The translations under genes were made by a program, and so were the position numbers. Source: Clostridia bacterium (lineage in GTDB: Bacteria > Bacillota > DSM-12270 > Thermacetogeniales > Thermacetogeniaceae). Taken from it: 64,000 nucleotides of DNA. The first letter of the stretch is position 1. The number at the start of each line of letters is the position of its first letter. This document shows, piece after piece, positions 1 to 64,000 of this stretch. Below the pieces are notes generated by a model. That model did no database searches. It was not told the origin of the DNA and worked only from the letters and a program-made list of their open reading frames with translations. The stretch spans positions 1-64,000 of the forward strand of contig CADDZD010000002.1 in assembly GCA_902812385.1 (NCBI GenBank). Direction: 5' to 3'.

Positions 1-118
1 ACGGGCTCAAGGCACCAAGTAAAGTCCGACCTCGCTTCGCCAGCCGCTAAAGAATTAATTCGATAAAACCCATTTTCGTTCCTCTGTTGGTGACGCCGGA
101 GGCGGCGTGATCGTCTGC
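1..118. repeat. 3' remnant of a foldback repeat copy, cut by the window edge
   Basis: Noncoding. Bases 34-118 align in order with bases 484-553: a cgcttcgccagc-like segment, a gataaaacc segment, then TTTTCGTTCCTCT, ttgg, a small hairpin (ACGCCG, loop gagg, CGGCGT) and gtgat-gtctg. This looks like the right end of another copy of the repeat that begins again at 135, so two copies probably lie in tandem with the first mostly outside the window. I see no credible coding sequence here. Confidence 0.5.
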
Positions 119-244
119 CCTGAAAATGTTCAGGTTTATCCTTGCGCTTGCTCCCGGACTCCGGTTGAACTCGCTTATAACGCGTCGCAGACGGCAGCGG
201 ACCGGCTCCTATGACGCCATCCATGGCGCATAGTCGCCTAGCTC

Positions 245-340
245 CCCCGCACTCAATAGCACTTTCTCTGTAATGAGACAATTTAATAACAGCCAGTTCT
301 GAATGAACGTTAAAGGACAAAATTCCCTTTGAGTGCGGGG
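245..340. repeat. Inverted-repeat arm or MITE-like insert, 12-bp arms
   Basis: CCCCGCACTCAA (245-256) and TTGAGTGCGGGG (329-340) are perfect inverted repeats around about 70 A+T-richer bases. The shorter copy of the element at 54456-54663 has no equivalent long arm at this place. It is either a small inserted element or an expanded hairpin arm of the same structured element. No open reading frame is supported. Confidence 0.6.
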
Positions 341-388
341 TCGCTTCGGCTGCCGTTAGCTGCTCCTTCGTCAAGGGCGAGTAACAAA

Positions 389-482
389 CCAGCACTCACT
401 GCTGCTTCGTGAGCTGAAAAAGACAAAAAACGGAATTATAAAACAAAGGCTAATTATGTAACAGAGTTTCGGTGAGTGCTGG
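389..482. repeat. Second inverted-repeat arm, related to 245-340
   Basis: CCAGCACTCAC (389-399) and GTGAGTGCTGG (472-482) are perfect 11-bp inverted arms around about 70 A+T-rich bases. The arms share a GCACTCA core with the 245-340 arm, and both are followed by GGGTCGCT on the right. At the same place the 54456-54663 copy has only a short hairpin (AACCT/AGGTT), so the position of a hairpin is kept while its length differs. Confidence 0.6.
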
Positions 483-509
483 GTCGCTGCGCCAGCAAGG
501 ATAAACCGC

Positions 510-553
510 TTTTTCGTTCCTCTATTGGCGCCGCCGGAGGTGGCGTGATGGTC
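510..553. repeat. Flank motif F (shared by repeat copies)
   Basis: TTTTCGTTCCTCT, then ttgg, then a gcgcc...ggagg...ggcg hairpin and tgatggtctg. Nearly the same string occurs at 74-116, and a diverged one at 54666-54705, always on the right side of a foldback core. It therefore appears to belong to the repeat unit. Bases 554-669, between here and the permease stop, show nothing recognisable. Confidence 0.55.
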
Positions 554-669
554 TGTAGTACTGCATACCATAGAAAAGAAAACCGCATTATTCCATTCAT
601 TCAATATTTATCATCAAATTCCTGCTTATTTCGCAGCCATGTGATATTTTTTACAATAGAGCTCAGCCC

Positions 670-1599
670 TTACCTTTCCTCTCTTTCAAAAGGTAGTCCA
701 AGCTCCGCCGGGGCTCCCACACGCAGCCGCCGGTTACTGGATGTAACCAGTATCAGTACAAGGATTGTAAACAGGTAAGGGAGCATCTTCAAGTAGAAGG
801 GTGAAACGGTGATCCCGACCGCCTGTAAACGGAATCCAAGGGCCTCGATGCCACCGAAAAGGTATGCTCCCAGCAGCGCCCTGAAAGGATCCCACATTGC
901 AAAAATCACAAGGGCCACTGCAATCCATCCCCTTCCTGCCGTCATGTTCTCAAGCCATGATGGAGCATAAGCAAGAGATAGATAAGCCCCGCCGATCCCT
1001 GCCAGAACTCCTCCCAGGCATACGGCTGAATACCTGATCCTGTTGACGTTCAAGCCTGCGGCGTCGGTTGCGCCCGGATTTTCTCCCGCAGCCCTGAGGT
1101 TCAGGCCAGACGGTGTTTGATAAAGGTAGTACCAGCAGAAGGGCACTAATAGATAGGTAAGATAAACCACGGCATCATGCTGAAAAAGAATCTTCCCTAT
1201 CAAAGGAATGTGGCTTAAAAATCCTAGTTCAAAGCTTTCAAAAGGTGACGGAACCGGTGTGCCAATCATGCTCTTTCCCAGATAAGCACTGAGACCTGTT
1301 CCAAACATAGTTAGAGCAAGTCCGCTCACAACCTGGTTCGCCCGCAAGCTGACGGTCAGAACGGCATGGATGAGAGCCATAAGACCACCTGCAACCATCG
1401 CTGCCAGCAACCCCAACCAGTGGTTGCCGCTATGCACCGTTGCCATAAAACCGCTGACTGCCCCGACCAGCATCATGCCCTCCACACCCAGATTTAAGAC
1501 GCCTGCCCTTTCCGCAAACAATTCACCTAATGTGGCATAAAGAATCGGTGTGCCTGCCGTTACCGCCGCAGCAAGGACTGATACCGCAACAGATTCCAC
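670..1599 (-). CDS. Nucleoside-type ABC transporter, membrane permease (second)
   Basis: Integral membrane permease of a BmpA/Nup-type ABC importer, BPD_transp_2 family. These systems usually carry nucleosides or purine-like substrates across the cell membrane. The protein is about 309 residues, almost all hydrophobic segments. It has the family motif LGVEGMM near residue 33 and a cytoplasmic coupling loop GENPGATDAAGLNV in the middle. The start is taken as GTG at 1599, one base after the TAA of the upstream permease, with AGGAGG inside that gene's last codons. A GTG at 1629 is open but lies upstream of the ribosome site. It is the last gene of the operon. Family assignment is firm; the substrate is inferred from the family only. 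Confidence 0.9.
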   Translation of the reverse strand: MESVAVSVLAAAVTAGTPILYATLGELFAERAGVLNLGVEGMMLVGAVSGFMATVHSGNHWLGLLAAMVAGGLMALIHAVLTVSLRANQVVSGLALTMFGTGLSAYLGKSMIGTPVPSPFESFELGFLSHIPLIGKILFQHDAVVYLTYLLVPFCWYYLYQTPSGLNLRAAGENPGATDAAGLNVNRIRYSAVCLGGVLAGIGGAYLSLAYAPSWLENMTAGRGWIAVALVIFAMWDPFRALLGAYLFGGIEALGFRLQAVGITVSPFYLKMLPYLFTILVLILVTSSNRRLRVGAPAELGLPFEREER

Positions 1600-1600
1600 C

Positions 1601-2695
1601 TTACCGGTCGTTCCTCCTCTCCACCACACAAATGCGATAACGGGTTAGTACCTCTCCCGCCAGCACAAAGAAAAGGATCGCCCCCTGCAGTATGGATACG
1701 GTTGCTGCTGGAAGCCCGGCAGACTGCATGGTGTAACCACCTACCAGAAAGCCACCAAAGAGGAAAGAAACCACCATAATCGCCCACGGGTTTAACTTGC
1801 CGAGCCAAGCAACAATGATAGCCGTGTAACCATAACCGGCTGAAATGGATTCCTGGAGACGGTGCGTTATCTCGGCCACTTCACAATAACCGGCCAGGCC
1901 GCTCAATCCACCGCTGAGCAGCATAACCAGGAGTATATTTTTTACGACATTTATCCCGGCGTATTTCGCCGCCTTTTGGCTTTCGCCGATGACGCGGATC
2001 TCATAACCCCAAACGGTATGTTTCAGGATAATGTAGATAACAACCGCGGCCGCCAGAGCAAGAAACACCCCGGCATGGATTCTGGTATTTCCCAGGGTTG
2101 GAAGGGTGGCGGCACTGGAAAATTGTGCAGTAAGGGGAAAATTATAACCCTGCGGGTCCCGCCAGGGTCCGTAAACCAGCGAATCCACCCAGAGAATGGC
2201 CACATAATTAAGCATGAGGGTTGTGAGAGTCTCGTTAACACCGAGAAAAGCGCGGAGAACAGCAGGCAGCAATCCCCAAACAGCACCTCCGGCAAACCCG
2301 GCCAAGAGCATCCCCGGCATTACCAGATACATGGGGGCATGGGGAAAGGAAAGAGCCACCCAGCTGGCGGCAAAGGCCCCCATATAAAACTGGCCTTCTG
2401 CTCCAATGTTCCAAAGCAGCATGCGGAAGGCCAGCGCCACCGCCAAACCCGTCATCAATAAAGGAATGGCATTGACGACGCATTCCGAAAGGCCAAAAAC
2501 GGAACCAAACGCCCCTTTAAACATGACACCGTAAACTTTCCAGGGATTGTTTCCTGTCAGACTGAGAAATACCGCTCCTACGAGCAATGCCAGAACAATG
2601 GAGGTAAAGGGGATAAGCAGAGAGATCCACGGTGATGTATGAATCTGTTTTTCGACTCTGAGTCTAAAGCGATTTACGAACCGGCTATTGCTCAT
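1601..2695 (-). CDS. Nucleoside-type ABC transporter, membrane permease (first)
   Basis: Partner permease to the gene at 670-1599, 364 residues, BPD_transp_2 family. A short basic N-terminus (about 30 residues) leads into many hydrophobic segments. The conserved NIGAEGQFYMGA motif sits near residues 95-106, and a coupling loop GESQKAAKYAGINV near residue 237. Its ATG overlaps the stop of the upstream ATPase gene by four bases, so the two are probably translationally coupled. The two permeases form the heterodimeric channel that receives substrate from the BMP-type lipoprotein. The order lipoprotein, ATPase, permease, permease is standard for this transporter class. Confidence 0.9.
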   Translation of the reverse strand: MSNSRFVNRFRLRVEKQIHTSPWISLLIPFTSIVLALLVGAVFLSLTGNNPWKVYGVMFKGAFGSVFGLSECVVNAIPLLMTGLAVALAFRMLLWNIGAEGQFYMGAFAASWVALSFPHAPMYLVMPGMLLAGFAGGAVWGLLPAVLRAFLGVNETLTTLMLNYVAILWVDSLVYGPWRDPQGYNFPLTAQFSSAATLPTLGNTRIHAGVFLALAAAVVIYIILKHTVWGYEIRVIGESQKAAKYAGINVVKNILLVMLLSGGLSGLAGYCEVAEITHRLQESISAGYGYTAIIVAWLGKLNPWAIMVVSFLFGGFLVGGYTMQSAGLPAATVSILQGAILFFVLAGEVLTRYRICVVERRNDR

Positions 2696-4221
2696 GCTCT
2701 CCGGCCCTCCACTGTCAGAGCACCCACCATCATCAGGCCCAGTTTCTCGATCTCTGCCTCTCGGGCCGGAACAACACCCATCAGCTCACCCCGGAAAAGA
2801 ACCGCAATCCGGTCCGACAGGGTAAGAAGCTCATCGAGATCCTCGGACACCAGGAGGATGGCCGTTCCGGCATTGGAGAGTTCAATCAGCAGGCGGTATA
2901 CTGCCTCAGTAGCACCGACATCCAGTCCCCGCACCGGGTATGAAGCAACAATCAGTTTAGGCTGCAAAGATATCTCTCGAGCCAGGAGGAGGCGCTGCAG
3001 GTTGCCCCCTGATAACATCCTGACAGGATAGCTCAGGTCTGAAACCTGAATGTTGAACTCGGATACCAGGCGGCTGGCCTTTTCTCTCGCTACGCGGTGA
3101 TTTAAAAAGGGGCCTCGCCTGATTGGCGGCTTACGGTAGTCTTTCAAAATCACGTTATCATAAAGATCCAGGTTGGAAACCAGTCCCGTGCCCAGCCGGT
3201 CTTCTGGAACACTGCTGACCCCGGCTTCAATAAAACGGGAGGCGGGTTGATTTGTGAGATCCTGGCCTCCGACAATAACCCTCCCACCGGCAACAGGCCT
3301 GAGACCGGTGACGGCCTCTGCTAACTCCCTCTGACCGTTGCCTGCTATGCCGGCAATGCCCAATATTTCACCGGCATGCACCTCCAGCGAAAGATTTTTG
3401 AGGGCAGGAATGCCACCGTCACCAACAACGCTGATCCCTTCCAGGCGCAAAACGGCGGGACCGATGTCATGAGAAGGATTTGTCGTACAGAAAAGAACAT
3501 CTCTTTCCACCATCATTCTGGTCAGTTCTCGCTCATCTACATCCTTCTTAAAGACCGTTCCCACGTTTCTGCCCTTCCTGAGGACAGTAATGCGGTCAGC
3601 CGCTTCCATAACTTCCTGCAATTTATGTGTAATCAATATAATTGAACGACCGTTATCAGCCATTTGACGTAGTGTCTGAAAGAGTTCTCTGACATTCTGA
3701 GGGGTTAAAACAGCCGTGGGTTCATCCAGGATCAGAACATCGGCACCCCGGTAAAGAAGCTTCAGGATTTCGATGCGCTGCTTCTCGCCTACCGATAACT
3801 GCCATACCTTAGCCCAGGGATCGATGGTTATTCCGTAGCTTTGTGCGAACCGGGCGATTCTATCGGCGAATTCCCTGCGATTTAAATAAAACTGCAGCCT
3901 GCCTGTGGTACCAAGGATAATATTTTCAGCCACACTGAAGGGCTCCACCAGGCGAAAATGCTGGTGCACCATCCCTATTCCGTGCTTCAGGGCTTCCCGC
4001 GGCGAACGCAGGTTAACCTTTTTCCCCCGGATGCGGATCTCGCCGTTATCGGGCCGGTAAAAACCGCTCAGGATACTCATCAGGGTGCTTTTGCCGGCTC
4101 CGTTCTCCCCCAACAGGGCATGGATTTCCCCCCTGTAAACCTGAAAGTTCACTTTATAGTTTGCCGTGATACCGGGAAATCGTTTGGTTATCGACCGCAT
4201 ATCCACCAGGACCTCGGACAC
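2692..4221 (-). CDS. Nucleoside-type ABC transporter, duplicated ATP-binding subunit
   Basis: Energy-coupling ATPase with two fused ABC domains, about 509 residues, similar in layout to RbsA and to the ATPases of BMP-type nucleoside importers. The first half has Walker A GENGAGKST (residues 38-46), signature LSVGEKQR and Walker B LILDEPTAVL. The second half has a degenerate Walker A (GIAGNGQRE, lacking GKST), signature LSGGNLQR and a D-loop region RGLDVGA. A degenerate second site is normal in this family. The start is GTG at 4221 because AGGAGG lies seven bases upstream; the frame is open further up from a TTG at 4272 without such a site. Confidence 0.93.
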   Translation of the reverse strand: MSEVLVDMRSITKRFPGITANYKVNFQVYRGEIHALLGENGAGKSTLMSILSGFYRPDNGEIRIRGKKVNLRSPREALKHGIGMVHQHFRLVEPFSVAENIILGTTGRLQFYLNRREFADRIARFAQSYGITIDPWAKVWQLSVGEKQRIEILKLLYRGADVLILDEPTAVLTPQNVRELFQTLRQMADNGRSIILITHKLQEVMEAADRITVLRKGRNVGTVFKKDVDERELTRMMVERDVLFCTTNPSHDIGPAVLRLEGISVVGDGGIPALKNLSLEVHAGEILGIAGIAGNGQRELAEAVTGLRPVAGGRVIVGGQDLTNQPASRFIEAGVSSVPEDRLGTGLVSNLDLYDNVILKDYRKPPIRRGPFLNHRVAREKASRLVSEFNIQVSDLSYPVRMLSGGNLQRLLLAREISLQPKLIVASYPVRGLDVGATEAVYRLLIELSNAGTAILLVSEDLDELLTLSDRIAVLFRGELMGVVPAREAEIEKLGLMMVGALTVEGRRA

Positions 4222-4242
4222 TGCTAAACCTCCTAAAAATCC

Positions 4243-4274
4243 GGTTGCTGGCAGAACTCCTGCTGCCAGCAACC
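4243..4274 (-). terminator. Intra-operon stem-loop between lipoprotein and ATPase genes
   Basis: A perfect 12-bp stem (GGTTGCTGGCAG/CTGCCAGCAACC, 4243-4254 and 4263-4274) lies between the lipoprotein stop and the ATPase ribosome site. On the transcribed strand it is followed by only a short T-rich stretch. Such hairpins often protect or partly terminate the mRNA so that the binding protein is made in excess over the membrane parts. That role is inferred. Confidence 0.6.
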
Positions 4275-4295
4275 CTCCATCCCCTTATTTCTCAG

Positions 4296-5408
4296 CTATT
4301 TCTTAGCGGGAATGGTACCCTGTACCCCTTCTACGAACCAGTCGAAGCTGAGCATGGCCTGGTCGGTCATCCTTTCCCCATCCTTGACCCTTATCTCACC
4401 CTTCTGGTCCTTGATGGGGCCTGTGAACACATCCCATTTACCCGATAAAATCAACTGTTTCTTCTCTTCTACAAGCTTCCTGACATCTTCCGGAACAGCC
4501 TTGCTGAATGGTGCCAGTCCTACAATCCCGTCCGACATTGGTCCCCAATATTGGCTGCTCTTCCACTTGCCTTCCTTGATCTCATTAATTACTTTCACGT
4601 AATAAGGACCCCAGTTCCAAACCGGTGCCGTTAAGAAAGCCTTCGGGGCATACTTCGACATATCGCTGTTATAACCGATACCGTAGGCACCCTTTTCCTC
4701 CGCAGCCTGCATCGGACCTGGCGAATCCTGGTGCTGCGTGATAATGTCGCACCCCTGCTCAAGCAGACTTTTTGCAGCATCTTTTTCCAGGGCCGGGTTT
4801 AGCCAGGTATTGGTCCAGACCACATTGACAGTGGCCTTCGGGTTGACTGCACGCACCCCAAGGGTAAAGGCGTTAATTCCCCTTACCACCTCGGGAATCG
4901 GAAAAGCGGCCACATAGCCGATTTTGTTTGTCTTCGTCATCTTGCCGGCTACAATTCCGGAGAGATAGCGGGCCTGGTACATTCGCCCGAAGTAAGTACC
5001 TACGTTCGGTGCTGTTTTATATCCGGAGCAATGCAGGAAAATAATGTTAGGGTACTTCTTGGCGACGTTGATTATCCCATCCATATAGCCAAAACTTGTG
5101 GCAAAAATAACCTTGTACCCTTCCTGCACAAGCTGAGTTGCCACCTTTTCGCCGTCAACCTCAGGCACTTTTTCGACTATTTTCGTCTCGATATCGGGAA
5201 CGTGCTGCTCCAGATACTTACGCCCCTGCTCATGAGCGTAAGTCCAACCTGCATCGCCAACCGGACCTATGTAAATGAAAGCCACCTTCAGCTTTTCTTT
5301 TCCTTCACTGGCGGTAGGCTGGGTCGTTGACTTGCCGCATCCCATTAACCCCAAAGTCAGGATAAAAATTAAAAGAACCCAAAAAGCAACTCTTCTTAAT
5401 TTAAGCAT
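4296..5408 (-). CDS. BMP-family substrate-binding lipoprotein
   Basis: Extracytoplasmic solute-binding protein of the basic membrane protein (BmpA/Med, PnrA-like) family, 370 residues. These lipoproteins bind nucleosides in the characterised members. A signal sequence with a lysine/arginine start and hydrophobic core ends in the lipobox LMGC (Cys near residue 24), followed by a Ser/Thr-rich linker. The mature domain opens with KLKVAFIYIGPVGDAGWTYA, the usual start of this family. The ATG has GGAGGG seven bases upstream. It is the first gene of the four-gene transporter operon. Confidence 0.92.
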   Translation of the reverse strand: MLKLRRVAFWVLLIFILTLGLMGCGKSTTQPTASEGKEKLKVAFIYIGPVGDAGWTYAHEQGRKYLEQHVPDIETKIVEKVPEVDGEKVATQLVQEGYKVIFATSFGYMDGIINVAKKYPNIIFLHCSGYKTAPNVGTYFGRMYQARYLSGIVAGKMTKTNKIGYVAAFPIPEVVRGINAFTLGVRAVNPKATVNVVWTNTWLNPALEKDAAKSLLEQGCDIITQHQDSPGPMQAAEEKGAYGIGYNSDMSKYAPKAFLTAPVWNWGPYYVKVINEIKEGKWKSSQYWGPMSDGIVGLAPFSKAVPEDVRKLVEEKKQLILSGKWDVFTGPIKDQKGEIRVKDGERMTDQAMLSFDWFVEGVQGTIPAKK

Positions 5409-5464
5409 TTTTTAACCCTCCGTAGCCCTCCATATGTTATTGACCTCATATTTACAAGGCGCTT

Positions 5465-5516
5465 AAACCTAACAGGCTCTCACCTCCAACGCCACGCAAC
5501 AACCCGGGTTAGGTTT
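5465..5516 (-). promoter_or_regulatory. Stem in the 5' leader of the BMP transporter operon
   Basis: AAACCTAAC and GTTAGGTTT (5465-5473 and 5508-5516) form a perfect 9-bp stem enclosing 34 bases. It lies about 60 bases upstream of the lipoprotein start, within the transcribed leader. I do not recognise a known purine or nucleoside riboswitch core. It may be a regulatory or stabilising structure. Confidence 0.35.
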
Positions 5517-5587
5517 GATAGATTTAATTTCCTTACAAGAACACAACTCGATCCGGATCAATTAAATTAAAAAATAAACAAAAAACA

Positions 5588-5615
5588 AATATAAACTTTC
5601 TATAAAGTTCGACAA
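5588..5615 (-). promoter_or_regulatory. Candidate sigma-A promoter for the BMP transporter operon
   Basis: On the minus strand TTGTCG and TATATT are separated by 16 bases (5610-5615 and 5588-5593) in a very A+T-rich stretch. This is the best vegetative promoter match between yggU and the lipoprotein gene and would give a leader of about 170 bases. Confidence 0.45.
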
Positions 5616-5685
5616 ACTCCTTCATCAATTAAATAAAAAAGCTTTTTGAAATTAGACAACGTTTAGTGGGCCAGAACCCCTTTGT

Positions 5686-5991
5686 TTAAGGTTCGGGTTT
5701 GGGTAAGCCAGGTAGTAGTGCAACCACATCCTTAAGGGGCACTCCCTTTATTTCCACCAACTTTACCCTTCCCGTCTCTCCTCTGAGGATGGTAATATTC
5801 CGGGCTCCACACCTAAATACCTCACCCAAAAATTTCTTGAGCATCCTGTTGGCCTCACCCTCCACCGGTGGGGCGGTCAATTTAACCTTCAGGTGCTCAT
5901 CAAATATTCCGACTATCTCATTTTTCGCAGAGCGGGGCTGTACCTTTACCTGAATCCGGACACCCTGCCCGGTTGAAGTGATCCAGGACAT
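5686..5991 (-). CDS. DUF167 / YggU family protein
   Basis: Small conserved protein of the YggU (DUF167) family, 101 residues, of unknown biochemical role. The family hallmarks are visible: VQPRSAKNEIVG near residue 17, then LKVKLTAPPVEGEANRMLKKFL, and ILRGETGRVKLVEIKG towards the end. It lies three bases after the yggT stop, so it is the last gene of the sepF-proC-yggT-yggU block. This arrangement is widespread in Firmicutes near division genes, but no function follows from that alone. Confidence 0.88.
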   Translation of the reverse strand: MSWITSTGQGVRIQVKVQPRSAKNEIVGIFDEHLKVKLTAPPVEGEANRMLKKFLGEVFRCGARNITILRGETGRVKLVEIKGVPLKDVVALLPGLPKPEP

Positions 5992-5994
5992 TCC

Positions 5995-6285
5995 TTAAAC
6001 CCCCAGATAACGCAAGAGTTCGCTTACAAGATAAATGACTGCCGATCTCGCTATCTCCAGGCCAATGATGGCTAAAAAAGGGGAAAAGTCAACTCCCAGG
6101 CTTGTGACCGGCAGGATACGCCGGCACAGATCCAGGGCCGGTTCTGTCACCCTGTATATAAAACCAAGCACCGGGTGATACTTGCGAGGGCGTATGAAGG
6201 ATAAAAAAACTCTGGCCAGGATCAACCAGATGTAGATTTCAATGGCCAATGAAATTACAGTAACTGCCATCCTGGAGAAGCTCAT
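5995..6285 (-). CDS. YggT family membrane protein
   Basis: YggT-family protein of 96 residues with two hydrophobic segments (about 8-30 and 65-88) joined by the conserved stretch ARVFLSFIRPRKYHPVLGFIYRV, which contains the family's YHP and proline-rich turn. It is a predicted cell-membrane protein. In several bacteria it sits next to sepF and has been linked to cell shape, division or osmotic stress; that is family knowledge and not shown here. The start ATG overlaps the proC stop by four bases. Confidence 0.88.
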   Translation of the reverse strand: MSFSRMAVTVISLAIEIYIWLILARVFLSFIRPRKYHPVLGFIYRVTEPALDLCRRILPVTSLGVDFSPFLAIIGLEIARSAVIYLVSELLRYLGV

Positions 6286-7052
6286 GACTGCAACTCCCCG
6301 GATTTTATTGCAGCAGCCTCTACGGCACTCATCAGAAGACCCCGCAAACCACCCTTTTCCAAAACATGCAGCCCGGTGATGGTGCTCCCGCCTGGAGAAG
6401 AAACCATGTCTTTAAGCTGTCCCGGGTGACTGCCTCCTGACTGCAGCATCCTGGCAGTACCAAGCACTGTCTGTACGGCCAGGTCCACAGCTATCCGCCT
6501 CGGAAGCCCCATTTTCACTCCTCCGTCGGCCAGCGCCTCTACAATAACGGCAATGTAAGCAGGCCCACACCCGCTGAGACCTGTTACCGCATTCATGTTT
6601 CCCTCGGGAAGTGTCACTACCCTGCCCACTGCACTGAACAGTTCTTCTGCCAGCTGCCTTTCTGCCTCTCCTGCAAACCTGCCCAGAGCGAGGGCCGTCA
6701 CCCCTTCGCCGATCAATGCCGGAAGATTGGGCATTGCCCTGATGACCGGGGTCCCCTCGGGAAGATGGGTCTCCAGGTAAGCCAGCTGAATCCCCGCCGC
6801 GACCGAAATCAGTAAATTATCGCTTGTGACAAGGGGATTTATCTCTTCCAAAACTGTTCTGACCGCAGCCGGTTTTACTGCACAAACCACAACGCCGGCA
6901 GTCTTTACCACATCCCGGTTGTCCCGGGTAGCTTTAACGGGGAACCTCTTAGCAAGCGCATCCAGTTGTGCCTGCTCCAGATCACTGACTATCACATCTC
7001 GGGGTGCCACAAGACCTGTATTTATGAAACCCGCCACGAGGGCGCTTCCCAT
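6282..7052 (-). CDS. proC: Pyrroline-5-carboxylate reductase
   Basis: ProC, last step of proline synthesis, reducing pyrroline-5-carboxylate with NAD(P)H. Conserved parts include VVCAVKP, the AMPNLPALIGEGVTAL block, and the C-terminal TGLSGCGPAYIAVIVEALADGGV and SPGGSTITGLHVLEKG signatures. The coordinates begin at the first ordinary start codon, ATG 7052, but this removes the first Rossmann strand. The in-frame codons just upstream (7053-7082) read KKIGVIGAGA, exactly the missing dinucleotide-binding motif, and contain no ATG, GTG or TTG. ATA at 7076 is one possible start. The gene follows the sepF stop (7087) directly. Confidence 0.9.
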   Translation of the reverse strand: MGSALVAGFINTGLVAPRDVIVSDLEQAQLDALAKRFPVKATRDNRDVVKTAGVVVCAVKPAAVRTVLEEINPLVTSDNLLISVAAGIQLAYLETHLPEGTPVIRAMPNLPALIGEGVTALALGRFAGEAERQLAEELFSAVGRVVTLPEGNMNAVTGLSGCGPAYIAVIVEALADGGVKMGLPRRIAVDLAVQTVLGTARMLQSGGSHPGQLKDMVSSPGGSTITGLHVLEKGGLRGLLMSAVEAAAIKSGELQS

Positions 7053-7086
7053 GGCACCTGCACCAATTACACCTATCTTTTTCCTG

Positions 7087-7533
7087 CTACCGATCTCTGA
7101 TACCCCCCTGGTCTAGTTTGTGAAAAAATCTCTCCCGAAGATCGCCGGGGATTTCACCGGAATGAACCGAAACATTACTCGGAACGAAGAGAAATGTCTG
7201 AGCCGTAACCTTGAGTGTGCTCCCGTTTAAGGCCAGAATGGCACCGCTTAAAAAGTCAATAATGCGCTGAGCAATATCCTTCGGGGTATTTTCAAAGTTT
7301 ACTATAACCGGTTTCCGGTTTTTTAAATATCCCACCAGTTTTTCTGACTCTTCGAAGGTCAAAGGCTTCACAACGATAATCTTCATCTCAGGAGCGGAAT
7401 GAAGGCTTAAGACCGCACCCTTATTACTCCGGCTGCGAACCTCTACGGGTTGGAGTTCCTCTTCTTCTTCCTCCTCATAATTATCGGATAAACCGATAAA
7501 GTTCATAAATTTCTCAAACCATCCGATACTCAA
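7087..7533 (-). CDS. sepF: Cell division protein SepF
   Basis: SepF, a cytoplasmic division protein that binds the FtsZ C-terminal tail and the membrane and helps anchor and bundle FtsZ, 148 residues. It has an N-terminal amphipathic stretch (WFEKFMNFIGL), an acidic linker with a run of glutamates near residues 20-27, then the SepF core from about residue 50. The core has the typical RKPVIVNFENTP and IIDFLSGAILALNG motifs. The start is a TTG at 7533 preceded by GGGGGTG. The neighbouring proC, yggT and yggS genes match the common SepF neighbourhood. Confidence 0.92.
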   Translation of the reverse strand: MSIGWFEKFMNFIGLSDNYEEEEEEELQPVEVRSRSNKGAVLSLHSAPEMKIIVVKPLTFEESEKLVGYLKNRKPVIVNFENTPKDIAQRIIDFLSGAILALNGSTLKVTAQTFLFVPSNVSVHSGEIPGDLRERFFHKLDQGGIRDR

Positions 7534-7556
7534 AAGGCCACACCCCCGTTGTTGTT

Positions 7557-8240
7557 TTATGAACCAAAGAGAGCACTCCCAATTCTTACCAGAGTTGCCC
7601 CCTCTTCCACCGCCACTTCAAAATCGTTGCTCATCCCCATGGAGAGATGCCTGAGGTCAAGCCAGGGCTTCTTCTGCATCATATCTTCCTTTAAATCCCG
7701 CAGCCTGCGAAACACCGGACGCACCTCCTCAGGGTCCTCACAGTACGGAGCAATGGTCATCAGGCCGCAGACCTTCAACCCTTTCATTTCCCGGATTTCA
7801 TCCAGGAAATCAGGAAGTTCGGAGGGAGCAAGACCAAACTTGGTAGCCTCTCCGGAAACATTCACCTGAACCAGCACCTGCCACGCATACCCCTGGATGT
7901 CGCTCAATCTATTGAGGGTAGCCGCCAGGCTCATGCTGTCCAGGGAATGGATCATACTGACCTTCCCTGCAAGGTACCTTGCCTTATTGCGCTGCAGATG
8001 GCCAATAAAGTGCCACTCCACCTGTTTATCAATAACATCGTATTTTTTAAGAAAATCTTGAACGCGGTTCTCCCCAAAAACGCTCAAACCGGTGGAAATG
8101 GCCTCTTTAAGCTGTTCTGCGCTGATCCCTTTGCTCACGGCGACGAGTTTTACATCCGATTTCTGCCGGCCTACCCTTTGACACGCCTCAGCTATCCTTC
8201 TATAGACGTCATTGATACGATTATTTAACGCTTCATTCAA
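7557..8240 (-). CDS. YggS/PROSC family PLP homeostasis protein
   Basis: PLP-binding protein of the YggS/YlmE/PROSC family, 227 residues, a single (beta/alpha)8 barrel involved in pyridoxal phosphate homeostasis in characterised members. Lys37 in KLVAVSK is the expected PLP-binding lysine. Other family motifs are GENRVQD, WHFIGHLQRNK, HSLDS and the C-terminal SMGMSNDFEVAVEEGAT. The start is TTG at 8240, eight bases after AGGAGG; a nearby ATG is out of frame. The gene precedes sepF in the same direction. Confidence 0.92.
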   Translation of the reverse strand: MNEALNNRINDVYRRIAEACQRVGRQKSDVKLVAVSKGISAEQLKEAISTGLSVFGENRVQDFLKKYDVIDKQVEWHFIGHLQRNKARYLAGKVSMIHSLDSMSLAATLNRLSDIQGYAWQVLVQVNVSGEATKFGLAPSELPDFLDEIREMKGLKVCGLMTIAPYCEDPEEVRPVFRRLRDLKEDMMQKKPWLDLRHLSMGMSNDFEVAVEEGATLVRIGSALFGS

Positions 8241-8300
8241 CCAAGATTCCTCCTTACTCCCATGTTCGATAAAAAAAGGCCAGATCCTTCCTGCAATAAA

Positions 8301-9272
8301 CTAGATATCTTTTTGAATTCTGGTTGCCACCCATGGATTGACAACTATTTCAAGGCCGGGATCGATCCCTGTTACAGCTACCCTCCCACATAACCTGCCT
8401 CTTACCTCCACTTTGAGAAACCTGAACCCAAGGGGGGAATAGGTAAATACCCCTGTGGAGTGCCCATGTTGGACAAGAGCTTCAGCAGGAATAATTATTC
8501 CTTCGCACTCCGGTTTGATCACCTTCAAATTTAAAAGGCGATCGTCGGGGAGACCCGGCTGAGCTTGCAAGACTTCGGCCACAACCAAAAGAATCTCACC
8601 CACTGCTTTTGTACCGACAATTTTCCCCTTCCCCGAGCCTCCGCTCCACTGCAACTCTACCGCATCTCCTTGGGAAAGATGGTCCTTCCCAACCTTATCC
8701 AGCTTGATAACTAAATAAGGCTCTGAAAGGTTGTCGATAATCTTAAAAACCGGCTCCCCTGCAGCTGACACCTGAGAGTGATCCCTGATATCACCTTTGA
8801 AATTTTTAAACAAACCGGCCAGATCCAGCCGGGACCATTGTTCGGGAACAAGTACTCCCTCCCATCCATCCGGGTGGTAACAGACGAACCCCGAAGTGGG
8901 GCTGGGCAGGTTGATTGACTCACGGTTTTTTTCCATGCTTGGTGGAGGTTTTAGCCCTGCCACCACTTGACCGGAACGTACCAGGCTTCCTTCTGGCAGG
9001 AAACGGACAAGGTAGCCGGGGCGCGGCGCCCTTACCACCGTCTCATTGCGCAGGATAATTGCCTGCCCGGAATAGCTTGCCGCAAGATTTCCCTCTTTGG
9101 CCTCAACGGTCTTCACAGCATTCACCAAATAAAACCGGTAAACCTGATTACCGATCCAAAAAAACATGCCGCAGGCGACGATAAATAACAAGACACGCCC
9201 CAGAAGAACACGCAGCCGTTTGATGAATGCCGCCTTCCTTAGCCTTTCCTTTCTAGGCCGTCGGATTTTCAC
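8301..9272 (-). CDS. HlyD-like single-pass envelope protein
   Basis: Predicted membrane protein of about 323 residues. It has a strongly basic N-terminus, one hydrophobic segment near residues 21-45, and an extracytoplasmic part with barrel-sandwich character (TVVRAPRPGYLVRFLPEGSL and a later GFVCYHP segment). It resembles HlyD or membrane-fusion adaptor proteins, yet no transporter partner is adjacent. The start is taken as GTG at 9272, overlapping the copZ-like gene by 20 bases; the frame is open to 9311. Its position beside sepF and yggS suggests an envelope or division-linked role, but the function is not known. Confidence 0.7.
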   Translation of the reverse strand: MKIRRPRKERLRKAAFIKRLRVLLGRVLLFIVACGMFFWIGNQVYRFYLVNAVKTVEAKEGNLAASYSGQAIILRNETVVRAPRPGYLVRFLPEGSLVRSGQVVAGLKPPPSMEKNRESINLPSPTSGFVCYHPDGWEGVLVPEQWSRLDLAGLFKNFKGDIRDHSQVSAAGEPVFKIIDNLSEPYLVIKLDKVGKDHLSQGDAVELQWSGGSGKGKIVGTKAVGEILLVVAEVLQAQPGLPDDRLLNLKVIKPECEGIIIPAEALVQHGHSTGVFTYSPLGFRFLKVEVRGRLCGRVAVTGIDPGLEIVVNPWVATRIQKDI

Positions 9273-9513
9273 CGCTCTTCTGCACCTCGTACCCGGCGTC
9301 GACAACGGCACTTTGAATGTCTGTAAGACTTGCCCTTTCAGGATCGTAGGTCACTTTGACCAGGCCTTTTTCGAGGTCCACCTCTACCCTTTTGACTCCC
9401 TTACCCCCCCCTACGGACTTTTCAACCGCCATTTTACAGTGTCCACAACTCATTCCCTTGACGACGAGAGTCAGCGTCTTCAGTTCACCCTTTTCTTCGC
9501 CGCAACCCGGCAT
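9253..9513 (-). CDS. Heavy-metal-associated (CopZ-like) domain protein
   Basis: Small HMA-domain protein of 86 residues. After a short N-terminus with a lone Cys4 comes the domain with the metal site GMSCGHC (Cys23 and Cys26), then the usual VEVDLEKGLVKVTYDPERAS and VVDAGYEV segments. Proteins of this kind bind Cu(I) and hand it to P-type ATPases, but no copper ATPase or CsoR regulator lies nearby. The start is ATG at 9513 with GGGGGTG five bases upstream. It overlaps the HlyD-like gene that follows. Confidence 0.85.
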   Translation of the reverse strand: MPGCGEEKGELKTLTLVVKGMSCGHCKMAVEKSVGGGKGVKRVEVDLEKGLVKVTYDPERASLTDIQSAVVDAGYEVQKSGENPTA

Positions 9514-9524
9514 GCAAACACCCC

Positions 9525-10322
9525 CTATTCCAGCATTATGATCGCGGCCATGCGCCCTGTAACACCTCGACTGCCGCGGTAAGAAAAGAATAAATCCTGG
9601 CGGCAGATGGTGCATAGCCCGCTTAATGTAATATTCTCCCCCTTCAGACCAGCCTCATGCAGAACCAGGGCATTGGCACCCCAGAGATCGAATTTCCATT
9701 TTTTACTTCCAACGGGGTTCAGCAGCAGCCGCCAGTCAGCTGGGAATGCACTTCTTACAGCCTCAATTACTTCTTCCCCAACCTCGTAGCAGCATGGCCC
9801 CGCGGCCGGAGAAAGGGCCGCCAGACAATCCTTCGGATCCGTCCCATACTCCTGGGCCATTTTTGCAACACACTTCAAGGCAACCCTGGCAACCGCCCCG
9901 CGCCACCCGGCATGCGCCAGTCCCACAACCCTGTGTACAGGGTCATACAGATAGACGGCCTGGCAGTCCGCAACCAGGCAGGTTAGGGCAACCCCCTGGA
10001 GAGATGTCACCTGGGCATCCGCATCGATGACCTCTCTTTTGCCCCTTCCCCTCCGCTCCTTGATGACCAGAACACGGTCACCGTGAACCTGATTGGTTGT
10101 ATGGAGTTGCCCGTCACTTATTCCCATACTTCTGCATAGCAGTCTTCTGTTCGCAGCCACGAATACAGGACTGTCCCCTGTGTGAAACCCCAGATTGAGC
10201 GATGCAAAGGGACCCCTGCTGAGACCCCCCTGTCTTGTCGTAAACATCGCCTGGATACCCTTTCCATCGAATTCCGAAATCGAAAAATAGGGTGGTTCCT
10301 CTTGCCGGATTACAAATCCCAT
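9525..10322 (-). CDS. pgeF: PgeF/YfiH family (laccase-domain) protein
   Basis: YfiH/PgeF (multicopper polyphenol oxidase-like, LACC1) family protein, 265 residues. Family members act on purine nucleosides or correct mis-incorporated residues in peptidoglycan precursors. Visible motifs are MFTTRQGG near residue 27, LNLGFHTGD, NQVHG with a zinc-ligand histidine, CLVADCQAVYLYDP, HAGWRGAVA and GPCCYEVG. It is in the usual Firmicutes position close to yggS and sepF. The ATG at 10322 fits a normal length for the family. Confidence 0.88.
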   Translation of the reverse strand: MGFVIRQEEPPYFSISEFDGKGIQAMFTTRQGGLSRGPFASLNLGFHTGDSPVFVAANRRLLCRSMGISDGQLHTTNQVHGDRVLVIKERRGRGKREVIDADAQVTSLQGVALTCLVADCQAVYLYDPVHRVVGLAHAGWRGAVARVALKCVAKMAQEYGTDPKDCLAALSPAAGPCCYEVGEEVIEAVRSAFPADWRLLLNPVGSKKWKFDLWGANALVLHEAGLKGENITLSGLCTICRQDLFFSYRGSRGVTGRMAAIIMLE

Positions 10323-10364
10323 TTTATCCTCACCGCTCCTATCAGGCCCTGGGCAACACCCACC

Positions 10365-10868
10365 TTAAAACTCCGCCTGGATCACTTTTCCGGCACTTAA
10401 GGATTCCGCAACCTTAATGACCCGCTGGTTCCGGGAACCCCGAAAAGCCAGGCTCAAATCCCGCTCCTCCCTGATATAACGCCCGTCTACGATGAGATCG
10501 GAAACCTCCAGCAGGTCTCGAATATCTTGATCCCGGTAGGATTTTTTTAAAATTTCCTCAAAGGTATAGCCGGTATAGGTGACGATATCCAATCCCATTT
10601 CCTTAATCCGCCGCCCCAGGGAGGCCAGAGGGCGCGGTTGGGCAAAGGGCTCACCCCCGGAGAAAGTGACCCCTTTGATCAACCTGCTGCTCCGGATCAG
10701 CTCCAGAACCTCATCCTCTTCTACCTCACGCCCCCCTGTGAAGTCCCAGGTTTCGGGATTGTGACACCCATTGCAGTGGTGGGGACAGCCCTGGGTAAAA
10801 ATAACAAACCTGATCCCCGGCCCGTCCACCACGCTCTCTTTATCATAACCGGAAATTCTCAGTTTCAT
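10365..10868 (-). CDS. nrdG: Anaerobic ribonucleotide reductase activase
   Basis: NrdG, a radical SAM activase that installs the glycyl radical in NrdD, 167 residues. The iron-sulfur motif CPHHCNGC (C-x3-C-x2-C) lies near residues 29-36, in the family context FTQGCPHHCNGCHNPETWDF. The SAM-binding GGEPFAQP follows near residue 72. The ATG at 10868 lies 27 bases after the nrdD stop, so nrdR-nrdD-nrdG read as one operon. Presence of NrdDG points to strictly or facultatively anaerobic growth. Confidence 0.95.
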   Translation of the reverse strand: MKLRISGYDKESVVDGPGIRFVIFTQGCPHHCNGCHNPETWDFTGGREVEEDEVLELIRSSRLIKGVTFSGGEPFAQPRPLASLGRRIKEMGLDIVTYTGYTFEEILKKSYRDQDIRDLLEVSDLIVDGRYIREERDLSLAFRGSRNQRVIKVAESLSAGKVIQAEF

Positions 10869-10895
10869 TGTTCTCCTACTCCACCTTCATGGGAT

Positions 10896-12917
10896 TTACA
10901 AATCTTTGCAGTGCGGCAACCGGTCCCGCAGTTCGGCAACCTTTCCGTCGTTGAAACGGTCCACGGTACTCAGGTACCCGGTGATCCGGCGCACCCGGCG
11001 TATTGCGGTGGAGCCGCAGCGGGGGCATTCCGGTTCATTGATGACCCCCAGCAGGTTACATCCGGTACAGAAGTCAACCGGATAATTGATCCCGCCATAG
11101 CCCATGTCGCATTCCGCCATGTGCCGCAGAATGGCTTCCACCGCCTCCAGGTTATGCTGCGGTGGTGAGGCCATCTCCACATAGCTGATATGCCCGGCGT
11201 TGCAGTATTTGTGATAGGGGCCTTCCAGGCTGATCTTGTCATAGAAGCTGATCGGGAAATAAACAGGAATGTGGAAGGAGTTTGTATAGTACTCCCGGTT
11301 GGTAACCCCCGGTATTATTCCGAATTCCTTCTGGTCCAACCGGACAAACCGTCCACAGAGCCCCTCGGCCGGAGTGGCCAGCAGGGTGTAATTAAGGTTG
11401 AAGCGCTCACAGGCCTCATCCACCTTTTTCCTTATGTAGGCCACGATCTCAAGCCCCAACTCCTGGGACTCCTTTTTCTGGCCGTGGTGATAACCGGTTA
11501 GGGCAACCAGTGCCTCGGCCAAACCGATGAAACCCACGCTCAGGGTACCATTGACGATGGCGGGCTCTATCGAATCGCACTCCTTCAGACCCTCAGACCC
11601 GAGATAGAGCCCCTGTCCCATGACAAAGGGGAGATCCTTCACCTTTAACTTGCATTGTACCTTGAACCGGTGGCACAGCTGGTTTATCGTCAGTTCCAAA
11701 ACCTCATCCAACAGCCGGTAAAAGGTTTTCAGGTTGCGCTCGGCCTTGATCCCCAGCCTCGGCAGATTGATTGTGGTAAAGGAAAGGTTCCCTCTTCCTA
11801 CCGTGACGGCAGGACCCCGACGGTTGTCCATCACCCTGGTGCGGCACCCCATGTAAGCCACCTGGTCACCGTATTTTTTATTGAATGAAGAATCCATGAA
11901 GCTAAAAGTCGGGTTCAGGCGCTTGCTGGCAACCCGCATGGCCAACTTGAAGAGATCGTAGTTAGGGTCCCCGGGATCAAAGTTAACTCCCTTCTTAAGC
12001 CTGAAGATAACATTCGGAAAGATGGGGTTTTCCCCTCGCCCCAGCCCCGCCTCATAGGCCAGCAGGAAATTTCGCGTCACTTTCCGTCCGGCTTCGGAGG
12101 TGTCTGCGCCCAGGTTAATGGAAGAAAATGGCACCTGGCTCCCTGCCCTGCTATGCATGCTGTTCAGGTTGTACACCAGGGCTTCCATGGCCTGGTAGAC
12201 CTCGTCCTCATCGGCACCTTCGACAAATGGCGCCATTTGGGTATCAAAAAAGGGAAATGATTGTCCTCCAAACATATCATTTTGCGAGCTCTGAAGGATT
12301 ATGGCAGCCAGGGCGGTAGCCGAAGCCGGTCGCTTGGGCGGCCTGATATAGCCGTGTCCCGTATTAAATCCTTCTTTCAAAAGCCTGTCCAGAGGGATTT
12401 GAAGGCAATTACAGGTAGTAGCGTAGAAGTCGAGGTCGTGAATATGGACATCCCCTCTGCTATGGGCAAGCGAAAAATCTTCATCCAGCAAGCGGGTTAA
12501 ATAAAACTTCCTGCTCGCCGCACTGGCGATCTGCAGCATCTTAGCCGAGGGAGAGTTGCCTACGTTGGCGTTGTCCTTATCGGTCTCCTTGATGATGTCC
12601 TCCACCACATCCATCAATTCGCTTTTGGCCTCGCGCAGGCGGGTACGCTTGTCCCTGTAAAGGATATAGGCCTTGGCAGTCCTGGCATGCCCCTTCTCGA
12701 TCAAAACCTTTTCCACGATGTCCTGAACATCCTCGACCCCAAAAATCTCCCCATTGTACTTTTGTTTAAGCATCCGGAGAACCTCCAGGGTCAATGCCAC
12801 CGCCGTCTCGCGATCCTCCCCCCCCACGGCGCGGGCCGCCTTGAATATGGCATCGGTAATCTTGGTGTCGTCGAACGGGACTTCCCGTCCATCCCTTTTC
12901 CTAATCGTGGTAAACAA
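10896..12917 (-). CDS. nrdD: Anaerobic ribonucleoside-triphosphate reductase
   Basis: NrdD, class III ribonucleotide reductase, 673 residues, making dNTPs without oxygen. An N-terminal ATP-cone (about residues 3-90, beginning with RKRDGREVPFD) gives allosteric control. The core contains HIHDLD, and the C-terminus has a zinc site made of two CxxC pairs (CTGC and CPRC). The glycyl radical site is RRITGYLS, with Gly647 as the expected radical residue. The start is TTG at 12917 with GGAGGAG eight bases upstream. It follows nrdR by 24 bases. Confidence 0.96.
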   Translation of the reverse strand: MFTTIRKRDGREVPFDDTKITDAIFKAARAVGGEDRETAVALTLEVLRMLKQKYNGEIFGVEDVQDIVEKVLIEKGHARTAKAYILYRDKRTRLREAKSELMDVVEDIIKETDKDNANVGNSPSAKMLQIASAASRKFYLTRLLDEDFSLAHSRGDVHIHDLDFYATTCNCLQIPLDRLLKEGFNTGHGYIRPPKRPASATALAAIILQSSQNDMFGGQSFPFFDTQMAPFVEGADEDEVYQAMEALVYNLNSMHSRAGSQVPFSSINLGADTSEAGRKVTRNFLLAYEAGLGRGENPIFPNVIFRLKKGVNFDPGDPNYDLFKLAMRVASKRLNPTFSFMDSSFNKKYGDQVAYMGCRTRVMDNRRGPAVTVGRGNLSFTTINLPRLGIKAERNLKTFYRLLDEVLELTINQLCHRFKVQCKLKVKDLPFVMGQGLYLGSEGLKECDSIEPAIVNGTLSVGFIGLAEALVALTGYHHGQKKESQELGLEIVAYIRKKVDEACERFNLNYTLLATPAEGLCGRFVRLDQKEFGIIPGVTNREYYTNSFHIPVYFPISFYDKISLEGPYHKYCNAGHISYVEMASPPQHNLEAVEAILRHMAECDMGYGGINYPVDFCTGCNLLGVINEPECPRCGSTAIRRVRRITGYLSTVDRFNDGKVAELRDRLPHCKDL

Positions 12918-12941
12918 AATCCAGTCTCCTCCCCTACTGAA

Positions 12942-13409
12942 TCAACTATTGGACTTACCCTCAACGCCTAACTCTTCCAGGCAAGTAAGGATTTCTCCCA
13001 CATCCTTAAACTCACGGTAAACGGAGGCGAAACGCACATAAGCCACCTTGTCCACCTTGCGCAAGCGCTCCATTACCATATGGCCTATGGTTTGACTGGA
13101 TACCTCCGATTCCGGGCAATCCCTTAAGGATCTCTCGATTTCATCAACCATCATCGACAGGGTATCCAGTGTGGCGTGCCTTTTCTCGCAGGCCTTCATA
13201 ATCCCGCGCAGCAGCTTTTCACGGTCAAACAGCTCCCGCCTTCCGTCTTTTTTTACAACCCACAGCGGAACCTCCTCGATCCGCTCGTAGGTGGTAAACC
13301 GCCTCCCGCAGAGCAGACACTCGCGGCGGCGCCTGATTTCGTTACCATCCTCCACGGAGCGGGAATCGAGCACCCTTGATTCCCCTCTTTTGCAATAAGG
13401 GCAACGCAA
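12942..13409 (-). CDS. nrdR: Transcriptional repressor NrdR
   Basis: NrdR, nucleotide-sensing repressor of ribonucleotide reductase genes, about 155 residues. It has a zinc ribbon with Cys3/Cys6 and Cys31/Cys34 followed by FTTYER, then an ATP-cone from about residue 45. The start is placed at TTG 13409, giving the usual N-terminus MRCPYC, because GGAGGG lies seven bases upstream; a TTG at 13424 would add five residues and contain that site. It leads an operon with nrdD and nrdG and has an NrdR box just upstream, so autoregulation is likely. Confidence 0.94.
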   Translation of the reverse strand: MRCPYCKRGESRVLDSRSVEDGNEIRRRRECLLCGRRFTTYERIEEVPLWVVKKDGRRELFDREKLLRGIMKACEKRHATLDTLSMMVDEIERSLRDCPESEVSSQTIGHMVMERLRKVDKVAYVRFASVYREFKDVGEILTCLEELGVEGKSNS

Positions 13410-13450
13410 GATGGTTCCCTCCAATATCTTGGGTTTCTGTTAATAATATA

Positions 13451-13466
13451 ACACAACATATAGTGC
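13451..13466 (-). promoter_or_regulatory. NrdR box
   Basis: On the minus strand the 16-mer GCACTATATGTTGTGT closely matches the published NrdR box (acaCwATATmTwGtgt), with the palindromic CTATAT core. It lies about 40 bases upstream of the nrdR start. NrdR boxes usually come in pairs; I could not identify a convincing second copy at the expected spacing. Confidence 0.6.
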
Positions 13467-13488
13467 AGTAAATCCTGCCAAAGGCCCA

Positions 13489-13513
13489 TAAAAAAAGTCC
13501 CTATTTATGGGAC
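13489..13513 (-). terminator. Intrinsic terminator after ylmC
   Basis: On the minus strand GTCCC, a 7-base A+T loop and GGGAC are followed by seven T residues. It lies 29 bases past the ylmC stop and upstream of the nrdR promoter region, separating the sporulation block from the nrd operon. Confidence 0.65.
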
Positions 13514-13541
13514 CTAAGTCGTCTTGAGTGCTCTTCGATTT

Positions 13542-13799
13542 TCAGGACGTTTTCTGGGGAGAACCAGGGGAAAGATCCACCAGAATAACATCAACCCCGA
13601 TTCTCACAATCTTCTCCCAATTCACAACCAATTCGTCATTCCTGGCAAAGATACTGAAAGGGCGGTTGTTTCCGGGCAGGATGATCGCCTTGATTTTGCC
13701 GGCATCAAGATCGATATCTATATCTTTAATCAATCCTAAACGTTTGCCATCGGCGATATTGATGACATCACGCAGCCTTAGTTCAGAGATCTTAACCAC
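13542..13799 (-). CDS. ylmC: YlmC/YmxH family PRC-barrel sporulation protein
   Basis: Small PRC-barrel protein of the YlmC/YmxH family, 85 residues. The expected opening is visible (VKISELRLRDVINIADGKRLGLIKDIDIDLDAGKI in pieces: SELRLRDVIN, GKRLGLI, DIDLDAGKI), followed by the WEKIVRIGVDVILVDL ending typical of the family. Members are common next to sigE/sigG in spore formers and are required for normal sporulation in some, with no known activity. The start is GTG at 13799, nine bases after AGGAGG; the frame is open to 13811. Confidence 0.85.
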   Translation of the reverse strand: MVKISELRLRDVINIADGKRLGLIKDIDIDLDAGKIKAIILPGNNRPFSIFARNDELVVNWEKIVRIGVDVILVDLSPGSPQKTS

Positions 13800-13861
13800 A
13801 CAAACTGCCACCTCCTCAATATCAATACAGTATATGAAAGGAGGCGGACGTTTGTTCCAGA

Positions 13862-14533
13862 TTATGAATTTATTATTCTTGCCAGATGACCGCTTTCATT
13901 GCGTAGCCAGTCCAAAACCCGAAACCGGAAATGCACCGGCCCCGGCCAACCGCTTTCCTCTTTGTTTTCGACGTTTTCTATTCTATGCAGCTGTTCTCCG
14001 GCCACAACCTCTTGAATTCCTTTACCGGAATCGCTCATCCCCCCATTAGTGCTGGAGATATCCACGAAACAAAGGGGCGGGAAAAGGACACACCACCAGT
14101 TTGCCCCCTTACCCTCACCCAGCACCACACGCACCGCTTCGTAACTGCCGGCGGGCAGAACAACATCCCCATAGGCCCTGGCCGGAAAAGTAAATCTACC
14201 TATCAGGACCCGCACGGGATACTTAAACCCTGCGTTATCTAGCGTTTCCCGGGCAATGCTTGCGATCTGGCGGCGGTTCTCCAATACTATCTCCCGCGCC
14301 TCGTTGTAACCGGCAGCCTTTTCAAGCTGCGGTTTTAAGAAACTAACCAAGGCATCCCGGACCAGATATTTGACCTCCTGATCCCTCCGGTGATCACTGT
14401 TGGCAATTACATGAAATCTGATCAGGTTATGATAGGTATAGGCTTTCCTTGCCCGGTTGTTCTTACCTGTTTGTAGCATTAATCCTAAGAGCAGCAAACC
14501 TACAACCAAAATCAAGACCACTCTTCGTCTCAT
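13862..14533 (-). CDS. spoIIR: Stage II sporulation protein R
   Basis: SpoIIR, 223 residues, the forespore-made secreted signal that triggers SpoIIGA to process pro-SigE in the mother cell. An N-terminal hydrophobic segment (residues 4-21) is a signal peptide or anchor. The family core follows: IRFHVIANSDHRRDQEVKYLVRD as the hallmark near residues 39-61, then FPARAYGDVVLPAGSYEAVRVVLGEG and GANWWCVLFPPLCFVD. It sits between sigG and ylmC, near the genes it acts on. Confidence 0.93.
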   Translation of the reverse strand: MRRRVVLILVVGLLLLGLMLQTGKNNRARKAYTYHNLIRFHVIANSDHRRDQEVKYLVRDALVSFLKPQLEKAAGYNEAREIVLENRRQIASIARETLDNAGFKYPVRVLIGRFTFPARAYGDVVLPAGSYEAVRVVLGEGKGANWWCVLFPPLCFVDISSTNGGMSDSGKGIQEVVAGEQLHRIENVENKEESGWPGPVHFRFRVLDWLRNESGHLARIINS

Positions 14534-14547
14534 GGGTATCTCCCCTA

Positions 14548-15318
14548 TTAAATGTATTTCTTCATATGGTTCAGGGCAGCTTTTTCCAAACGGGATACCT
14601 GTGCTTGAGAGATGCCTATTTCTTCGGCTACTTCCATCTGGGTTTTGCCTTCGAAAAAGCGCAGGGTGAGGATTAGCTTTTCCCGGTCGCTCAACTTTCG
14701 GAGGGCCTCCCGAATTGAAATCCTTTCCAGCCAGTTAACGTCATGGTTCTTTTCATCCCCGATCTGGTCCATAACGAAGATCGGGTCGCCCCCATCATGG
14801 TAGATGGGTTCAAACAATGAAACCGGCTCCTGAATGGCATCCATAGCAAAAACAATCTCTTCCCTGGACATGTTCAACTCTTCGGCGATCTCGCTGACCG
14901 ATGGCTCCCGGGAATGCTTGTTTACGAGGAACTCCCTTACCTGGATCGCCTTGTAGGCAGTATCCCGCAGGGAACGGCTTACCCGGATCGGATTGTTATC
15001 TCTTAGATATCGCCTGATCTCGCCGATAATCATCGGTACCGCATATGTGGAAAACTTAACGTTTTGACTGAGGTCAAAGTTATCAATTGCCTTGATTAAG
15101 CCAATACAACCAACCTGAAAGAGATCATCGACGTATTCTCCTCTGTTCGTAAAGCGCTGGATAACACTGAGCACCAGGCGGAGGTTGCCTTTGATCAACT
15201 TCTCTCTTGCCGACCGGTCACCGGTTTTCATCGCCAGGAACAGTTCCCGCATCTGAGCACTTGATAATACTGGGAGTTTAGCCGTATTTACGCCGCAAAT
15301 CTCAACCTTGTTAACCAC
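14548..15318 (-). CDS. sigG: Forespore sigma factor SigG
   Basis: Late forespore sigma factor SigG, about 256 residues. The N-terminus NKVEICGVNTAKLPVL is diagnostic of SigG. Region 2 contains DLFQVGCIGLIKAIDNFDLS and KFSTYAVPMIIGEIRRYLRDNNPIRVSRSL; region 4 ends with GKTQMEVAEEIGISQAQVSRLEKAA, a helix-turn-helix for -35 recognition. I place the start at GTG 15318, downstream of GGGGAGG; an ATG at 15360 is open but has no ribosome site. It follows sigE behind a terminator, as in Bacillus, so it likely has its own SigF/SigG promoter. Confidence 0.95.
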   Translation of the reverse strand: MVNKVEICGVNTAKLPVLSSAQMRELFLAMKTGDRSAREKLIKGNLRLVLSVIQRFTNRGEYVDDLFQVGCIGLIKAIDNFDLSQNVKFSTYAVPMIIGEIRRYLRDNNPIRVSRSLRDTAYKAIQVREFLVNKHSREPSVSEIAEELNMSREEIVFAMDAIQEPVSLFEPIYHDGGDPIFVMDQIGDEKNHDVNWLERISIREALRKLSDREKLILTLRFFEGKTQMEVAEEIGISQAQVSRLEKAALNHMKKYI

Positions 15319-15404
15319 TCCGCCACAATCCTCCCCAGTGATCCTTTGGTCGTTTTTCATTATTACCGCGGAGGTCTCAAATTATTCCGGGCGAAACTGG
15401 CAAA

Positions 15405-15430
15405 TAAAAAAAGGATAACCGATGTTATCC
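15405..15430 (-). terminator. Intrinsic terminator after sigE
   Basis: On the minus strand GGATAAC, loop atcg and GTTATCC form a 7-bp stem followed by eight T residues. It lies between the sigE stop and sigG, so sigG is probably expressed separately from the spoIIGA-sigE transcript. Confidence 0.85.
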
Positions 15431-15460
15431 CCAATTTCCTGAAATTAGCGCTCAGAAAAA

Positions 15461-16189
15461 CTATTCAATGCGGCAGATCTCTTTTCTCAACCGTTTGATT
15501 ATCCTCTTTTCCAGGCGAGAAATATATGATTGGGAGATTCCCAGAAGATCTGCAACCTGTTTCTGGGTTTGCTCCTTTCCGTTGCGAAGGCCAAACCTGA
15601 GTTCCATAATTTTGCGCTCCCGGTTTGAAAGCTTGTCGATTGCCGTATGCAGCAGTTTCCGGTCCACTTCTTCTTCCAATTCCCGGTAAATAATATCGTT
15701 TTCTGTTCCAAGCACGTCCGAGAGGAGGAGTTCGTTGCCGTCCCAATCAATATTCAGCGGTTCGTCAAAGGAAACCTCGGCCCTGGTCTTATTGCTGCGG
15801 CGCAGGTGCATCAATATCTCATTTTCGATGCACCTGGAGGCGTAAGTGGCCAGCTTGATCTTGCGCTGTGGTTTAAAGGTATTGACAGCCTTGATCAGCC
15901 CGATGGTCCCGATTGATACAAGGTCTTCGATTCCCACTCCTGTGTTTTCAAACTTACGGGCAATATATACCACCAACCTCAAATTACGCTCGATCAGCAC
16001 GTTTCTGACCGAAGGATCCCCCGTTTCTAACCGGTTAAGCAGTGTTGTCTCTTCATCACTGGTAAGGGGTGGAGGCAGCGCTTCGTGATTTCCGATATAG
16101 TAGACATGTGACCGGTACTTCAATCTCTGCAGTAGCTTTATCAGCAGGACCTTAAAAGACCAGCGCAGTTGAAACCTCGGAATTCCCAT
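15461..16189 (-). CDS. sigE: Mother-cell sigma factor SigE (pro-form)
   Basis: Early mother-cell sigma factor, 242 residues, made as an inactive precursor. The N-terminal 30 or so residues ([23 protein letters not shown]) are the hydrophobic and basic pro-sequence removed by SpoIIGA, with the YYIG and [10 protein letters not shown] region after it. Region 2 has [20 protein letters not shown] and [19 protein letters not shown]; region 4 has [24 protein letters not shown]. It lies 22 bases after spoIIGA in the standard two-gene operon. Confidence 0.96.
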
Positions 16190-16211
16190 AAAACTCCCCC
16201 TTAGCTTTTAT

Positions 16212-17126
16212 TTAAGCACCCGCCGGGGTATGTAACAGATCCGGATGAATCAGTGCCCGGTAGGCTCCCCTGGGAGACAAACGCCTGTTATAAAGGCAGA
16301 TCACCACATTTGTGTTTCGAATTTCTTGATCCCCGGCAAGAATCGTGATCTCCTCTGGTTTAAAACCGACCAACATGCCATGATGTTTGCCGATGGTCGT
16401 AAAAGGTATCAACCTGAACGGCAGCACTTCTCCATCTTTCCGGAAGGAGCCGGCCAGCTTCGCAATTTCCAGTTCTCCCCCGCTACCAAAGAGGTTCCGG
16501 GCATCGGGCGGTAGATAAGGTGCCAGCACTTCGTGTTCGACTATGACAACCGGTGCCCCCGTCAAGGGATCTACCAGTTGATTCCCGGTATCGACCAGGC
16601 CGGTAATCTTCAATTCACGTCCGCCGACCTTGATTATGACAGGGACCCTCAACAGATCGCGCAAGAAGGACTTTTTCAGATAAGGAACCCCCCATTTACC
16701 CAGGAGAATAGCAATCCCGAGCCCCAACGCAAGCCACAAATACGGGATGGGAAGGTTATCGAAGGAAGGATTGATCGAAAAATTGCTCATCAAGTAGATA
16801 AAGCCAAGCACGGTCCCCCCCATGGTAAACGCTATGAGATAAAAATACAGGAGAACCCGGCCAAACTTCTTTATATGAAAGGGAATGAAGGCTACAACAA
16901 GCATGAGAAGGGATACCAGAAATTTTACCCAGAAGGCGGTTAAAAAGCCAAGACCCGGAAGGAGCACGAATATGCTGTAACAGGACCCGAGACATGCCGC
17001 AGTAGCCAGGCGCCAGGGAACACAACGGATTTGAGAGAGCCTGGCCGTTGCCCAGAGGGCTATATAATCCATAACAAAATTAACAATAAAGAGAATATCG
17101 ACGTATATGTACGGCCTGCCGGGCAT
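16212..17126 (-). CDS. spoIIGA: Sporulation sigma-E processing peptidase SpoIIGA
   Basis: SpoIIGA, the membrane aspartic protease that cleaves pro-SigE, about 304 residues. The N-terminal half has around five hydrophobic segments. The C-terminal cytoplasmic domain carries the catalytic DTGN (Asp179) in GLVDTGNQLVDPLTG, a retroviral-protease-like fold that works as a dimer. The start is ATG 17126, five bases after GAGGTGG; the frame is open to a GTG at 17135 that overlaps this site. It pairs with sigE downstream and is activated by SpoIIR, encoded nearby. Confidence 0.95.
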   Translation of the reverse strand: MPGRPYIYVDILFIVNFVMDYIALWATARLSQIRCVPWRLATAACLGSCYSIFVLLPGLGFLTAFWVKFLVSLLMLVVAFIPFHIKKFGRVLLYFYLIAFTMGGTVLGFIYLMSNFSINPSFDNLPIPYLWLALGLGIAILLGKWGVPYLKKSFLRDLLRVPVIIKVGGRELKITGLVDTGNQLVDPLTGAPVVIVEHEVLAPYLPPDARNLFGSGGELEIAKLAGSFRKDGEVLPFRLIPFTTIGKHHGMLVGFKPEEITILAGDQEIRNTNVVICLYNRRLSPRGAYRALIHPDLLHTPAGA

Positions 17127-17261
17127 AGTGTCCACCTCAAAAATAATCCGCTAGTTCCTGTTGCTTTCTCGTTTACCATTTATATGCGGGCACATCCATG
17201 TCCATACCAGGGTAATTATAAACGATTTAATCAGAGAAACCTGTCAAATGTTGCCACTTAC

Positions 17262-17295
17262 AAAAAATAAAACGGCTGTTTTTTTCAGCCGTTTT
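17262..17295 (-). terminator. Intrinsic terminator after ftsZ
   Basis: On the minus strand AAAACGGCTG, a loop of seven A residues and CAGCCGTTTT form a 10-bp stem, followed by ATTTTTT. It sits 25 bases past the ftsZ stop and separates the division cluster from spoIIGA-sigE. Confidence 0.9.
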
Positions 17296-17319
17296 CTGGG
17301 GTTGAAAGCTTAGATCTCG

Positions 17320-18363
17320 TTACCGGCGGCGGAGGAAGGCTGGTATATCAAGATCCTCCGAAGTGAAGGAACGGAGATCCACCACAGTCGAGTCTTTTTC
17401 TACGGCAGGCTTAGTATCAAACCCTGTGGCAATGACGGTTACCCTGACCTCATCCTCCAGTTCCTCATCAATGACTGCACCAAAGATGATGTTTGCCTCT
17501 GGGTCTGCGGCCTGGGAGATGATCTCGGCTGCCTCATTTACCTCAAACAGTCCCAAATCCGGCCCTCCGGTAATGTTCAGTAAAACGCCTTTCGCTCCCT
17601 CGATGGAGGTTTCTAAGAGAGGGCTGGAGATCGCTATCCGGGCTGCTTCGGCCGCCCTGTTCTCTCCCCTGGCGCTGCCTATCCCCATCAGGGCCGATCC
17701 CGTTTCTGTCATAATTGTTTTTACATCGGCGAAATCTAAATTGATCAGGCCCGGAACTGCGATAAGATCAGAAATACCCTGCACACCCTGCCTCAAAACA
17801 TCATCCGCGATGCGAAAGGCCTCGTTGATGGAGGTGCTCTTATCTACGACCTGAAGCAGCCGGTCATTGGGAATAGTAATCAGAGTGTCAACTTTGGCTT
17901 TAAGCTCCTGAATTCCCTTCTCCGCCTGATTGGCGCGTTTCCTCCCCTCAAAAGTGAAAGGACGTGTCACCACACCAACCGTTAGCGCTCCGATTTCCTT
18001 CGCAACCTGCGCAACAACAGGAGCGCCACCGGTTCCGGTGCCTCCGCCCATACCGGCAGTTACAAAAACCATGTCGGCACCGCGCAAGGCTTGAGTCAGT
18101 TCTTCCCGGCTTTCCTCTGCAGCCTTTTGGCCGATTTCGGGATCTGCCCCCGCCCCCAGACCTTTTGTCAGCTTGGCTCCGATCTGTATTTTATGCTCTG
18201 CCAGGGACAGATTCAAAGCCTGGGCATCGGTGTTGACAGCGATGAAATGCACACCCTTTAAACCGGCCTGAATCATCCTGTTAACAGCATTGTTGCCGCC
18301 TCCACCAACCCCGATGACTTTAATGTCGGCGAATTGATTGACATCGAGCTCCAATTCCAACAT
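17320..18363 (-). CDS. ftsZ: Cell division protein FtsZ
   Basis: FtsZ, the tubulin-like GTPase that forms the division ring, 347 residues. The nucleotide site includes [12 protein letters not shown] (about 19-30) and the tubulin signature GGGTGTGG at 106-113. The synergy T7 loop [11 protein letters not shown] follows near residue 210. The protein ends with the conserved tail [11 protein letters not shown], which binds FtsA, SepF and other partners. The linker before the tail is short. It follows ftsA by 21 bases. Confidence 0.98.
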
Positions 18364-18384
18364 CTCCCCGATAATCCCTCACTT

Positions 18385-19617
18385 CTAAAAAAGATCTTTA
18401 AACCATTTCTTTACTTTTTTAGCCAATCCCTTCAAAGACAAACTATCTTCTCCCTCTTCCAGTGAGTTAATCCGTTTTGAGCCGTATAACAGTAATCCAA
18501 CGCCTGTTGCAAAATCCGGGCTGTGAATCACGTCTGCCAGCCCTCCCACCGCCTCCGGATAACCGACCCGGACCGGTCTTTGCAGTTCTTCAGACGCCAG
18601 TTCCACGATTCCCTCGGTCAAAGCCGTTCCTCCGGTCAACACAATGCCGCCCGGAAGCAAGCCGTGATAACCGGACCTGTCTAATCTATCCTTGACCAGG
18701 CCGAGTATCTCCTGTACCCGGGGTTGGATAATACTTGCGATGGTTTTCTTGGAAACACGGCAGGTATCCTTGCCACCAACGCTGGAGACCTCTACCAGAT
18801 CGTTCTCCGATGTCAAGGCAGGCAGCGTGCATCCGAATTCCTTTTTGATTTTTTCCGCCTGGTTCAACGGTGTCCGCAACCCTACCGCCAGGTCGCTGGT
18901 AATATAATCGCCTCCTACCGGCAAAACACCCGTGAACCAGAGGGAACCCTGCTCAAAGAGAGCAATGTCGGTCGTACCACCTCCAATATCAACAACAACA
19001 ACGCCCAACTCCTTCTCGGCAGGATAAAGCACGGCCTCTCCTGATGCGTAAGCGTTCAACACCAGCTCCTGAACATGGAACCCGGCGCGCTCGCAGCATT
19101 TTAACAGGTTTTGGACAGCTGCATTGGTGATTGTGACGATGTGGGTTTCCACTTCCAGGCGTGATCCCATCATCCCTACCGGATACAGTATGTTATCATT
19201 TCCATCAATAATAAACTGGCGCGGAATCACATGAATGATCCGCCGGTCATGAGGCAGGGCAATGACCCGTGCCGCCTGGAGCACCCGGTCCACATCTTCC
19301 TGGGTGATTTCCTGATCGGGATTGGCCACTGCTACAACGCCGCGGTTATTAAGAGAGGAAATCGTAGTGCCGGTGATTCCCACATAACCGCCTTCGATTG
19401 GGCGCCCGCTCATCTGTTCTGCTTTATCAATTGCCTCTTCGATGGAACGGACCGTCTTTTCAATATCGATCACGCTACCCCTCCGTATCCCGGAAGAGGG
19501 GGCAACGCCAAAGCCATATATCTGAAGCTGTCCATCGACACCTGCTTCTCCAACTATGACGGTAACCTTTGTAGTTCCTACATCGAGACCGACAATGGTG
19601 TTCGACCGGGCCACCAT
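18385..19617 (-). CDS. ftsA: Cell division protein FtsA
   Basis: FtsA, actin-like ATPase that tethers FtsZ to the membrane, 410 residues. The phosphate-1 loop GLDVGTTKVTVIVGE is at about 10-24, the phosphate-2 region VVVDIGGGTTDIALF near residue 207, and the adenosine motif VLTGGTALTEG near 335. The C-terminal LAKKVKKWFKDLF is the amphipathic membrane-binding helix. The ATG follows GGAGGTG closely. It sits between ftsQ and ftsZ in normal order. Confidence 0.97.
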   Translation of the reverse strand: MVARSNTIVGLDVGTTKVTVIVGEAGVDGQLQIYGFGVAPSSGIRRGSVIDIEKTVRSIEEAIDKAEQMSGRPIEGGYVGITGTTISSLNNRGVVAVANPDQEITQEDVDRVLQAARVIALPHDRRIIHVIPRQFIIDGNDNILYPVGMMGSRLEVETHIVTITNAAVQNLLKCCERAGFHVQELVLNAYASGEAVLYPAEKELGVVVVDIGGGTTDIALFEQGSLWFTGVLPVGGDYITSDLAVGLRTPLNQAEKIKKEFGCTLPALTSENDLVEVSSVGGKDTCRVSKKTIASIIQPRVQEILGLVKDRLDRSGYHGLLPGGIVLTGGTALTEGIVELASEELQRPVRVGYPEAVGGLADVIHSPDFATGVGLLLYGSKRINSLEEGEDSLSLKGLAKKVKKWFKDLF

Positions 19618-19673
19618 GGCACCTCCGGTTAACTCCTTAACAAGAAAAATTCAACGCAAACTGCAAATTCCCT

Positions 19674-20480
19674 TTAAGTTTTATCAGTATTATACAATTT
19701 TTCTCCGTTCGTTCCACCTATTTGCTGATATTTAACAGCGGGTGCACTCACCGCCCTGATGTCCACATACTCCACCGGCATTGCACTGTTCAGGCTCTTC
19801 ATAAAAGACACAGCCACGTGCAGCTTTTGGCTAAGGTTATCAGAGGACCCCAGCAGGACCGGAATTCCTTCCCGGCTGTAGGCGATCAGTTGCTCTTTTC
19901 CTGCTATGTTAAACTCAGAAAAAAAGTTCTGCACCTCCGGGTCAAGAGCAGCAAGAATTGATATCATATCCCTGCTGGAGCTTACCTTTTTACCCAGTTC
20001 AGTGGTGCTCGCTTTGATTCCCGTGATTATGGGAAGGTTATAAGACCTCATCGATGATATCTTGTCCAAGCAGTAACCCTTGCGATCGATGACCAGGAAG
20101 GTATCATTCGCCAGAAAAAGGGCTCGGGGCTGGCGCTCCTTAATTTCAATCACGATGGTGTGAGGAAAACGGCGCTTCACCTCTGCCCGTTCAATAAGAG
20201 GATCTTTGAGAAGACGCCTTTTTACCCGGTCTGTATCTACCTGAAACAAATTTTGACCTTTACTCAAGCCGCTTTCCTCCGTCAACTCAGATAAGGAGAT
20301 GCGCTGCAGGCCCCTGCCTTCAATCTCCTGCAGTGAGAAAAAGGGTGACTGGCTGAAAAGATAAAGGGCCATAATAGTAAGGGTGATAACAAAAACGGTC
20401 TTCAATACCCCTGCAAATCTTCTAATATCAAGTTTCTTACGGCTTCTTCCCCTTCTTCTCCGGTAAGTGTTTTGCTTCAA
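19674..20480 (-). CDS. ftsQ: Cell division protein FtsQ/DivIB
   Basis: Bitopic division protein of the FtsQ/DivIB family, 268 residues. A very basic cytoplasmic tail (about 25 residues) leads to one membrane span near 26-45. A POTRA domain (FFSLQEIEGRGLQRISLSELTEESGL in short: LQEIEGRGL then SGLSKGQNLFQVD) and the FtsQ beta domain with ERAEVKRRFPHTIVIEIKERQP follow. It forms the DivIB-DivIC-FtsL complex at the septum. The start is TTG at 20480. It lies between murA and ftsA. Confidence 0.92.
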   Translation of the reverse strand: MKQNTYRRRRGRSRKKLDIRRFAGVLKTVFVITLTIMALYLFSQSPFFSLQEIEGRGLQRISLSELTEESGLSKGQNLFQVDTDRVKRRLLKDPLIERAEVKRRFPHTIVIEIKERQPRALFLANDTFLVIDRKGYCLDKISSMRSYNLPIITGIKASTTELGKKVSSSRDMISILAALDPEVQNFFSEFNIAGKEQLIAYSREGIPVLLGSSDNLSQKLHVAVSFMKSLNSAMPVEYVDIRAVSAPAVKYQQIGGTNGEKLYNTDKT

Positions 20481-20524
20481 AGCCTGTCAACCCCTGAGCT
20501 AAAAAAATAAAAGGGAAGCGATGA

Positions 20525-21775
20525 TCACTCGCGACGAATTTGAGCACCCAGTCGTCTTAGCTTTGCATCAAGTTTTTCGTAGCCCCTGTTTATATGTTCG
20601 ACCCCTTCGATAATAGTGGTGTTTTCTGCTGCCAGACCTCCCAAAACTAGGGCAGCTCCCGCACGCAGGTCGGTTGCTTCCACAAGGGCACCGGTGAGTT
20701 TTGGCACTCCGCTGATCACCGCGCTTCGCCCCTCCACCCTGATGTGCGCCCCCATACGCCTCAGTTCACCCACGTGCTGGAACCGGTTCTCAAAAATATT
20801 TTCTGTGATGATACTGGTTCCCTGCGCCAGGCTGAGGAATACCATAAACTGAGGCTGCATATCCGTAGGAAAGCCAGGGTAGGGAAGGGTGCGTATATCC
20901 AATGCGTTCCAGGTATCTACACCCGTGACGATGATCCTGTCATCCTCCTCCAAAACCCGAATGCCGGCCTCTCGCAGCTTTGCGGTTACCGGTTCCACGT
21001 GTTCCGGGATGGTGTTAATAATTTCAATCTCTCCCCTGGTTATGGCGGCAGCCACCATAAAGGTCCCGGTTTCAATGCGATCGGGAATCACCCGGTAAGC
21101 AATTTCTCTGCCGATCCTGGAAACCCCGTTTATTTGAATTATATCCAGCCCCGCCCCTCTGATCTCCGCGCCAAGCCTGTTCAAAAAGTTCTGCAGGTCC
21201 ACAATCTCCGGTTCACGAGCTGCGTTTCGGATGATTGTGGTGCCCTCTGCCAGGACAGCGGCCATCATGATGTTTTCTGTGGCACCGACGCTGGGAAAGT
21301 CAAGATGAATCTCCGTGCCAGTTAACTTCGCTGCCTCCATTTCAATGAAGCCGTGGTGTTCATGCACTTTTGCCCCAAGGTAGCCAAAACCCTTTAAGTG
21401 GAGATCCATCGGCCGGGAACCAATGGTGCACCCACCGGGATATGACGCTCTAACATTTCCTAAACGGCCCAGGAGCGCGCCCATCACCAGGTTTGATGCT
21501 CTCATTCGCCGCATTAAAGAGGCTGGAACCTCTGTGGAAGTGATATTAGACGGATCTATTTCCATTACACCGTCAAGCCATTTGACCTTCGTCCCAAGAG
21601 ATTGTAACACTTCCTGCATCGTGACCACATCGTCCAGGTGCGGAACCCCCTCAAGAACCAGAGGGGTGTCACTCAGGAGACAGGAGGCAAGAATCGGAAG
21701 AATGGCATTCTTAGCTCCGCTGATGGTTACACTACCCTTTAACCTGGTTCCACCGGTTATGATCAACCTTTCCAA
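20525..21775 (-). CDS. murA: UDP-N-acetylglucosamine 1-carboxyvinyltransferase
   Basis: MurA, first committed step of peptidoglycan synthesis, joining enolpyruvate to UDP-GlcNAc; target of fosfomycin. 416 residues. Lys22 lies in the active-site motif SGAKNAILP. The catalytic Cys116 is in YPGGCTIGSRPMDLH, so the enzyme should be fosfomycin-sensitive as far as this residue decides. RRMRASNLVMG and the C-terminal HINRGYEKLDAKLRRLGA match the family. It is part of the dcw cluster, between murB and ftsQ, as in many Clostridia. Confidence 0.97.
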   Translation of the reverse strand: MERLIITGGTRLKGSVTISGAKNAILPILASCLLSDTPLVLEGVPHLDDVVTMQEVLQSLGTKVKWLDGVMEIDPSNITSTEVPASLMRRMRASNLVMGALLGRLGNVRASYPGGCTIGSRPMDLHLKGFGYLGAKVHEHHGFIEMEAAKLTGTEIHLDFPSVGATENIMMAAVLAEGTTIIRNAAREPEIVDLQNFLNRLGAEIRGAGLDIIQINGVSRIGREIAYRVIPDRIETGTFMVAAAITRGEIEIINTIPEHVEPVTAKLREAGIRVLEEDDRIIVTGVDTWNALDIRTLPYPGFPTDMQPQFMVFLSLAQGTSIITENIFENRFQHVGELRRMGAHIRVEGRSAVISGVPKLTGALVEATDLRAGAALVLGGLAAENTTIIEGVEHINRGYEKLDAKLRRLGAQIRRE

Positions 21776-21781
21776 TCAAAC

Positions 21782-22696
21782 TCACCCTTCCTCCCCCACC
21801 AGCCGGATCTCAGGCACTAATTCAATCCCGAATCGGGACCTGACCCGTTCTTTAATCATCTCGATCAGGGTAATTACCTGGCGCGCGCTGGCATTTCCAA
21901 GATTGACAATGAAGTTGGCATGTTTAGGAGAAACCTGTGCATCCCCAACCCTTGCCCCCTTCAGACCTGCCAGTTCGATGAGTTCAGCAGCATAATGGCC
22001 AGGCGGATTGCGGAACACACTTCCCGCAGTAGGCAAATTGAGGGGTTGGGTTCTTCTGCGATAGGCAAGATTCTTCTCCATCCGCTCGGCAATCGCGAAA
22101 GGAGTTTCTGTTACCAATTGCAGCGCTGCTTTTAAAATGATCAGCTTTTGATCCTGCAAAGAAGAAGTGCGGTAACTGAATAAAAGATCCGACCCGGACA
22201 AAAGCTTTCGGTTCCCGTCGTATCCCACGACATCTACCTCAAGGACGAGATCCCCCAGGCATTGACCAAAGGCACCGGCATTCATCACTACGGCACCCCC
22301 CAGTGAGGCCGGTATTCCTGCTGCAAATTCCAGACCGCTTAAACCGGCTCGAAGGGCTATCCGGGATAGGGAAGGTAGCAGAATGCCGGCGCCCGCAAGG
22401 ACCCGGTTCCCCTCCACCTGAACCGAATCAAGCCCCCCTTCAATTCTGAGAGCGAGGCCCCTGATCCCTCCATCCCGCACCAAGAGATTGGAGCCATTCC
22501 CGATTACGGTTACAGGCAGGCCATACTCCTCAGCAAATTTCAGGGCAGTTATCACATCCCCCTCGTTTCGGGGGTTGCAGAGAAGGTCCGCGGGTCCGCC
22601 GATCCTCCAGGTGGTATAATCTCGCATCGGAGCAAGGGCAATTACCTTTCCCGTCACCTGTTGCCCGAGTTCCTGTGCCAGATCACTCCAGTTCAT
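21782..22696 (-). CDS. murB: UDP-N-acetylenolpyruvoylglucosamine reductase
   Basis: MurB, FAD-dependent reductase that completes UDP-MurNAc, 304 residues. The FAD-binding part contains TTWRIGGPADLL (about 28-39) and VTVIGNGSNLLVRDGGIRG. The substrate domain has GIPASLGGAVVMNAGAFG, FSYRTSS, GSVFRNPPGHYAAELIELAGLKG and a final catalytic glutamate in the VPEIRLVGEEG tail. The lack of the long E. coli-type insertion fits the type II enzyme of Gram-positives. Its ATG overlaps the murC stop by four bases. Confidence 0.96.
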   Translation of the reverse strand: MNWSDLAQELGQQVTGKVIALAPMRDYTTWRIGGPADLLCNPRNEGDVITALKFAEEYGLPVTVIGNGSNLLVRDGGIRGLALRIEGGLDSVQVEGNRVLAGAGILLPSLSRIALRAGLSGLEFAAGIPASLGGAVVMNAGAFGQCLGDLVLEVDVVGYDGNRKLLSGSDLLFSYRTSSLQDQKLIILKAALQLVTETPFAIAERMEKNLAYRRRTQPLNLPTAGSVFRNPPGHYAAELIELAGLKGARVGDAQVSPKHANFIVNLGNASARQVITLIEMIKERVRSRFGIELVPEIRLVGEEG

Positions 22697-24075
22697 TGGT
22701 TCGCATGCGGGGCCAGCATCTGCGCCAGTTTTTGACCTACGGTGTATACATTCCCCGCCCCAATCGTCAGAATTAAATCACCCGACTTCATCTCACGACC
22801 CAGAAAATCAACAACTTCGTCGAGCCTCTTGATGTATACGGCCTTCTGCCCGTTTCGTCTAATGGTTTGCACAATCAAATCAGAGGTAACCCCCTCAATG
22901 GGTGGTTCCCCCGCCGAATATATATCTGTCACAATGACGAGATCGCTTCCATCAAAGGCGCTCCCGAATTCCTCCTTCAGCAAAGAGGTGCGAGTATATC
23001 GATGAGGTTGAAAAACGGCTATGGTACGCTTTGCTTTCAAGCATCTACTGGCTTGCATCAATGCTTTTATTTCCGTAGGATGATGGGCATAGTCGTCTAT
23101 TATCTTGATGCCATCACCCTGGGCCAACAGTTGAAAGCGTCGGCGCGCACCGTGGAAAGCTTGCAGGGCACCGGTAATTGAAGAGAAATCGAGACCCAAC
23201 CGCCTGCCCACCGCAATGGCAGCCAGGGCATTCTGCACGTTATGCAGACCGGGCACCGAAAGGTAAAGTCTACCCAGGAGATCGTTATTTTCCAGTATAT
23301 CGGCCTCTGTAGTAAACCCTTTCTGGATAACCCCCTCCGCTTTGAAGACAGGCTCCCCCTCCAGACCGTAAGTTATCGTTTCTACATCTCCGGCATCCAG
23401 TTCTCTTACAAACCGATTATCCGTACAGAGTACGGCAAAACCGCCGGGTTTAATGCGGTGTAAAAATTCTTGAAAAGCCTTAATGATTTCCCCGGTATTT
23501 TTGTAATAATCAAGGTGGTCGTTATCTATATTAGTAATGACAGCAGCATAAGGGGTGAGTTTCAGAAAGGAGCCATCACTTTCATCCGCTTCCGCCACCA
23601 GATAGTCACCCCTGCCCAGCCTGGCGTTCCCCCCTATGTCGTTCACCTCTCCCCCGATAATGCAGGTGGGATCAAAACCGTTGGCAGCAAGAACAAGGGA
23701 AATCATGGAACTTGTGGTGGTTTTTCCATGGGCGCCAACGATGGCGATGCCTTTAAAATCGAGCATGACCTGGGCGAGCAGATCCCCGCGGCTGATCACC
23801 GGCAATCCCTTCCGGCGAGCGGCAAGAACCTCGACGTTCGAGGAAGGAATGGCGGAAGAAACCACCACATGATCCACACCCGGCTGAAGATTTTCCGCCG
23901 CGTGCCCGACATATACACGAGCCCCCTGCTCCCTTAACCTGCTCAGATTTGGTGATGCCACAAGATCTGAGCCGCTTACCTGAATCCCCATATCAAGCAA
24001 TATTCTGGCGAGCCCGCTCATGCCTGCCCCACCGATACCGATCAGGTGGTACCACTTTCCAAACACGTCTTCCAT
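22693..24075 (-). CDS. murC: UDP-N-acetylmuramate--L-alanine ligase
   Basis: MurC adds L-alanine to UDP-MurNAc using ATP, 460 residues. The N-terminal UDP-binding fold has HLIGIGGAGMSGLARIL. The P-loop is GAHGKTTTSSM near residue 114, followed by EADESDGSFLKL and ITNIDNDHLDYY. The C-terminal domain starts at DDYAHHPTEIKA and includes FQPHRYTRT. It lies between murG and murB, with about 97 untranslated bases before murG that show no clear structure. Confidence 0.97.
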   Translation of the reverse strand: MEDVFGKWYHLIGIGGAGMSGLARILLDMGIQVSGSDLVASPNLSRLREQGARVYVGHAAENLQPGVDHVVVSSAIPSSNVEVLAARRKGLPVISRGDLLAQVMLDFKGIAIVGAHGKTTTSSMISLVLAANGFDPTCIIGGEVNDIGGNARLGRGDYLVAEADESDGSFLKLTPYAAVITNIDNDHLDYYKNTGEIIKAFQEFLHRIKPGGFAVLCTDNRFVRELDAGDVETITYGLEGEPVFKAEGVIQKGFTTEADILENNDLLGRLYLSVPGLHNVQNALAAIAVGRRLGLDFSSITGALQAFHGARRRFQLLAQGDGIKIIDDYAHHPTEIKALMQASRCLKAKRTIAVFQPHRYTRTSLLKEEFGSAFDGSDLVIVTDIYSAGEPPIEGVTSDLIVQTIRRNGQKAVYIKRLDEVVDFLGREMKSGDLILTIGAGNVYTVGQKLAQMLAPHANQ

Positions 24076-24172
24076 CTCCTCCCTCGCTGCGGCTCCCCAA
24101 ATCTTTTAATTAGTTACACAAACAGTCTATGTATATCCTGCTGGGGAGGTTACAAGATACCGGGCATGGAAG

Positions 24173-25306
24173 TCAAGCATTTCTTTTTCTTTGCTTGGCC
24201 CTCATGAGTTCACGTACAATAATCTCTCCCGCCTCCGGGCGTCCGAAACGGCGTATTTGCCGGCTTAGGTGCTTACGCAACGGTTCATTGATAATTACTT
24301 CCCGAATTGCGTTGTACAGGCGGTGAGGCGTAAGCTCTTTTTCCGGTATCAGATACGCCGCCTTTTCCTGAGCCAGCAAAAGGGCGTTGTAATACTGGTG
24401 ATCACCGGTGGCATAGGGATAAGGAATCAAAATGGCGGGTACCCCCCGCACCGTCACCTCGGCCAGAGTCGCTGCCCCGGCACGGCTGACAATCAGATCC
24501 GCCGCAGCCAGCCCGTATTCCATTTCTTCCAGATAAGGTCTGATTATTAGTTTTCCGATATTCTCTTCTTTTATTCCCTCTTTTTCCATCTGTTTACAAT
24601 ACCTGTCGTAATCGGCCTTCCCGGTCAGATGTATGATCTGAAGCTCAGGCATTGCTTCATCATTCTGCATCAGGGAATAGACTTCAAGCATCGCTTCATT
24701 AATTGCCCGCGCCCCCCGGCTTCCTCCCGTAACCAGGAGAGTAGGCAAAGCCGGATCCAGGCCGAAAAAGCGTATCCCGTCCTCTCGTTTTACCCGAAGT
24801 ATTTCCTTTCTGACCGGAAGGCCGGAATAGATTACCTTTGCACGCCGGGAAAAAACCCGTTTCTTTAAAGGAAAGGTAGTAAATATCACCCTCGCCCAAC
24901 GGGACAGAAGCTTATTGGCAAGCCCCGGTATCGAATTCTGTTCATGCAAATATACGGGAACCCGGCGGCGTACCGCGGCCAGCACGAGGGGTACGGAAAC
25001 ATAGCCACCTGTAGCGAAAACAGCGTGCGGGGAAAATTCCCTGATGATGCTCAATCCCTGGCGGTAACCCTTTAACAATGATTTTAACACACCGAATACC
25101 TGCAGATTAAGCTGCCGCGGCCATTTAACCGCTGATATCTCCCGAAAGGGATATCCTTCACGGGGGACAATCTGGCTTTCCAGGCCGTCTCTTGTTCCTA
25201 CAAACAAAATCTTTCCTGAAGGGTCCTTTTCTTTCAGAAGGCCGGCCACCGCCAGGGCCGGATAAAGATGCCCCCCGGTGCCTCCGCCCGTTATTAATAA
25301 ACGCAT
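24173..25306 (-). CDS. murG: Lipid II synthase MurG
   Basis: MurG, membrane-associated GT-B glycosyltransferase that adds GlcNAc to lipid I to make lipid II, 377 residues. It has the glycine-rich opening ITGGGTGGHLYPALA, then ATGGYVSVPLVLAA, LHEQNSIPGLANKLL, VTGGSRGARAINEA, and the donor-site block SRAGAATLAEVTVRGVPAILIPYPYATGDHQ. The start is ATG 25306 with GAGGT upstream; the frame is open to 25330. It follows ftsW by ten bases. Confidence 0.96.
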   Translation of the reverse strand: MRLLITGGGTGGHLYPALAVAGLLKEKDPSGKILFVGTRDGLESQIVPREGYPFREISAVKWPRQLNLQVFGVLKSLLKGYRQGLSIIREFSPHAVFATGGYVSVPLVLAAVRRRVPVYLHEQNSIPGLANKLLSRWARVIFTTFPLKKRVFSRRAKVIYSGLPVRKEILRVKREDGIRFFGLDPALPTLLVTGGSRGARAINEAMLEVYSLMQNDEAMPELQIIHLTGKADYDRYCKQMEKEGIKEENIGKLIIRPYLEEMEYGLAAADLIVSRAGAATLAEVTVRGVPAILIPYPYATGDHQYYNALLLAQEKAAYLIPEKELTPHRLYNAIREVIINEPLRKHLSRQIRRFGRPEAGEIIVRELMRAKQRKRNA

Positions 25307-25316
25307 AAGCAAACCT

Positions 25317-26417
25317 CTATTCTGTCCCATAATGAGAAATATTCAATAAAATACCTATTCCCAACAGGTTTAATGTCAGAGAGGAGCCGCCGTAACTGAT
25401 GAAGGGAAGTGTGATTCCGGTCACCGGCAGGCTCCCGGTAACGACACCCATATTGATAACGGCCTGAACAACAACCATACCCGTAATACCCACCGCCAGG
25501 AGGGCGCCGAAATTATCTGGGGCCTTCAAGGCAATTCTTAGACCCCGCCACATGAAAGCAAAGAAGAGCAGCAGCACAAAAAACGCCCCGATAAAACCGA
25601 GTTCTTCGCATAAAACCGCAAAGATAAAGTCGGTGTGCTGTTCCGGAAGGTAGAGGAATTTCTGCCTTCCCTGCCCCAAACCCATTCCCAGCAAACCTCC
25701 GGAGCCGACGGCATAAAGGGACTGAATGGTCTGGAAACCCGTATCCAGCGGATCTGCCCACGGATTCAGAAAGGCCGTTAAACGCTCCATCCGGTAGGGT
25801 TCGACCACTGCGGCCAAAATGACCAGGCCCACTCCCACCAGAGCCAGGGTAATTAAATGGGTTTTCCTGGCACCGGCTGCAAGAATCATAAAGTAGGCCG
25901 TCCCGGCAATGGTAACGGCAGTTCCCAGATCGGGCTGTGCCAGAATCAAACCGCACACGATCCCTACCACCAGAAGAGGCGGAACAAATCCCTGTAAAAG
26001 CTGTTTGATGCGGTTGTGGTGTCCGGATAAAAACTTTGCCATGAAAATCACCATGGCCAGTTTCGCAACTTCAGAGGGTTGAAAGGAAAGGGGTCCCACT
26101 CCAAGCCAGCGGGTTGAGCCCTTGATGGTTATTCCAACCCCTGGGATTAAAACAAGGATCAAAAGAAAAATTGACGCTCCAAAGATCGGGATTGCCCACC
26201 TTTTAAAGTTGCTGTAATCGATCTTCATGACAGTAACCATCCCGGCAATCCCAAGAAGTGCCCAGGCCAGCTGGTTTTTTAGAAAATGTGCGCCGTCCCC
26301 ATAGTGTATCTGGGCATACACGTAACTGGAGCTGAAGACCATGATAATGCCTAAGGTAAGAAGAAATAAAACAACCAGGAACAGGATAAAATCAGGCGCC
26401 TGCTTGCGCTGCTTCAC
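25317..26417 (-). CDS. ftsW: SEDS-family peptidoglycan polymerase FtsW (SpoVE-like)
   Basis: SEDS glycosyltransferase that polymerises lipid II at the septum with its partner PBP, 366 residues and about ten membrane spans. Diagnostic pieces are FSSSYVYAQ near the start, GSTRWLGVGPLSFQPSEVAKLA, and NMGVVTGSLPVTGITLPFISYGGSSL. The Asp in the extracellular loop region TAFLNPWADPLDTGFQTIQS is the family's catalytic neighbourhood. In spore formers the gene at this place may be vegetative FtsW or SpoVE; sequence alone does not decide. The start is GTG at 26417. Confidence 0.93.
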   Translation of the reverse strand: MKQRKQAPDFILFLVVLFLLTLGIIMVFSSSYVYAQIHYGDGAHFLKNQLAWALLGIAGMVTVMKIDYSNFKRWAIPIFGASIFLLILVLIPGVGITIKGSTRWLGVGPLSFQPSEVAKLAMVIFMAKFLSGHHNRIKQLLQGFVPPLLVVGIVCGLILAQPDLGTAVTIAGTAYFMILAAGARKTHLITLALVGVGLVILAAVVEPYRMERLTAFLNPWADPLDTGFQTIQSLYAVGSGGLLGMGLGQGRQKFLYLPEQHTDFIFAVLCEELGFIGAFFVLLLFFAFMWRGLRIALKAPDNFGALLAVGITGMVVVQAVINMGVVTGSLPVTGITLPFISYGGSSLTLNLLGIGILLNISHYGTE

Positions 26418-26429
26418 CTCATCGCCCCC

Positions 26430-27797
26430 TTACAGTTCTTTAACCAGTTGCCGGAAAATGTCACCCCGTTCTTCGTAGTCACGAAACATATCCCAACTGG
26501 CGCAGGCAGGTGAAAGAAGCACAACATCTCCCGGTGACGCAAGCCTGGCGGCGGTTTGAACACCTTCCTTGAGTGAAGCAACGTTCCATATGTTGCTGAA
26601 CCCCACGGCCAAAACGGCATCCCTGATGACAGGTGCGGCCTCACCCAGCAGGATTAAAGCCTTGACCTTCTCCTTAATTTTCTTCGCAAGCTCGCCGAGG
26701 TCGCTCCCCTTATGCCTTCCGCCGGCGATCAGGATGATCGGCTCCCTGAAAGAATCCAGCGCCTTTAACACCGATTCAGGGTTTGTGCCCTTTGAATCGT
26801 TTACATACTTCACGCCATCCACAACGCCCACCGGTTCCAGACGGTGGGGAACGCCGGGAAATGTGCTCAGTGCCTTCGCGACCACCTTAACGTCGACCCC
26901 TGCCAGGAGAGAGGCGGCTGCTCCGGCCAGAGCGTTTTCCAGATTATGAGGACCGGGAATCCCAACATCCCCAGCAGGGCACACTGTTTCCCACCGTCCC
27001 TCCCGGCTAAAGCTGATCAGGCCGCCCTGCACCCCGATACCGTTTTCCGGGAGGGCCCTGCGTGAAAACCAGAAAGAGCTTGACCTTAGAACAGGAAGGT
27101 GATCACGAATCCAGGGGTCGTCCAGATTGAGTACAGCATAATCGCCAGCTCTTTGATTAGCGAAGATGCGCAGCTTTGTCCTCCCGTATTCCATAAGGCT
27201 GCCGTGCCTGTCCAGGTGATCGGGGGTAATGTTCAAAAAAACTGCAATATAAGGCCGGAACTGCCGGACGTGCTCAAGTTGAAAAGAGCTGACTTCCACA
27301 ATCCAGTACCGCACCTTTCTACCTGAACGACGGCTTTTTTCCACCTCCCCCACCAAGGGTATGCCGATGTTGCCGGCTACAACAGCATCGATACCGGCCT
27401 GCCGAAAAATGTATCCGATCAGCGCTGTGGTTGTGGTTTTTCCGTTTGTTCCGGTAACCGCAATGATTGGCTCCCGAATAAACCGCCCCGCCAGTTCCAG
27501 TTCGCTCCAGACGGGGATCCCCAACCCCTTAGCAGCCTGTAACAGTGGGATGGTAGAGGGAACTCCGGGGCTGACGACAACCAGGTGGTAGGCTCCCGCC
27601 CTGATCGGGGGATGCTCTCCCAGCACGAAATTAATAGGCAGTTTCTTCAATTCTTGAAAGCCGTTACCCAGCTCTTCTTCTGTTTTCAGATCGGTACCGG
27701 TCACCTCTGCCCCCAGGTTTGCCAGAAACCGGGCTGCAGCCTGACCGCTCCGGGCCATCCCGACCACCAGCACCTTTTTTTCTCGAAAGTCAAGCAC
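26430..27797 (-). CDS. murD: UDP-N-acetylmuramoyl-L-alanine--D-glutamate ligase
   Basis: MurD adds D-glutamate to UDP-MurNAc-L-Ala, 455 residues. The N-terminal domain begins with VLVVGMARSGQAAARFLANLGAEV. The P-loop TGTNGKTTTTALIGY lies near residue 114, followed by VEVSSFQLEH and LNITPDHLDRHG. The C-terminal domain includes VNDSKGTNPESVLKAL, ILIAGGRHKGSDL and LLSPACASWDMFRDYEERGD, all family signatures. It lies between mraY and ftsW. Confidence 0.97.
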   Translation of the reverse strand: MLDFREKKVLVVGMARSGQAAARFLANLGAEVTGTDLKTEEELGNGFQELKKLPINFVLGEHPPIRAGAYHLVVVSPGVPSTIPLLQAAKGLGIPVWSELELAGRFIREPIIAVTGTNGKTTTTALIGYIFRQAGIDAVVAGNIGIPLVGEVEKSRRSGRKVRYWIVEVSSFQLEHVRQFRPYIAVFLNITPDHLDRHGSLMEYGRTKLRIFANQRAGDYAVLNLDDPWIRDHLPVLRSSSFWFSRRALPENGIGVQGGLISFSREGRWETVCPAGDVGIPGPHNLENALAGAAASLLAGVDVKVVAKALSTFPGVPHRLEPVGVVDGVKYVNDSKGTNPESVLKALDSFREPIILIAGGRHKGSDLGELAKKIKEKVKALILLGEAAPVIRDAVLAVGFSNIWNVASLKEGVQTAARLASPGDVVLLSPACASWDMFRDYEERGDIFRQLVKEL

Positions 27798-27810
27798 TTC
27801 CCATCAACTC

Positions 27811-28779
27811 CTAAACCATCCAGAGCCCCAGAATTGCGAAACACAGCCCGAGAAGCCAAAAAATGTGAACCACTTTTATTTCCGGCCATCCCGATAATTC
27901 AAAGTGATGATGCAGAGGGCTCATCTTAAATACCCTGCGACCCGTCAGGCGAAAGGATACGACCTGAATAATAACAGAAAGGGTCTCAAGCACAAATACC
28001 CCTCCCAGGATCAGCAACAGGAGTTCGGTGCGTGTCAACACTGCCAGGGCGGTCAGGGCACCACCCAGCGCCAGGGAACCTGTATCTCCCATGAAAACCC
28101 GCGCCGGATGATAGTTATAGCAGAGGAAACCGAGACAGCTTCCGGCCAGTGCCCCGGCAAAGATGGCGGTCGCAGTCTGTCCGTACATCCGGGCGATCAT
28201 AACGTACGCACCGGAGGCAATGGCCATTAAACCCACCGCCAGACCATCGAGGCCGTCTGTCAGGTTAACAGCGTTAGTCGTACAAATAAGGACAAAGACA
28301 ATGAAAAAGTAGTATAGAATCCCTGCCTGAATCGTAATGCCAATCACGGGTACGCTGACTAACGTTCCCCGCCCGAGAATATGAACACCCCATACCAGTA
28401 GTGCCCCCATCAGCAACTGCCCGAGTATTTTTGCTCTTGCTTTCAGGCCGAGAGGGCGCCGGAGTACCACCTTGAGAAAATCATCGACGAAACCGATTAA
28501 ACCGCAGCCGAACATAATGCCGAATAAAAGCCGCATCTCGGAGGTATTACCGGCCAGGAGCAAACCGGTTAAACCGGTCCCGCCAAGGATCATCAGCCCG
28601 CCCATGGTGGCAGTGCCCTGCTTTTTCAGGTGCGAACGGGGCCCATCATCTCGGACCTCCTGTCCGAACTTCAGCCGGTAAAGAAGCGGGATCAAGATGG
28701 TGCCCAAAATTAAGGTGGTGATCAGGCCTGCCCCAACAGCTATAAATACCATTCGCAGATCACCGGTCGCATTCATCAT
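27811..28779 (-). CDS. mraY: Phospho-N-acetylmuramoyl-pentapeptide transferase
   Basis: MraY transfers phospho-MurNAc-pentapeptide to undecaprenyl phosphate, forming lipid I at the membrane, 322 residues with about ten membrane spans. Catalytic motifs are GFVDDFLKVV (the Asp pair that binds magnesium), TNAVNLTDGLDGLAVG, GDTGSLALGGAL and the histidine loop KMSPLHHHFELSGW. It overlaps the murF end by about 20 bases, implying coupled translation. Confidence 0.97.
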   Translation of the reverse strand: MMNATGDLRMVFIAVGAGLITTLILGTILIPLLYRLKFGQEVRDDGPRSHLKKQGTATMGGLMILGGTGLTGLLLAGNTSEMRLLFGIMFGCGLIGFVDDFLKVVLRRPLGLKARAKILGQLLMGALLVWGVHILGRGTLVSVPVIGITIQAGILYYFFIVFVLICTTNAVNLTDGLDGLAVGLMAIASGAYVMIARMYGQTATAIFAGALAGSCLGFLCYNYHPARVFMGDTGSLALGGALTALAVLTRTELLLLILGGVFVLETLSVIIQVVSFRLTGRRVFKMSPLHHHFELSGWPEIKVVHIFWLLGLCFAILGLWMV

Positions 28780-30163
28780 GGCCCACCTGTTTCGTAAGAG
28801 CGGATGAGATTTCTTCCATTTTTATACCCCGCGATCCCTTGATGAGAACAAGATCCCCTTCTTCCAGGTAGGATTTTAAGAACTCCAACGCCTGGGATCT
28901 TTTTTCAAAAATATGGATCAGAGCCGGAGACATGCCGGCCGAGCGCGCCCCGAGCGCTATTTCCCTGGCCAGCTCCCCCACGGTGCAAAGGCAATCTATT
29001 TTTAATTCTGCAGCAGTCTTCCCTACCTCCCGGTGGCCTGGTACCGTTTCCGAACCCAGTTCGTACATGTCTCCAAGCACCGCCACCGCCCGGGCCTTAT
29101 CCGGTACCTGGGCAAGCAACCTCAAGGCAGCTTTTACCGAGTCCGGACTGGCATTATAGGAATCGTCAATGATCCTGCTACCCCTGATCCCCTCTTTTAC
29201 CTCAAGCCGCATCCCCGTCACGGAAGCCGAGGCCAAACCGGCAGCGATCTCCTGAGGCGTCAATCCAAACCAGTGCCCGACGGCCGCTGCCGCCAGGGCA
29301 TTGAGCACATTGTGCCGCCCGGGAAACGGAAGATGACAGGGAGCGTCACCCCGGGGTGTTCGCAACGTAAAGGTTGCTCCCTCCAGGCCAAGAAGCCCCA
29401 CCTCCAAGGCCCGGACATCGCAGTCCTCCGATTCCCCGTAGTAGAGAACCCTCGATTTTACTCTTTCCCTTAGCCTAATCTGCCAGGGGTCCCCGGCATT
29501 CAGAACGGCACATCCCTCAGGAGGCAGGGCATCCAAAAGCTCCCCTTTTGCCCGGGCAATGGCCTCCTGGGACCCAAGCCTTTCCAAATGGGTCCGCCCG
29601 ATACATGTAATCACGCCCACCTGGGGACTGCCGATCCTGCATAAAGCGGCAATCTCCCCGCGGCCGCGCATGGCCATTTCCAGGACGGCCACCTCATGCC
29701 TTCGAGTCAACTGCAAGAGGGTCAAAGGCAGCCCAATCTCGTTGTTATAATTTCCCCGGGTTTTGAGAACCGAGAAACGCCCGCTTAGCACCCCGGCAAT
29801 CAGGTCTTTTGTGGTGGTCTTCCCTACACTGCCGGTTACGGCAACTGCCGGAACCCGGAACAGGTTTCGATAATACCGCGCAAGATCCTGCAAAGCCCGG
29901 CAAGTATCCCGAACCCGGATCAGCGGCCGATCGGTTGCAACCAAAACCGGTCTGGAGATAACAGCCCCAACGGCGCCACGGTGCAGGGCTTCTCCAATGA
30001 AACTATGGCCGTCAACCCTGCTCCCCTGAAATGCAAAAAACAGCTGGCCGGGTTCCACCGCCCTGCTGTCAATGGCAACACCGGTCACTTCCCCTTTCGG
30101 GTCCCCGCTGACAAGCAACCCGTCGACGGCCCTGATGACATCATCTATCTGTAGCGGCTCCAT
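28760..30163 (-). CDS. murF: UDP-MurNAc-tripeptide--D-Ala-D-Ala ligase
   Basis: MurF adds D-Ala-D-Ala to complete the UDP-MurNAc-pentapeptide, 467 residues. It begins with an N-terminal domain with VAIDSRAVEPGQLFFAFQGSRVDGH in recognisable pieces (DSRAV, FFAFQG, DGHSF). The P-loop is VTGSVGKTTTKDL near residue 113, followed by GNYNNEIGLPLTLL, EMAMRGRGEI and DDSYNASPDSVKAAL. The gap to murE is two bases. Confidence 0.96.
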   Translation of the reverse strand: MEPLQIDDVIRAVDGLLVSGDPKGEVTGVAIDSRAVEPGQLFFAFQGSRVDGHSFIGEALHRGAVGAVISRPVLVATDRPLIRVRDTCRALQDLARYYRNLFRVPAVAVTGSVGKTTTKDLIAGVLSGRFSVLKTRGNYNNEIGLPLTLLQLTRRHEVAVLEMAMRGRGEIAALCRIGSPQVGVITCIGRTHLERLGSQEAIARAKGELLDALPPEGCAVLNAGDPWQIRLRERVKSRVLYYGESEDCDVRALEVGLLGLEGATFTLRTPRGDAPCHLPFPGRHNVLNALAAAAVGHWFGLTPQEIAAGLASASVTGMRLEVKEGIRGSRIIDDSYNASPDSVKAALRLLAQVPDKARAVAVLGDMYELGSETVPGHREVGKTAAELKIDCLCTVGELAREIALGARSAGMSPALIHIFEKRSQALEFLKSYLEEGDLVLIKGSRGIKMEEISSALTKQVGHDECDR

Positions 30164-30165
30164 GA

Positions 30166-31656
30166 TTAAACCACAATCTCCTTCTCAATAATATCCCTCG
30201 CCACCCGGCGGTCATCGAAGGGGATTTTCCGGTCTCCGATGATCTGGTAATCCTCATGCCCCTTCCCTGCGATTACCACCAGATCTCCCTTCCGGGCGTA
30301 ATGCAAAGCAATCCTGATCGCCTCCGACCGGTCGGGCTCCACCGTGAATTTCGCCCCGCCAACCTGGTTGATTCCAAGTACGATTTGCTCAATGATATGT
30401 TCGGGATCTTCGGTACGGGGGTTATCCGAGGTGATCACCGTATAATCACTCAGTTCCCCGGAAATCTTCCCCATGAGAGGGCGTTTGCCCGGGTCCCGGT
30501 CCCCACCGCAACCGAAAACGGTAATCAGGCGTCCGCCGGTTACGGCACGGGCGGTTCGCAGGACGTTCTCCAAGCCGTCGGGAGTATGAGCATAATCCAC
30601 AATCACCGTAAAGTCCTGACCGGCATCTACCACCTCAAAGCGGCCGGGCACCCCTTTAACCTCCCTCAGGGCATCGCGTATAACCTGCGCCGGAATGCCT
30701 TCCTGCAAGCCGACACCGATTGCCGCCAGGCTGTTATAAACATTAAATGCACCCGGCAGCGAAAGGGTAAAAGGAAGCCTTTCACCCCTGTAGGCGAGTG
30801 TATAACTAATCCCCCTCGGAGAAAGTTGTATATCTTCGGCTTTCAGGTCCGACTTCTCCCTGATCCCGTATGTAATCACCGGTACGGGGGTATTCTCTAC
30901 GATTTCCGGCCCTGAGGGATCATCCGCATTGACCACCGCATAGCAGGGGCGCCGTTTGGTTCGATTACAACCCAAACCCCTAAAGAGAAGCATCTTGGCT
31001 TCTAAATATTCCCGCATGTCTTTATGAAAGTCCAGGTGATCCTGTGTCAAGTTCGTAAACACCGCCGCGTCAAACTCGCACTGGGCAACCCTTTGTAAGA
31101 CAAGGCCATGCGATGAGACCTCCATAGCCACCGCTCCTACTCCGGCATCAGCCATTTCCCTGAGCAGTGCTTGCAGGTCAAGGGATTCCGGAGTGGTATG
31201 GTCCACCGCCCGCTTTTGATCTCCAATCTTATTCCAGACAGTACCGATCAGCCCGGTTTTCTCACCCCTGGCGCGCAGCACGGCTTCGATCAGATGGGTT
31301 GTGGTGGTCTTTCCGTTTGTTCCGGTGACACCGCAGAGAAAGAGCTGCCGGCTGGGGTGACCGTAAAAATTAGCCGCGATTGATGCCAGAGCGGAGCGAG
31401 TATCACTCACCTGAACCCAGGCAACCCCTTCAGGTATCGCCACCTTTCTCTCTACAATCACACCGACAGCCCCTCGCTCCAGGGCATCTTTCACAAAAGA
31501 GTGGCCGTCAACCCGAAAGCCCTTAATGCCAACAAAGATAAAACCAGGCTTTACCTGGCGGGAGTCATAATGAATGCCGGTGATCTCGGTATTCAATCCA
31601 CTGGCAGCCACTATGTCTATACCATGAAGCACTTCTTTTAACCGGATGGTCATCAA
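30166..31656 (-). CDS. murE: UDP-MurNAc-L-Ala-D-Glu--meso-DAP ligase
   Basis: MurE adds the third amino acid of the stem peptide, 496 residues. The P-loop TGTNGKTTTTHL is near residue 112; MEVSSHGL and FTNLTQDHLDFH follow. The motif DNPRTEDP contains the DNPR signature that in this family marks meso-diaminopimelate specificity, as opposed to the lysine-type enzymes. The peptidoglycan of this organism is therefore probably A1-gamma DAP type. It follows the PBP gene after about 80 bases. Confidence 0.96.
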   Translation of the reverse strand: MMTIRLKEVLHGIDIVAASGLNTEITGIHYDSRQVKPGFIFVGIKGFRVDGHSFVKDALERGAVGVIVERKVAIPEGVAWVQVSDTRSALASIAANFYGHPSRQLFLCGVTGTNGKTTTTHLIEAVLRARGEKTGLIGTVWNKIGDQKRAVDHTTPESLDLQALLREMADAGVGAVAMEVSSHGLVLQRVAQCEFDAAVFTNLTQDHLDFHKDMREYLEAKMLLFRGLGCNRTKRRPCYAVVNADDPSGPEIVENTPVPVITYGIREKSDLKAEDIQLSPRGISYTLAYRGERLPFTLSLPGAFNVYNSLAAIGVGLQEGIPAQVIRDALREVKGVPGRFEVVDAGQDFTVIVDYAHTPDGLENVLRTARAVTGGRLITVFGCGGDRDPGKRPLMGKISGELSDYTVITSDNPRTEDPEHIIEQIVLGINQVGGAKFTVEPDRSEAIRIALHYARKGDLVVIAGKGHEDYQIIGDRKIPFDDRRVARDIIEKEIVV

Positions 31657-31737
31657 TCCGTCCCCTCTTCCCGGAGTTTCAAATCACTGGACATTTTAGT
31701 ATTTTAATACTATTGTTACCAAAAATCTATTGTTAAT

Positions 31738-33873
31738 TTATGGACCGATGGCCGTAATCGGAGGCGGACTGAACTTAACCCTCACCCGTGATCCTGCAGA
31801 AACCCGGGTACCGGGAGGCGGACTTTGCTCCACCGCGGTTCCGGTCGCAATCGGCTCGCCTTCCGGTATTAAAACGAGATTCATCAATCCCAACAATTCC
31901 GCCGCATCACGCAAGCTTTTTCCCTTCAAATCGGGAACCACCCGTTCTCCCGAGGTTTCCTGTTTGGGCACGGTTAGATTCAGTAGCACCTTACTCCCTT
32001 TCTTCACCTTAACTCCGTCCAGCGGCACCTGCCCGTAAACCACCTTCCCATTCCCCACCTTTTCCGCTTCCAATCCGGCTTCTTTGAGGACCTTCTCCGC
32101 TTCCTGAACAGGCAGGTTAATGAGCGGTGGAACAACCGTCATGTCTTCCTGCAGTTTAGCATCCTTTGGCTGATAACGAAGGGGAACCCCCAAATAGCGC
32201 AGGCTGTCACGCACAACCTCCCGGAATACAGGAGCAGCCACCGTACCGCCGTAGTACGGATAACCCTTCGGCGAATCCACCACAACTAAAACGGCCAGGC
32301 GCGGGGAGTCGACGGGTGCAAAGCCCAAAAATGATGCAATATGATCCGTTGTGGAATAACCCCCATGGGGGGCCGGTTTTTGGGCAGTACCGGTCTTACC
32401 GCCTACCGAATAACCGGGAATATAGGCATTACGCCCGGTTCCGTTGGAAACAACTTGTTCCAGATAATTCCTGGCCTCTCGGGCAGTTTCGGGAGAAATA
32501 ACCTGCCGGAGAACCTGCGGCTTAAACCTTTTAACAACCTGCCCCTTGCTGTTTTTCATTTCTTTAACCAGATGAGGCTTCATTAACTTTCCTCCATTTG
32601 CTACAGCAGCCATCGCAGAAACCAGCTGGAGTGGGGTAACGCTGTTCGCCTGACCGATGGACATACTCGCCAGATCGATGGGCTTGGCCTCGTCCTGAGG
32701 CACGATGATACCTCCCGCCTCCCCAGGCAGATCAACTCCAAGCGGTGCACCAAAGCCAAAAGCCTTAAGGTATTTATAGAATTTTTCTTTGCCCAACCGA
32801 AGGCCGATATTGACAAAACCCGGGTTGCAGGAGTTCTGGACGACCTCGGCGAGTGATTGGCTCCCATGCCCCTCCGGCAGCCAGCAGTGGATGAATTCAC
32901 CTCCCACCTTTATATAACCGGGATCATAAAACCGGCTGTTGCTGTTTACTACTCCCTCCTGTAGGGCCGCTGAAAGCGTTACAATTTTAAAGGTTGATCC
33001 CGGTTCGTAGCTGTTGGAGATGGCTATGTTCCGTCTCGCCGAAACAGGGTACTTCTGGTAGTCGTTCGGATCAAAATCCGGACGGTTTGCCATAGCCAGA
33101 ATCTCCCCGGTCTGGGGGTCCATAACTATAATAGAGGCACTTTTCGGGTGCCGTTCCTGCATTACCTTGTCAAGCTCCCGTTCCGCAATGTATTGAATCG
33201 TCTGGTCGATGGTCAGAACAAGGCTCAAACCCTGTTCAGGCTCAATGTACCTGTGGGTGGAACCCGGGATCTCGCGTCCCGCCGCATCATACTCCACCAG
33301 CAGCCGTCCTTTGATTCCCGATAATTCCTTGTCATATTGCACTTCAATTCCTTCGAGCCCCTGGTTGTATGCCCCGGCGATACCCAAAACATGGGAGGCA
33401 AGATTGTTTTTCGGGTAGAATCGCTGCGGTTTCGAAATAACTCCAATACCGGGAAGATGGCGGGCCCGCAGCTCTCGTGCCTGAGCCGGATCCACCTTGA
33501 ATTTTATCCATACGGAATGCTGGTTTTCGGTGATCAGTTCATAGACCTCTTTTTCCTTCATATGCAGGATACGGGCAACTTCCCGGGCCACCTGGGCAGT
33601 CTTCCCGGACTTCATTACTTCCGCAGGAACAGCATATACGGCATCAACGTTAATGCTGATGGCAAGTTCATTTCCGTTGCGGTCATAAATCACACCCCGC
33701 TTGGGCTCTACGACAATTTCCCTGATGCGGTTTTGCAGCGCCTCCTGCTGGTACCAGGTTCCCCGCACCAACTGCAGCCAGATAAGGCGGAAGCAAAGGA
33801 GGATTATCACAAAAAAAATACAAAAAAACAGAAATGTTATTCTTTTACGAATTTCAACAGTCCTGGTCTGCAA
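31738..33873 (-). CDS. Class B penicillin-binding protein with PASTA repeats (FtsI/SpoVD-like)
   Basis: Septal transpeptidase that cross-links peptidoglycan, 711 residues. One membrane span near residues 12-33 anchors it. The dimerisation domain follows (VVEPKRGVIYDRNGNELA). The catalytic serine is in YEPGSTFK, an SxN-type site is SCNPGF, and the third motif is GGKTGTAQK. The C-terminal 130 residues hold two PASTA repeats, the second containing VPDLKGKSLRDAAELLGLMN. With only one class B PBP in this cluster, it may serve as FtsI, SpoVD or both. It is paired with ftsL upstream. Confidence 0.93.
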   Translation of the reverse strand: MQTRTVEIRKRITFLFFCIFFVIILLCFRLIWLQLVRGTWYQQEALQNRIREIVVEPKRGVIYDRNGNELAISINVDAVYAVPAEVMKSGKTAQVAREVARILHMKEKEVYELITENQHSVWIKFKVDPAQARELRARHLPGIGVISKPQRFYPKNNLASHVLGIAGAYNQGLEGIEVQYDKELSGIKGRLLVEYDAAGREIPGSTHRYIEPEQGLSLVLTIDQTIQYIAERELDKVMQERHPKSASIIVMDPQTGEILAMANRPDFDPNDYQKYPVSARRNIAISNSYEPGSTFKIVTLSAALQEGVVNSNSRFYDPGYIKVGGEFIHCWLPEGHGSQSLAEVVQNSCNPGFVNIGLRLGKEKFYKYLKAFGFGAPLGVDLPGEAGGIIVPQDEAKPIDLASMSIGQANSVTPLQLVSAMAAVANGGKLMKPHLVKEMKNSKGQVVKRFKPQVLRQVISPETAREARNYLEQVVSNGTGRNAYIPGYSVGGKTGTAQKPAPHGGYSTTDHIASFLGFAPVDSPRLAVLVVVDSPKGYPYYGGTVAAPVFREVVRDSLRYLGVPLRYQPKDAKLQEDMTVVPPLINLPVQEAEKVLKEAGLEAEKVGNGKVVYGQVPLDGVKVKKGSKVLLNLTVPKQETSGERVVPDLKGKSLRDAAELLGLMNLVLIPEGEPIATGTAVEQSPPPGTRVSAGSRVRVKFSPPPITAIGP

Positions 33874-33888
33874 GAATTGTCCACTCCG

Positions 33889-34347
33889 TTAGCGGGGTGA
33901 AGCTTCAGCTTTTCCGATCAAACGGTCGGCTACCAGACCTAAAACCTTTTTTAGAGCCAGCCTGTTCTGGGATTTTTCAGAAGAACTCTCGGGCGGAACC
34001 GGTTCTGCAGGAACTTCAGCGAGAAGTACACCGTCCGGCTCCTTCATACCAAGTCTTTGTCTGGCAATGCTTTCTACCCGTTTCGGTGCCTGAAGCCCCG
34101 CTATTGTTAATTCTAACTTCTTGTTATCCCTCTGCAAAGTAGCAATGTTTTGTTTTATGGCATTGATCTGATATCCCAACGAAATGACCCGGGTGTGTTG
34201 ATATGTATACAGCAACCCCAGGCCGAACAAACCCAAGGTCAGTCCCACCATCCGGATGTACAAAACTGCTTTTTGCTTCTTCCTTACCCGGAGCTTTTGG
34301 TTTGGGTTTCCGGGTAAGAGGGCATAAGTCTTTTCCGCTACTACCAA
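33889..34347 (-). CDS. ftsL: FtsL-like septum protein
   Basis: Small bitopic protein in the ftsL position, 152 residues. It has a basic N-terminus, one membrane span near residues 31-50, and an extracellular leucine-zipper-like coiled coil (about 52-90) ending in RVESIARQRLGMKEP, a motif common to FtsL/DivIC proteins. The proline- and serine-rich C-terminal tail (about 50 residues) is longer than in most relatives. It should join FtsQ and FtsB/DivIC at the septum. The start is TTG at 34347, seven bases after AGAGGTG. Confidence 0.85.
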   Translation of the reverse strand: MVVAEKTYALLPGNPNQKLRVRKKQKAVLYIRMVGLTLGLFGLGLLYTYQHTRVISLGYQINAIKQNIATLQRDNKKLELTIAGLQAPKRVESIARQRLGMKEPDGVLLAEVPAEPVPPESSSEKSQNRLALKKVLGLVADRLIGKAEASPR

Positions 34348-34365
34348 ATCTATTCACCTCTTTTT

Positions 34366-35316
34366 TCAAATATTACAGTCAGGAATACAACCCTCGGCAG
34401 CTCGCAATTTAGCGCTGCGCGCCCTTGGGTTTTGCTCTATCTCCCGGGAAGAAGGAACAAGGGGTTTCCGCGTTAGGATGCGAAGCCGCCCCCTTCCGCA
34501 GGTGCAATTATCAGGATCATCACAGATACATGGAGATGCCAGCTCCTGAAAGGTCTTTTTTACGATCCTGTCTTCCAGTGAATGAAAGGAAATCACCACA
34601 ATACGACCACCATTTTCCAGAAAAGGAACCCCGCCCCGCAGCCCCTCAGCAATAGCCCCCAGTTCATCGTTTACCGCTATCCGCAATGCCTGAAAGGTGC
34701 GTTTGGCCGGGTGGGGCCCCTTTCTCCGGGCTGCCGCAGGAATGGCCTCCTTGATTACCTCCACCAGTTCACCGGTTGTGGTGAACGGACGCTTTTCTCT
34801 CCGTTCAACAATAAAGGATGCGATTCGTTTCGCCCATCTTTCCTCACCATAACGAATTATCAAGGCGGAGAGTTCCCTCTCCGGCAGTCTGTTAACCAGA
34901 TCCGCCGCGGTTATCTCAGCGGTTTCATCCATTCGCATATCGAGCGGGGCATCGTGCATATAGCTGAACCCCCGCCTGGGATCCAGTACCTGAAACGAAG
35001 AAACACCGAGATCGAATAAGATCCCGTCCACACGCCTTATGCCGAGATCTTTTAAAACCTCCCCGAGGTGGCGAAAATCCCTGACCACGTATGTAACCCG
35101 ATCCCCAAAAACCGATAACCTTTCCTTGGCTTTCTCTAAAGCCTCCCTGTCCTTATCAAATCCGATCAGGCGGCCTTGGGATCCGATCCTCGCCAGGATT
35201 TCCCCGGCATGTCCTCCTGCTCCCAGGGTGCAGTCAACGTAGGTACCCCCCCGGCGAAGGGCCAGCAGCTCAAGGGCCTCCTCAAGCATAACCGGCCGGT
35301 GCTCAATTTCAGGCAC
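34366..35316 (-). CDS. rsmH: 16S rRNA (cytosine1402-N4)-methyltransferase
   Basis: RsmH (MraW) methylates C1402 of 16S rRNA, about 316 residues. The AdoMet-binding start [10 protein letters not shown] and [14 protein letters not shown] is present, then [24 protein letters not shown] and the C-terminal [19 protein letters not shown] and [15 protein letters not shown] place the start at GTG 35316, overlapping the mraZ stop by eight bases with AAGGCGG just upstream; the frame is open to 35448 inside mraZ. It is the second gene of the dcw operon. Confidence 0.95.
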
Positions 35317-35749
35317 TGAATACACCGCCTTCTCCCATCTTTTCTGCCAGTTTTTCGTATGATTCCTCAGCATGGGAGCAGTATTCCAGCCAGCGTTCTT
35401 TTGCCCAGATTTCGATCCGTGAGGAAACGCCGATAATAACCACCTCACGGTTCACAGCAGCGTACTCCCGCAGTGAGGGAGGTATCAAAATCCGGCCCTG
35501 GGCATCCAGTTCACACTCCGTGGCCCCGGAAAAGAAGAAACGGGAAAATGCTCTGGCCTCCGTTTTGGTCAAGGGCAAGCCCCTCAGCTTCTGCTCCAGC
35601 TGGCGCCATTCTTCCATCGGAAAAACAAACAGGCAGTGATCCAGGCCGCGGGTGGCGATACAGCGCTCCCCCAAGTTTGCCCGGAACCTGGCCGGAAGAA
35701 TCAGGCGCCCCTTTCCATCCAGAGTGTGATGATGCTCCCCAATAAACAC
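35309..35749 (-). CDS. mraZ: Transcriptional regulator MraZ
   Basis: MraZ, first gene of the dcw cluster, 146 residues, a DNA-binding repressor or activator of its own operon in studied bacteria. It carries two AbrB-like beta-barrel modules: [20 protein letters not shown] at the start and [20 protein letters not shown] in the second half, each with the conserved D-x-x-G-R core. The start is GTG at 35749 with a GGGGGAAA site. Three AAAGT-type repeats lie just upstream. Confidence 0.95.
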
Positions 35750-35766
35750 TTGTTTCCCCCACTCTA

Positions 35767-35796
35767 AACTAACTTTAAACCACTTTCCACCACTTT
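35767..35796 (-). promoter_or_regulatory. MraZ-type operator (10-bp spaced repeats)
   Basis: On the minus strand AAAGTGGTGG, AAAGTGGTTT and AAAGTTAGTT follow head to tail with a 10-base period, ending about 18 bases before the mraZ start codon. Tandem AAAGTG-like repeats at one-turn spacing are known MraZ binding sites in other bacteria. The first repeat overlaps the -10 box, which fits repression. Confidence 0.65.
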
Positions 35797-35821
35797 ATAC
35801 CACCCTCTATTCTATTTCCAA
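35794..35821 (-). promoter_or_regulatory. Candidate sigma-A promoter of the dcw cluster
   Basis: TTGGAA (35816-35821) and TATAAA (35794-35799) on the minus strand, 16 bases apart, overlapping the MraZ repeats. It would drive mraZ and the genes downstream of it. Confidence 0.55.
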
Positions 35822-35945
35822 TTCGAAAATTCCTGCTTCCTCTAAAAATAAATTGCATAATTTTTTGGGACTAAAAACCCCGCCAAGCGTACACCGTTTA
35901 TTCAGGAATAAAAGAATGTGAGTAAACATACCTCTCAGATAAATT

Positions 35946-35973
35946 AAAAAACCAAGGGGTGGCTACCCTTGGT
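35946..35973 (-). terminator. Intrinsic terminator after the MetE-like gene
   Basis: On the minus strand ACCAAGGG, a short loop and CCCTTGGT are followed by T residues. It lies 35 bases beyond the stop at 36008 and isolates the dcw cluster from the gene upstream. The other strand also has a short T run, so it may work both ways. Confidence 0.8.
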
Positions 35974-36007
35974 CTGGTTTTAACACTTTAGATTGGAATT
36001 ATAACCG

Positions 36008-37093
36008 CTACAACTGCTTGAAAATTTCTTCCCATTTTGCCGCCAGAGCCGCGGTTAACCGGTATATGCGCACCGCCTCCGGCTCTGTGAGAGTTCCGGC
36101 CCCGCAGGCGGGAGTGATCAGCGATTGCGATTTGAGCAGCTGGGGATCAACCCCTTTATTAATCAAGGTTCGCAGCATACCCTTTGTCCGCTCCACTAAG
36201 GAATCAATATCCTCTGCAGCAAGGGCCTCACCGCTGGTCGGCACCAGGCCCCAGGCGATCACCCCGCCTTTGGCAAGAAAATCCTGGAGCAACCCCGGGA
36301 AAAGGGCAAAGCTTTCGGCAAACTGGTAGGCATCGAAGCTGATGATGTCAATGTCGGCTTCCAGCAAGATTGACCAATCCAGGTCGGCACAGGAATGTAC
36401 CCCGGCAACCCCCCCATGGCTCCGGACAAAATCGGCGAACTCCCCCAACTCGGTCATAATTTCCTCTTTACTGACTACAATCCGGTCATACCTGCCGCAG
36501 CTGTCGATCACCGGATCGTCCATAAAAACAAGGACGGGAAGCCCGAACCGGCCCAGTGTCCTTACCTGCCAGGCTGCCTGCAGGGAGAGCTGCTTTAAGA
36601 GCACATCCCGGAGCTGAGGGTCATAGTAGGCAGGACGGCCCTCGGGATCGGTGATCTGGAAACCGGCAGTGAGTAAACCAACCACCTGTCCTTTCAGAAA
36701 CCGCGCCTCGCCGCTGCCCTTTTCTTTCAAAACCTGCAGGAATGTTTCAAATCCTGTTGCCGCTCCCGGAGGAAAAGCCAGATTTGCCAGGCTCTGCTCA
36801 TCCCCCTCTGCCGACCGGAGGTAGACCTCGTAAAAGCGGGCGAGATTTTCAGGCCAATCGGGCTCATCCGATGCAAAGGAAGCTTTAGTGCCCCTGGCAA
36901 CACGTAACAAACCCAGATCCTGGAGGAATTGCAGGAACTGGTCCAGGTAAAACTCTTTTTCCGTTAATCGGGGAAGTTGCGGCCAGTGAGGAATATACGG
37001 CAAATATTCTTTAACAAGAGAAACGGCCACAGATGGATCCTTATGGGGCAGGCTGCCTATTCCTGTTGCCAGACCTTGAGGGCGAAGTTTCAA
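36008..37093 (-). CDS. MetE/UROD-like methyltransferase domain protein
   Basis: Protein of 361 residues from the cobalamin-independent methionine synthase C-terminal / uroporphyrinogen decarboxylase-like superfamily. It opens with TGIGSLPHKDP, typical of this group. Possible zinc ligands are in GVHSCADLDW and the C-terminal TPACGAGTLT, corresponding to the His-x-Cys and final Cys of MetE. It is much shorter than MetE, which has an extra N-terminal half, so methionine synthesis is not certain. Related stand-alone proteins in anaerobes may move methyl groups between corrinoid proteins and thiols; that is inference. Confidence 0.75.
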   Translation of the reverse strand: MKLRPQGLATGIGSLPHKDPSVAVSLVKEYLPYIPHWPQLPRLTEKEFYLDQFLQFLQDLGLLRVARGTKASFASDEPDWPENLARFYEVYLRSAEGDEQSLANLAFPPGAATGFETFLQVLKEKGSGEARFLKGQVVGLLTAGFQITDPEGRPAYYDPQLRDVLLKQLSLQAAWQVRTLGRFGLPVLVFMDDPVIDSCGRYDRIVVSKEEIMTELGEFADFVRSHGGVAGVHSCADLDWSILLEADIDIISFDAYQFAESFALFPGLLQDFLAKGGVIAWGLVPTSGEALAAEDIDSLVERTKGMLRTLINKGVDPQLLKSQSLITPACGAGTLTEPEAVRIYRLTAALAAKWEEIFKQL

Positions 37094-37111
37094 TCTGTCT
37101 CACTCCATTTC

Positions 37112-38104
37112 TCAATAAACCAATCGTTCCACTGCCTTGACCACCAATTCAGCGGCCCTTTTGAGCTTATCTTCATTTACCTTTTCCGCAGTATCCTGAA
37201 AGGTATGATTCCCTTCTAACCAGTTTGGCGAGGTTATCGTTACGGCGGGAATCCCCATTTTACCGAAAGGCTGTTGATCGCTCGTATGGTTAGATGAAAC
37301 CGGTAATACCTGAGGATACAACTTAATCCCCAGTTCTTGGGCGGTTTCGGTTAGCAGTTTCAGGAGAGGGTCTTTTGCCTGATGCGTCCAGACCAGATAC
37401 TCACGGCTCCTGCCGTTACCAAGCGCATCCAGGTTGATGACCGCCTTCACATTTTTCATAGGGTAATTTGCAGCAAAATAGGTGGAGCCTCTAATACCTT
37501 CTTCCTCAAAGGTCCAGGCGGCAAAGAAGATACGGGTGCCGGCACCGAGAGGTTTATTCTTCAGAATTCTCGCCGCCTCTAAAAGCACCGCCACACCGGA
37601 AGCATTGTCATTTGCTCCGGGAAAGAAACTTTTCCCTAAAAGCCCCAGGTGATCGTAATGGGCAGAAATTATTATCATGTTCGTAACGTTTCTGCAATCA
37701 TCAGCTCCTAAATATCCCAATACATTGTCGGCAAGGAGAACATCAGATTCCGATGTCTTTGGCTTCCAGCGATCCCCCTGCTTCCACAAAGTAAAACGTT
37801 TGCCGGTTACAGTCTGAAAATAGGTGCCCCCTTCTCCCCCGGGTTTTAAACCCAGTTTCTGAAACTGACTCGCTATAAACCTGGCAGCCCTGTCCCCTCC
37901 AACGCTACCGGGTGCCCTGCCCTGAAAATAAGGGGAAGACAGTTTTTTTACATGGAACAGTGCAAAGGCACCGGACACCTCCGTGTTTCCGCTGTAGGCT
38001 TCCCGGTACCAGGCCAGGGGTGTATGCATGTCATACAGAAGCATTATCCCTACAAGCCCTGCTCCTGCAAGAAGCAACAAAACAGGGCCTACCCTTCGCT
38101 TCAA
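37112..38104 (-). CDS. M28 family metallopeptidase, membrane anchored
   Basis: Zinc aminopeptidase of family M28, 330 residues. An N-terminal hydrophobic segment (residues 5-24) is a signal anchor, so the catalytic part is outside the cell. Metal ligands are visible in order: AHYDH, then GANDNASG, then the catalytic glutamate pair in FEEEGIRGS, NLDALGNG, and a late histidine in SSNHTSDQQPF. An early PA-type insertion is absent. It lies 18 bases from the MetE-like gene and 34 from the ACT gene; no shared pathway is evident. Confidence 0.88.
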   Translation of the reverse strand: MKRRVGPVLLLLAGAGLVGIMLLYDMHTPLAWYREAYSGNTEVSGAFALFHVKKLSSPYFQGRAPGSVGGDRAARFIASQFQKLGLKPGGEGGTYFQTVTGKRFTLWKQGDRWKPKTSESDVLLADNVLGYLGADDCRNVTNMIIISAHYDHLGLLGKSFFPGANDNASGVAVLLEAARILKNKPLGAGTRIFFAAWTFEEEGIRGSTYFAANYPMKNVKAVINLDALGNGRSREYLVWTHQAKDPLLKLLTETAQELGIKLYPQVLPVSSNHTSDQQPFGKMGIPAVTITSPNWLEGNHTFQDTAEKVNEDKLKRAAELVVKAVERLVY

Positions 38105-38138
38105 AACCCAGCTTTCGCTCCTCTCACCGTCTGTTGCT

Positions 38139-38570
38139 TTATAGATTATAGACCTCTTCCTCGCTGAATATCTTCAATCCCTTTTCCTCAAGCAGCTTTA
38201 TGGCAACCCTGGGGTTTTCAACCCGGAAGACGGCCAGGGCATCCTGTGAAACCTTTTCTACAAAAGCATACATGTACTCGATGTTTACGCCCGCCTCCTG
38301 CATCAGCGTCAGAATATCAGCCAGTCCGCCCGGGCGATCCGGTATCTGCACTGCGATGACATCGGTAAGGCTGACGGTGAAACCCTCTTTTCTCAGGACC
38401 TCATAGGCATCCTCAGGCCGGTTGACAATCAGGCGTAAGATACCGAAATCAGCGGTGTCCGCAATAGAGAAGGCGCGGATATTGATACCATGATTGCCGA
38501 TTGCCCTGGTTACATCGGCCAGTCTCCCACACTTGTTTTCCAGGAAAACAGAAATTTGCTTAACCGGCAT
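38139..38570 (-). CDS. Tandem ACT-domain protein
   Basis: Protein of 143 residues made of two ACT domains (about 3-68 and 70-140): the first begins KQISVFLENKCGRLADVTRAI, the second AVQIPDRPGGLADILTLMQEAGVNI. ACT domains bind amino acids. Stand-alone double-ACT proteins of this type sit next to phenylacetate-CoA ligase genes in many anaerobes, as here (17-base gap), and probably sense an aromatic or branched amino acid connected to the ligase. There is no catalytic domain. Confidence 0.85.
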   Translation of the reverse strand: MPVKQISVFLENKCGRLADVTRAIGNHGINIRAFSIADTADFGILRLIVNRPEDAYEVLRKEGFTVSLTDVIAVQIPDRPGGLADILTLMQEAGVNIEYMYAFVEKVSQDALAVFRVENPRVAIKLLEEKGLKIFSEEEVYNL

Positions 38571-38587
38571 AGCTTGCTCCCCCTTTG

Positions 38588-39892
38588 TTAAAGTTGGCGG
38601 TGGTCTATTACTCGTTTCGCTTTGCCCTCACTGCGCTCAATGGTCTTTGGTTCTACAAGTTTTACCTTAACGGAAATACCTAACACCTCTTCAATCTCAC
38701 GTCTGATCTGACCCTCCAAATGTTCGAGTCCTCTCACGGCATCGGTAAAGACGTGCTCCGAAACCTCCACCCAAACCTCCAGTTCATCTAACTGGCCCCT
38801 GCGTTCCACGATTATCAAATAGTGCGGCTCGGTCTGGTTGATGCGCAGGAGCACCTCTTCGATCTGGGAAGGAAATACATTGACTCCTCTAATGACAAGC
38901 ATGTCATCGGTTCTTCCGACAAAACGCGCTATTTTTTGATGGGTGCGCCCGCAGGGGCAGTCTCCGGGTTGGATCATGGTGATGTCTCGGGTTCGATAGC
39001 GGATCAGCGGCAGGGCCTCTTTGGTAAGGGTTGTGATCACCAGTTCCCCGTAGTTACCGGGAGGTAGCTGTTCTCCTGTTTCAGGATCGATGATTTCTAC
39101 CAGGAAGTGGTCCTCCCAGATGTGCAGCCCGTCTTTAACAGGGCACTCCACCGCAACACCAGGGCCGATGATTTCACTCAAGCCATAGATATCAAGAGCC
39201 ATCAGACCAAGACGCCTTTCGATCTGGTCACGCATCTTCAAAGAAAAGGGTTCCGCCCCGAAAAGACCGCCCTTGAGCTTGAGGTCATCCTTGCTTATCC
39301 CCATTTCTTCCATCACTTCCGCCAGATAAAGGGCGTACGAAGGAGTGCAGGTCAGGATGGTGCTTCCAAAGTCCTTCATGATCATGATCTGCCGCTTGGT
39401 GTGCCCTCCAGAAACAGGTATTACAGAGGCGCCAATGCGCTCGGCCCCATAGTGGACACCGAGACCACCGGTAAACAGGCCGTACCCATATGCGTTATGG
39501 ATCATCGATTGCTTCGTGGCCCCACAGCAGGTTAGGGCCCGGGCCATCACTTCCGCCCAAACGTCAAGGTCCTGCCTGGTATATCCTACTACCGTAGGTT
39601 TCCCTGTTGTTCCGGAGGAGGCGTGCAGCCTCACCACTTCACTCAGGGGCACGGCAAACAGCCCGTAAGGATAGTTGTCCCGCAGGTCGTTTTTAGTTGT
39701 AAAAGGGAGTTTTAGTAAATCCTCAAGGGTTTGGATGTCATTTGGACCCAAACCGCGTTCCTGGAGGGCACGGCGGTAAAACGGGACCTCGTAATAGACG
39801 CGGCGGACCGTATTGCGCAACCGCTCTTCCTGCAGGGCCCGCAGCTCTGAACGGGGCATACACTCATATTTCTCGTTCCAGTATAAAGTCAA
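38588..39892 (-). CDS. paaK: Phenylacetate-CoA ligase family protein
   Basis: Adenylate-forming acid-CoA ligase of the PaaK type, about 434 residues. The AMP-binding P-loop is [17 protein letters not shown], followed by [42 protein letters not shown] and the hinge region [22 protein letters not shown]. The N-terminus [14 protein letters not shown] is standard. The start is TTG at 39892, eight bases after AGGGAGAGG. In anaerobes these ligases activate phenylacetate or indoleacetate from amino acid breakdown; the exact acid cannot be told from sequence. Confidence 0.88.
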
Positions 39893-40005
39893 CTTTTTAT
39901 CCTCTCCCTTTATCCCATAAATGTTACAACCAATGGTAAGGGGTTTGAGAACAGATGTCAACCTTTTTCCGGGCAAGAGAAGCAATAACAGAAGTTAAAA
40001 ACAGG

Positions 40006-40206
40006 CAAAAAGAAACCCCACATATGCCGTGGCAGACGGGTGTTTCTGAACCTCGGCTCAGCACGGTGGTGCCCTCCTGGTTGCTTTTTGTTCCCCCGCA
40101 ACGGGGTCTACAAGCCACAACCAGAGCCCAGGCTCCTTATTTTTTGGTGTTGGCTCAAAACTCCCGAGTCGCCACGCACATCGTAGGGTTTTTGCTCCGT
40201 TATGCT
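40006..40206 (-). ncRNA. ssrS: Likely 6S RNA
   Basis: No gene is present between paaK and aspS, but a strong promoter drives a 200-base RNA that folds as a long hairpin. The ends pair: AAACCCTAC and CGTGGC at the 5' side match GCCACG and GTGGGGTTT at the 3' side, allowing G-U pairs. An inner part pairs CTCTGGTTG with CAACCAGGAG around the apical hairpin CCCCGTTGCGGGG, leaving an open middle. The 3' end runs into CTTTTT. In Bacillus subtilis the 6S-1 RNA gene also lies just downstream of aspS. Rod shape, length, promoter and neighbour agree; I could not run a covariance model. Confidence 0.65.
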
Positions 40207-40212
40207 GTCACT

Positions 40213-40241
40213 ATCATACCACACAGCCGCTCTTATTTCAA
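40213..40241 (-). promoter_or_regulatory. Sigma-A promoter of the 6S RNA candidate
   Basis: On the minus strand TTGAAA (40236-40241) and TATGAT (40213-40218) are separated by exactly 17 bases. The predicted start is near 40206. It is one of the two best promoter matches in the window. Confidence 0.75.
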
Positions 40242-40267
40242 GGAATAGGCCCCGCAGAGGGACCAGT

Positions 40268-42064
40268 CTACCTCACAACTTTAATTTTATCATCAGAGCA
40301 AGTGATATGCAGTTCCGCCAGCTGCTTTGCTGTAACAGGCGCAGGTGCTTTGGTTAACAGGCAGGTAGCGCTTTGGGTTTTCGGAAATGCGATCACTTCC
40401 CGGATTGTGTTGAGGTGGAGCATGAGCATCATCATTCTGTCAAAGCCAAAGGCAATACCCCCATGAGGAGGGGCACCGTAATCAAGGGCTTCCAACAAGA
40501 AACCAAACTTCTCCTCGATGGCATCCTGGGGGAGGCCGATCACCCGGAAGAGCCGCTCCTGCAGTTCCCGGGAGTGGTTGCGGATGCTCCCTCCCCCTAA
40601 TTCCGTTCCGTTTAAAACCAGGTCGTAGGCGCGGGCCCTGACCTTGCCGGGGTCCGTTTCCAATAAGGGTATATCCTCCTCCCGCGGCGCGGTAAAGGGA
40701 TGGTGAACCGCCTCAAACCGTTTTTCCTCTTCATTATACTCAAGCAGTGGAAAATCGGTGATCCAGACAAAGGAAAATTGATCAGCATCTATTAAATCCA
40801 GGCGATTCGCCAACTCCAGGCGCAGTTGACCAAGCACGCTCGCTGCTATATCTTCCTTATCGGCGATAAACAACAGCAGGTCTCCCTTCTCCCCTCCCAT
40901 TTTCGCGACAAGGTCCGCAAGTTCCGGGGGGGTAAATAACTTTGCCAGTGGGGACCTTACTCCTTCATCACCCAACTGAAACCAGGCGAGGCCCCTAGCC
41001 CCCCAACTTGTAACAAGTTTGCCAAGGTCATCGAGCACCTTGCGGGAGAAGGATGCCGCTCCGGGCACGCGGATTCCCCGGACAACTCCTCCCCGCTTAA
41101 CGGCATCGGCGAAAACCCTGCAAGTGCTGTCCCGTACTTGCGAAGAGATATCGACGATCTGCATTCCGAAACGAAGATCGGGCTTATCACTGCCATAAAG
41201 GTCCATGGCCTCCTGGTAACTGAGGCGCGGGAACGGTATCGCCAGCTCCCTTCCGAGCACCTGTTTGAACAGTTCCGCCATCATTTCCTCTGTCAGCGAC
41301 TGGATATCCTGTTCCTTTATAAAAGACATCTCTATATCAAGCTGGGTAAACTCCGGTTGCCGGTCTGCCCTGAGATCCTCATCCCGAAAACACCTGGCAA
41401 ACTGAAAATAGCGCTCAAAGCCGGCGATCATTAAAATCTGCTTAAATAACTGAGGGGATTGGGGCAGGGCATAAAACTGGCCTGGATTGAGCCTGCTCGG
41501 GACCAGATAGTCCCGGGCGCCCTCAGGGGTGCTCCTGGTCAGCATCGGGGTCTCCACTTCCAGGAAACCCCTGTTGGTTAAGAAGTCCCTGATCACCTTC
41601 GCCGCCTGGTGCCTTAAAGTAAAGGCCTGCCAGCATTCGGGGCGCCTGAGGTCAAGGTAGCGGTAGCGCAGGCGCAGGGCCTCATCCACCTCAGGGGCAT
41701 CGCCCGGGTAAAAGGGAAGAGATCTGGCGACATTAAGAATCCGTATTCCTTCGGCGGCAACTTCAACCTGGCCTGTGGCCATGTTTGGATTCTCTGTTCC
41801 CGGAGGGCGCCTTCTCACCTCTCCCCAGACGGCCAGAACATACTCCGGACGCACCGCCTGGCCTTTTTCAAAGGTTTCTTCCTGCAAATCGGGACTCAAC
41901 ACGATCTGCACAACGCCGCCCCGGTCGCGGAGATCCAAAAAGATAACCCCCCCGTGGTCACGCCTTTTCTGGACCCAACCCATCAACACCACTTGTTGCC
42001 CGACATGGCTGGTAGAAAGTTCACCGCAGCTATGGGTCCGACTCAATTCTCCGATGCCTTCCAC
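40268..42064 (-). CDS. aspS: Aspartyl-tRNA synthetase
   Basis: AspRS, class II synthetase, 598 residues, bacterial type. An N-terminal anticodon-binding OB fold (about 1-110) has VVLMGWVQKRRDHGGVIFLDLRDR. Catalytic motif 2 is FRDEDLRADRQPEFTQLD, the GAD insertion follows, and motif 3 is GIAFGFDRMMMLM. Whether it also charges tRNA-Asn cannot be read here; an indirect route needing GatCAB is common in this group. The gap after hisS is one base, so the two are co-transcribed. Confidence 0.97.
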   Translation of the reverse strand: MEGIGELSRTHSCGELSTSHVGQQVVLMGWVQKRRDHGGVIFLDLRDRGGVVQIVLSPDLQEETFEKGQAVRPEYVLAVWGEVRRRPPGTENPNMATGQVEVAAEGIRILNVARSLPFYPGDAPEVDEALRLRYRYLDLRRPECWQAFTLRHQAAKVIRDFLTNRGFLEVETPMLTRSTPEGARDYLVPSRLNPGQFYALPQSPQLFKQILMIAGFERYFQFARCFRDEDLRADRQPEFTQLDIEMSFIKEQDIQSLTEEMMAELFKQVLGRELAIPFPRLSYQEAMDLYGSDKPDLRFGMQIVDISSQVRDSTCRVFADAVKRGGVVRGIRVPGAASFSRKVLDDLGKLVTSWGARGLAWFQLGDEGVRSPLAKLFTPPELADLVAKMGGEKGDLLLFIADKEDIAASVLGQLRLELANRLDLIDADQFSFVWITDFPLLEYNEEEKRFEAVHHPFTAPREEDIPLLETDPGKVRARAYDLVLNGTELGGGSIRNHSRELQERLFRVIGLPQDAIEEKFGFLLEALDYGAPPHGGIAFGFDRMMMLMLHLNTIREVIAFPKTQSATCLLTKAPAPVTAKQLAELHITCSDDKIKVVR

Positions 42065-42065
42065 C

Positions 42066-43334
42066 CTACTGCCTCCTATTCCTTAACTCAGCCAGCACCT
42101 TAAAAAGCTCTTCACGCTTAATGGCTGTTTGAGTTCCGCTTGTCATATCTCTTAGGGTAACCTTACCCTCCCGCAGTTCCTCCTCTCCAAGGAGGAGCAC
42201 ATAGCGGGCTCCCATCCTCCCGGCAGATTTCATCTGGGCTTTGAGGCTGCGTCCCAGAAAGTCCTTTTCGGCAGGGAAGCCCCCGCGTCGCAATTCTGTC
42301 ATAAGACGGAATGCTTCAAAATCCCCTTCACCTGCCGTTGCCACAAAAATGATCTCCGGAGCCTCAATCGGGATGGGAACGCCTTTCTTTTCGAGGGCAA
42401 GCAGCACACGTTCAAGTCCTATGGCCACACCTATTCCGGGAATTGAAGGTCCGCCGACCGTTTCCACCAGGTTGTTGTAGCGTCCCCCCCCGGCAACAGA
42501 GCTCTGGGCTCCAAGACCCGGGCAGGTAACCTCGAAAGCGGTATTCGTATAGTAATCCAGCCCACGCACTAATTTTTCGTTTACCGTAACAGGCACTCCG
42601 GCTACCTGGAGGTAGTTCTGCACCTTCTCAAAGTGCATGCGGCAGTCATCGCACATATAATCCTTGAGGCGGGGTGCGTCTGCCAGTATTTCCTGGCACC
42701 CGGTATCCTTGCAGTCCAGCAAACGCAGCGGGTTGCGAGCCAGCCTGTCCCTGCAGAAATCGCAAAGAGAACCGGAATAAGGCTCAACAAAACGCTGCAG
42801 GGCCCTTCCGTAAACAGGCCTGCATCCCGGGCAACCCACGCTGTTTATTTCTACCTGGATATCGGTTAGCCCTAGCTTTTGGAAATAATCCCAGGTAAAA
42901 CTTACAATTTCGGCATCCAGCGAGGGATCATTGCTGCCGAAAGCTTCAATGCCAACCTGGTGAAACTGGCGATAGCGCCCCGCCTGGGGGCGGTCGTAGC
43001 GAAACATGGGACCGATATAATACAGCTTGACGGGTTGCGGTTGGGTATCCAGGTGATGCTCGAGGTAGGAACGCACCACGGCCGCGGTTCCCTCGGGGCG
43101 GAGGGTGATGCTCCGGCCGCCGCGGTCCTTGAAGGTGTACATCTCCTTTTGAACTATATCGGTGGCATCACCGATACCACGCAGAAAAAGTTCAGTGTGC
43201 TCGAAAATCGGGGTCCTGATCTCCTGGTAGCCGTAACTCCGGGACAGATCCCGGGCAACCTGCTCTATATACTGCCACCTTTCCACCTCACCGGGCAAGA
43301 GATCTTTCGTTCCCCGGGGTGCACTTATCGCCAA
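42066..43334 (-). CDS. hisS: Histidyl-tRNA synthetase
   Basis: HisRS, class II synthetase, about 422 residues. The start SAPRGTKDLLPGEV is typical. Motif 1 is near YGYQEIRTPIFEHTELF, motif 2 is FRYDRPQAGRYRQFHQVGIEAFG, the histidine loop is RGLDYYTNTAFEV, and motif 3 is GIGVAIGLERVLLAL. The C-terminal anticodon domain follows. The start is TTG at 43334 after GGAGTG; a GTG at 43343 overlaps that site. The hisS-aspS pair is conserved in Firmicutes. Confidence 0.96.
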   Translation of the reverse strand: MAISAPRGTKDLLPGEVERWQYIEQVARDLSRSYGYQEIRTPIFEHTELFLRGIGDATDIVQKEMYTFKDRGGRSITLRPEGTAAVVRSYLEHHLDTQPQPVKLYYIGPMFRYDRPQAGRYRQFHQVGIEAFGSNDPSLDAEIVSFTWDYFQKLGLTDIQVEINSVGCPGCRPVYGRALQRFVEPYSGSLCDFCRDRLARNPLRLLDCKDTGCQEILADAPRLKDYMCDDCRMHFEKVQNYLQVAGVPVTVNEKLVRGLDYYTNTAFEVTCPGLGAQSSVAGGGRYNNLVETVGGPSIPGIGVAIGLERVLLALEKKGVPIPIEAPEIIFVATAGEGDFEAFRLMTELRRGGFPAEKDFLGRSLKAQMKSAGRMGARYVLLLGEEELREGKVTLRDMTSGTQTAIKREELFKVLAELRNRRQ

Positions 43335-43354
43335 TAAGATCACTCCTATCTCTA

Positions 43355-43972
43355 TTATAGAAACGGGTTGTTCACCCGCTCATGGCCGACCGTGGAGGCC
43401 GGCCCATGCCCGGGATAAACAACGCAGCTATCATCACAGGGTAGAATCTTGCTTCTGATGGAGTCCAACAGCTGTTTATAGGAGCCACCGGGAAAGTCGG
43501 TTCTCCCGATCGAACCGGCAAACAGGGTATCCCCGGTAAAGATCGCCCCTTCTGTTTTCAAACAGACACCTCCCCGGGTATGGCCGGGGGTATGCAGAAC
43601 CTCAAACCTCAGGTTGCCGATGGTGATTTCCTCCCCATCGGAGATCAGCATGTCTGCCTTTGGGCTCTGGAATGGACTTCCCATATAAAGGGAAAGATTT
43701 AAATCGGGATGTGCCAGCAGCGGAGCATCGTCGGGATGAATCAAGAGTTTCGCTCCGGTTCCTTCTTTGACATCATAATTGGCAGCAATGTGATCTATAT
43801 GCCCATGGGTGTTCACTATGTACTTGACCTTTAAGCCCTCTTTTTTTATTTCCGCAAGGATACGTGATGCATCACCCCCGGGGTCGATTACCAGGGCATC
43901 TTTTGTTTCCTCACACCAAACAATGTAGCAGTTGGCCATCATCGAGCCAACCGCCAGAGATTTCACCTGCAT
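43355..43972 (-). CDS. Metallo-beta-lactamase-fold hydrolase (glyoxalase II-like)
   Basis: MBL-fold hydrolase of 205 residues, similar to the short YcbL/GloB-like group. Metal ligands are THGHIDH near residue 54, HTPGHTRGG, GDTLF and the final GHG histidine. It lacks the C-terminal glutathione-binding domain of true glyoxalase II, so the substrate is open; thioester hydrolysis is one idea. It sits between dtd and hisS, an arrangement seen in other Clostridia. Confidence 0.85.
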   Translation of the reverse strand: MQVKSLAVGSMMANCYIVWCEETKDALVIDPGGDASRILAEIKKEGLKVKYIVNTHGHIDHIAANYDVKEGTGAKLLIHPDDAPLLAHPDLNLSLYMGSPFQSPKADMLISDGEEITIGNLRFEVLHTPGHTRGGVCLKTEGAIFTGDTLFAGSIGRTDFPGGSYKQLLDSIRSKILPCDDSCVVYPGHGPASTVGHERVNNPFL

Positions 43973-43988
43973 TTATCCGACCTCCAAA

Positions 43989-44438
43989 TTAAAAAATTCT
44001 TTTACTGTCCAGCAGGATGGTAACCGGGCCGTCGTTAACTATCCCGACTTCCATCATGGTCTGAAATTCCCCTGTCGTGATCCGGAGTCCGCTCAGTGAA
44101 AGCCTGTTCAAAAATTCCTCATAAAGGGGAAGAGCATGTTCTGGCAGGGCTGCTTTTGTAAAACTGGGGCGTCTGCCCTTCCGGCAGTCCCCATAAAGGG
44201 TAAACTGGGACACCACAAGGATTTCCCCCTTGACATCCTGTACTGAATAGTTGAACTTGCCTTCGGGATCGGGAAAAATCCGTAAGCCGAGAATTTTATC
44301 GGCAAGATAGGTGGCATCCTCCAGGCTGTCCTCATTTCCCACGCCCAGCAACACCACAAGCCCCTGTCCGATCCTCCCTTTTTCCCTGCCTTCCACCTTC
44401 ACCCAGCCGCAGCTGACTCTCTGTACAACGGCTCGCAC
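43989..44438 (-). CDS. dtd: D-aminoacyl-tRNA deacylase
   Basis: Dtd removes D-amino acids (and glycine) from mischarged tRNAs, 149 residues. The family's catalytic motif [17 protein letters not shown] is present, as is the proofreading loop at the C-terminus, [14 protein letters not shown], containing the NxGP(V/F)T signature. The start is GTG 44438, seven bases after GAGGAG, giving MRAVVQRVS as in homologues. The gene follows relA by eleven bases, a conserved pair. Confidence 0.95.
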
Positions 44439-44449
44439 AAACTCACTCC

Positions 44450-46618
44450 TCAAGAAGGCACAACCCTGTGGACTTCAAGCACATCGCTGACCCGGCTGAC
44501 TTTCTGAATAACAGAATACAAATGTTCCAGGTCCCGGATTTCCAGCTTGAGATTTACCAGAGCCATTTTGTCCTTTTTAGACCGTGCATTCACCGCATTG
44601 ATAATCGTCTTGGTATCCATAATTGTATTCATAATATCCGTAGTAAGCTGCGGCCGGTCAAGCGCCTTAACCTCGATCTCCACCTGGTAGGTCGCCGGGG
44701 TGCCTGCTTCCCAGCTGACCTCAATCATCCGCTCCCTCTCCTCTTGAGAATGATAGGCAATGTTCGGACAATCCGCCCTGTGTACGGAAATCCCTCTTCC
44801 CCGTGTAATATAACCGATAATCTTATCTCCAGGCAAGGGGTTACAACAGTGGGAAAGGTGCACCGCAAGATTTCTTTCCCCTTTGACCGTAACGCCTGAT
44901 GTAACAGGACGCGGTTTCTCAGGTATCTTTACCAAGAGGTTGTTTTCAGTAGCAACCGGGGTTGTCTCTTTCTGGCTTTCTTCCCGGACGGTCTTCACTA
45001 TTTGGGCGGGGTTGACTGCCCCATCACCGATACCGGCAAACAGGGCCTCGGCCGTCTGAAAACCAAAACGGCGCGCCAGTTTTTCGATGACATCTAATTT
45101 AAAGAAGCTTGAAAACTCCAGCCCGGCACGGCGCACCTCCTTTTCCAGGAGGTCCCTTCCCCGCAGGACATTCTCTTCCCGCTTCTCCCTCTTAAACCAC
45201 TGGCGGATGCGGTTTTTCGCCTGGGAGGTTTTGACGAACAGGAGCCAGTCCCGGCTGGGGCCGTTGCTCTGTTTGGAAGTCAGGATCTCCACGATGTCCC
45301 CATTGGCAAGCTGGTGGTCGAGAGGGACAATCCTCCCGTTGACTTTGGCTCCTATGCAGCGGTTCCCGACCTCGGTATGGATCTTGTATGCAAAATCGAC
45401 GGGAACGGAGCCCGCCGGTAGCTCGACCACATCCCCCTTGGGGGTGAAAACAAACACCACGTCAGAGAAAAGATCGATCTTGAGGGACTCCATAAATTCC
45501 TTGGCATCCCTCAGTTCGTGCTGCCACTCAAGGATTTGCCTCAGCCAGGAAAGCTTTTCTTCAAATTGCACATCCGAAGGTTTCCCACCCTCTTTGTACT
45601 TCCAGTGAGCGGCGATGCCGTATTCGGCCGTCCGGTGCATCTCATGGGTCCTGATCTGGAGTTCAAAGGGTTGGCCGAAAGGACCCACCAGGGTCGTATG
45701 CAGTGACTGGTACATGTTCGGCTTGGGCATGGCGATGTAATCCTTGAAGCGCCCAGGGATCGGTTTCCACATGGTATGCACAATGCCAAGGGTTGCGTAG
45801 CAGTCACGCACCGTATTGACGATCACCCTGACGGCAATCAGGTCGTAAATCTCCGCCAGGCTCTTATTCTGAGTTATCATCTTGTGATATATACTGTACA
45901 GGTTCTTCGGCCTTCCGGATATTTCTGCCTCAATCCCTGCTTCGGCCAGTTTGTCCCGCAGCTTGGAAATCACCAGGTTAATATAGTCTTCCCGCTCACG
46001 CCGCTTTTTGGCAATGCGGTCTACCAGGTCGTAATACTTCTCCGGTTCCAAATAACGGAAAGCCAGGTCTTCGATCTCCGACTTGATCTTGTAAATACCA
46101 AGACGATGGGCCAGAGGGGCAAAGATTTCCAGGGTTTCCTGGGCTATTTCCCGCTGTTTTGCTACCGGGTGATGGTTTAATGTGCGCATGTTATGGAGGC
46201 GATCTGCCAGCTTTATTAAGATGACGCGGACGTCCCGCGCCATCGCCAAGAACATTCTGCGCAAATTTTCTGCATGGCTCTCTTCCTTGTTCTTGAACTC
46301 AATCCTGCCCAGTTTCGTTACTCCGGATACGAGAAAGCTAACGTCCGGCCAGAACTGGGATTCGATTTCCTCCAGGGTGACACGGGTGTCTTCCACAACG
46401 TCATGCAGCAGACCGGCAATTATGCTCGTCATGTCCAGTTCCAGTTCGGCCAGAATGCAGGCTACCTCGAGGGGATGCTCAATAAAAGCCTCTCCCGAGT
46501 TGCGAAACTGTCCGGCGTGTGCCCCCTGGGCAAAAAAATAAGCACTCTCAATAAGTTTCCTGTCGAACTTTGGATGGTATGCTTCAATTTTTGAGAGAAG
46601 TTTTGGCAGGCCCATCAT
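44450..46618 (-). CDS. relA: RelA/SpoT (Rel) bifunctional (p)ppGpp synthetase/hydrolase
   Basis: Long Rel protein controlling the stringent response, 722 residues. The HD hydrolase domain (about 25-180) has intact [10 protein letters not shown] and DRLHNMRTL. The synthetase domain contains [13 protein letters not shown] and [28 protein letters not shown] (about 390-450), helical and conserved-cysteine regions and a C-terminal ACT domain follow. With both active sites apparently intact, it should make and break (p)ppGpp, as usual for the single Rel of Firmicutes. The start is one of two adjacent ATG codons. Confidence 0.96.
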
Positions 46619-46699
46619 CCATCCCTCAATCGCCGCAACAGAATTCCCGCTTGAATTATCGTATGTTGTGTTTTTTAAACTGTCAAGGGTAGCGCAAAC

Positions 46700-46963
46700 T
46701 CATTTCGATTTTTTCAAACGAGATGCGAATAACCTCTCTTTATTTGCGTAAAAGGAGTCGGGCGACTTTGGACCCCGGGAATGACGCCCCAACAAAATAC
46801 CGGCTACCAGGCCGAATAAAGCCGTCCCAAAAACCACAAACACCAGTGGTATCTGGGGGAATGTCCAGAACAGCAGCTTGATGCTGACAGGTGCTGCATT
46901 CTGTACCGCAAAAATGGAAATCAGAAGGGCAAATACCAGAATTCCCACGATGTAGAAATGCAT
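46700..46963 (-). CDS. LapA/DUF1049 family small membrane protein
   Basis: Small membrane protein of 87 residues related to the LapA (DUF1049) family: two hydrophobic segments (about 3-20 and 38-60) joined by FAVQNAAPVSIKLLFWTFPQIP, with the family pattern of QN and a W-x-x-P turn, then a basic tail. In other bacteria LapA acts with LapB in lipopolysaccharide control, which cannot apply in a Gram-positive; the role here is unknown. The start is ATG 46963 with GGAGG seven bases upstream; the frame is open to 47023. Confidence 0.75.
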   Translation of the reverse strand: MHFYIVGILVFALLISIFAVQNAAPVSIKLLFWTFPQIPLVFVVFGTALFGLVAGILLGRHSRGPKSPDSFYANKERLFASRLKKSK

Positions 46964-47019
46964 GCCACGACCTCCGATTAAAATACAATTCTCTCTTTTA
47001 GATAAAATTCCTCTTGCTT

Positions 47020-47937
47020 TCACCCTTTCCCCGAATACGAATCACAGGGTTCGGGGCATGTCAGGCAATCGTCCCCGTTCCGGCAGGGTTCGACATGAAT
47101 CAGGACATGTGAACCCGGAAACCTGTCCTTGACGGCTTTTTCAATATCATCGCATAATTCGTGGCTTACGGCGATAGTTCTCGTTTCCGGGACAACCAGA
47201 TGCAGGTCAATGTGGCGCTCCGAACCCGCCTTGCGGGTGCGCAGCTTGTGAAAGCTGATGTACTGCGATCCGTAATCATCAATTATCTGTTTAATGATCT
47301 CTTCCTCGTCGGACGGCAAACTGGTATCAAGCAACGGGAAGAAGGCCTTTACCGTTAAATCAAAAGAGGCCTTGATGATCAGCAATGCCACGGCGATGGC
47401 AATGAGAGGGTCGAGGATCTGGTAGCCGGTAAGCAAGAGAAGAATTAAACCGGCGGCAACGCCCAGGGATGTGTAAACATCTGTTCTCAGGTGCCAGGCA
47501 TCCGCCTCCAGAGCCACAGAATCGGTGGCTTTGGCAGTTTTCATGAGCATGGTAGAAATAACGTAATTCACTACCCCAGAAAAAGCCATTACGATTAAGC
47601 CCCAGACAGGAGTCTCCACCCGGGCGCCGACCAACAATTTGTGGACCGCTTCCCGGATTATCCAGATAGCTGCTATGAATATCAGAATCGCCTCGATAAC
47701 CCCTGAGATATTTTCAATCTTGCCGTGTCCATACTGGTGCTGTTCGTCCGGCGGCTTGCCGCTCTGACGAACAGCAAACAGGGCCAGCAATGCGGCAAGC
47801 AGGTCAAGACCGGAGTGGATCGCCTCTGAAATCACACTGACAGAGTTGATTGCAATTCCGACGACCAACTTAAAAAGCACAAGCAAGGTGTTTGATAAAA
47901 CAGATAGCTGGGCCATTTTGACCTTTTTATTATTCAC
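47020..47937 (-). CDS. Cation diffusion facilitator family transporter
   Basis: CDF-family metal/proton antiporter, 305 residues, six membrane spans. Metal-site residues are seen in SEAIHSGLDLLAAL (span 2) and ALEADAWHLRTDVYTSLG (span 5), i.e. the HxxxD pattern. The cytoplasmic domain from about residue 205 includes SFHKLRTRKAGSERHIDLHLVVP. The tail adds four cysteines (CRNGDDC, CPEPC) that could bind metal. The start is GTG at 47937 after GGGGG. A leader with attenuator-like structure precedes it. Metal identity is not readable. Confidence 0.9.
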   Translation of the reverse strand: MNNKKVKMAQLSVLSNTLLVLFKLVVGIAINSVSVISEAIHSGLDLLAALLALFAVRQSGKPPDEQHQYGHGKIENISGVIEAILIFIAAIWIIREAVHKLLVGARVETPVWGLIVMAFSGVVNYVISTMLMKTAKATDSVALEADAWHLRTDVYTSLGVAAGLILLLLTGYQILDPLIAIAVALLIIKASFDLTVKAFFPLLDTSLPSDEEEIIKQIIDDYGSQYISFHKLRTRKAGSERHIDLHLVVPETRTIAVSHELCDDIEKAVKDRFPGSHVLIHVEPCRNGDDCLTCPEPCDSYSGKG

Positions 47938-47969
47938 CGGATTACCCCCTCAACGCCTGTTCCTCATAT

Positions 47970-48007
47970 AAAAAGGGACCTCACCAAGTTATGCTTGATG
48001 AAGTCCC
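47970..48007 (-). terminator. Terminator hairpin in the cation-efflux leader
   Basis: On the minus strand GGGACTTCATCAAG and CTTGGTGAGGTCCC form an uninterrupted 14-bp stem (with G-U pairs) around CATAA, followed by TTTTT. It lies only about 33 bases before the efflux gene start, so it ends or limits transcription before the gene, not after cobT alone. Part of its left arm (TTCATC, 47997-48002) can pair instead with GATGAA (48014-48019), a possible antiterminator. Confidence 0.8.
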
Positions 48008-48066
48008 ACGGGATTCATCACCCGCTGCCTTAAGGCCCGGTTAATAACTTAACCTGACTTTTTTCA
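48008..48066 (-). promoter_or_regulatory. Possible metal-responsive attenuator leader
   Basis: Between the promoter and the terminator hairpin lie about 60 bases with several small helices (CTGA/TCAG, GCCTTAAGGC, CGGG/CCCG) and the antiterminator arm GATGAA. Promoter, folded leader, antiterminator/terminator and efflux gene in this order suggest a riboswitch or other attenuation control. I compared it by eye with NiCo, manganese and fluoride riboswitches and found no secure match. Confidence 0.45.
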
Positions 48067-48073
48067 GTTAGAT

Positions 48074-48102
48074 ATTCTAACATACGTTGGGGTTTCGAGC
48101 AA
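48074..48102 (-). promoter_or_regulatory. Candidate sigma-A promoter of the cation-efflux leader
   Basis: TTGCTC (48097-48102) and TAGAAT (48074-48079) on the minus strand, spacing 17. It starts just beyond the cobT stop and would produce a leader of about 130 bases. Confidence 0.55.
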
Positions 48103-48133
48103 TTAATATGACAAGGAAATTTGAGAAAAAATG

Positions 48134-49189
48134 TTATAATACCATCTCCCCTGTAACTCCCGCCTCATCAAAGGTGGCCATCTCTCTTAGGATGCGCAGG
48201 GCAGCCTCGATCAGATGGAAGGCCAGCACTGCTCCGGTTCCTTCTCCGAGTCGCATGTGCATATGCAGCATCGGTTTAAGCCCCAACCAGTTGAGCATCA
48301 CCTGGTGTCCCGGTTCCTCGGAAAGATGTGAAGCAAGCATGTAATTGACTGAACGAGGAGCCAGGGAACGGGCGATCATTGCCGCCGCACCTGAAATAAA
48401 GCCATCGATCACAACCGGCACCCTTGCCGCAGCTGCCCCCAGGATCACCCCGGCCAGCCCACCGATTTCAAATCCACCCACCTTTGCCAGGACGTCAAGA
48501 CCGTCGCGGGGATCGGGATTGTTTATCCTTAAGGCTTTCTCAACCACTTTTATCTTGCGCTGAACACCCGGCTGATCCAGGCCGGTTCCCTTACCTGCAA
48601 GCATAGCCACCGGAAAACCGGTAAACGCAGCCAAAATGGCCGTACTGGGGGTGGTATTCCCGATCCCCATATCTCCGGTTGCCAGCAGTTCCGTCCCGCC
48701 GGCTATCTCCTGTGTGGCAACTTCGATCCCCGCCTCCACTGCGGCCCGGGCCTGGTCAGGTGTCATGGCAGGCCCGGCTGCAAGATTGTTGGTACCCGAT
48801 CCAATCCGCCGCACCACCAGCCCCGGGGCATCCACCGGGGTGATCATCCCCATGTCAACACAAACAACCCGTGCCCCCGCCTGCCTGGAGAGAACGTTAA
48901 TAGCCGCTCCACCCCGGAGAAAATTCAATACCATCTGGGGGGTCACCTCCTGGGGAAAGGCACTAACCCCCTCGCTACAAACTCCGTGATCCCCGGCCAT
49001 GGTAATCACGGCTTTTCTTTCCAGCCACGGCTGGCTCTTACCCGTGATCCCGGCAATCTGAGCAGCCACGTCCTCCAGCATGCCCAGGCTTCCGGGCGGC
49101 TTTGTCAAATTGTCAGATCTGCGCCGCGCCGCCTCCTGGGCCTGCTCGTCAAGCTCTCTGATCTTGGCAATGGTCTCCTCCAGCAACAT
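48134..49189 (-). CDS. cobT: Nicotinate-nucleotide--dimethylbenzimidazole phosphoribosyltransferase
   Basis: CobT activates the lower-ligand base for cobalamin assembly, 351 residues. Signatures are LTKPPGSLGMLE near residue 27, VITMAGDHGVCSEGVSAFPQEVT, GDMGIGNTTPSTAI, and the catalytic glutamate near the end in LGEGTGAVLAFHLIEAALRIL. No other cobalamin genes are in the window. It is controlled by the cobalamin riboswitch and terminator directly upstream. Confidence 0.96.
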   Translation of the reverse strand: MLLEETIAKIRELDEQAQEAARRRSDNLTKPPGSLGMLEDVAAQIAGITGKSQPWLERKAVITMAGDHGVCSEGVSAFPQEVTPQMVLNFLRGGAAINVLSRQAGARVVCVDMGMITPVDAPGLVVRRIGSGTNNLAAGPAMTPDQARAAVEAGIEVATQEIAGGTELLATGDMGIGNTTPSTAILAAFTGFPVAMLAGKGTGLDQPGVQRKIKVVEKALRINNPDPRDGLDVLAKVGGFEIGGLAGVILGAAAARVPVVIDGFISGAAAMIARSLAPRSVNYMLASHLSEEPGHQVMLNWLGLKPMLHMHMRLGEGTGAVLAFHLIEAALRILREMATFDEAGVTGEMVL

Positions 49190-49219
49190 GATACCAGCTC
49201 CTTTTCATTATTGATAAAA

Positions 49220-49256
49220 ATATCAAAAGTCCCCAACCATCCAGGCTGGGGACTTT
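49220..49256 (-). terminator. Riboswitch-controlled terminator before cobT
   Basis: On the minus strand AAAGTCCCCA and TGGGGACTTT form a 10-bp stem, continued by T residues. It lies between the cobalamin aptamer and the cobT start, which fits premature termination when cobalamin is bound. Confidence 0.85.
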
Positions 49257-49272
49257 ACCATCATCCCTTGCA

Positions 49273-49442
49273 CAACCCGATAACAGGCAGGTCTCCTGGC
49301 TCACAGATCACCCTCCCCCGATCCTTCCCCGGCTGGTGAACCAAGCGGGTGGCTCCTTCGGGTTCGTCCCTGCTTACAGTGGCGGGACCGCTCAGGATTT
49401 GCACCTGATTCCCTATTCTCCCTTGCGGGCACCTGTTACCCG
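49273..49442 (-). promoter_or_regulatory. Cobalamin riboswitch
   Basis: Read on the minus strand, the region has the conserved cobalamin aptamer pieces in order: a closing stem with AACAGGTGCC, GGGAATCAGGTGCAAATCCTG, the strongly conserved GCGGTCCCGCCACTGTAA, GAGCCAGGAGACCTGCC, and the return arm. It directly precedes a terminator and cobT, so high cobalamin should shut the gene off. Confidence 0.93.
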
Positions 49443-49519
49443 TATTATTAAGTTAGCACTCAGACAACTCTATCTTAATTTTGTTCCATCCTTTTGTCAA
49501 TAAGGAGTTTCATCAAATA

Positions 49520-50383
49520 TTAACGTGCAGAAGCCTCCTTCAAGCGTCGTAAATCGTACCATAGCGGGCTGGCATTGAAGATCGAGGAGTATGCCCCGCT
49601 GAGCACGCCGATCAACAGGGTGATCATAAATGGTCTGATTGTTATGCCGCCAAAAATGATCAGGGCAACCAGGCAGAAGACAACGGTTAAAACGGTGTTG
49701 ATGGAACGGGTCAGGGTCTGCATGATGCTGTGATGGATCAGCTCGTCGAGCGGCTGATCCTTCTTGCGCATGCGCAGGTTCTCCCGGATCCGGTCAAAAA
49801 TAACGATGGTATCGTGAATCGAATAACCCACAATTGTCAGGAGGGCGGCAATAAAAGCGCTGTCCACCTCCAACTGAAAAATTGAAACCAACCCCACAGT
49901 TACCAAGATATCGTGGACTAATGCCAGAATAGCGGCTACGCCCTGAAGAAACTCAAACCTGATGGCAATATAAACCAGCATCAGGGCAAAGGCAATCAAA
50001 ACAGAGAGAATCGCCTTATTACGCAGTTCCTTTCCTATAGTAGGCCCCACCTTATCATTCCGCAGCAGTTTCATGCTTCCGATCTTTTGTGAAAGGCCTT
50101 TAAGCAGTTTGTCGTTTTCCTCCTGACTCAAATCCTTGGTGCGAATCAGCACGGTGTTGCCAGGGGAGGTCTGGATCTGGCTGTCCTTACCCAAACCCAG
50201 GTCCCCGAGCAGATTCCGTATATCCTCAACTTTCACCGCGTGGTCAAATCTGACCTCCACCAGGCTTCCACCGGTAAAGTCGATTCCATAATTCAGTCCC
50301 CATTTATAGACAGAAACCATTCCCGGGATAATGATCAACAGGGAGAAGATATACCAATACTTTCTTATTCTTATCAGGTTCAC
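49520..50383 (-). CDS. secF: Protein translocase subunit SecF
   Basis: SecF, partner of SecD in the proton-driven part of protein export, about 287 residues with six membrane spans. The extracellular P1-like part follows the first span, with YGIDFTGGSLVEVRF. The conserved membrane region includes GYSIHDTIVIFDRIRENLR and TRSINTVLTV. The start is GTG 50383 because AGGAGG, overlapping the secD stop, lies nine bases upstream; an ATG at 50407 would overlap secD more. It is separate from SecD, as in most Clostridia. Confidence 0.95.
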   Translation of the reverse strand: MNLIRIRKYWYIFSLLIIIPGMVSVYKWGLNYGIDFTGGSLVEVRFDHAVKVEDIRNLLGDLGLGKDSQIQTSPGNTVLIRTKDLSQEENDKLLKGLSQKIGSMKLLRNDKVGPTIGKELRNKAILSVLIAFALMLVYIAIRFEFLQGVAAILALVHDILVTVGLVSIFQLEVDSAFIAALLTIVGYSIHDTIVIFDRIRENLRMRKKDQPLDELIHHSIMQTLTRSINTVLTVVFCLVALIIFGGITIRPFMITLLIGVLSGAYSSIFNASPLWYDLRRLKEASAR

Positions 50384-50396
50384 TATCAGACGCCTC

Positions 50397-51782
50397 CTAT
50401 ACTCCATATGCCCTGGGATTCAGTACCAACCTCGACCTCGCCAGCAGGTGCAGGACGAAGCGGGTAAAGGTAACCGCCGTAAACAGGCTCGTCAGCACAC
50501 CGATGGCAAGGGTTACCGCAAAGCCCCTGATCGGTCCCGTACCGAAATAGTAGAGGACCGCCGCGGCAATCAGGGTATTGGCGTTGCAGTCCAGGATCGT
50601 GCGGATGGCGTGCTGGAAACCGGCGTCAAAGGCGGAGCGCAACGTCTTCCCTGCCCGCAGTTCCTCTTTCAAACGCTCATAGATCAGGATGTTGGAATCC
50701 ACCGCCATACCTATGGAGAGGATAAAGGCGGCAATCCCCGGCAGTGTGAGGGTTGCCTTTATTAGGATAAATATCCCCGCTACAATAATGGTGTAAACAA
50801 TGAGAGATAAATCGGCCACAATACCAGGTACCCGGTAGTACACGATCATAAAGAGAAATACCAGGGCCAGTCCGATAATTCCGGCCCGGACGCTGCGGTC
50901 CAGGGAATCTTTCCCGAGCAGCGGTCCCACACTGCGCTTTTCGAGCAGCTTCACCTTCACCGGAAGGGCTCCCGAGCGGAGCAGCACCGCATCGTGTTGG
51001 GCATCTTCCAGGGTTTTGTACCCGCCGTGGATCACTGCCTCTCCTCCGGTAATCGGCCCCTCAACAACAGGATTAGTCAAAATTTTACCATCCAGGTAAA
51101 TGGCAATCCGCTTATTAACGTTTGCCGTGGTGACCTCCCCGAAAATCTTTGCGCCCTCTTTATTGAATTTAAGGGCCACTTCAGGTTCGTTGTTGTTCGG
51201 ATTTAACTGGGCCCTGGCATCCTGGAGGTATTTTCCTGTAAGAACTGTCTTACCGTCCTCGGTTTTGAACTCCAGACGGGCCGTGCGCGGCAGAATGCGC
51301 ACCACTTCCTCGGGGTCCTTCACTCCAGGAAGCTCCACCACCACCCGTCTTGTGCCCTCCTTCTGGATGATCGGCTCTGCCACACCCAGGGCGTCAATAC
51401 GGTTCCTGAAAATCCCCATGAGCCGCGTGATCGAATCCGGGGTCACCGGAGAATCCGGCGTTGGAACCGCCTCGTAGACTACATGAACGCCTCCTTTAAG
51501 ATCAAGTCCCAAACGCTTTTGCAGTTGCTGCTCCAGAGGTTTGGCCACAAAGACGGCTACGGCAAATATGAGCACCACCAGCAGGAACAGTTTTCCTGCC
51601 TCCAGCCAGTTAACAGGTTCTTTCGTCTCTTTCACAGGGCCGGTCGGCTGCTGTCCCTTGACGGAGCTTTTTGCACCATCTTGCGGAGGTGCCGCTGCAA
51701 TCCGTTCGCTTTCAGGGCGGACCATTTGCTGCTGTTTTTTCCTCGACCCTTTTCCTCGCTGTTCCTTCTTTCCTGCCACCAC
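50397..51782 (-). CDS. secD: Protein translocase subunit SecD
   Basis: SecD, export-assisting membrane protein of 461 residues. Six membrane spans flank a large extracellular domain. Visible signatures are LGLDLKGGVHVVYEA near residue 94, the LPGVKDPEEV region, and the C-terminal VDSNILIYERLKEELRAGKTLRSAFDAGF. The N-terminus is odd: about 60 residues rich in lysine, glutamine and proline come before the first span, longer than usual; the GTG at 51782 has a GGGGAG site and a later start is possible. Confidence 0.94.
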   Translation of the reverse strand: MVAGKKEQRGKGSRKKQQQMVRPESERIAAAPPQDGAKSSVKGQQPTGPVKETKEPVNWLEAGKLFLLVVLIFAVAVFVAKPLEQQLQKRLGLDLKGGVHVVYEAVPTPDSPVTPDSITRLMGIFRNRIDALGVAEPIIQKEGTRRVVVELPGVKDPEEVVRILPRTARLEFKTEDGKTVLTGKYLQDARAQLNPNNNEPEVALKFNKEGAKIFGEVTTANVNKRIAIYLDGKILTNPVVEGPITGGEAVIHGGYKTLEDAQHDAVLLRSGALPVKVKLLEKRSVGPLLGKDSLDRSVRAGIIGLALVFLFMIVYYRVPGIVADLSLIVYTIIVAGIFILIKATLTLPGIAAFILSIGMAVDSNILIYERLKEELRAGKTLRSAFDAGFQHAIRTILDCNANTLIAAAVLYYFGTGPIRGFAVTLAIGVLTSLFTAVTFTRFVLHLLARSRLVLNPRAYGV

Positions 51783-51802
51783 TTTCTCCCCTTCCGCTAA
51801 AT

Positions 51803-52474
51803 TTAAAGCAGCTTATTTCTGTTTATTTCAAGACCGAATTTACAGCCCAAGAAGTTGGCGGCACGCCTGCAGAGAAGCATGCGTGTCAAAAATATCTCGA
51901 AATAATCCATTACCGGGCTGATTTCCGGGTTGATCTGAAGTTCAAGCACAATCGTCCTTCTCGCTTCCTCCACCCTTAAAAAAGAACGCTCTACGGCAAA
52001 ATTGACGCGGTCGTGAATGTCAAAACTCGCCTGTACACGGTTTCTCACCCTGGTCCGGTGAACATCGGATTTGTCGGCAAGAATAAGCGCCGCGGCAACA
52101 TTGCTGACCGGCTGGCCGGTGGTTTCATCGTGGTTTCCGATTGCGGCCACCACAGTAGCTATCTCCTCCGGGTCCATCCCTAACCTGTCCAGGATAAAAT
52201 AAGCCAGGACACCACCGGACAAATGATGTCCTTCCCTGTTGATGACGTTTCCGATATCATGCAGGTAGCCTGCAATGGCAGCAAGCTCTGCCTCCCGGCG
52301 GGGGAATCCCAATCTTTTAATTACATTTGAAGCAATACTCGAAACCAGGTTGAGGTGCCGGAATCCATGTTCGGTGAACCCCATCACACCTAAATTTTCG
52401 TTGCCGATGCGTATCAAAGTGTCCGCATAGATATCCTTTTTAACATCGTCCAACGTTACTGCTTTTTCCTGCAC
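51803..52474 (-). CDS. HD-domain phosphohydrolase
   Basis: HD-domain protein of about 223 residues. The metal-binding set is present: GFRHLNLVSSIA (His), YLHDIGN (His-Asp), HHLSGGVLAYFIL and IGNHDETTG. The part after residue 150 (RNRVQASFDIHDRVNFAVERS) matches a family commonly found beside secDF in Clostridia. A nucleotide or phosphate ester is a likely substrate, but none is known to me. The start is set at GTG 52474 after GGGGAG; the frame is open to a TTG at 52495. Confidence 0.82.
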   Translation of the reverse strand: MQEKAVTLDDVKKDIYADTLIRIGNENLGVMGFTEHGFRHLNLVSSIASNVIKRLGFPRREAELAAIAGYLHDIGNVINREGHHLSGGVLAYFILDRLGMDPEEIATVVAAIGNHDETTGQPVSNVAAALILADKSDVHRTRVRNRVQASFDIHDRVNFAVERSFLRVEEARRTIVLELQINPEISPVMDYFEIFLTRMLLCRRAANFLGCKFGLEINRNKLL

Positions 52475-52545
52475 AACCACCTGCTCCCCGGGCAAACAAA
52501 AATCAACTTATATATATTCTCCTTTTTTTTTGTAGAATCCTCTTT

Positions 52546-52983
52546 TTAAACGCTATTTTTCGTCAGCATCCGCCACTTCTGTAGTATCTTTTGCCTGGCC
52601 TGCAGGCGCTGCACCGCACTCAATCCTAAACTCAACTTGATGGCTTCATCCACCTTCAGCATAGTTGCCGCGTCAGGACGCCCTAAATAATTATCCCTCC
52701 TAAAACAGGACTTGTCTACCGTCCGGATCTGGGTAAATAATGCCACATGATCGGTAGCCAGACCGTTGCTTCCTCCCGCCTTCAAAACCACTCCGAGCAT
52801 AGAGTTTTTTAACTTGAGGTTAGGGAAAAGGGGTACGACGATGATCGAATTGCAGTAGCGGTTTCCAATGTCGTTCTGGATCACCAGTACGGGTTGTTTA
52901 ACCTTGGTACAACCATCACCGCCGAGTTCCAGCAGATAAATGTCCCCCCGTTCCACGCAAAAGCCGCGCTTTGTCGATAACAC
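52546..52983 (-). CDS. PemK/MazF family endoribonuclease toxin
   Basis: MazF/PemK-fold protein, about 145 residues. The core begins VERGDIYLLELGG, with QPVLVIQNDIGNRYCNSIIVVPLFP and HVALFTQIRTVDKS, the strands that form the RNA-cleaving site in this family. The start is placed at GTG 52983, eight bases after GGGGGAG; ATG 53019 and a TTG at 53133 are in frame. I see no convincing antitoxin upstream, so it is an orphan toxin, a housekeeping relative, or is paired elsewhere. Confidence 0.75.
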   Translation of the reverse strand: MLSTKRGFCVERGDIYLLELGGDGCTKVKQPVLVIQNDIGNRYCNSIIVVPLFPNLKLKNSMLGVVLKAGGSNGLATDHVALFTQIRTVDKSCFRRDNYLGRPDAATMLKVDEAIKLSLGLSAVQRLQARQKILQKWRMLTKNSV

Positions 52984-53282
52984 CGCTACCTCTCCCCCGT
53001 CTCTCTCATTACCTGCCATAGAAGTATGTTTTCCCCTTTTTCCCAGAGATTTGAGACCTGGCAAGGAAGGGCGCTTATCCTCAAGTAATCGGAGCGCAAA
53101 CGCCTCATTAACATTACTTCTTGATACCAACACCGGCAGGTTTTAAATAACATATCGCATAAGAAACTTATCTTGAGCCGCATCCAGACCAACTCCCCGG
53201 GATTATCTATTACCACATATTGGACATCAATAAAATGCGTTCCTGCTGCATGTTTTGTCTCATTTACTGTAATTTTGTTGAA

Positions 53283-54434
<1,152 letters not shown>

Positions 54435-54455
54435 CTACCAGAGCGGAATAAACTG

Positions 54456-54663
54456 TCTGGTTATCCTTGCAGGCGTAGCAACCTACGGAGGTTGTTACTC
54501 GCCCTTAACGAGGAGCAGCTCACGGCAGCCGAACTGAGGCATGGATGCCGAAGTAGCCGACTCCGATGCATGGATGCAGCGTAGGAGGCGGTCGGCTGCC
54601 GTCTGCGACGAGTTTTAGGGCGAGTTAAACCGGAGTCCGGGAGCAAGCGCAAGGATAACCAGA
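54456..54663. repeat. Foldback structured repeat element, copy 2
   Basis: A 208-base near-palindromic element between queA and tgt. TCTGGTTATCCTTGC (54456-54470) and its perfect reverse complement (54649-54663) are 15-base terminal arms. ACTCGCCCTTAA pairs with TTAGGGCGAGT, and CGGCAGCCGA with TCGGCTGCCG. At the tip two small hairpins, GGCATGGATGCC (54538-54549) and TGCATGGATGCA (54567-54578), carry the same loop. The element matches copy 1 (135-505) in inverted orientation, including a 39-base stretch with one mismatch near the end. Confidence 0.75.
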
Positions 54664-54707
54664 TTTCATCCTCTGCTGGTGTCACCGGAGCTGACGTGAA
54701 GATCTGC
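54664..54707. repeat. Flank motif F, diverged copy
   Basis: TTTCATCCTCTGCTGG followed by a GTCACCGGAG...GACGTG hairpin and GATCTG. It is a diverged copy of the motif at 510-553 and 74-116, lying on the same side of the element. It ends at the queA stop codon. Confidence 0.5.
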
Positions 54708-55745
54708 TTAGAAAATAAACATCGCGTCCCCGTAGCTGAAAAAGCGGTACCTCCTCTCCACTGCCTCCTTATAAGCGTGCAGAACGAGGTCCTTACCGGC
54801 AAAAGCACAGACGAGCATCAACAGGGTGGAACGGGGCAGGTGGAAATTGGTGATCAAACCGTCCACCGCCCGGAAACGGTAACCGGGATAGATGAAGAGG
54901 CGCGTCCAGCCCTCCCCAGGCCTGACCAGCCCTTCATCGGTGGATGCGCTTTCCAGGACTCTGACCGATGTGGTCCCTACTGCGATGATGCGTCCTCCCC
55001 GGCGCTTTGCTTCGTTGATTAGCCGCGCGGTCTCATCCTCCAGTTTCCAGAATTCCGCGTGCATGGTGTGTTTTTCCACCTCTTCAACCCGCACCGGCCG
55101 AAAAGTACCGAGTCCAACGTGAAGCAGCACAAAAGCGGTCCGGACACCCTTTTGCTGGATTTTTAACAATAGCTCGTTGGTGAAGTGAAGGCCGGCGGTG
55201 GGTGCAGCCACCGAACCCAGGGTCTCGGCATAAACGGTCTGGTACCTTTCCTTGTCCAACTCGCCCGCCTCGCGTTTAATGTAAGGAGGTAGGGGTACCT
55301 GGCCAAGCTTAAAGATCAGATCCCAAAAATTCGCCTCGTCACCGGCAAAAAATTTGAGGATTCTACCCCCCGACTCGGTTCGCTCCCCGATTTCCGCCCG
55401 TAGCTCTCCCTTTCCAAATAAAATCACCGATCCCTGGCGGGCGCGGCGTCCGGGGCGGACCATGGCCTCCCAGACACTCTGCTCCTTTTCCTCCAGAAGC
55501 ACCACCTCAATCCGGCCTCCCGTGTCCGTCCGTTTCCCGTAGAGACGGGCGGGGAAAACCTTTGTCTTGTTGAGTACCAGCAGATCTCCCGCTTCCAGAT
55601 AATCCTGCACGGCGGGAAAACCGGTATGTACAATCTCTCCCGTAGAGCGATCCAGAACAAGCAAACGGGCATCTTCCCGGCGGGGGGCGGGATACTGGGC
55701 AATCAATTCCGGTGGGAGATGGTAGTCAAATTCGCTGACGTTCAA
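54708..55745 (-). CDS. queA: S-adenosylmethionine:tRNA ribosyltransferase-isomerase
   Basis: QueA converts preQ1 at tRNA position 34 to epoxyqueuosine, using SAM as ribosyl donor, 345 residues. It opens with SEFDYHLPPELIAQYP and contains FPARLYGKRTDTGG, TVYAETLGSVAAPTAGLHF, HVGLGTFRPVRVE and NFHLPRSTLLMLVCAFAG. The start is TTG at 55745. With tgt and queH nearby, it completes the late queuosine pathway. Confidence 0.96.
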   Translation of the reverse strand: MNVSEFDYHLPPELIAQYPAPRREDARLLVLDRSTGEIVHTGFPAVQDYLEAGDLLVLNKTKVFPARLYGKRTDTGGRIEVVLLEEKEQSVWEAMVRPGRRARQGSVILFGKGELRAEIGERTESGGRILKFFAGDEANFWDLIFKLGQVPLPPYIKREAGELDKERYQTVYAETLGSVAAPTAGLHFTNELLLKIQQKGVRTAFVLLHVGLGTFRPVRVEEVEKHTMHAEFWKLEDETARLINEAKRRGGRIIAVGTTSVRVLESASTDEGLVRPGEGWTRLFIYPGYRFRAVDGLITNFHLPRSTLLMLVCAFAGKDLVLHAYKEAVERRYRFFSYGDAMFIF

Positions 55746-55759
55746 GGCTTCGTTCCTTC

Positions 55760-57181
55760 CTAAATGCCGTAACCGCCGACGATCTTCAAATCGCCGTTGT
55801 GTTTTCCTTGATTATAGTAGATTTCCAGAATATCCCGGTAGTTATACCCCTTCGCAGCTAGACCGCGCGCCCCCCACTGGCTCAACCCGAGACCGTGGCC
55901 GTACCCCTTGCCCACAAAGGTCAGCTTATCGAAAGATGCGGATTGTGAAGCAATTTTGTTTCCTTTCCCAATGACATAGGCTTCACCCTGGTTTAAGCCG
56001 ATGGGAACGGTGCGATTACCGCTTCCAACTGCGTAAACTTCACCGGAGGGAAGCGCCTGAACTTCTCCCGCAGCGTTTAAAATGCGAAGCTGACCCCCGA
56101 AAAGGAGATCGAAGAGGGTGCTCTTGAGTCCAAAGGGAGCCCGGATGTTGTCGCGGTAAAAACTTTTCGTTCCCCGGCTTCCCACCACCGTTATCTCCGT
56201 TACCCTCCCTGAAGCGGTTCGAGACCCCGGAATAAATTCCTGCCTCAATTTTCCGGTGATAGGATCCCGGGTGACCCGGGTGCGGTTGCGAGAAATGCGT
56301 ATCTCCTTGATTTCCCCGATCCCGAGCTTATCTTCCAGTTCCTTGCGGTCAATGGTCTTCGTCCACCGGTAGGTGCTTGCAGCCCAACCTCCCACCAACT
56401 CGGCATAGGAGTCCTCTTCGCTGGGGACAGCCTTCAGGTAGGGCAGGGACTCCATCCATACGTTTTCGCAATCCTCGGTGTAACCCCCGGCATTGGAATG
56501 AAATACCGCCCTTACAAGGGTTCCCAGATATTCGAGCACCTGGCCCCTCGTCCTGTCCACCGCCGCAACCACCGGGTTTGTCCCTCCCGACTGGTAGGCG
56601 ATCTCACCGGTATAACCACCGTAAGCCTGGGAACGGGTGTCATTGTAGACATCAAACCAGGCATTCAATCCCTTTTGGGAGAGGGCGTAAGACCTGGAAA
56701 CCACCGCCTGGGCGGACAAGGCTTCGATGGAATTCCCGCCCATCTCCTTTCCCACTACCCCGTAAAGGTATTTCTCAATATCCAGGAGGTTGATAACAAG
56801 TAGACCGCCGTTCAGGTTCTGGACAACCAGGTTCCCCCGGTACTGAACCCCTTTATATTCAAACAGGTTAAGCTGGTCATGTGACTCTTCCTGCAGCAAG
56901 AGGGGTCCCTGAAAAAGCTGTGAACCCTCGAGGCCGGGCCCCTGCACCAGGAGAGATGTTCCGGAAGCGGTAACCAACCAGGATTCTCCTGGTTCGGGCG
57001 CTCCGAGTGGAAGGCCGGTCGCCTGATCGATAAAGGAATAAGCACCCCTGCTCACCTGAAAAGAAAGAGTGGTAACTCCCTGATCAAGAGCCACTCGAAT
57101 CAGAAGAGTATCGGCAGCCTGGGCAAACCGCGGCGCTAAGATACACCCCAGGCATGCCAGCAGCAGAACAAGCTTTTTCAT
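55760..57181 (-). CDS. spoIID: SpoIID/LytB domain protein
   Basis: SpoIID-family cell-wall enzyme, 473 residues, with an N-terminal signal peptide (MKKLVLLLACLGCILAPRFAQA). Characterised SpoIID is a lytic transglycosylase that drives membrane migration during engulfment. The SpoIID signature is in EALSAQAVVSRSYAL with the catalytic-type Glu just before it (KYLYGVVGKEMGG), and the C-terminal GKGYGHGLGLSQWGARGLAAKGYNY is the conserved end. It lies between a DUF2905 gene and queA, not next to a SpoIIQ gene; it may be the sporulation enzyme or a close relative. Confidence 0.88.
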   Translation of the reverse strand: MKKLVLLLACLGCILAPRFAQAADTLLIRVALDQGVTTLSFQVSRGAYSFIDQATGLPLGAPEPGESWLVTASGTSLLVQGPGLEGSQLFQGPLLLQEESHDQLNLFEYKGVQYRGNLVVQNLNGGLLVINLLDIEKYLYGVVGKEMGGNSIEALSAQAVVSRSYALSQKGLNAWFDVYNDTRSQAYGGYTGEIAYQSGGTNPVVAAVDRTRGQVLEYLGTLVRAVFHSNAGGYTEDCENVWMESLPYLKAVPSEEDSYAELVGGWAASTYRWTKTIDRKELEDKLGIGEIKEIRISRNRTRVTRDPITGKLRQEFIPGSRTASGRVTEITVVGSRGTKSFYRDNIRAPFGLKSTLFDLLFGGQLRILNAAGEVQALPSGEVYAVGSGNRTVPIGLNQGEAYVIGKGNKIASQSASFDKLTFVGKGYGHGLGLSQWGARGLAAKGYNYRDILEIYYNQGKHNGDLKIVGGYGI

Positions 57182-57234
57182 TCTCCCCTACCCTCCCGGC
57201 AATAATTATTATCCACAACCAAAACATTCTTCCC

Positions 57235-57256
57235 TTTTATCCTTGCGCTTGCTTCC
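57235..57256. repeat. Short fragment of the foldback repeat end
   Basis: TTTATCCTTGCGCTTGCT here is identical to 135-152, the left end of foldback copy 1. It sits just past the stop codon of the DUF2905 gene. It may be a remnant of a third copy. Confidence 0.35.
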
Positions 57257-57257
57257 T

Positions 57258-57482
57258 TTACCGGCGCCAGAAAAGGTTGAGGACCAAGGTCAGTAGCAAG
57301 CTCAGCAGCAGGCAGGTGACAATAGGAAAATAAAAGGTAAAACTTCCCCGCCGTACAAAGATGTCACCCGGCAATCTGCCCAGGGGAGAAATCCTGCCTA
57401 GCAGGTAAAGCAGCCCCCCTCCCAGCAGCAGGAGAATGCCGAACAGCATCAGCATCTTGGCAATACTCGAAAAGTTATCCAT
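57258..57482 (-). CDS. DUF2905 family small membrane protein
   Basis: Small membrane protein of 74 residues with two hydrophobic segments (about 8-30 and 48-70) and the family motif GRLPGDIFVRRGSFTFYFPI between them. DUF2905 proteins have no known function and are common near ruvABC and queA in Firmicutes, as here. The start is ATG 57482, nine bases after GGGGAGG; it overlaps the queH end by eight bases. Confidence 0.85.
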   Translation of the reverse strand: MDNFSSIAKMLMLFGILLLLGGGLLYLLGRISPLGRLPGDIFVRRGSFTFYFPIVTCLLLSLLLTLVLNLFWRR

Positions 57483-58020
57483 GCTTTCTAGCCTCCCCTT
57501 CGTACCGCTCCTGTTCGCTGAAGAGACAGCCGCAGTACTGCTGACGGTAAAGCCCCATTTGCCTGGCCTGCCTTCGTCCTTCGCTAAAGCCCCGTCTCCA
57601 GTCATAATACAAAAAGGGTATCCCGACATCCCTGCCTGTTTCCTCACCCAGCCGGTGCAGGAGATCGTGCTTCTGCCACGGACTGACCAGGAGGCTCGTG
57701 GTGAAACCGTCACAGCCCTCTTCTTTGGCAAAACGTGCGGCCTCCCTCAGGCGCATTGCATAGCAGAAACGGCAGCGGTCCTCTTCATGGAAGGAAACCT
57801 CCCTGAAGTAAAGCTCGGGACGGTATCCGTCCGCCACCGTAAGGGATATTCCGAGGTGTCGCGCCATCTCCAAAGCCCCTTCCCGGCGCTTGCTGTACTC
57901 CTGAAAGGGGTGGATGTTAGGGTTGTAAAAATAGCCTGCCACCTGGTAGCCCTGTTTGAGCAGATCCTGCACCGGGTAAACGGCGCAGGGCCCGCAGCAA
58001 ACGTGCATCAGTACTTTCAT
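57475..58020 (-). CDS. queH: Epoxyqueuosine reductase QueH
   Basis: QueH, iron-sulfur enzyme that reduces epoxyqueuosine to queuosine, 181 residues. It replaces cobalamin-dependent QueG in many anaerobes. Cysteines are in HVCCGPC near residues 7-11, DRCRFCYAMRL, and YCGCLFSE near the end, the pattern that ligates the cluster. The start is ATG 58020; the frame is open to 58248 inside ruvB without support. It lies seven bases after ruvB and shares the block with queA and tgt. Confidence 0.9.
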   Translation of the reverse strand: MKVLMHVCCGPCAVYPVQDLLKQGYQVAGYFYNPNIHPFQEYSKRREGALEMARHLGISLTVADGYRPELYFREVSFHEEDRCRFCYAMRLREAARFAKEEGCDGFTTSLLVSPWQKHDLLHRLGEETGRDVGIPFLYYDWRRGFSEGRRQARQMGLYRQQYCGCLFSEQERYEGEARKHG

Positions 58021-58027
58021 CTCTAAC

Positions 58028-59071
58028 CTACTCCTCTGTAAACAAGGCTGCCTGCTGTGTCGTAGTGGTTTTCGTATTATGGGGGTATGTCCTTCCCAGA
58101 TGGGCGTAAGCGGAGGGGGTTGCCACCCTTCCCCGCGGCGTCCGCTGCAGGTACCCCATCTGGATGAGATAAGGCTCGTAGACCTCCTCGATGGTCCCCG
58201 ATTCTTCCCTTGCTGCTGCTGCCAGGGTATCCAGACCCACCGGGCCACCCTGGAACTTGTCGATCACCGTAGCCAGCAGAATGCGGTCAACCTTGTCCAG
58301 CCCCGCCTCGTCAACTTCGAGGCGGTCTAGAGCGGTTTTGACAATATCCCTGGTGATACAAGAGGCGCCGGCTACTTCGGCAAAATCCCTGATTCGGCGC
58401 AACAGACGCGTGGCGATGCGAGGCGTACCTCTCGCCCGGCCGGCAATCTCCCATGCCCCTTCCTCCTCCAGGTCGATCTCCAGGAGGGAAGCCGCCCTCT
58501 TGACGATCAGGTAAAGGTCATCCTTCGGGTAGTAGTCAAGCCTCAGGATAATTCCAAACCGGTCCCTGAGCGGCTGGCTCACCAGGCCGGCCCGGGTTGT
58601 GGCACCGATCAGGGTAAACTTCGGGAGATCGATCCGCAGGGATCTCGCCCCCGGCCCCTTTCCAATAATTATATCCAGGCAAAAGTCCTCCAATCCGGGA
58701 TAAAGGATTTCTTCTACGACGCGAGGCAGCCTGTGGATCTCGTCCACAAAGAGCACCTCATGCTCCTCCAGGTTGGTGAGAACGGCAGCCATATCTCCAG
58801 CCCGCTCCAGAGCCGGTCCCGAGGTGGGATATAGCCGCACCCCCAACTCCTGGGCAATGATATGGGCAAGGGTGGTTTTCCCCAAACCGGGCGGGCCGTA
58901 GAGCAGCACGTGGTCCAGCGCTTCCCCCCGCTTTTTGGCGGCCTCGATAAAAACCGCAAGGTTTTCCTTAATCTGCCGCTGGCCTACAAAATCCTTTAAG
59001 AGGCGGGGACGCAGGGATACCTCCTCTCCCTCTTTTGGCAGGCGCGCAGCAGAAACGATCCTTTCCTCCAT
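58028..59071 (-). CDS. ruvB: Holliday junction helicase motor RuvB
   Basis: RuvB, AAA+ motor of branch migration, 347 residues. It begins with [19 protein letters not shown]. Walker A is [12 protein letters not shown] near residue 60, Walker B is [10 protein letters not shown], sensor 1 is LIGATTRAG, the arginine finger is in QPLRDRFG, and the C-terminal winged helix has [17 protein letters not shown]. It is in order ruvC-ruvA-ruvB, a conserved repair operon. Confidence 0.97.
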
Positions 59072-59074
59072 GCT

Positions 59075-59683
59075 CTACTCCTTCTTCCCTTTACCCAATT
59101 CCTTGAGGGCCTCCCGCAGGATGTCGTTGGCAGAAACAGAAGTACCGGTTTTCCTTTGCTTGATCTTCTTTAAGATCTCTGCAGTCTCGTGCCGGCTGTA
59201 TCCCAGCGCCAGAAGGGCCTCAGATACCTCGTCAAAAAGAGGTGTTTCGGCACTACCGGCTTTTGTCTTAGCCTGGAGTTGGGCAGGCAGCTTGTCCTTC
59301 AGTTCGAGCAGCAGCCGCTGAGCCGATTTCTTCCCGACTCCCGGAATCCGCAGGAGATCGCTGCTATTCCCCCGGGCAATGATTTCCGCAAACTCATCCC
59401 CATTGAATGTATCCAGAATTGTCAGGGCAACCCGGGGGCCGATTCCCTGGGCTTTCAGAAGCATGCGGAACAAAGTGCGATCGGCCGGGGAGGCAAAACC
59501 GAAAAGCTGCAGGCAGTCCTCCCGCACATAGAGGTGCGTATAAACCTCCAACTCCTGACCCGGTGAGGGAAGTCTCTGCAGTAATCCGGCCGGAACATAG
59601 ATCTCGTAGCCTATACCGTGCACGTCGAGGATGACCCGGTTTTCTTCAACACCGAGCAGAATTCCTCGCAGAAAAGAGATCAC
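59075..59683 (-). CDS. ruvA: Holliday junction-binding protein RuvA
   Basis: RuvA, tetrameric junction-binding partner of RuvB, 202 residues. The OB-fold N-terminus begins ISFLRGILLGVEEN. The two helix-hairpin-helix motifs are KAQGIGPRVALTIL and RIPGVGKKSAQRLLLELKDKL. A flexible linker and the RuvB-binding C-terminal domain (SEALLALGYSRHETAEIL) follow. The GTG start overlaps the ruvC stop by four bases. Confidence 0.96.
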   Translation of the reverse strand: MISFLRGILLGVEENRVILDVHGIGYEIYVPAGLLQRLPSPGQELEVYTHLYVREDCLQLFGFASPADRTLFRMLLKAQGIGPRVALTILDTFNGDEFAEIIARGNSSDLLRIPGVGKKSAQRLLLELKDKLPAQLQAKTKAGSAETPLFDEVSEALLALGYSRHETAEILKKIKQRKTGTSVSANDILREALKELGKGKKE

Positions 59684-60183
59684 TGTTCTTTCCCTTCCTT
59701 AGCACCCCGCAGCGGATGGTCGGAAAAATAGTGGCACAGGGCCGCTGCCAGGGCATCCGCGGCGTGATCCGGCTGGGGCAAGACCTTTAGCTTCAAGCTG
59801 ATCTGGACCATTCGCTGGACCTGTGCCTTGTTTGCCCTCCCATACCCTGTCACCGTCTGTTTAATCTGGAGGGGCGTATAGGTGAAAACATCCAGACCAT
59901 GGTGAAGGGCAGCCAGAATGACAGCGCCGCGAACGTGCCCCACCGTTAGGGCAGTACGGGCGTTTTTGTTAAAAAAAACATCCTCGAGGGCCAGGGCGTC
60001 GGGTCGGCTGCTCGTGCAAATTCGAGTTATCCCCCGGTAGACGCTGTCGAGTCGGTCGGGCAGTTCGAATTCCCGGCTGAATTCAAGTATGCCGTAATCA
60101 ACAACCCGGACCCCCTTCCCGTCGGCATCGATAATCCCATATCCTGTAAAGATAACACCAGGGTCAACACCAAGGATAAGCAA
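59680..60183 (-). CDS. ruvC: Holliday junction resolvase RuvC
   Basis: RuvC, the endonuclease that cuts Holliday junctions, 167 residues. The catalytic acidic residues are Asp7 in LGVDPG, Glu in ALEDVFFNKNARTALTVGHVRG, and the paired acidic residue in PDHAADALAAALCH. The start is TTG at 60183 after AGGGGTGAT. Confidence 0.95.
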   Translation of the reverse strand: MLILGVDPGVIFTGYGIIDADGKGVRVVDYGILEFSREFELPDRLDSVYRGITRICTSSRPDALALEDVFFNKNARTALTVGHVRGAVILAALHHGLDVFTYTPLQIKQTVTGYGRANKAQVQRMVQISLKLKVLPQPDHAADALAAALCHYFSDHPLRGAKEGKEQ

Positions 60184-60248
60184 GGTGGATCACCCCTGCT
60201 TTTTAATTCTCTCTCCGTACATTTGTTCCTTCTCCTCGCCGGAAATAA

Positions 60249-61637
60249 TTAAACCTCACCGGCTCGCAAGTTGCCCCGGGCAAGAGATGCAAAAATACCC
60301 AGGAAGCAAAGGAGGGCAAAAACGGAGAAGGCTGCTTTCGTGCTCCTGAGAAACGCAGGGAAATACTTGGGCACGATCTGAACCCTTCCTACGAAAAGCA
60401 CCAGGATCATCATCAAGATACCCATACTCAACATCTGACCGACCAACCGCATCGTGCTCAGAGTACCCGAAGCTACTCCGTAAAACTTCTTTTCGACAGA
60501 ACTCATGACAGCATTGGTATTCGGAGAAGAAAAAAGGGCAAACCCTAAGCCTAAGAGCAGCAGACAGATCACTATAAACCCCAGGCTTGTAGCAGGGTTG
60601 AGGGTGACCAGCATAAGAAGCCCTAGTGCCGTCAACGTCATTCCTACCGAAGCGACCAGCCTTGGTTCAATCCGATCCGACAGCCAGCCGGCGAGGGGAG
60701 AGAACAAAAACTGCATAACCGGCTGGGCCACCATGATTATCCCGGCGTGATCCGCGTTTAACCCTTTGATGTACTGCAGGTAAAGACTTAGAATAAAACT
60801 CACGGCATAAGTGGCGCTGTAATTGATCAGGGCGGCAAGGTTGGAAAAGGTAAATGTCACATTATCTTTAAAGAGCCTGATATCCAAAACGGGGTTCAGG
60901 ACATGCATCTCCCATCTGGCGAAGATAATGAAACCCACCATCCCGGCAAAGACCAGCCATAAACCCAGTGCAGCGGGCAGCCGGGAAAATCCGTACATTA
61001 TTATAAGAACCGCAGCACCGTAGATCAAGGAACCGGGCAGATCAAACTCCTCCCCCTCGGCCTCCGCCCACTCCCCTTTCACCTTCCATAATACCAGGAC
61101 AAACGCAACTAAACCGAGGGGTACAATGGCCAGAAAGGTGCTCCTCCAGCCAAAATAGTGGGTGAGAAGGCCACCAATGAAGGGTCCCAGGGAAAGGCCA
61201 AGATAGGTAGAGGCCACATTGATTCCGATAGCTTTTCCCCTTTCCCATAATGGAAAAACTGAAGTTAAAATCGCCATGCCTGTCCCGAAGATCATGGCAC
61301 TGGTGATCCGCTGGAGTACCCGTGAAAGAATAAGCATAAAGGCAGAATTAGATAGGGCGCCCAAAAGCGTGGCGAGTGAAAAGAGTAAGATCCCCCAAGC
61401 ATAAAACTTCCTTCTCCCGTAGATATCGGCAATTCTCCCAAAAGGCACAAGAAAGATGGTGGCGGCAATGAGGTAGGAGGTTACAACCCAGCTGAGCAAG
61501 ACGGCGTTCAGAGAAAATTCCTTTCCGATGGCGGGAAGGGCGATATTAACCGATGAAACCACAAAAGGGGTCAGGAAAGCGCTTAGCGAGGAAACAACCA
61601 ATACAACCCGCTTGAGAACATTTTCATCCCTGCTCAA
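60249..61637 (-). CDS. MFS drug:proton antiporter-type transporter
   Basis: Major facilitator superfamily exporter, 462 residues with about 13-14 membrane spans, of the DHA2 type. Motif A is GRIADIYGRRKFY (about residues 67-79); the early motif NIALPAIGKEFSL and SWVVTSYLI are standard for this class, and TYLGLSLGPFIGGLL is antiporter motif C. The substrate is unknown. The start is TTG at 61637. It lies upstream of ruvC with a 65-base gap, and divergent from the small plus-strand ORF. Confidence 0.88.
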   Translation of the reverse strand: MSRDENVLKRVVLVVSSLSAFLTPFVVSSVNIALPAIGKEFSLNAVLLSWVVTSYLIAATIFLVPFGRIADIYGRRKFYAWGILLFSLATLLGALSNSAFMLILSRVLQRITSAMIFGTGMAILTSVFPLWERGKAIGINVASTYLGLSLGPFIGGLLTHYFGWRSTFLAIVPLGLVAFVLVLWKVKGEWAEAEGEEFDLPGSLIYGAAVLIIMYGFSRLPAALGLWLVFAGMVGFIIFARWEMHVLNPVLDIRLFKDNVTFTFSNLAALINYSATYAVSFILSLYLQYIKGLNADHAGIIMVAQPVMQFLFSPLAGWLSDRIEPRLVASVGMTLTALGLLMLVTLNPATSLGFIVICLLLLGLGFALFSSPNTNAVMSSVEKKFYGVASGTLSTMRLVGQMLSMGILMMILVLFVGRVQIVPKYFPAFLRSTKAAFSVFALLCFLGIFASLARGNLRAGEV

Positions 61638-61786
61638 AGATGAATACCCCCTTTATTGATTGATTGTTAACCTACTTTACTGCTGTCTTTTTCTACAGGT
61701 TATGCCAGGATCACACCACAATTGTTCTTATTATACACCATCGGGGGTTTTCTGGCTCACTCACGGATAAACCTTACCGAAGGAGG

Positions 61787-61948
61787 TTGAATATCTGGTG
61801 GTGGGGGCCCGGTTACTATGGGTTTCCGTGGATGATCATCGGCTTCGTTTTCTGTGTAGTTTTTATCTTCTCAATCGTTTATTTGCTTTTACGAACGGCG
61901 GGATACAGCAGCTGGGAGAAATTGATGCCGAAGAATTCGCAAGAATAA
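61787..61948 (+). CDS. Small tryptophan-rich membrane protein
   Basis: Short plus-strand ORF whose protein reads as one cluster of aromatic residues (WWWGPGYYGFPWM) followed by a single membrane span and a charged tail, about 53 residues. Small proteins of this shape occur widely in anaerobes, some with SHOCT-type tails, and have no known role. AGGAGG (61781-61786) lies directly in front of TTG 61787 with no space, while ATC at 61793 has ideal spacing, so the true start is uncertain. Only membrane location can be inferred. Confidence 0.5.
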   Translation: MNIWWWGPGYYGFPWMIIGFVFCVVFIFSIVYLLLRTAGYSSWEKLMPKNSQE

Positions 61949-62057
61949 AAAAAGATCTGAAGTAATATTGATGAGAAAGCAATTCCGGCATCAATATCTC
62001 CAAACCTTCTACCAAATTCGTTTCCAATTTCATACTTTGATGAAGCTGCCGAAATAA

Positions 62058-62084
62058 AAAAGGCAGCAGCGCTGTGCCACCATC
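62058..62084 (-). terminator. Probable terminator of tRNA-Leu
   Basis: On the minus strand, downstream of the tRNA, GGCACAGCGCTGCTGCC can form a short imperfect hairpin and is followed by TTTTTTATTT. The stem is weak, so the call rests mainly on the T run and position. Confidence 0.4.
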
Positions 62085-62107
62085 AAAGTCTGTAATTTAG
62101 CATAAAA

Positions 62108-62196
<89 letters not shown>

Positions 62197-62222
62197 ACAA
62201 CTTCTTAACCGTCACGAAACTT

Positions 62223-62251
62223 ATTATAATTGAATTACGTTGCTTTTTCAA
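62223..62251 (-). promoter_or_regulatory. Sigma-A promoter of tRNA-Leu
   Basis: TTGAAA (62246-62251) and perfect TATAAT (62223-62228) on the minus strand with 17-base spacing, about 27 bases before the tRNA. This is the best promoter match in the window. Confidence 0.85.
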
Positions 62252-62303
62252 CACGCAAGACAAAAAGAAGGACTGCCCCCACTATGTGGCGAATATCTAA
62301 CAC

Positions 62304-62360
62304 GAGACCTCACACTCCTTTTTGGGGTGTTATTTTGGGCGCGAGGTCTCTCTTCTTTTT
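62304..62360 (+). terminator. Composite hairpin, possible terminator
   Basis: GAGACCTC (62304-62311) and GAGGTCTC (62343-62350) form an outer stem enclosing an inner stem ACACTCC/GGGGTGT, followed on the plus strand by TCTTCTTTTT. It could end plus-strand transcription from the small ORF, or be a repeat remnant. Bases 62361-62570 show nothing else recognisable. Confidence 0.45.
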
Positions 62361-62603
62361 CAAGCGGCTGATCCCCTTCTAATACCTACTTAAATTTTAC
62401 ACGGCCGCACCTTCAAAAACTGATCCCAGACCTTTAAAATGGATACTCTCCAAGTGTCACACGGAAAATCACTTAGTGTAGTCAATTCCGTTAATTCAGC
62501 GTATTAAATTAAAAAGCCAAGCTTACCCCAATCACACGTAACCAGTAACTAAAGCTCAAATAACTCCCAGTGCTTCGACAATACCGCATCTTCTGTGCTA
62601 TAC

Positions 62604-62622
62604 TTGATATCAAATATATCAA
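62604..62622 (+). promoter_or_regulatory. Palindromic operator before the GntR-RCK_C gene
   Basis: TTGATAT, five bases, ATATCAA is a perfect inverted repeat. It starts right after a -10-like TATACT (62600-62605) whose candidate -35 is TCGACA near 62576, and ends about 36 bases before the likely start codon. Such a site is well placed for autorepression by the GntR-type protein. Confidence 0.5.
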
Positions 62623-62657
62623 TCATATTGGCAGTTCGTTCGGAAAGGATGACCTTT

Positions 62658-63323
62658 GTGCCAGAAGTTCAACATCGCAACCGTTCGGCACGGTATATCA
62701 ACATTGCCGTTGATATTGCCACGAGGATTGCCCGGGGGGAATACCGGGAAGGGCAGCGTATCTTCGGGCGCTCCTCACTGGCCGGAAGGTATAACGTGTC
62801 ACCGGAAACAATCAGGCGCGCCCTGGCCATTTTAGAGGAAAGAGGAATCGTCAAGCTGCAGCCCGGCGTCGGCGTAACGGTGCAAAACCACATCGCTGCC
62901 AGCAACTACTTGGCGGAATACGGCCAGCGACAGATCCTTGCAGACATTCAAAAGCGCCTGCATACATACCTCGAGGAAAGGAGCAGGCTGGATGCGGAGA
63001 TCGCCGAGCTTACCAACGAACTTCTGGATTACACATTCAAGATGGCCAACCGCTTCCAACGCATTCATGAGTTTCGGGTGGAACCGGGCTCCCCGTTAAT
63101 CGGGAAAAGCCTGGAGGACGTGCGCTTCCGGGCCCGTACGGGAGGGACAGTGCTTGCGATTCAAAGAAACGGTAAGGAAATAGTTTCACCCGAGGCGAAT
63201 ACGGTCATTCAACTGGACGATATTCTCATTGTGGTAGCACCTCAGGACGCAATTAAACATGCCCAGGAACTAAACCTGACTCCTCTCACAGGACCGGCTC
63301 CGAACCTCAACCTCGAAGCTTAG
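62658..63323 (+). CDS. BusR-like GntR/RCK_C transcriptional regulator
   Basis: Transcription factor of about 221 residues with three parts: a GntR-type winged helix-turn-helix (about 10-78: DIATRIARGEYREGQRIFG and VSPETIRRALAILEERGIV), a coiled coil (about 90-130), and a TrkA-C/RCK_C domain (about 135-210: EFRVEPGSPLIGKSLEDVRFR, VIQLDDILIVVAP). The same order occurs in BusR, a c-di-AMP-binding repressor of osmolyte uptake. The start is GTG 62658, eight bases after AAAGGA; ATG 62649 and a TTG at 62595 are alternatives, the latter overlapping the promoter. No transporter gene is adjacent. Confidence 0.82.
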   Translation: MPEVQHRNRSARYINIAVDIATRIARGEYREGQRIFGRSSLAGRYNVSPETIRRALAILEERGIVKLQPGVGVTVQNHIAASNYLAEYGQRQILADIQKRLHTYLEERSRLDAEIAELTNELLDYTFKMANRFQRIHEFRVEPGSPLIGKSLEDVRFRARTGGTVLAIQRNGKEIVSPEANTVIQLDDILIVVAPQDAIKHAQELNLTPLTGPAPNLNLEA

Positions 63324-63376
63324 TGCCAGCTTTTTTGTTTTTGGGAGTCTTATTCCATTAAACTGGAGGATGAGAA

Positions 63377-64000
63377 ATGCCTGGCAGGGAGACAGAGCTT
63401 TATCAATCTCAAAGAAGGAAAAAAAGAAAACTGAAGTCATCCCGCGTCCTGCTTCTTGGCCTGCTTTTGATAAGCCTTTGTCTCTTTGTGGTTGGCTGCG
63501 GCTACGTCGCCGGAGCCATCGCAACCCTTCCGGCCTGGGACCCCGATAAACTGACCGGAAGCGAATCTACGATCATCTACGATAAGGATAACAAACCGGC
63601 AACCACCGTTTACGCTGAGGAAAACCGCACCCCGGTTTCGCTGTCGGAACTTCCACCATATCTCCCCGATGCCATCATTGCCGTTGAGGACAACAGGTTC
63701 TACCAGCACCATGGGGTTGACGTGGAAGCAATCGGCCGGGCGGTGGTGGCCAATATAAAAGGAGGAGTTGGATCCGAGGGCGGCAGCACCATCACCCAGC
63801 AGCTGGTTAAGAACGCCTTCCTGAGTTCTGAAAAAACCCTCAAGCGCAAGATTCAGGAGGCAATCCTTGCCCTTGAGGTAGAACGTCGCTATTCCAAGGA
63901 CCAAATCCTGGAGTTCTACCTCAATAGAATTTACTTCGGCAACGGCGCCTACGGAATTCAGACAGCCTCACAGTTATACTTCGGAAAGGACGCTAAAAAC
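63377..64000 (+). CDS. Class A penicillin-binding protein, N-terminal part
   Basis: Partial bifunctional PBP (PBP1A type), the first 208 codons, cut by the window end. A basic cytoplasmic tail is followed by one membrane span (about residues 28-46). The glycosyltransferase-51 domain shows AVEDNRFYQHHGVD with the catalytic Glu, then EGGSTITQQLVKN, QEAILALEVERRYSKDQILEFYLNRIYFGNGAYGIQTA in pieces (ERRYSKDQILEFYLN, YFGNGAYGI). The transpeptidase part lies outside. The ATG 63377 follows GGAGGATG. It is 53 bases after the BusR-like gene, with a weak hairpin and T run between. Confidence 0.93.
   Translation, partial: MPGRETELYQSQRRKKRKLKSSRVLLLGLLLISLCLFVVGCGYVAGAIATLPAWDPDKLTGSESTIIYDKDNKPATTVYAEENRTPVSLSELPPYLPDAIIAVEDNRFYQHHGVDVEAIGRAVVANIKGGVGSEGGSTITQQLVKNAFLSSEKTLKRKIQEAILALEVERRYSKDQILEFYLNRIYFGNGAYGIQTASQLYFGKDAKN

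Follow-up and report, generated by a model that had tools for sequence, protein, structure and literature searches.

Background

TwoAYGGAY (Rfam family RF01731), a probable RNA, was first reported in 2010 from Gammaproteobacteria, Clostridiales and the human gut (Weinberg et al. 2010, PMC2864571). It was later proposed to be a clostridial CsrA-binding RNA, at a time when no CsrB-type sponge was known in Clostridia (PMC4333381). RF01731 is assigned to the clan CL00106, the Csr-Rsm protein binding clan (PMC5753348). The high-affinity site of CsrA/RsmE is an ANGGAN hexaloop closed by a C-G pair and surrounded by ACA..UGU (SELEX consensus RUACARGGAUGU), and a single CsrA dimer can span two such sites if 10-63 nt separate them (PMC7652899). 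In the T. phaeum genome paper, repeats are mentioned solely in the CRISPR section.

In this work, two foldback structures were analyzed in a 64,000-nucleotide stretch of the genome of a Clostridia bacterium (the whole stretch is hereafter called the window). An earlier note on this DNA had drawn attention to both copies, and had left their family unrecognised. Here, we report that both copies belong to a known RNA family, that the element containing them is dispersed in the genome, inserts at CTG and forms head-to-tail arrays, and that the RNA probably binds the host regulator CsrA. As far as the literature was searched, the mobile nature, the terminator insertion and the co-occurrence with csrA are new, whereas the RNA family is known.

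Results

Two copies of the TwoAYGGAY RNA

Both copies are TwoAYGGAY RNAs. The earlier note had named identity to an Rfam family as an outcome that would count against its proposal, and copy 2, at 50 bits, lies above the gathering score of RF01731 (43 bits) and has two AYGGAY-type hairpins within a shared closing stem. Copy 1 keeps a single AYGGAY hairpin, the other tip being the foldback 245-340, and because of the foldbacks inserted at 245-340 and 389-483 it reaches only about 25 bits with the Rfam model. Both copies are well scored by R1, a family-specific covariance model built from relatives (Table 1). Other Rfam families (MIR949, SCARNA7) gave chance matches only and were rejected. The plus strand reads CGCC-ATCCAT-GGCG in copy 1 (215-228), and GGC-ATGGAT-GCC (54538-54549) and TGC-ATGGAT-GCA (54567-54578) in copy 2; therefore, the two copies are on opposite strands.

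The structures delimited earlier at 135-505 and 54456-54663 are real, with nested pairing arms that include perfect outer arms in both copies and a nested inverted pair in copy 1 (240-265/320-345, 26 nt, 77% pairing), but the elements themselves are longer, 115-555 and about 54439-54706. The predicted folds are unusually stable in copy 1 (133-507, minus strand; z = -7.7, none of 100 dinucleotide shuffles as stable) and in copy 2 (54456-54663; z = -9.6, none of 200). Copy 2 is located between queA and tgt, antisense to both, and a search for a promoter-like site at this copy found none; therefore, its GGA strand is perhaps never transcribed, and copy 2 may be silent or transcribed only as the complement, which has no GGA loop. 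Ordinary RNAs are present elsewhere in the window: a cobalamin riboswitch (49269-49451, minus strand), a 6S RNA (40011-40192, minus strand) and a tRNA (62111-62196, minus strand).

Table 1. Coordinates and parts of the foldback elements in the window
Feature	Position	Strand	Details
Preceding head-to-tail element, right part	1-117	+	Contig start truncates element
Right end of preceding element	87-117	+	RE motif with 3 mismatches; CTG 115-117 common to next element
Copy 1, complete mobile foldback element	115-555	+	Frame orientation +, RNA core on -; CTG at both ends
Copy 1 left end CTGCCCTGAAAAT	115-127	+	
Copy 1 left outer arm GGTTTATCCTTGC	133-145	+	100% complementary to 495-507
Copy 1 right outer arm GCAAGGATAAACC	495-507	+	Pairs with 133-145
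Copy 1 TwoAYGGAY RNA core, interrupted	178-369	-	Model R1: 95 bits, E 1e-22
Copy 1 Rfam RF01731 match	148-303	-	25.1 bits, below gathering
Copy 1 remaining GGA hairpin CGCC-AUGGAU-GGCG	215-228	-	Sequence and model alignment
Copy 1 96-nt foldback CCCCGCACTCA..TGAGTGCGGGG	245-340	.	Occupies expected place of first GGA hairpin tip
Copy 1 second foldback CCAGCACTCA..TGAGTGCTGGG	389-483	.	Replaces outer-arm hairpin tip (CCTCCGTAGG in other copies)
Copy 1 right end	525-555	+	Hairpin GCCGCC-GGA-GGTGGC, then GTCTG; RE motif with 3 mismatches
Copy 2, mobile foldback element	54439-54706	+	Degenerate left end, left border approximate; arms and comparison with L001-L010
Copy 2 left outer arm TCTGGTTATCCTTGC	54456-54470	+	100% complementary to 54649-54663
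Copy 2 right outer arm GCAAGGATAACCAGA	54649-54663	+	Pairs with 54456-54470
Copy 2 TwoAYGGAY RNA (Rfam RF01731) match	54483-54638	+	50 bits vs gathering 43, E 3.3e-7 to 3.5e-5
Copy 2 conserved RNA core	54509-54615	+	Family-specific model R1: 111.7 bits, E 3e-27
Copy 2 GGA hairpin 1 (P2)	54533-54554	+	ACUGAGGC-AUGGAU-GCCGAAGU; tandem GA in stem
Copy 2 GGA hairpin 2 (P3)	54556-54592	+	Apical UGC-AUGGAU-GCA
Copy 2 degenerate right end	54676-54706	+	Hairpin GTCACC-GGA-GCTGAC, terminal CTG; homologous position in L001-L010

Conservation of the fold and of its loops

Covariation was analyzed in 64 matches from many genomes (57 distinct rows). Compensatory changes preserve the three-way-junction fold, while the loops of both hairpins are constant as ANGGAN. 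Of the 34 pairs, 33 have changed at least once on both sides; 92.0% of cells pair, compared with a shuffled mean of 70.3%, double-change cells number 371 vs 94 in shuffled alignments, and the covariation score is 0.525 vs 0.149, none of 500 shuffles reaching the observed value of any of these measures. With the partner slid by 1-3 columns, 25-55% of cells paired and the score fell to 0.03-0.08. Fitting the alignment to the structure, as was done here, favours pairing, but the effect size and the many different stems in the alignment leave little doubt about the covariation. The earlier claim that the fold itself is under selection is thus borne out, no shuffled or slid control coming close, and the covariance-model check that accompanied it returned significant paired changes in non-coding copies. 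A coding function was rejected, as the arms and the core lack a conserved frame and the changes are paired.

Both loops are constant as CA(N)GGA(N)G over the 63 aligned copies, and GGA is kept in 62 of these in each hairpin, having been lost once from hairpin 1 (L019) and once from hairpin 2 (L107). The apical hairpins with an ATCCAT apex and differing stems, noted before in the two copies of the window, are present as described, and the pattern of varying stems and constant loops holds over the 63 aligned copies. In sub-type B (see below), hairpin 1 has a five-base loop.

Alternatively, selection on the fold could act at the level of single-stranded DNA, with an HUH/Y1-type or hairpin-targeting enzyme reading the hairpins during transposition; the GGA loops would then be enzyme sites that lack an RNA function. 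We regard this alternative as unlikely. Against it, the pairing is RNA-like, with 15 G-U cells vs 5 A-C cells (11 vs 5 distinct column types) and tandem G-A mismatches maintained on one strand. The excess of G-U over A-C is suggestive of the AUGGAU strand acting as RNA, and is not decisive.

A mobile repeat with precise ends

The genome containing the window is a draft of 2.7 Mb in 172 contigs, 92% complete, and its contigs break at these repeats. It has at least 23 matches to RF01731, the cores of which fall into sub-type A, exemplified by copy 2, and sub-type B, exemplified by copy 1. The cores sit within a frame that has the left end CTGCCCTGAAAATAcGTTC and the right end TTGGTGCCGCCGGAGGCGGCGTGGTGGTCTG; 57 matches to the right end (up to 3 mismatches) and 48 to the left end (up to 2) were found in this genome, compared with 0 for the reversed-pattern control. 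The elements range in size from 59 to about 450 nt, and their asymmetric ends meet the host sequence at CTG. Since some frames lack the RNA (C28, 59 nt; C38, 80 nt; C18, 121 nt) or hold other foldback cargo (C6, C81 and C17), the frame seems to be the mobile unit, with the RNA as one of its cargoes. Head-to-tail units share a CTG, as do the elements at 1-117 and 115-555 of the window, and in C76 two near-identical units of 354 nt follow one another in tandem.

Empty sites were sought by joining the flanks of an element at a single CTG and matching them to the sister species G002, in which three sites of the genome under study are contiguous. One of these (C8:12034-12304) is a clean empty site in G002 (CATTC-CCTG-CC vs CATTC-GCTG-CG); the other two are empty as well, with diverged junctions. 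Mobility follows from the empty site together with the dispersed copies with precise ends. The elements are MITE-like, being multi-copy, short, devoid of a transposase gene, precisely ended and polymorphic in insertion with a clean empty site. A noncoding RNA and a non-autonomous mobile element, offered earlier as alternatives, turn out to be both true of the same object. The further suggestion of an RNA of an absent partner protein found no support: no gene travels along with the element, and CsrA, its likely partner, is encoded by the host genome itself.

The asymmetric ends, the subterminal hairpin of the right end, the fixed CTG at both borders and the head-to-tail arrays would suit a fold selected as single-stranded DNA, as would the occupation of hairpin tips by foldbacks and an orientation indifferent to genes. 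However, the core-less frames of 59 nt (C28) and 80 nt (C38) share the same ends, so the core is unnecessary for movement.

Several further observations concern the arrangement of the elements. With respect to the element ends, the TwoAYGGAY core of sub-type A points the opposite way to that of sub-type B (L001-L023), possibly owing to recombination between the inverted arms. A second foldback family of about 95 nt, CCC(A/C/G)GCACTCA..TGAGTGC(T/G/C)GGG, has three stem variants with matching partners and sits in hairpin tips (245-340 and 389-483 in the window, and in C1, C10, C17, C30, C43, C49, C68 and C76), as if the hairpin loops were insertion sites of this family. In L103 (G001:C28), the left flank matches one insertion site of the genome under study and the right flank another (L003, L013), which reflects either a rearrangement between repeats or a misassembly.

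Orientation relative to genes

The upstream gene is in sense to 11 of 23 copies in this genome and to 25 of 48 in others, with genes called as long ORFs rather than by a trained gene finder. A fixed orientation to genes was thus rejected. The consistent placement to a regulated gene that is expected from the Rfam 'Cis-reg' label is absent, and this random orientation argues against the label. That annotation and the intergenic position of the copies examined are what one would expect of a conventional family of dispersed small RNAs or cis-regulatory RNAs whose copies arose by ordinary duplication rather than transposition. We consider such an origin very improbable indeed in view of the random orientation to the flanking genes and the precise ends common to frames with other cargo; it was already disfavoured by the one-CTG empty site and by the duplicated terminators at insertion sites described below.

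Other lineages and probable insertion into terminators

RF01731 is present in 14 of 61 relatives and, within the phylum, in 51 of 399 genomes representing about 25 families (with only six candidates scored per genome), often in multiple copies. In an exact scan of named genomes, assemblies of digester-type Clostridia, with the labels Syntrophomonadaceae, Syntrophaceticus and Clostridia, contained the sub-type B core. In nearly all of 39 loci, pairing of the outer arms continues past the limits of the Rfam model and exceeds the 95th percentile obtained with shuffled flanks; the outer-arm sequence is lineage-specific.

In the genomes G049 and G127, each of the nine copies examined sits between a pair of similar hairpins, both corresponding to the terminator of that locus; at L111, for instance, AGGGCCGTTTTTACGGCCCT occurs on both sides, and at L089 AAACTGCTTCCTAAGAAGCAG does. 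The left-right terminator match of every one of these loci exceeds all cross-locus matches, and eight of the nine copies adjoin the 3' end of a gene. We read these sites as probable insertions into terminators, accompanied by a long duplication of the target. At L111, the poly-T tract remains with the far terminator copy, a placement that would let transcription pass through the element. The terminal sequence GCTTGTTGRCAAA is common to loci of G177 (L191, L210, L211) and of G049, which represent two bacterial families and differ in their arms, suggesting that a common transposase may serve both.

Search for a transposase

Among the pairs of left and right ends in 52 merged stretches of the genome under study and in 30 loci of four relatives, no autonomous copy was found, the cargo being short and non-coding throughout; the same holds for terminator-type ends in 30 loci of G049 and G127. 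In the loci inspected, no transposase-bearing copy lay less than 1.5 kb from the ends, but the genome is 92% complete and its contigs break at repeats. A Y1 transposase as partner was rejected, and membership in IS200/IS605 (Y1, HUH) is not supported, since these ends are missing from the Y1_Tnp loci inspected in the genome under study and in 11 carriers; their absence from the loci of the 11 carriers also speaks against a fold selected as single-stranded DNA.

The only Y1_Tnp gene of the genome (L112, G000:C27:15962-16300, 260 aa) is RAYT-like, and long RAYT-like relatives occur in G001, G002, G013 and G019. The elements could accordingly be REP/BIME-like repeats spread by this single transposase, and their CTG borders recall CT, the cleavage site of E. 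coli TnpA-REP. We hold this to be decidedly unlikely: no copy of the element's ends occurs near L112, which has GGGACGGTTCT repeats of its own on its flanks and probably forms a separate REP system with them, and no RAYT-like relative was found in G008 and G017, RNA carriers with incomplete genomes.

Co-occurrence with csrA

The csrA gene is present in 49 of 51 carrier genomes vs 236 of 348 non-carrier genomes (two-sided Fisher test, p 3.9e-6, with phylogeny ignored and flagellar gene content as a possible confounder). Within the family of the genome under study, csrA was found in nine of ten carriers vs four of ten non-carriers. This association is left unexplained if the fold is selected as single-stranded DNA. 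The genome under study has csrA at C19:15043-15195; one TwoAYGGAY copy (L012, G000:C19:14443-14599) lies 444 nt from this only csrA gene, which could be chance.

In sequence, the RNA conforms to a Csr/Rsm-binding RNA with ANGGAN hexaloops and at least two sites 10-63 nt apart: the two hexaloops lie about 26 nt apart, and in copy 2 the distance from GGA to GGA is about 29 nt. Copy 1 has a single site, having lost one GGA hairpin, and therefore not every copy can be a site for the dimer.

Discussion

The best reading of these data, and in our judgement a fairly probable one, is that of a mobile repeat that spreads a CsrA-binding RNA; its mobility is established by the empty site and the dispersed copies, and its binding of CsrA is suggested by loop shape, clan and co-occurrence. 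In the proposed mechanism, an enzyme acting in trans would recognise the two asymmetric ends and move the element as DNA, and the long inverted-repeat stem would carry the TwoAYGGAY RNA at its tip. Copies read in the direction of the GGA strand would expose two ANGGAN hexaloops, both of which a host CsrA dimer could bridge. Each such copy might then serve as a decoy for CsrA, or might add a CsrA site to a 3' UTR. Conservation of the loop would reflect binding by CsrA or by another GGA reader, with the stems left free to change in pairs. That the mobile DNA element with its CsrA-binding cargo disperses decoys or CsrA-responsive 3' UTR modules, in one lineage within terminators whose hairpin is duplicated, is put forward tentatively.

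If true, a transposable element would be rewiring a global post-transcriptional regulator; if CsrA binds, the binding sites of this regulator would be dispersed by a transposable element in Clostridia. Loop shape, clan assignment and the co-occurrence over 399 genomes make the published guess, based on a motif match, testable. The TwoAYGGAY RNA has been an orphan since 2010, and a mobile multi-copy foldback with this RNA at its tip would explain its patchy, multi-copy distribution and speaks against the 'Cis-reg' type given to it in Rfam. In the literature searched, no prior description of CsrA together with foldback or terminator-targeting mobile repeats was found.

Among mobile repeats, the elements resemble bacterial MITEs and REP/BIME in being short, non-coding, intergenic, multi-copy, foldback-forming and non-autonomous, with polymorphic sites. 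In contrast to these, the family in the window has asymmetric ends, has only CTG at its borders without a long target duplication, and carries as cargo a conserved RNA of about 25 bacterial families; no transposase was found for it. The IS200/IS605-derived PATEs share the asymmetric ends, the subterminal hairpin, the fixed short border sequence and the lack of a long target duplication, whereas no Y1 transposase bears the ends of our elements in the genomes checked.

As in RF01731 (PMC2864571), copy 2 combines an above-gathering match with a three-way junction, two AYGGAY loops and a tandem GA in the stem. Unlike RF01731 as described, the RNA lies here within element ends, is randomly oriented and has an outer foldback beyond the Rfam model; no description of RF01731 as a multi-copy mobile repeat was found in the literature searched. 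Whereas CsrB, CsrC and RsmX/Y/Z are dedicated sRNA genes known from Gammaproteobacteria (PMC4333381), the RNAs considered here are putative transcripts of mobile copies, some of them minus a loop. With these members of CL00106 they share the ANGGAN hexaloops, the closing C-G pair and two sites within bridging distance.
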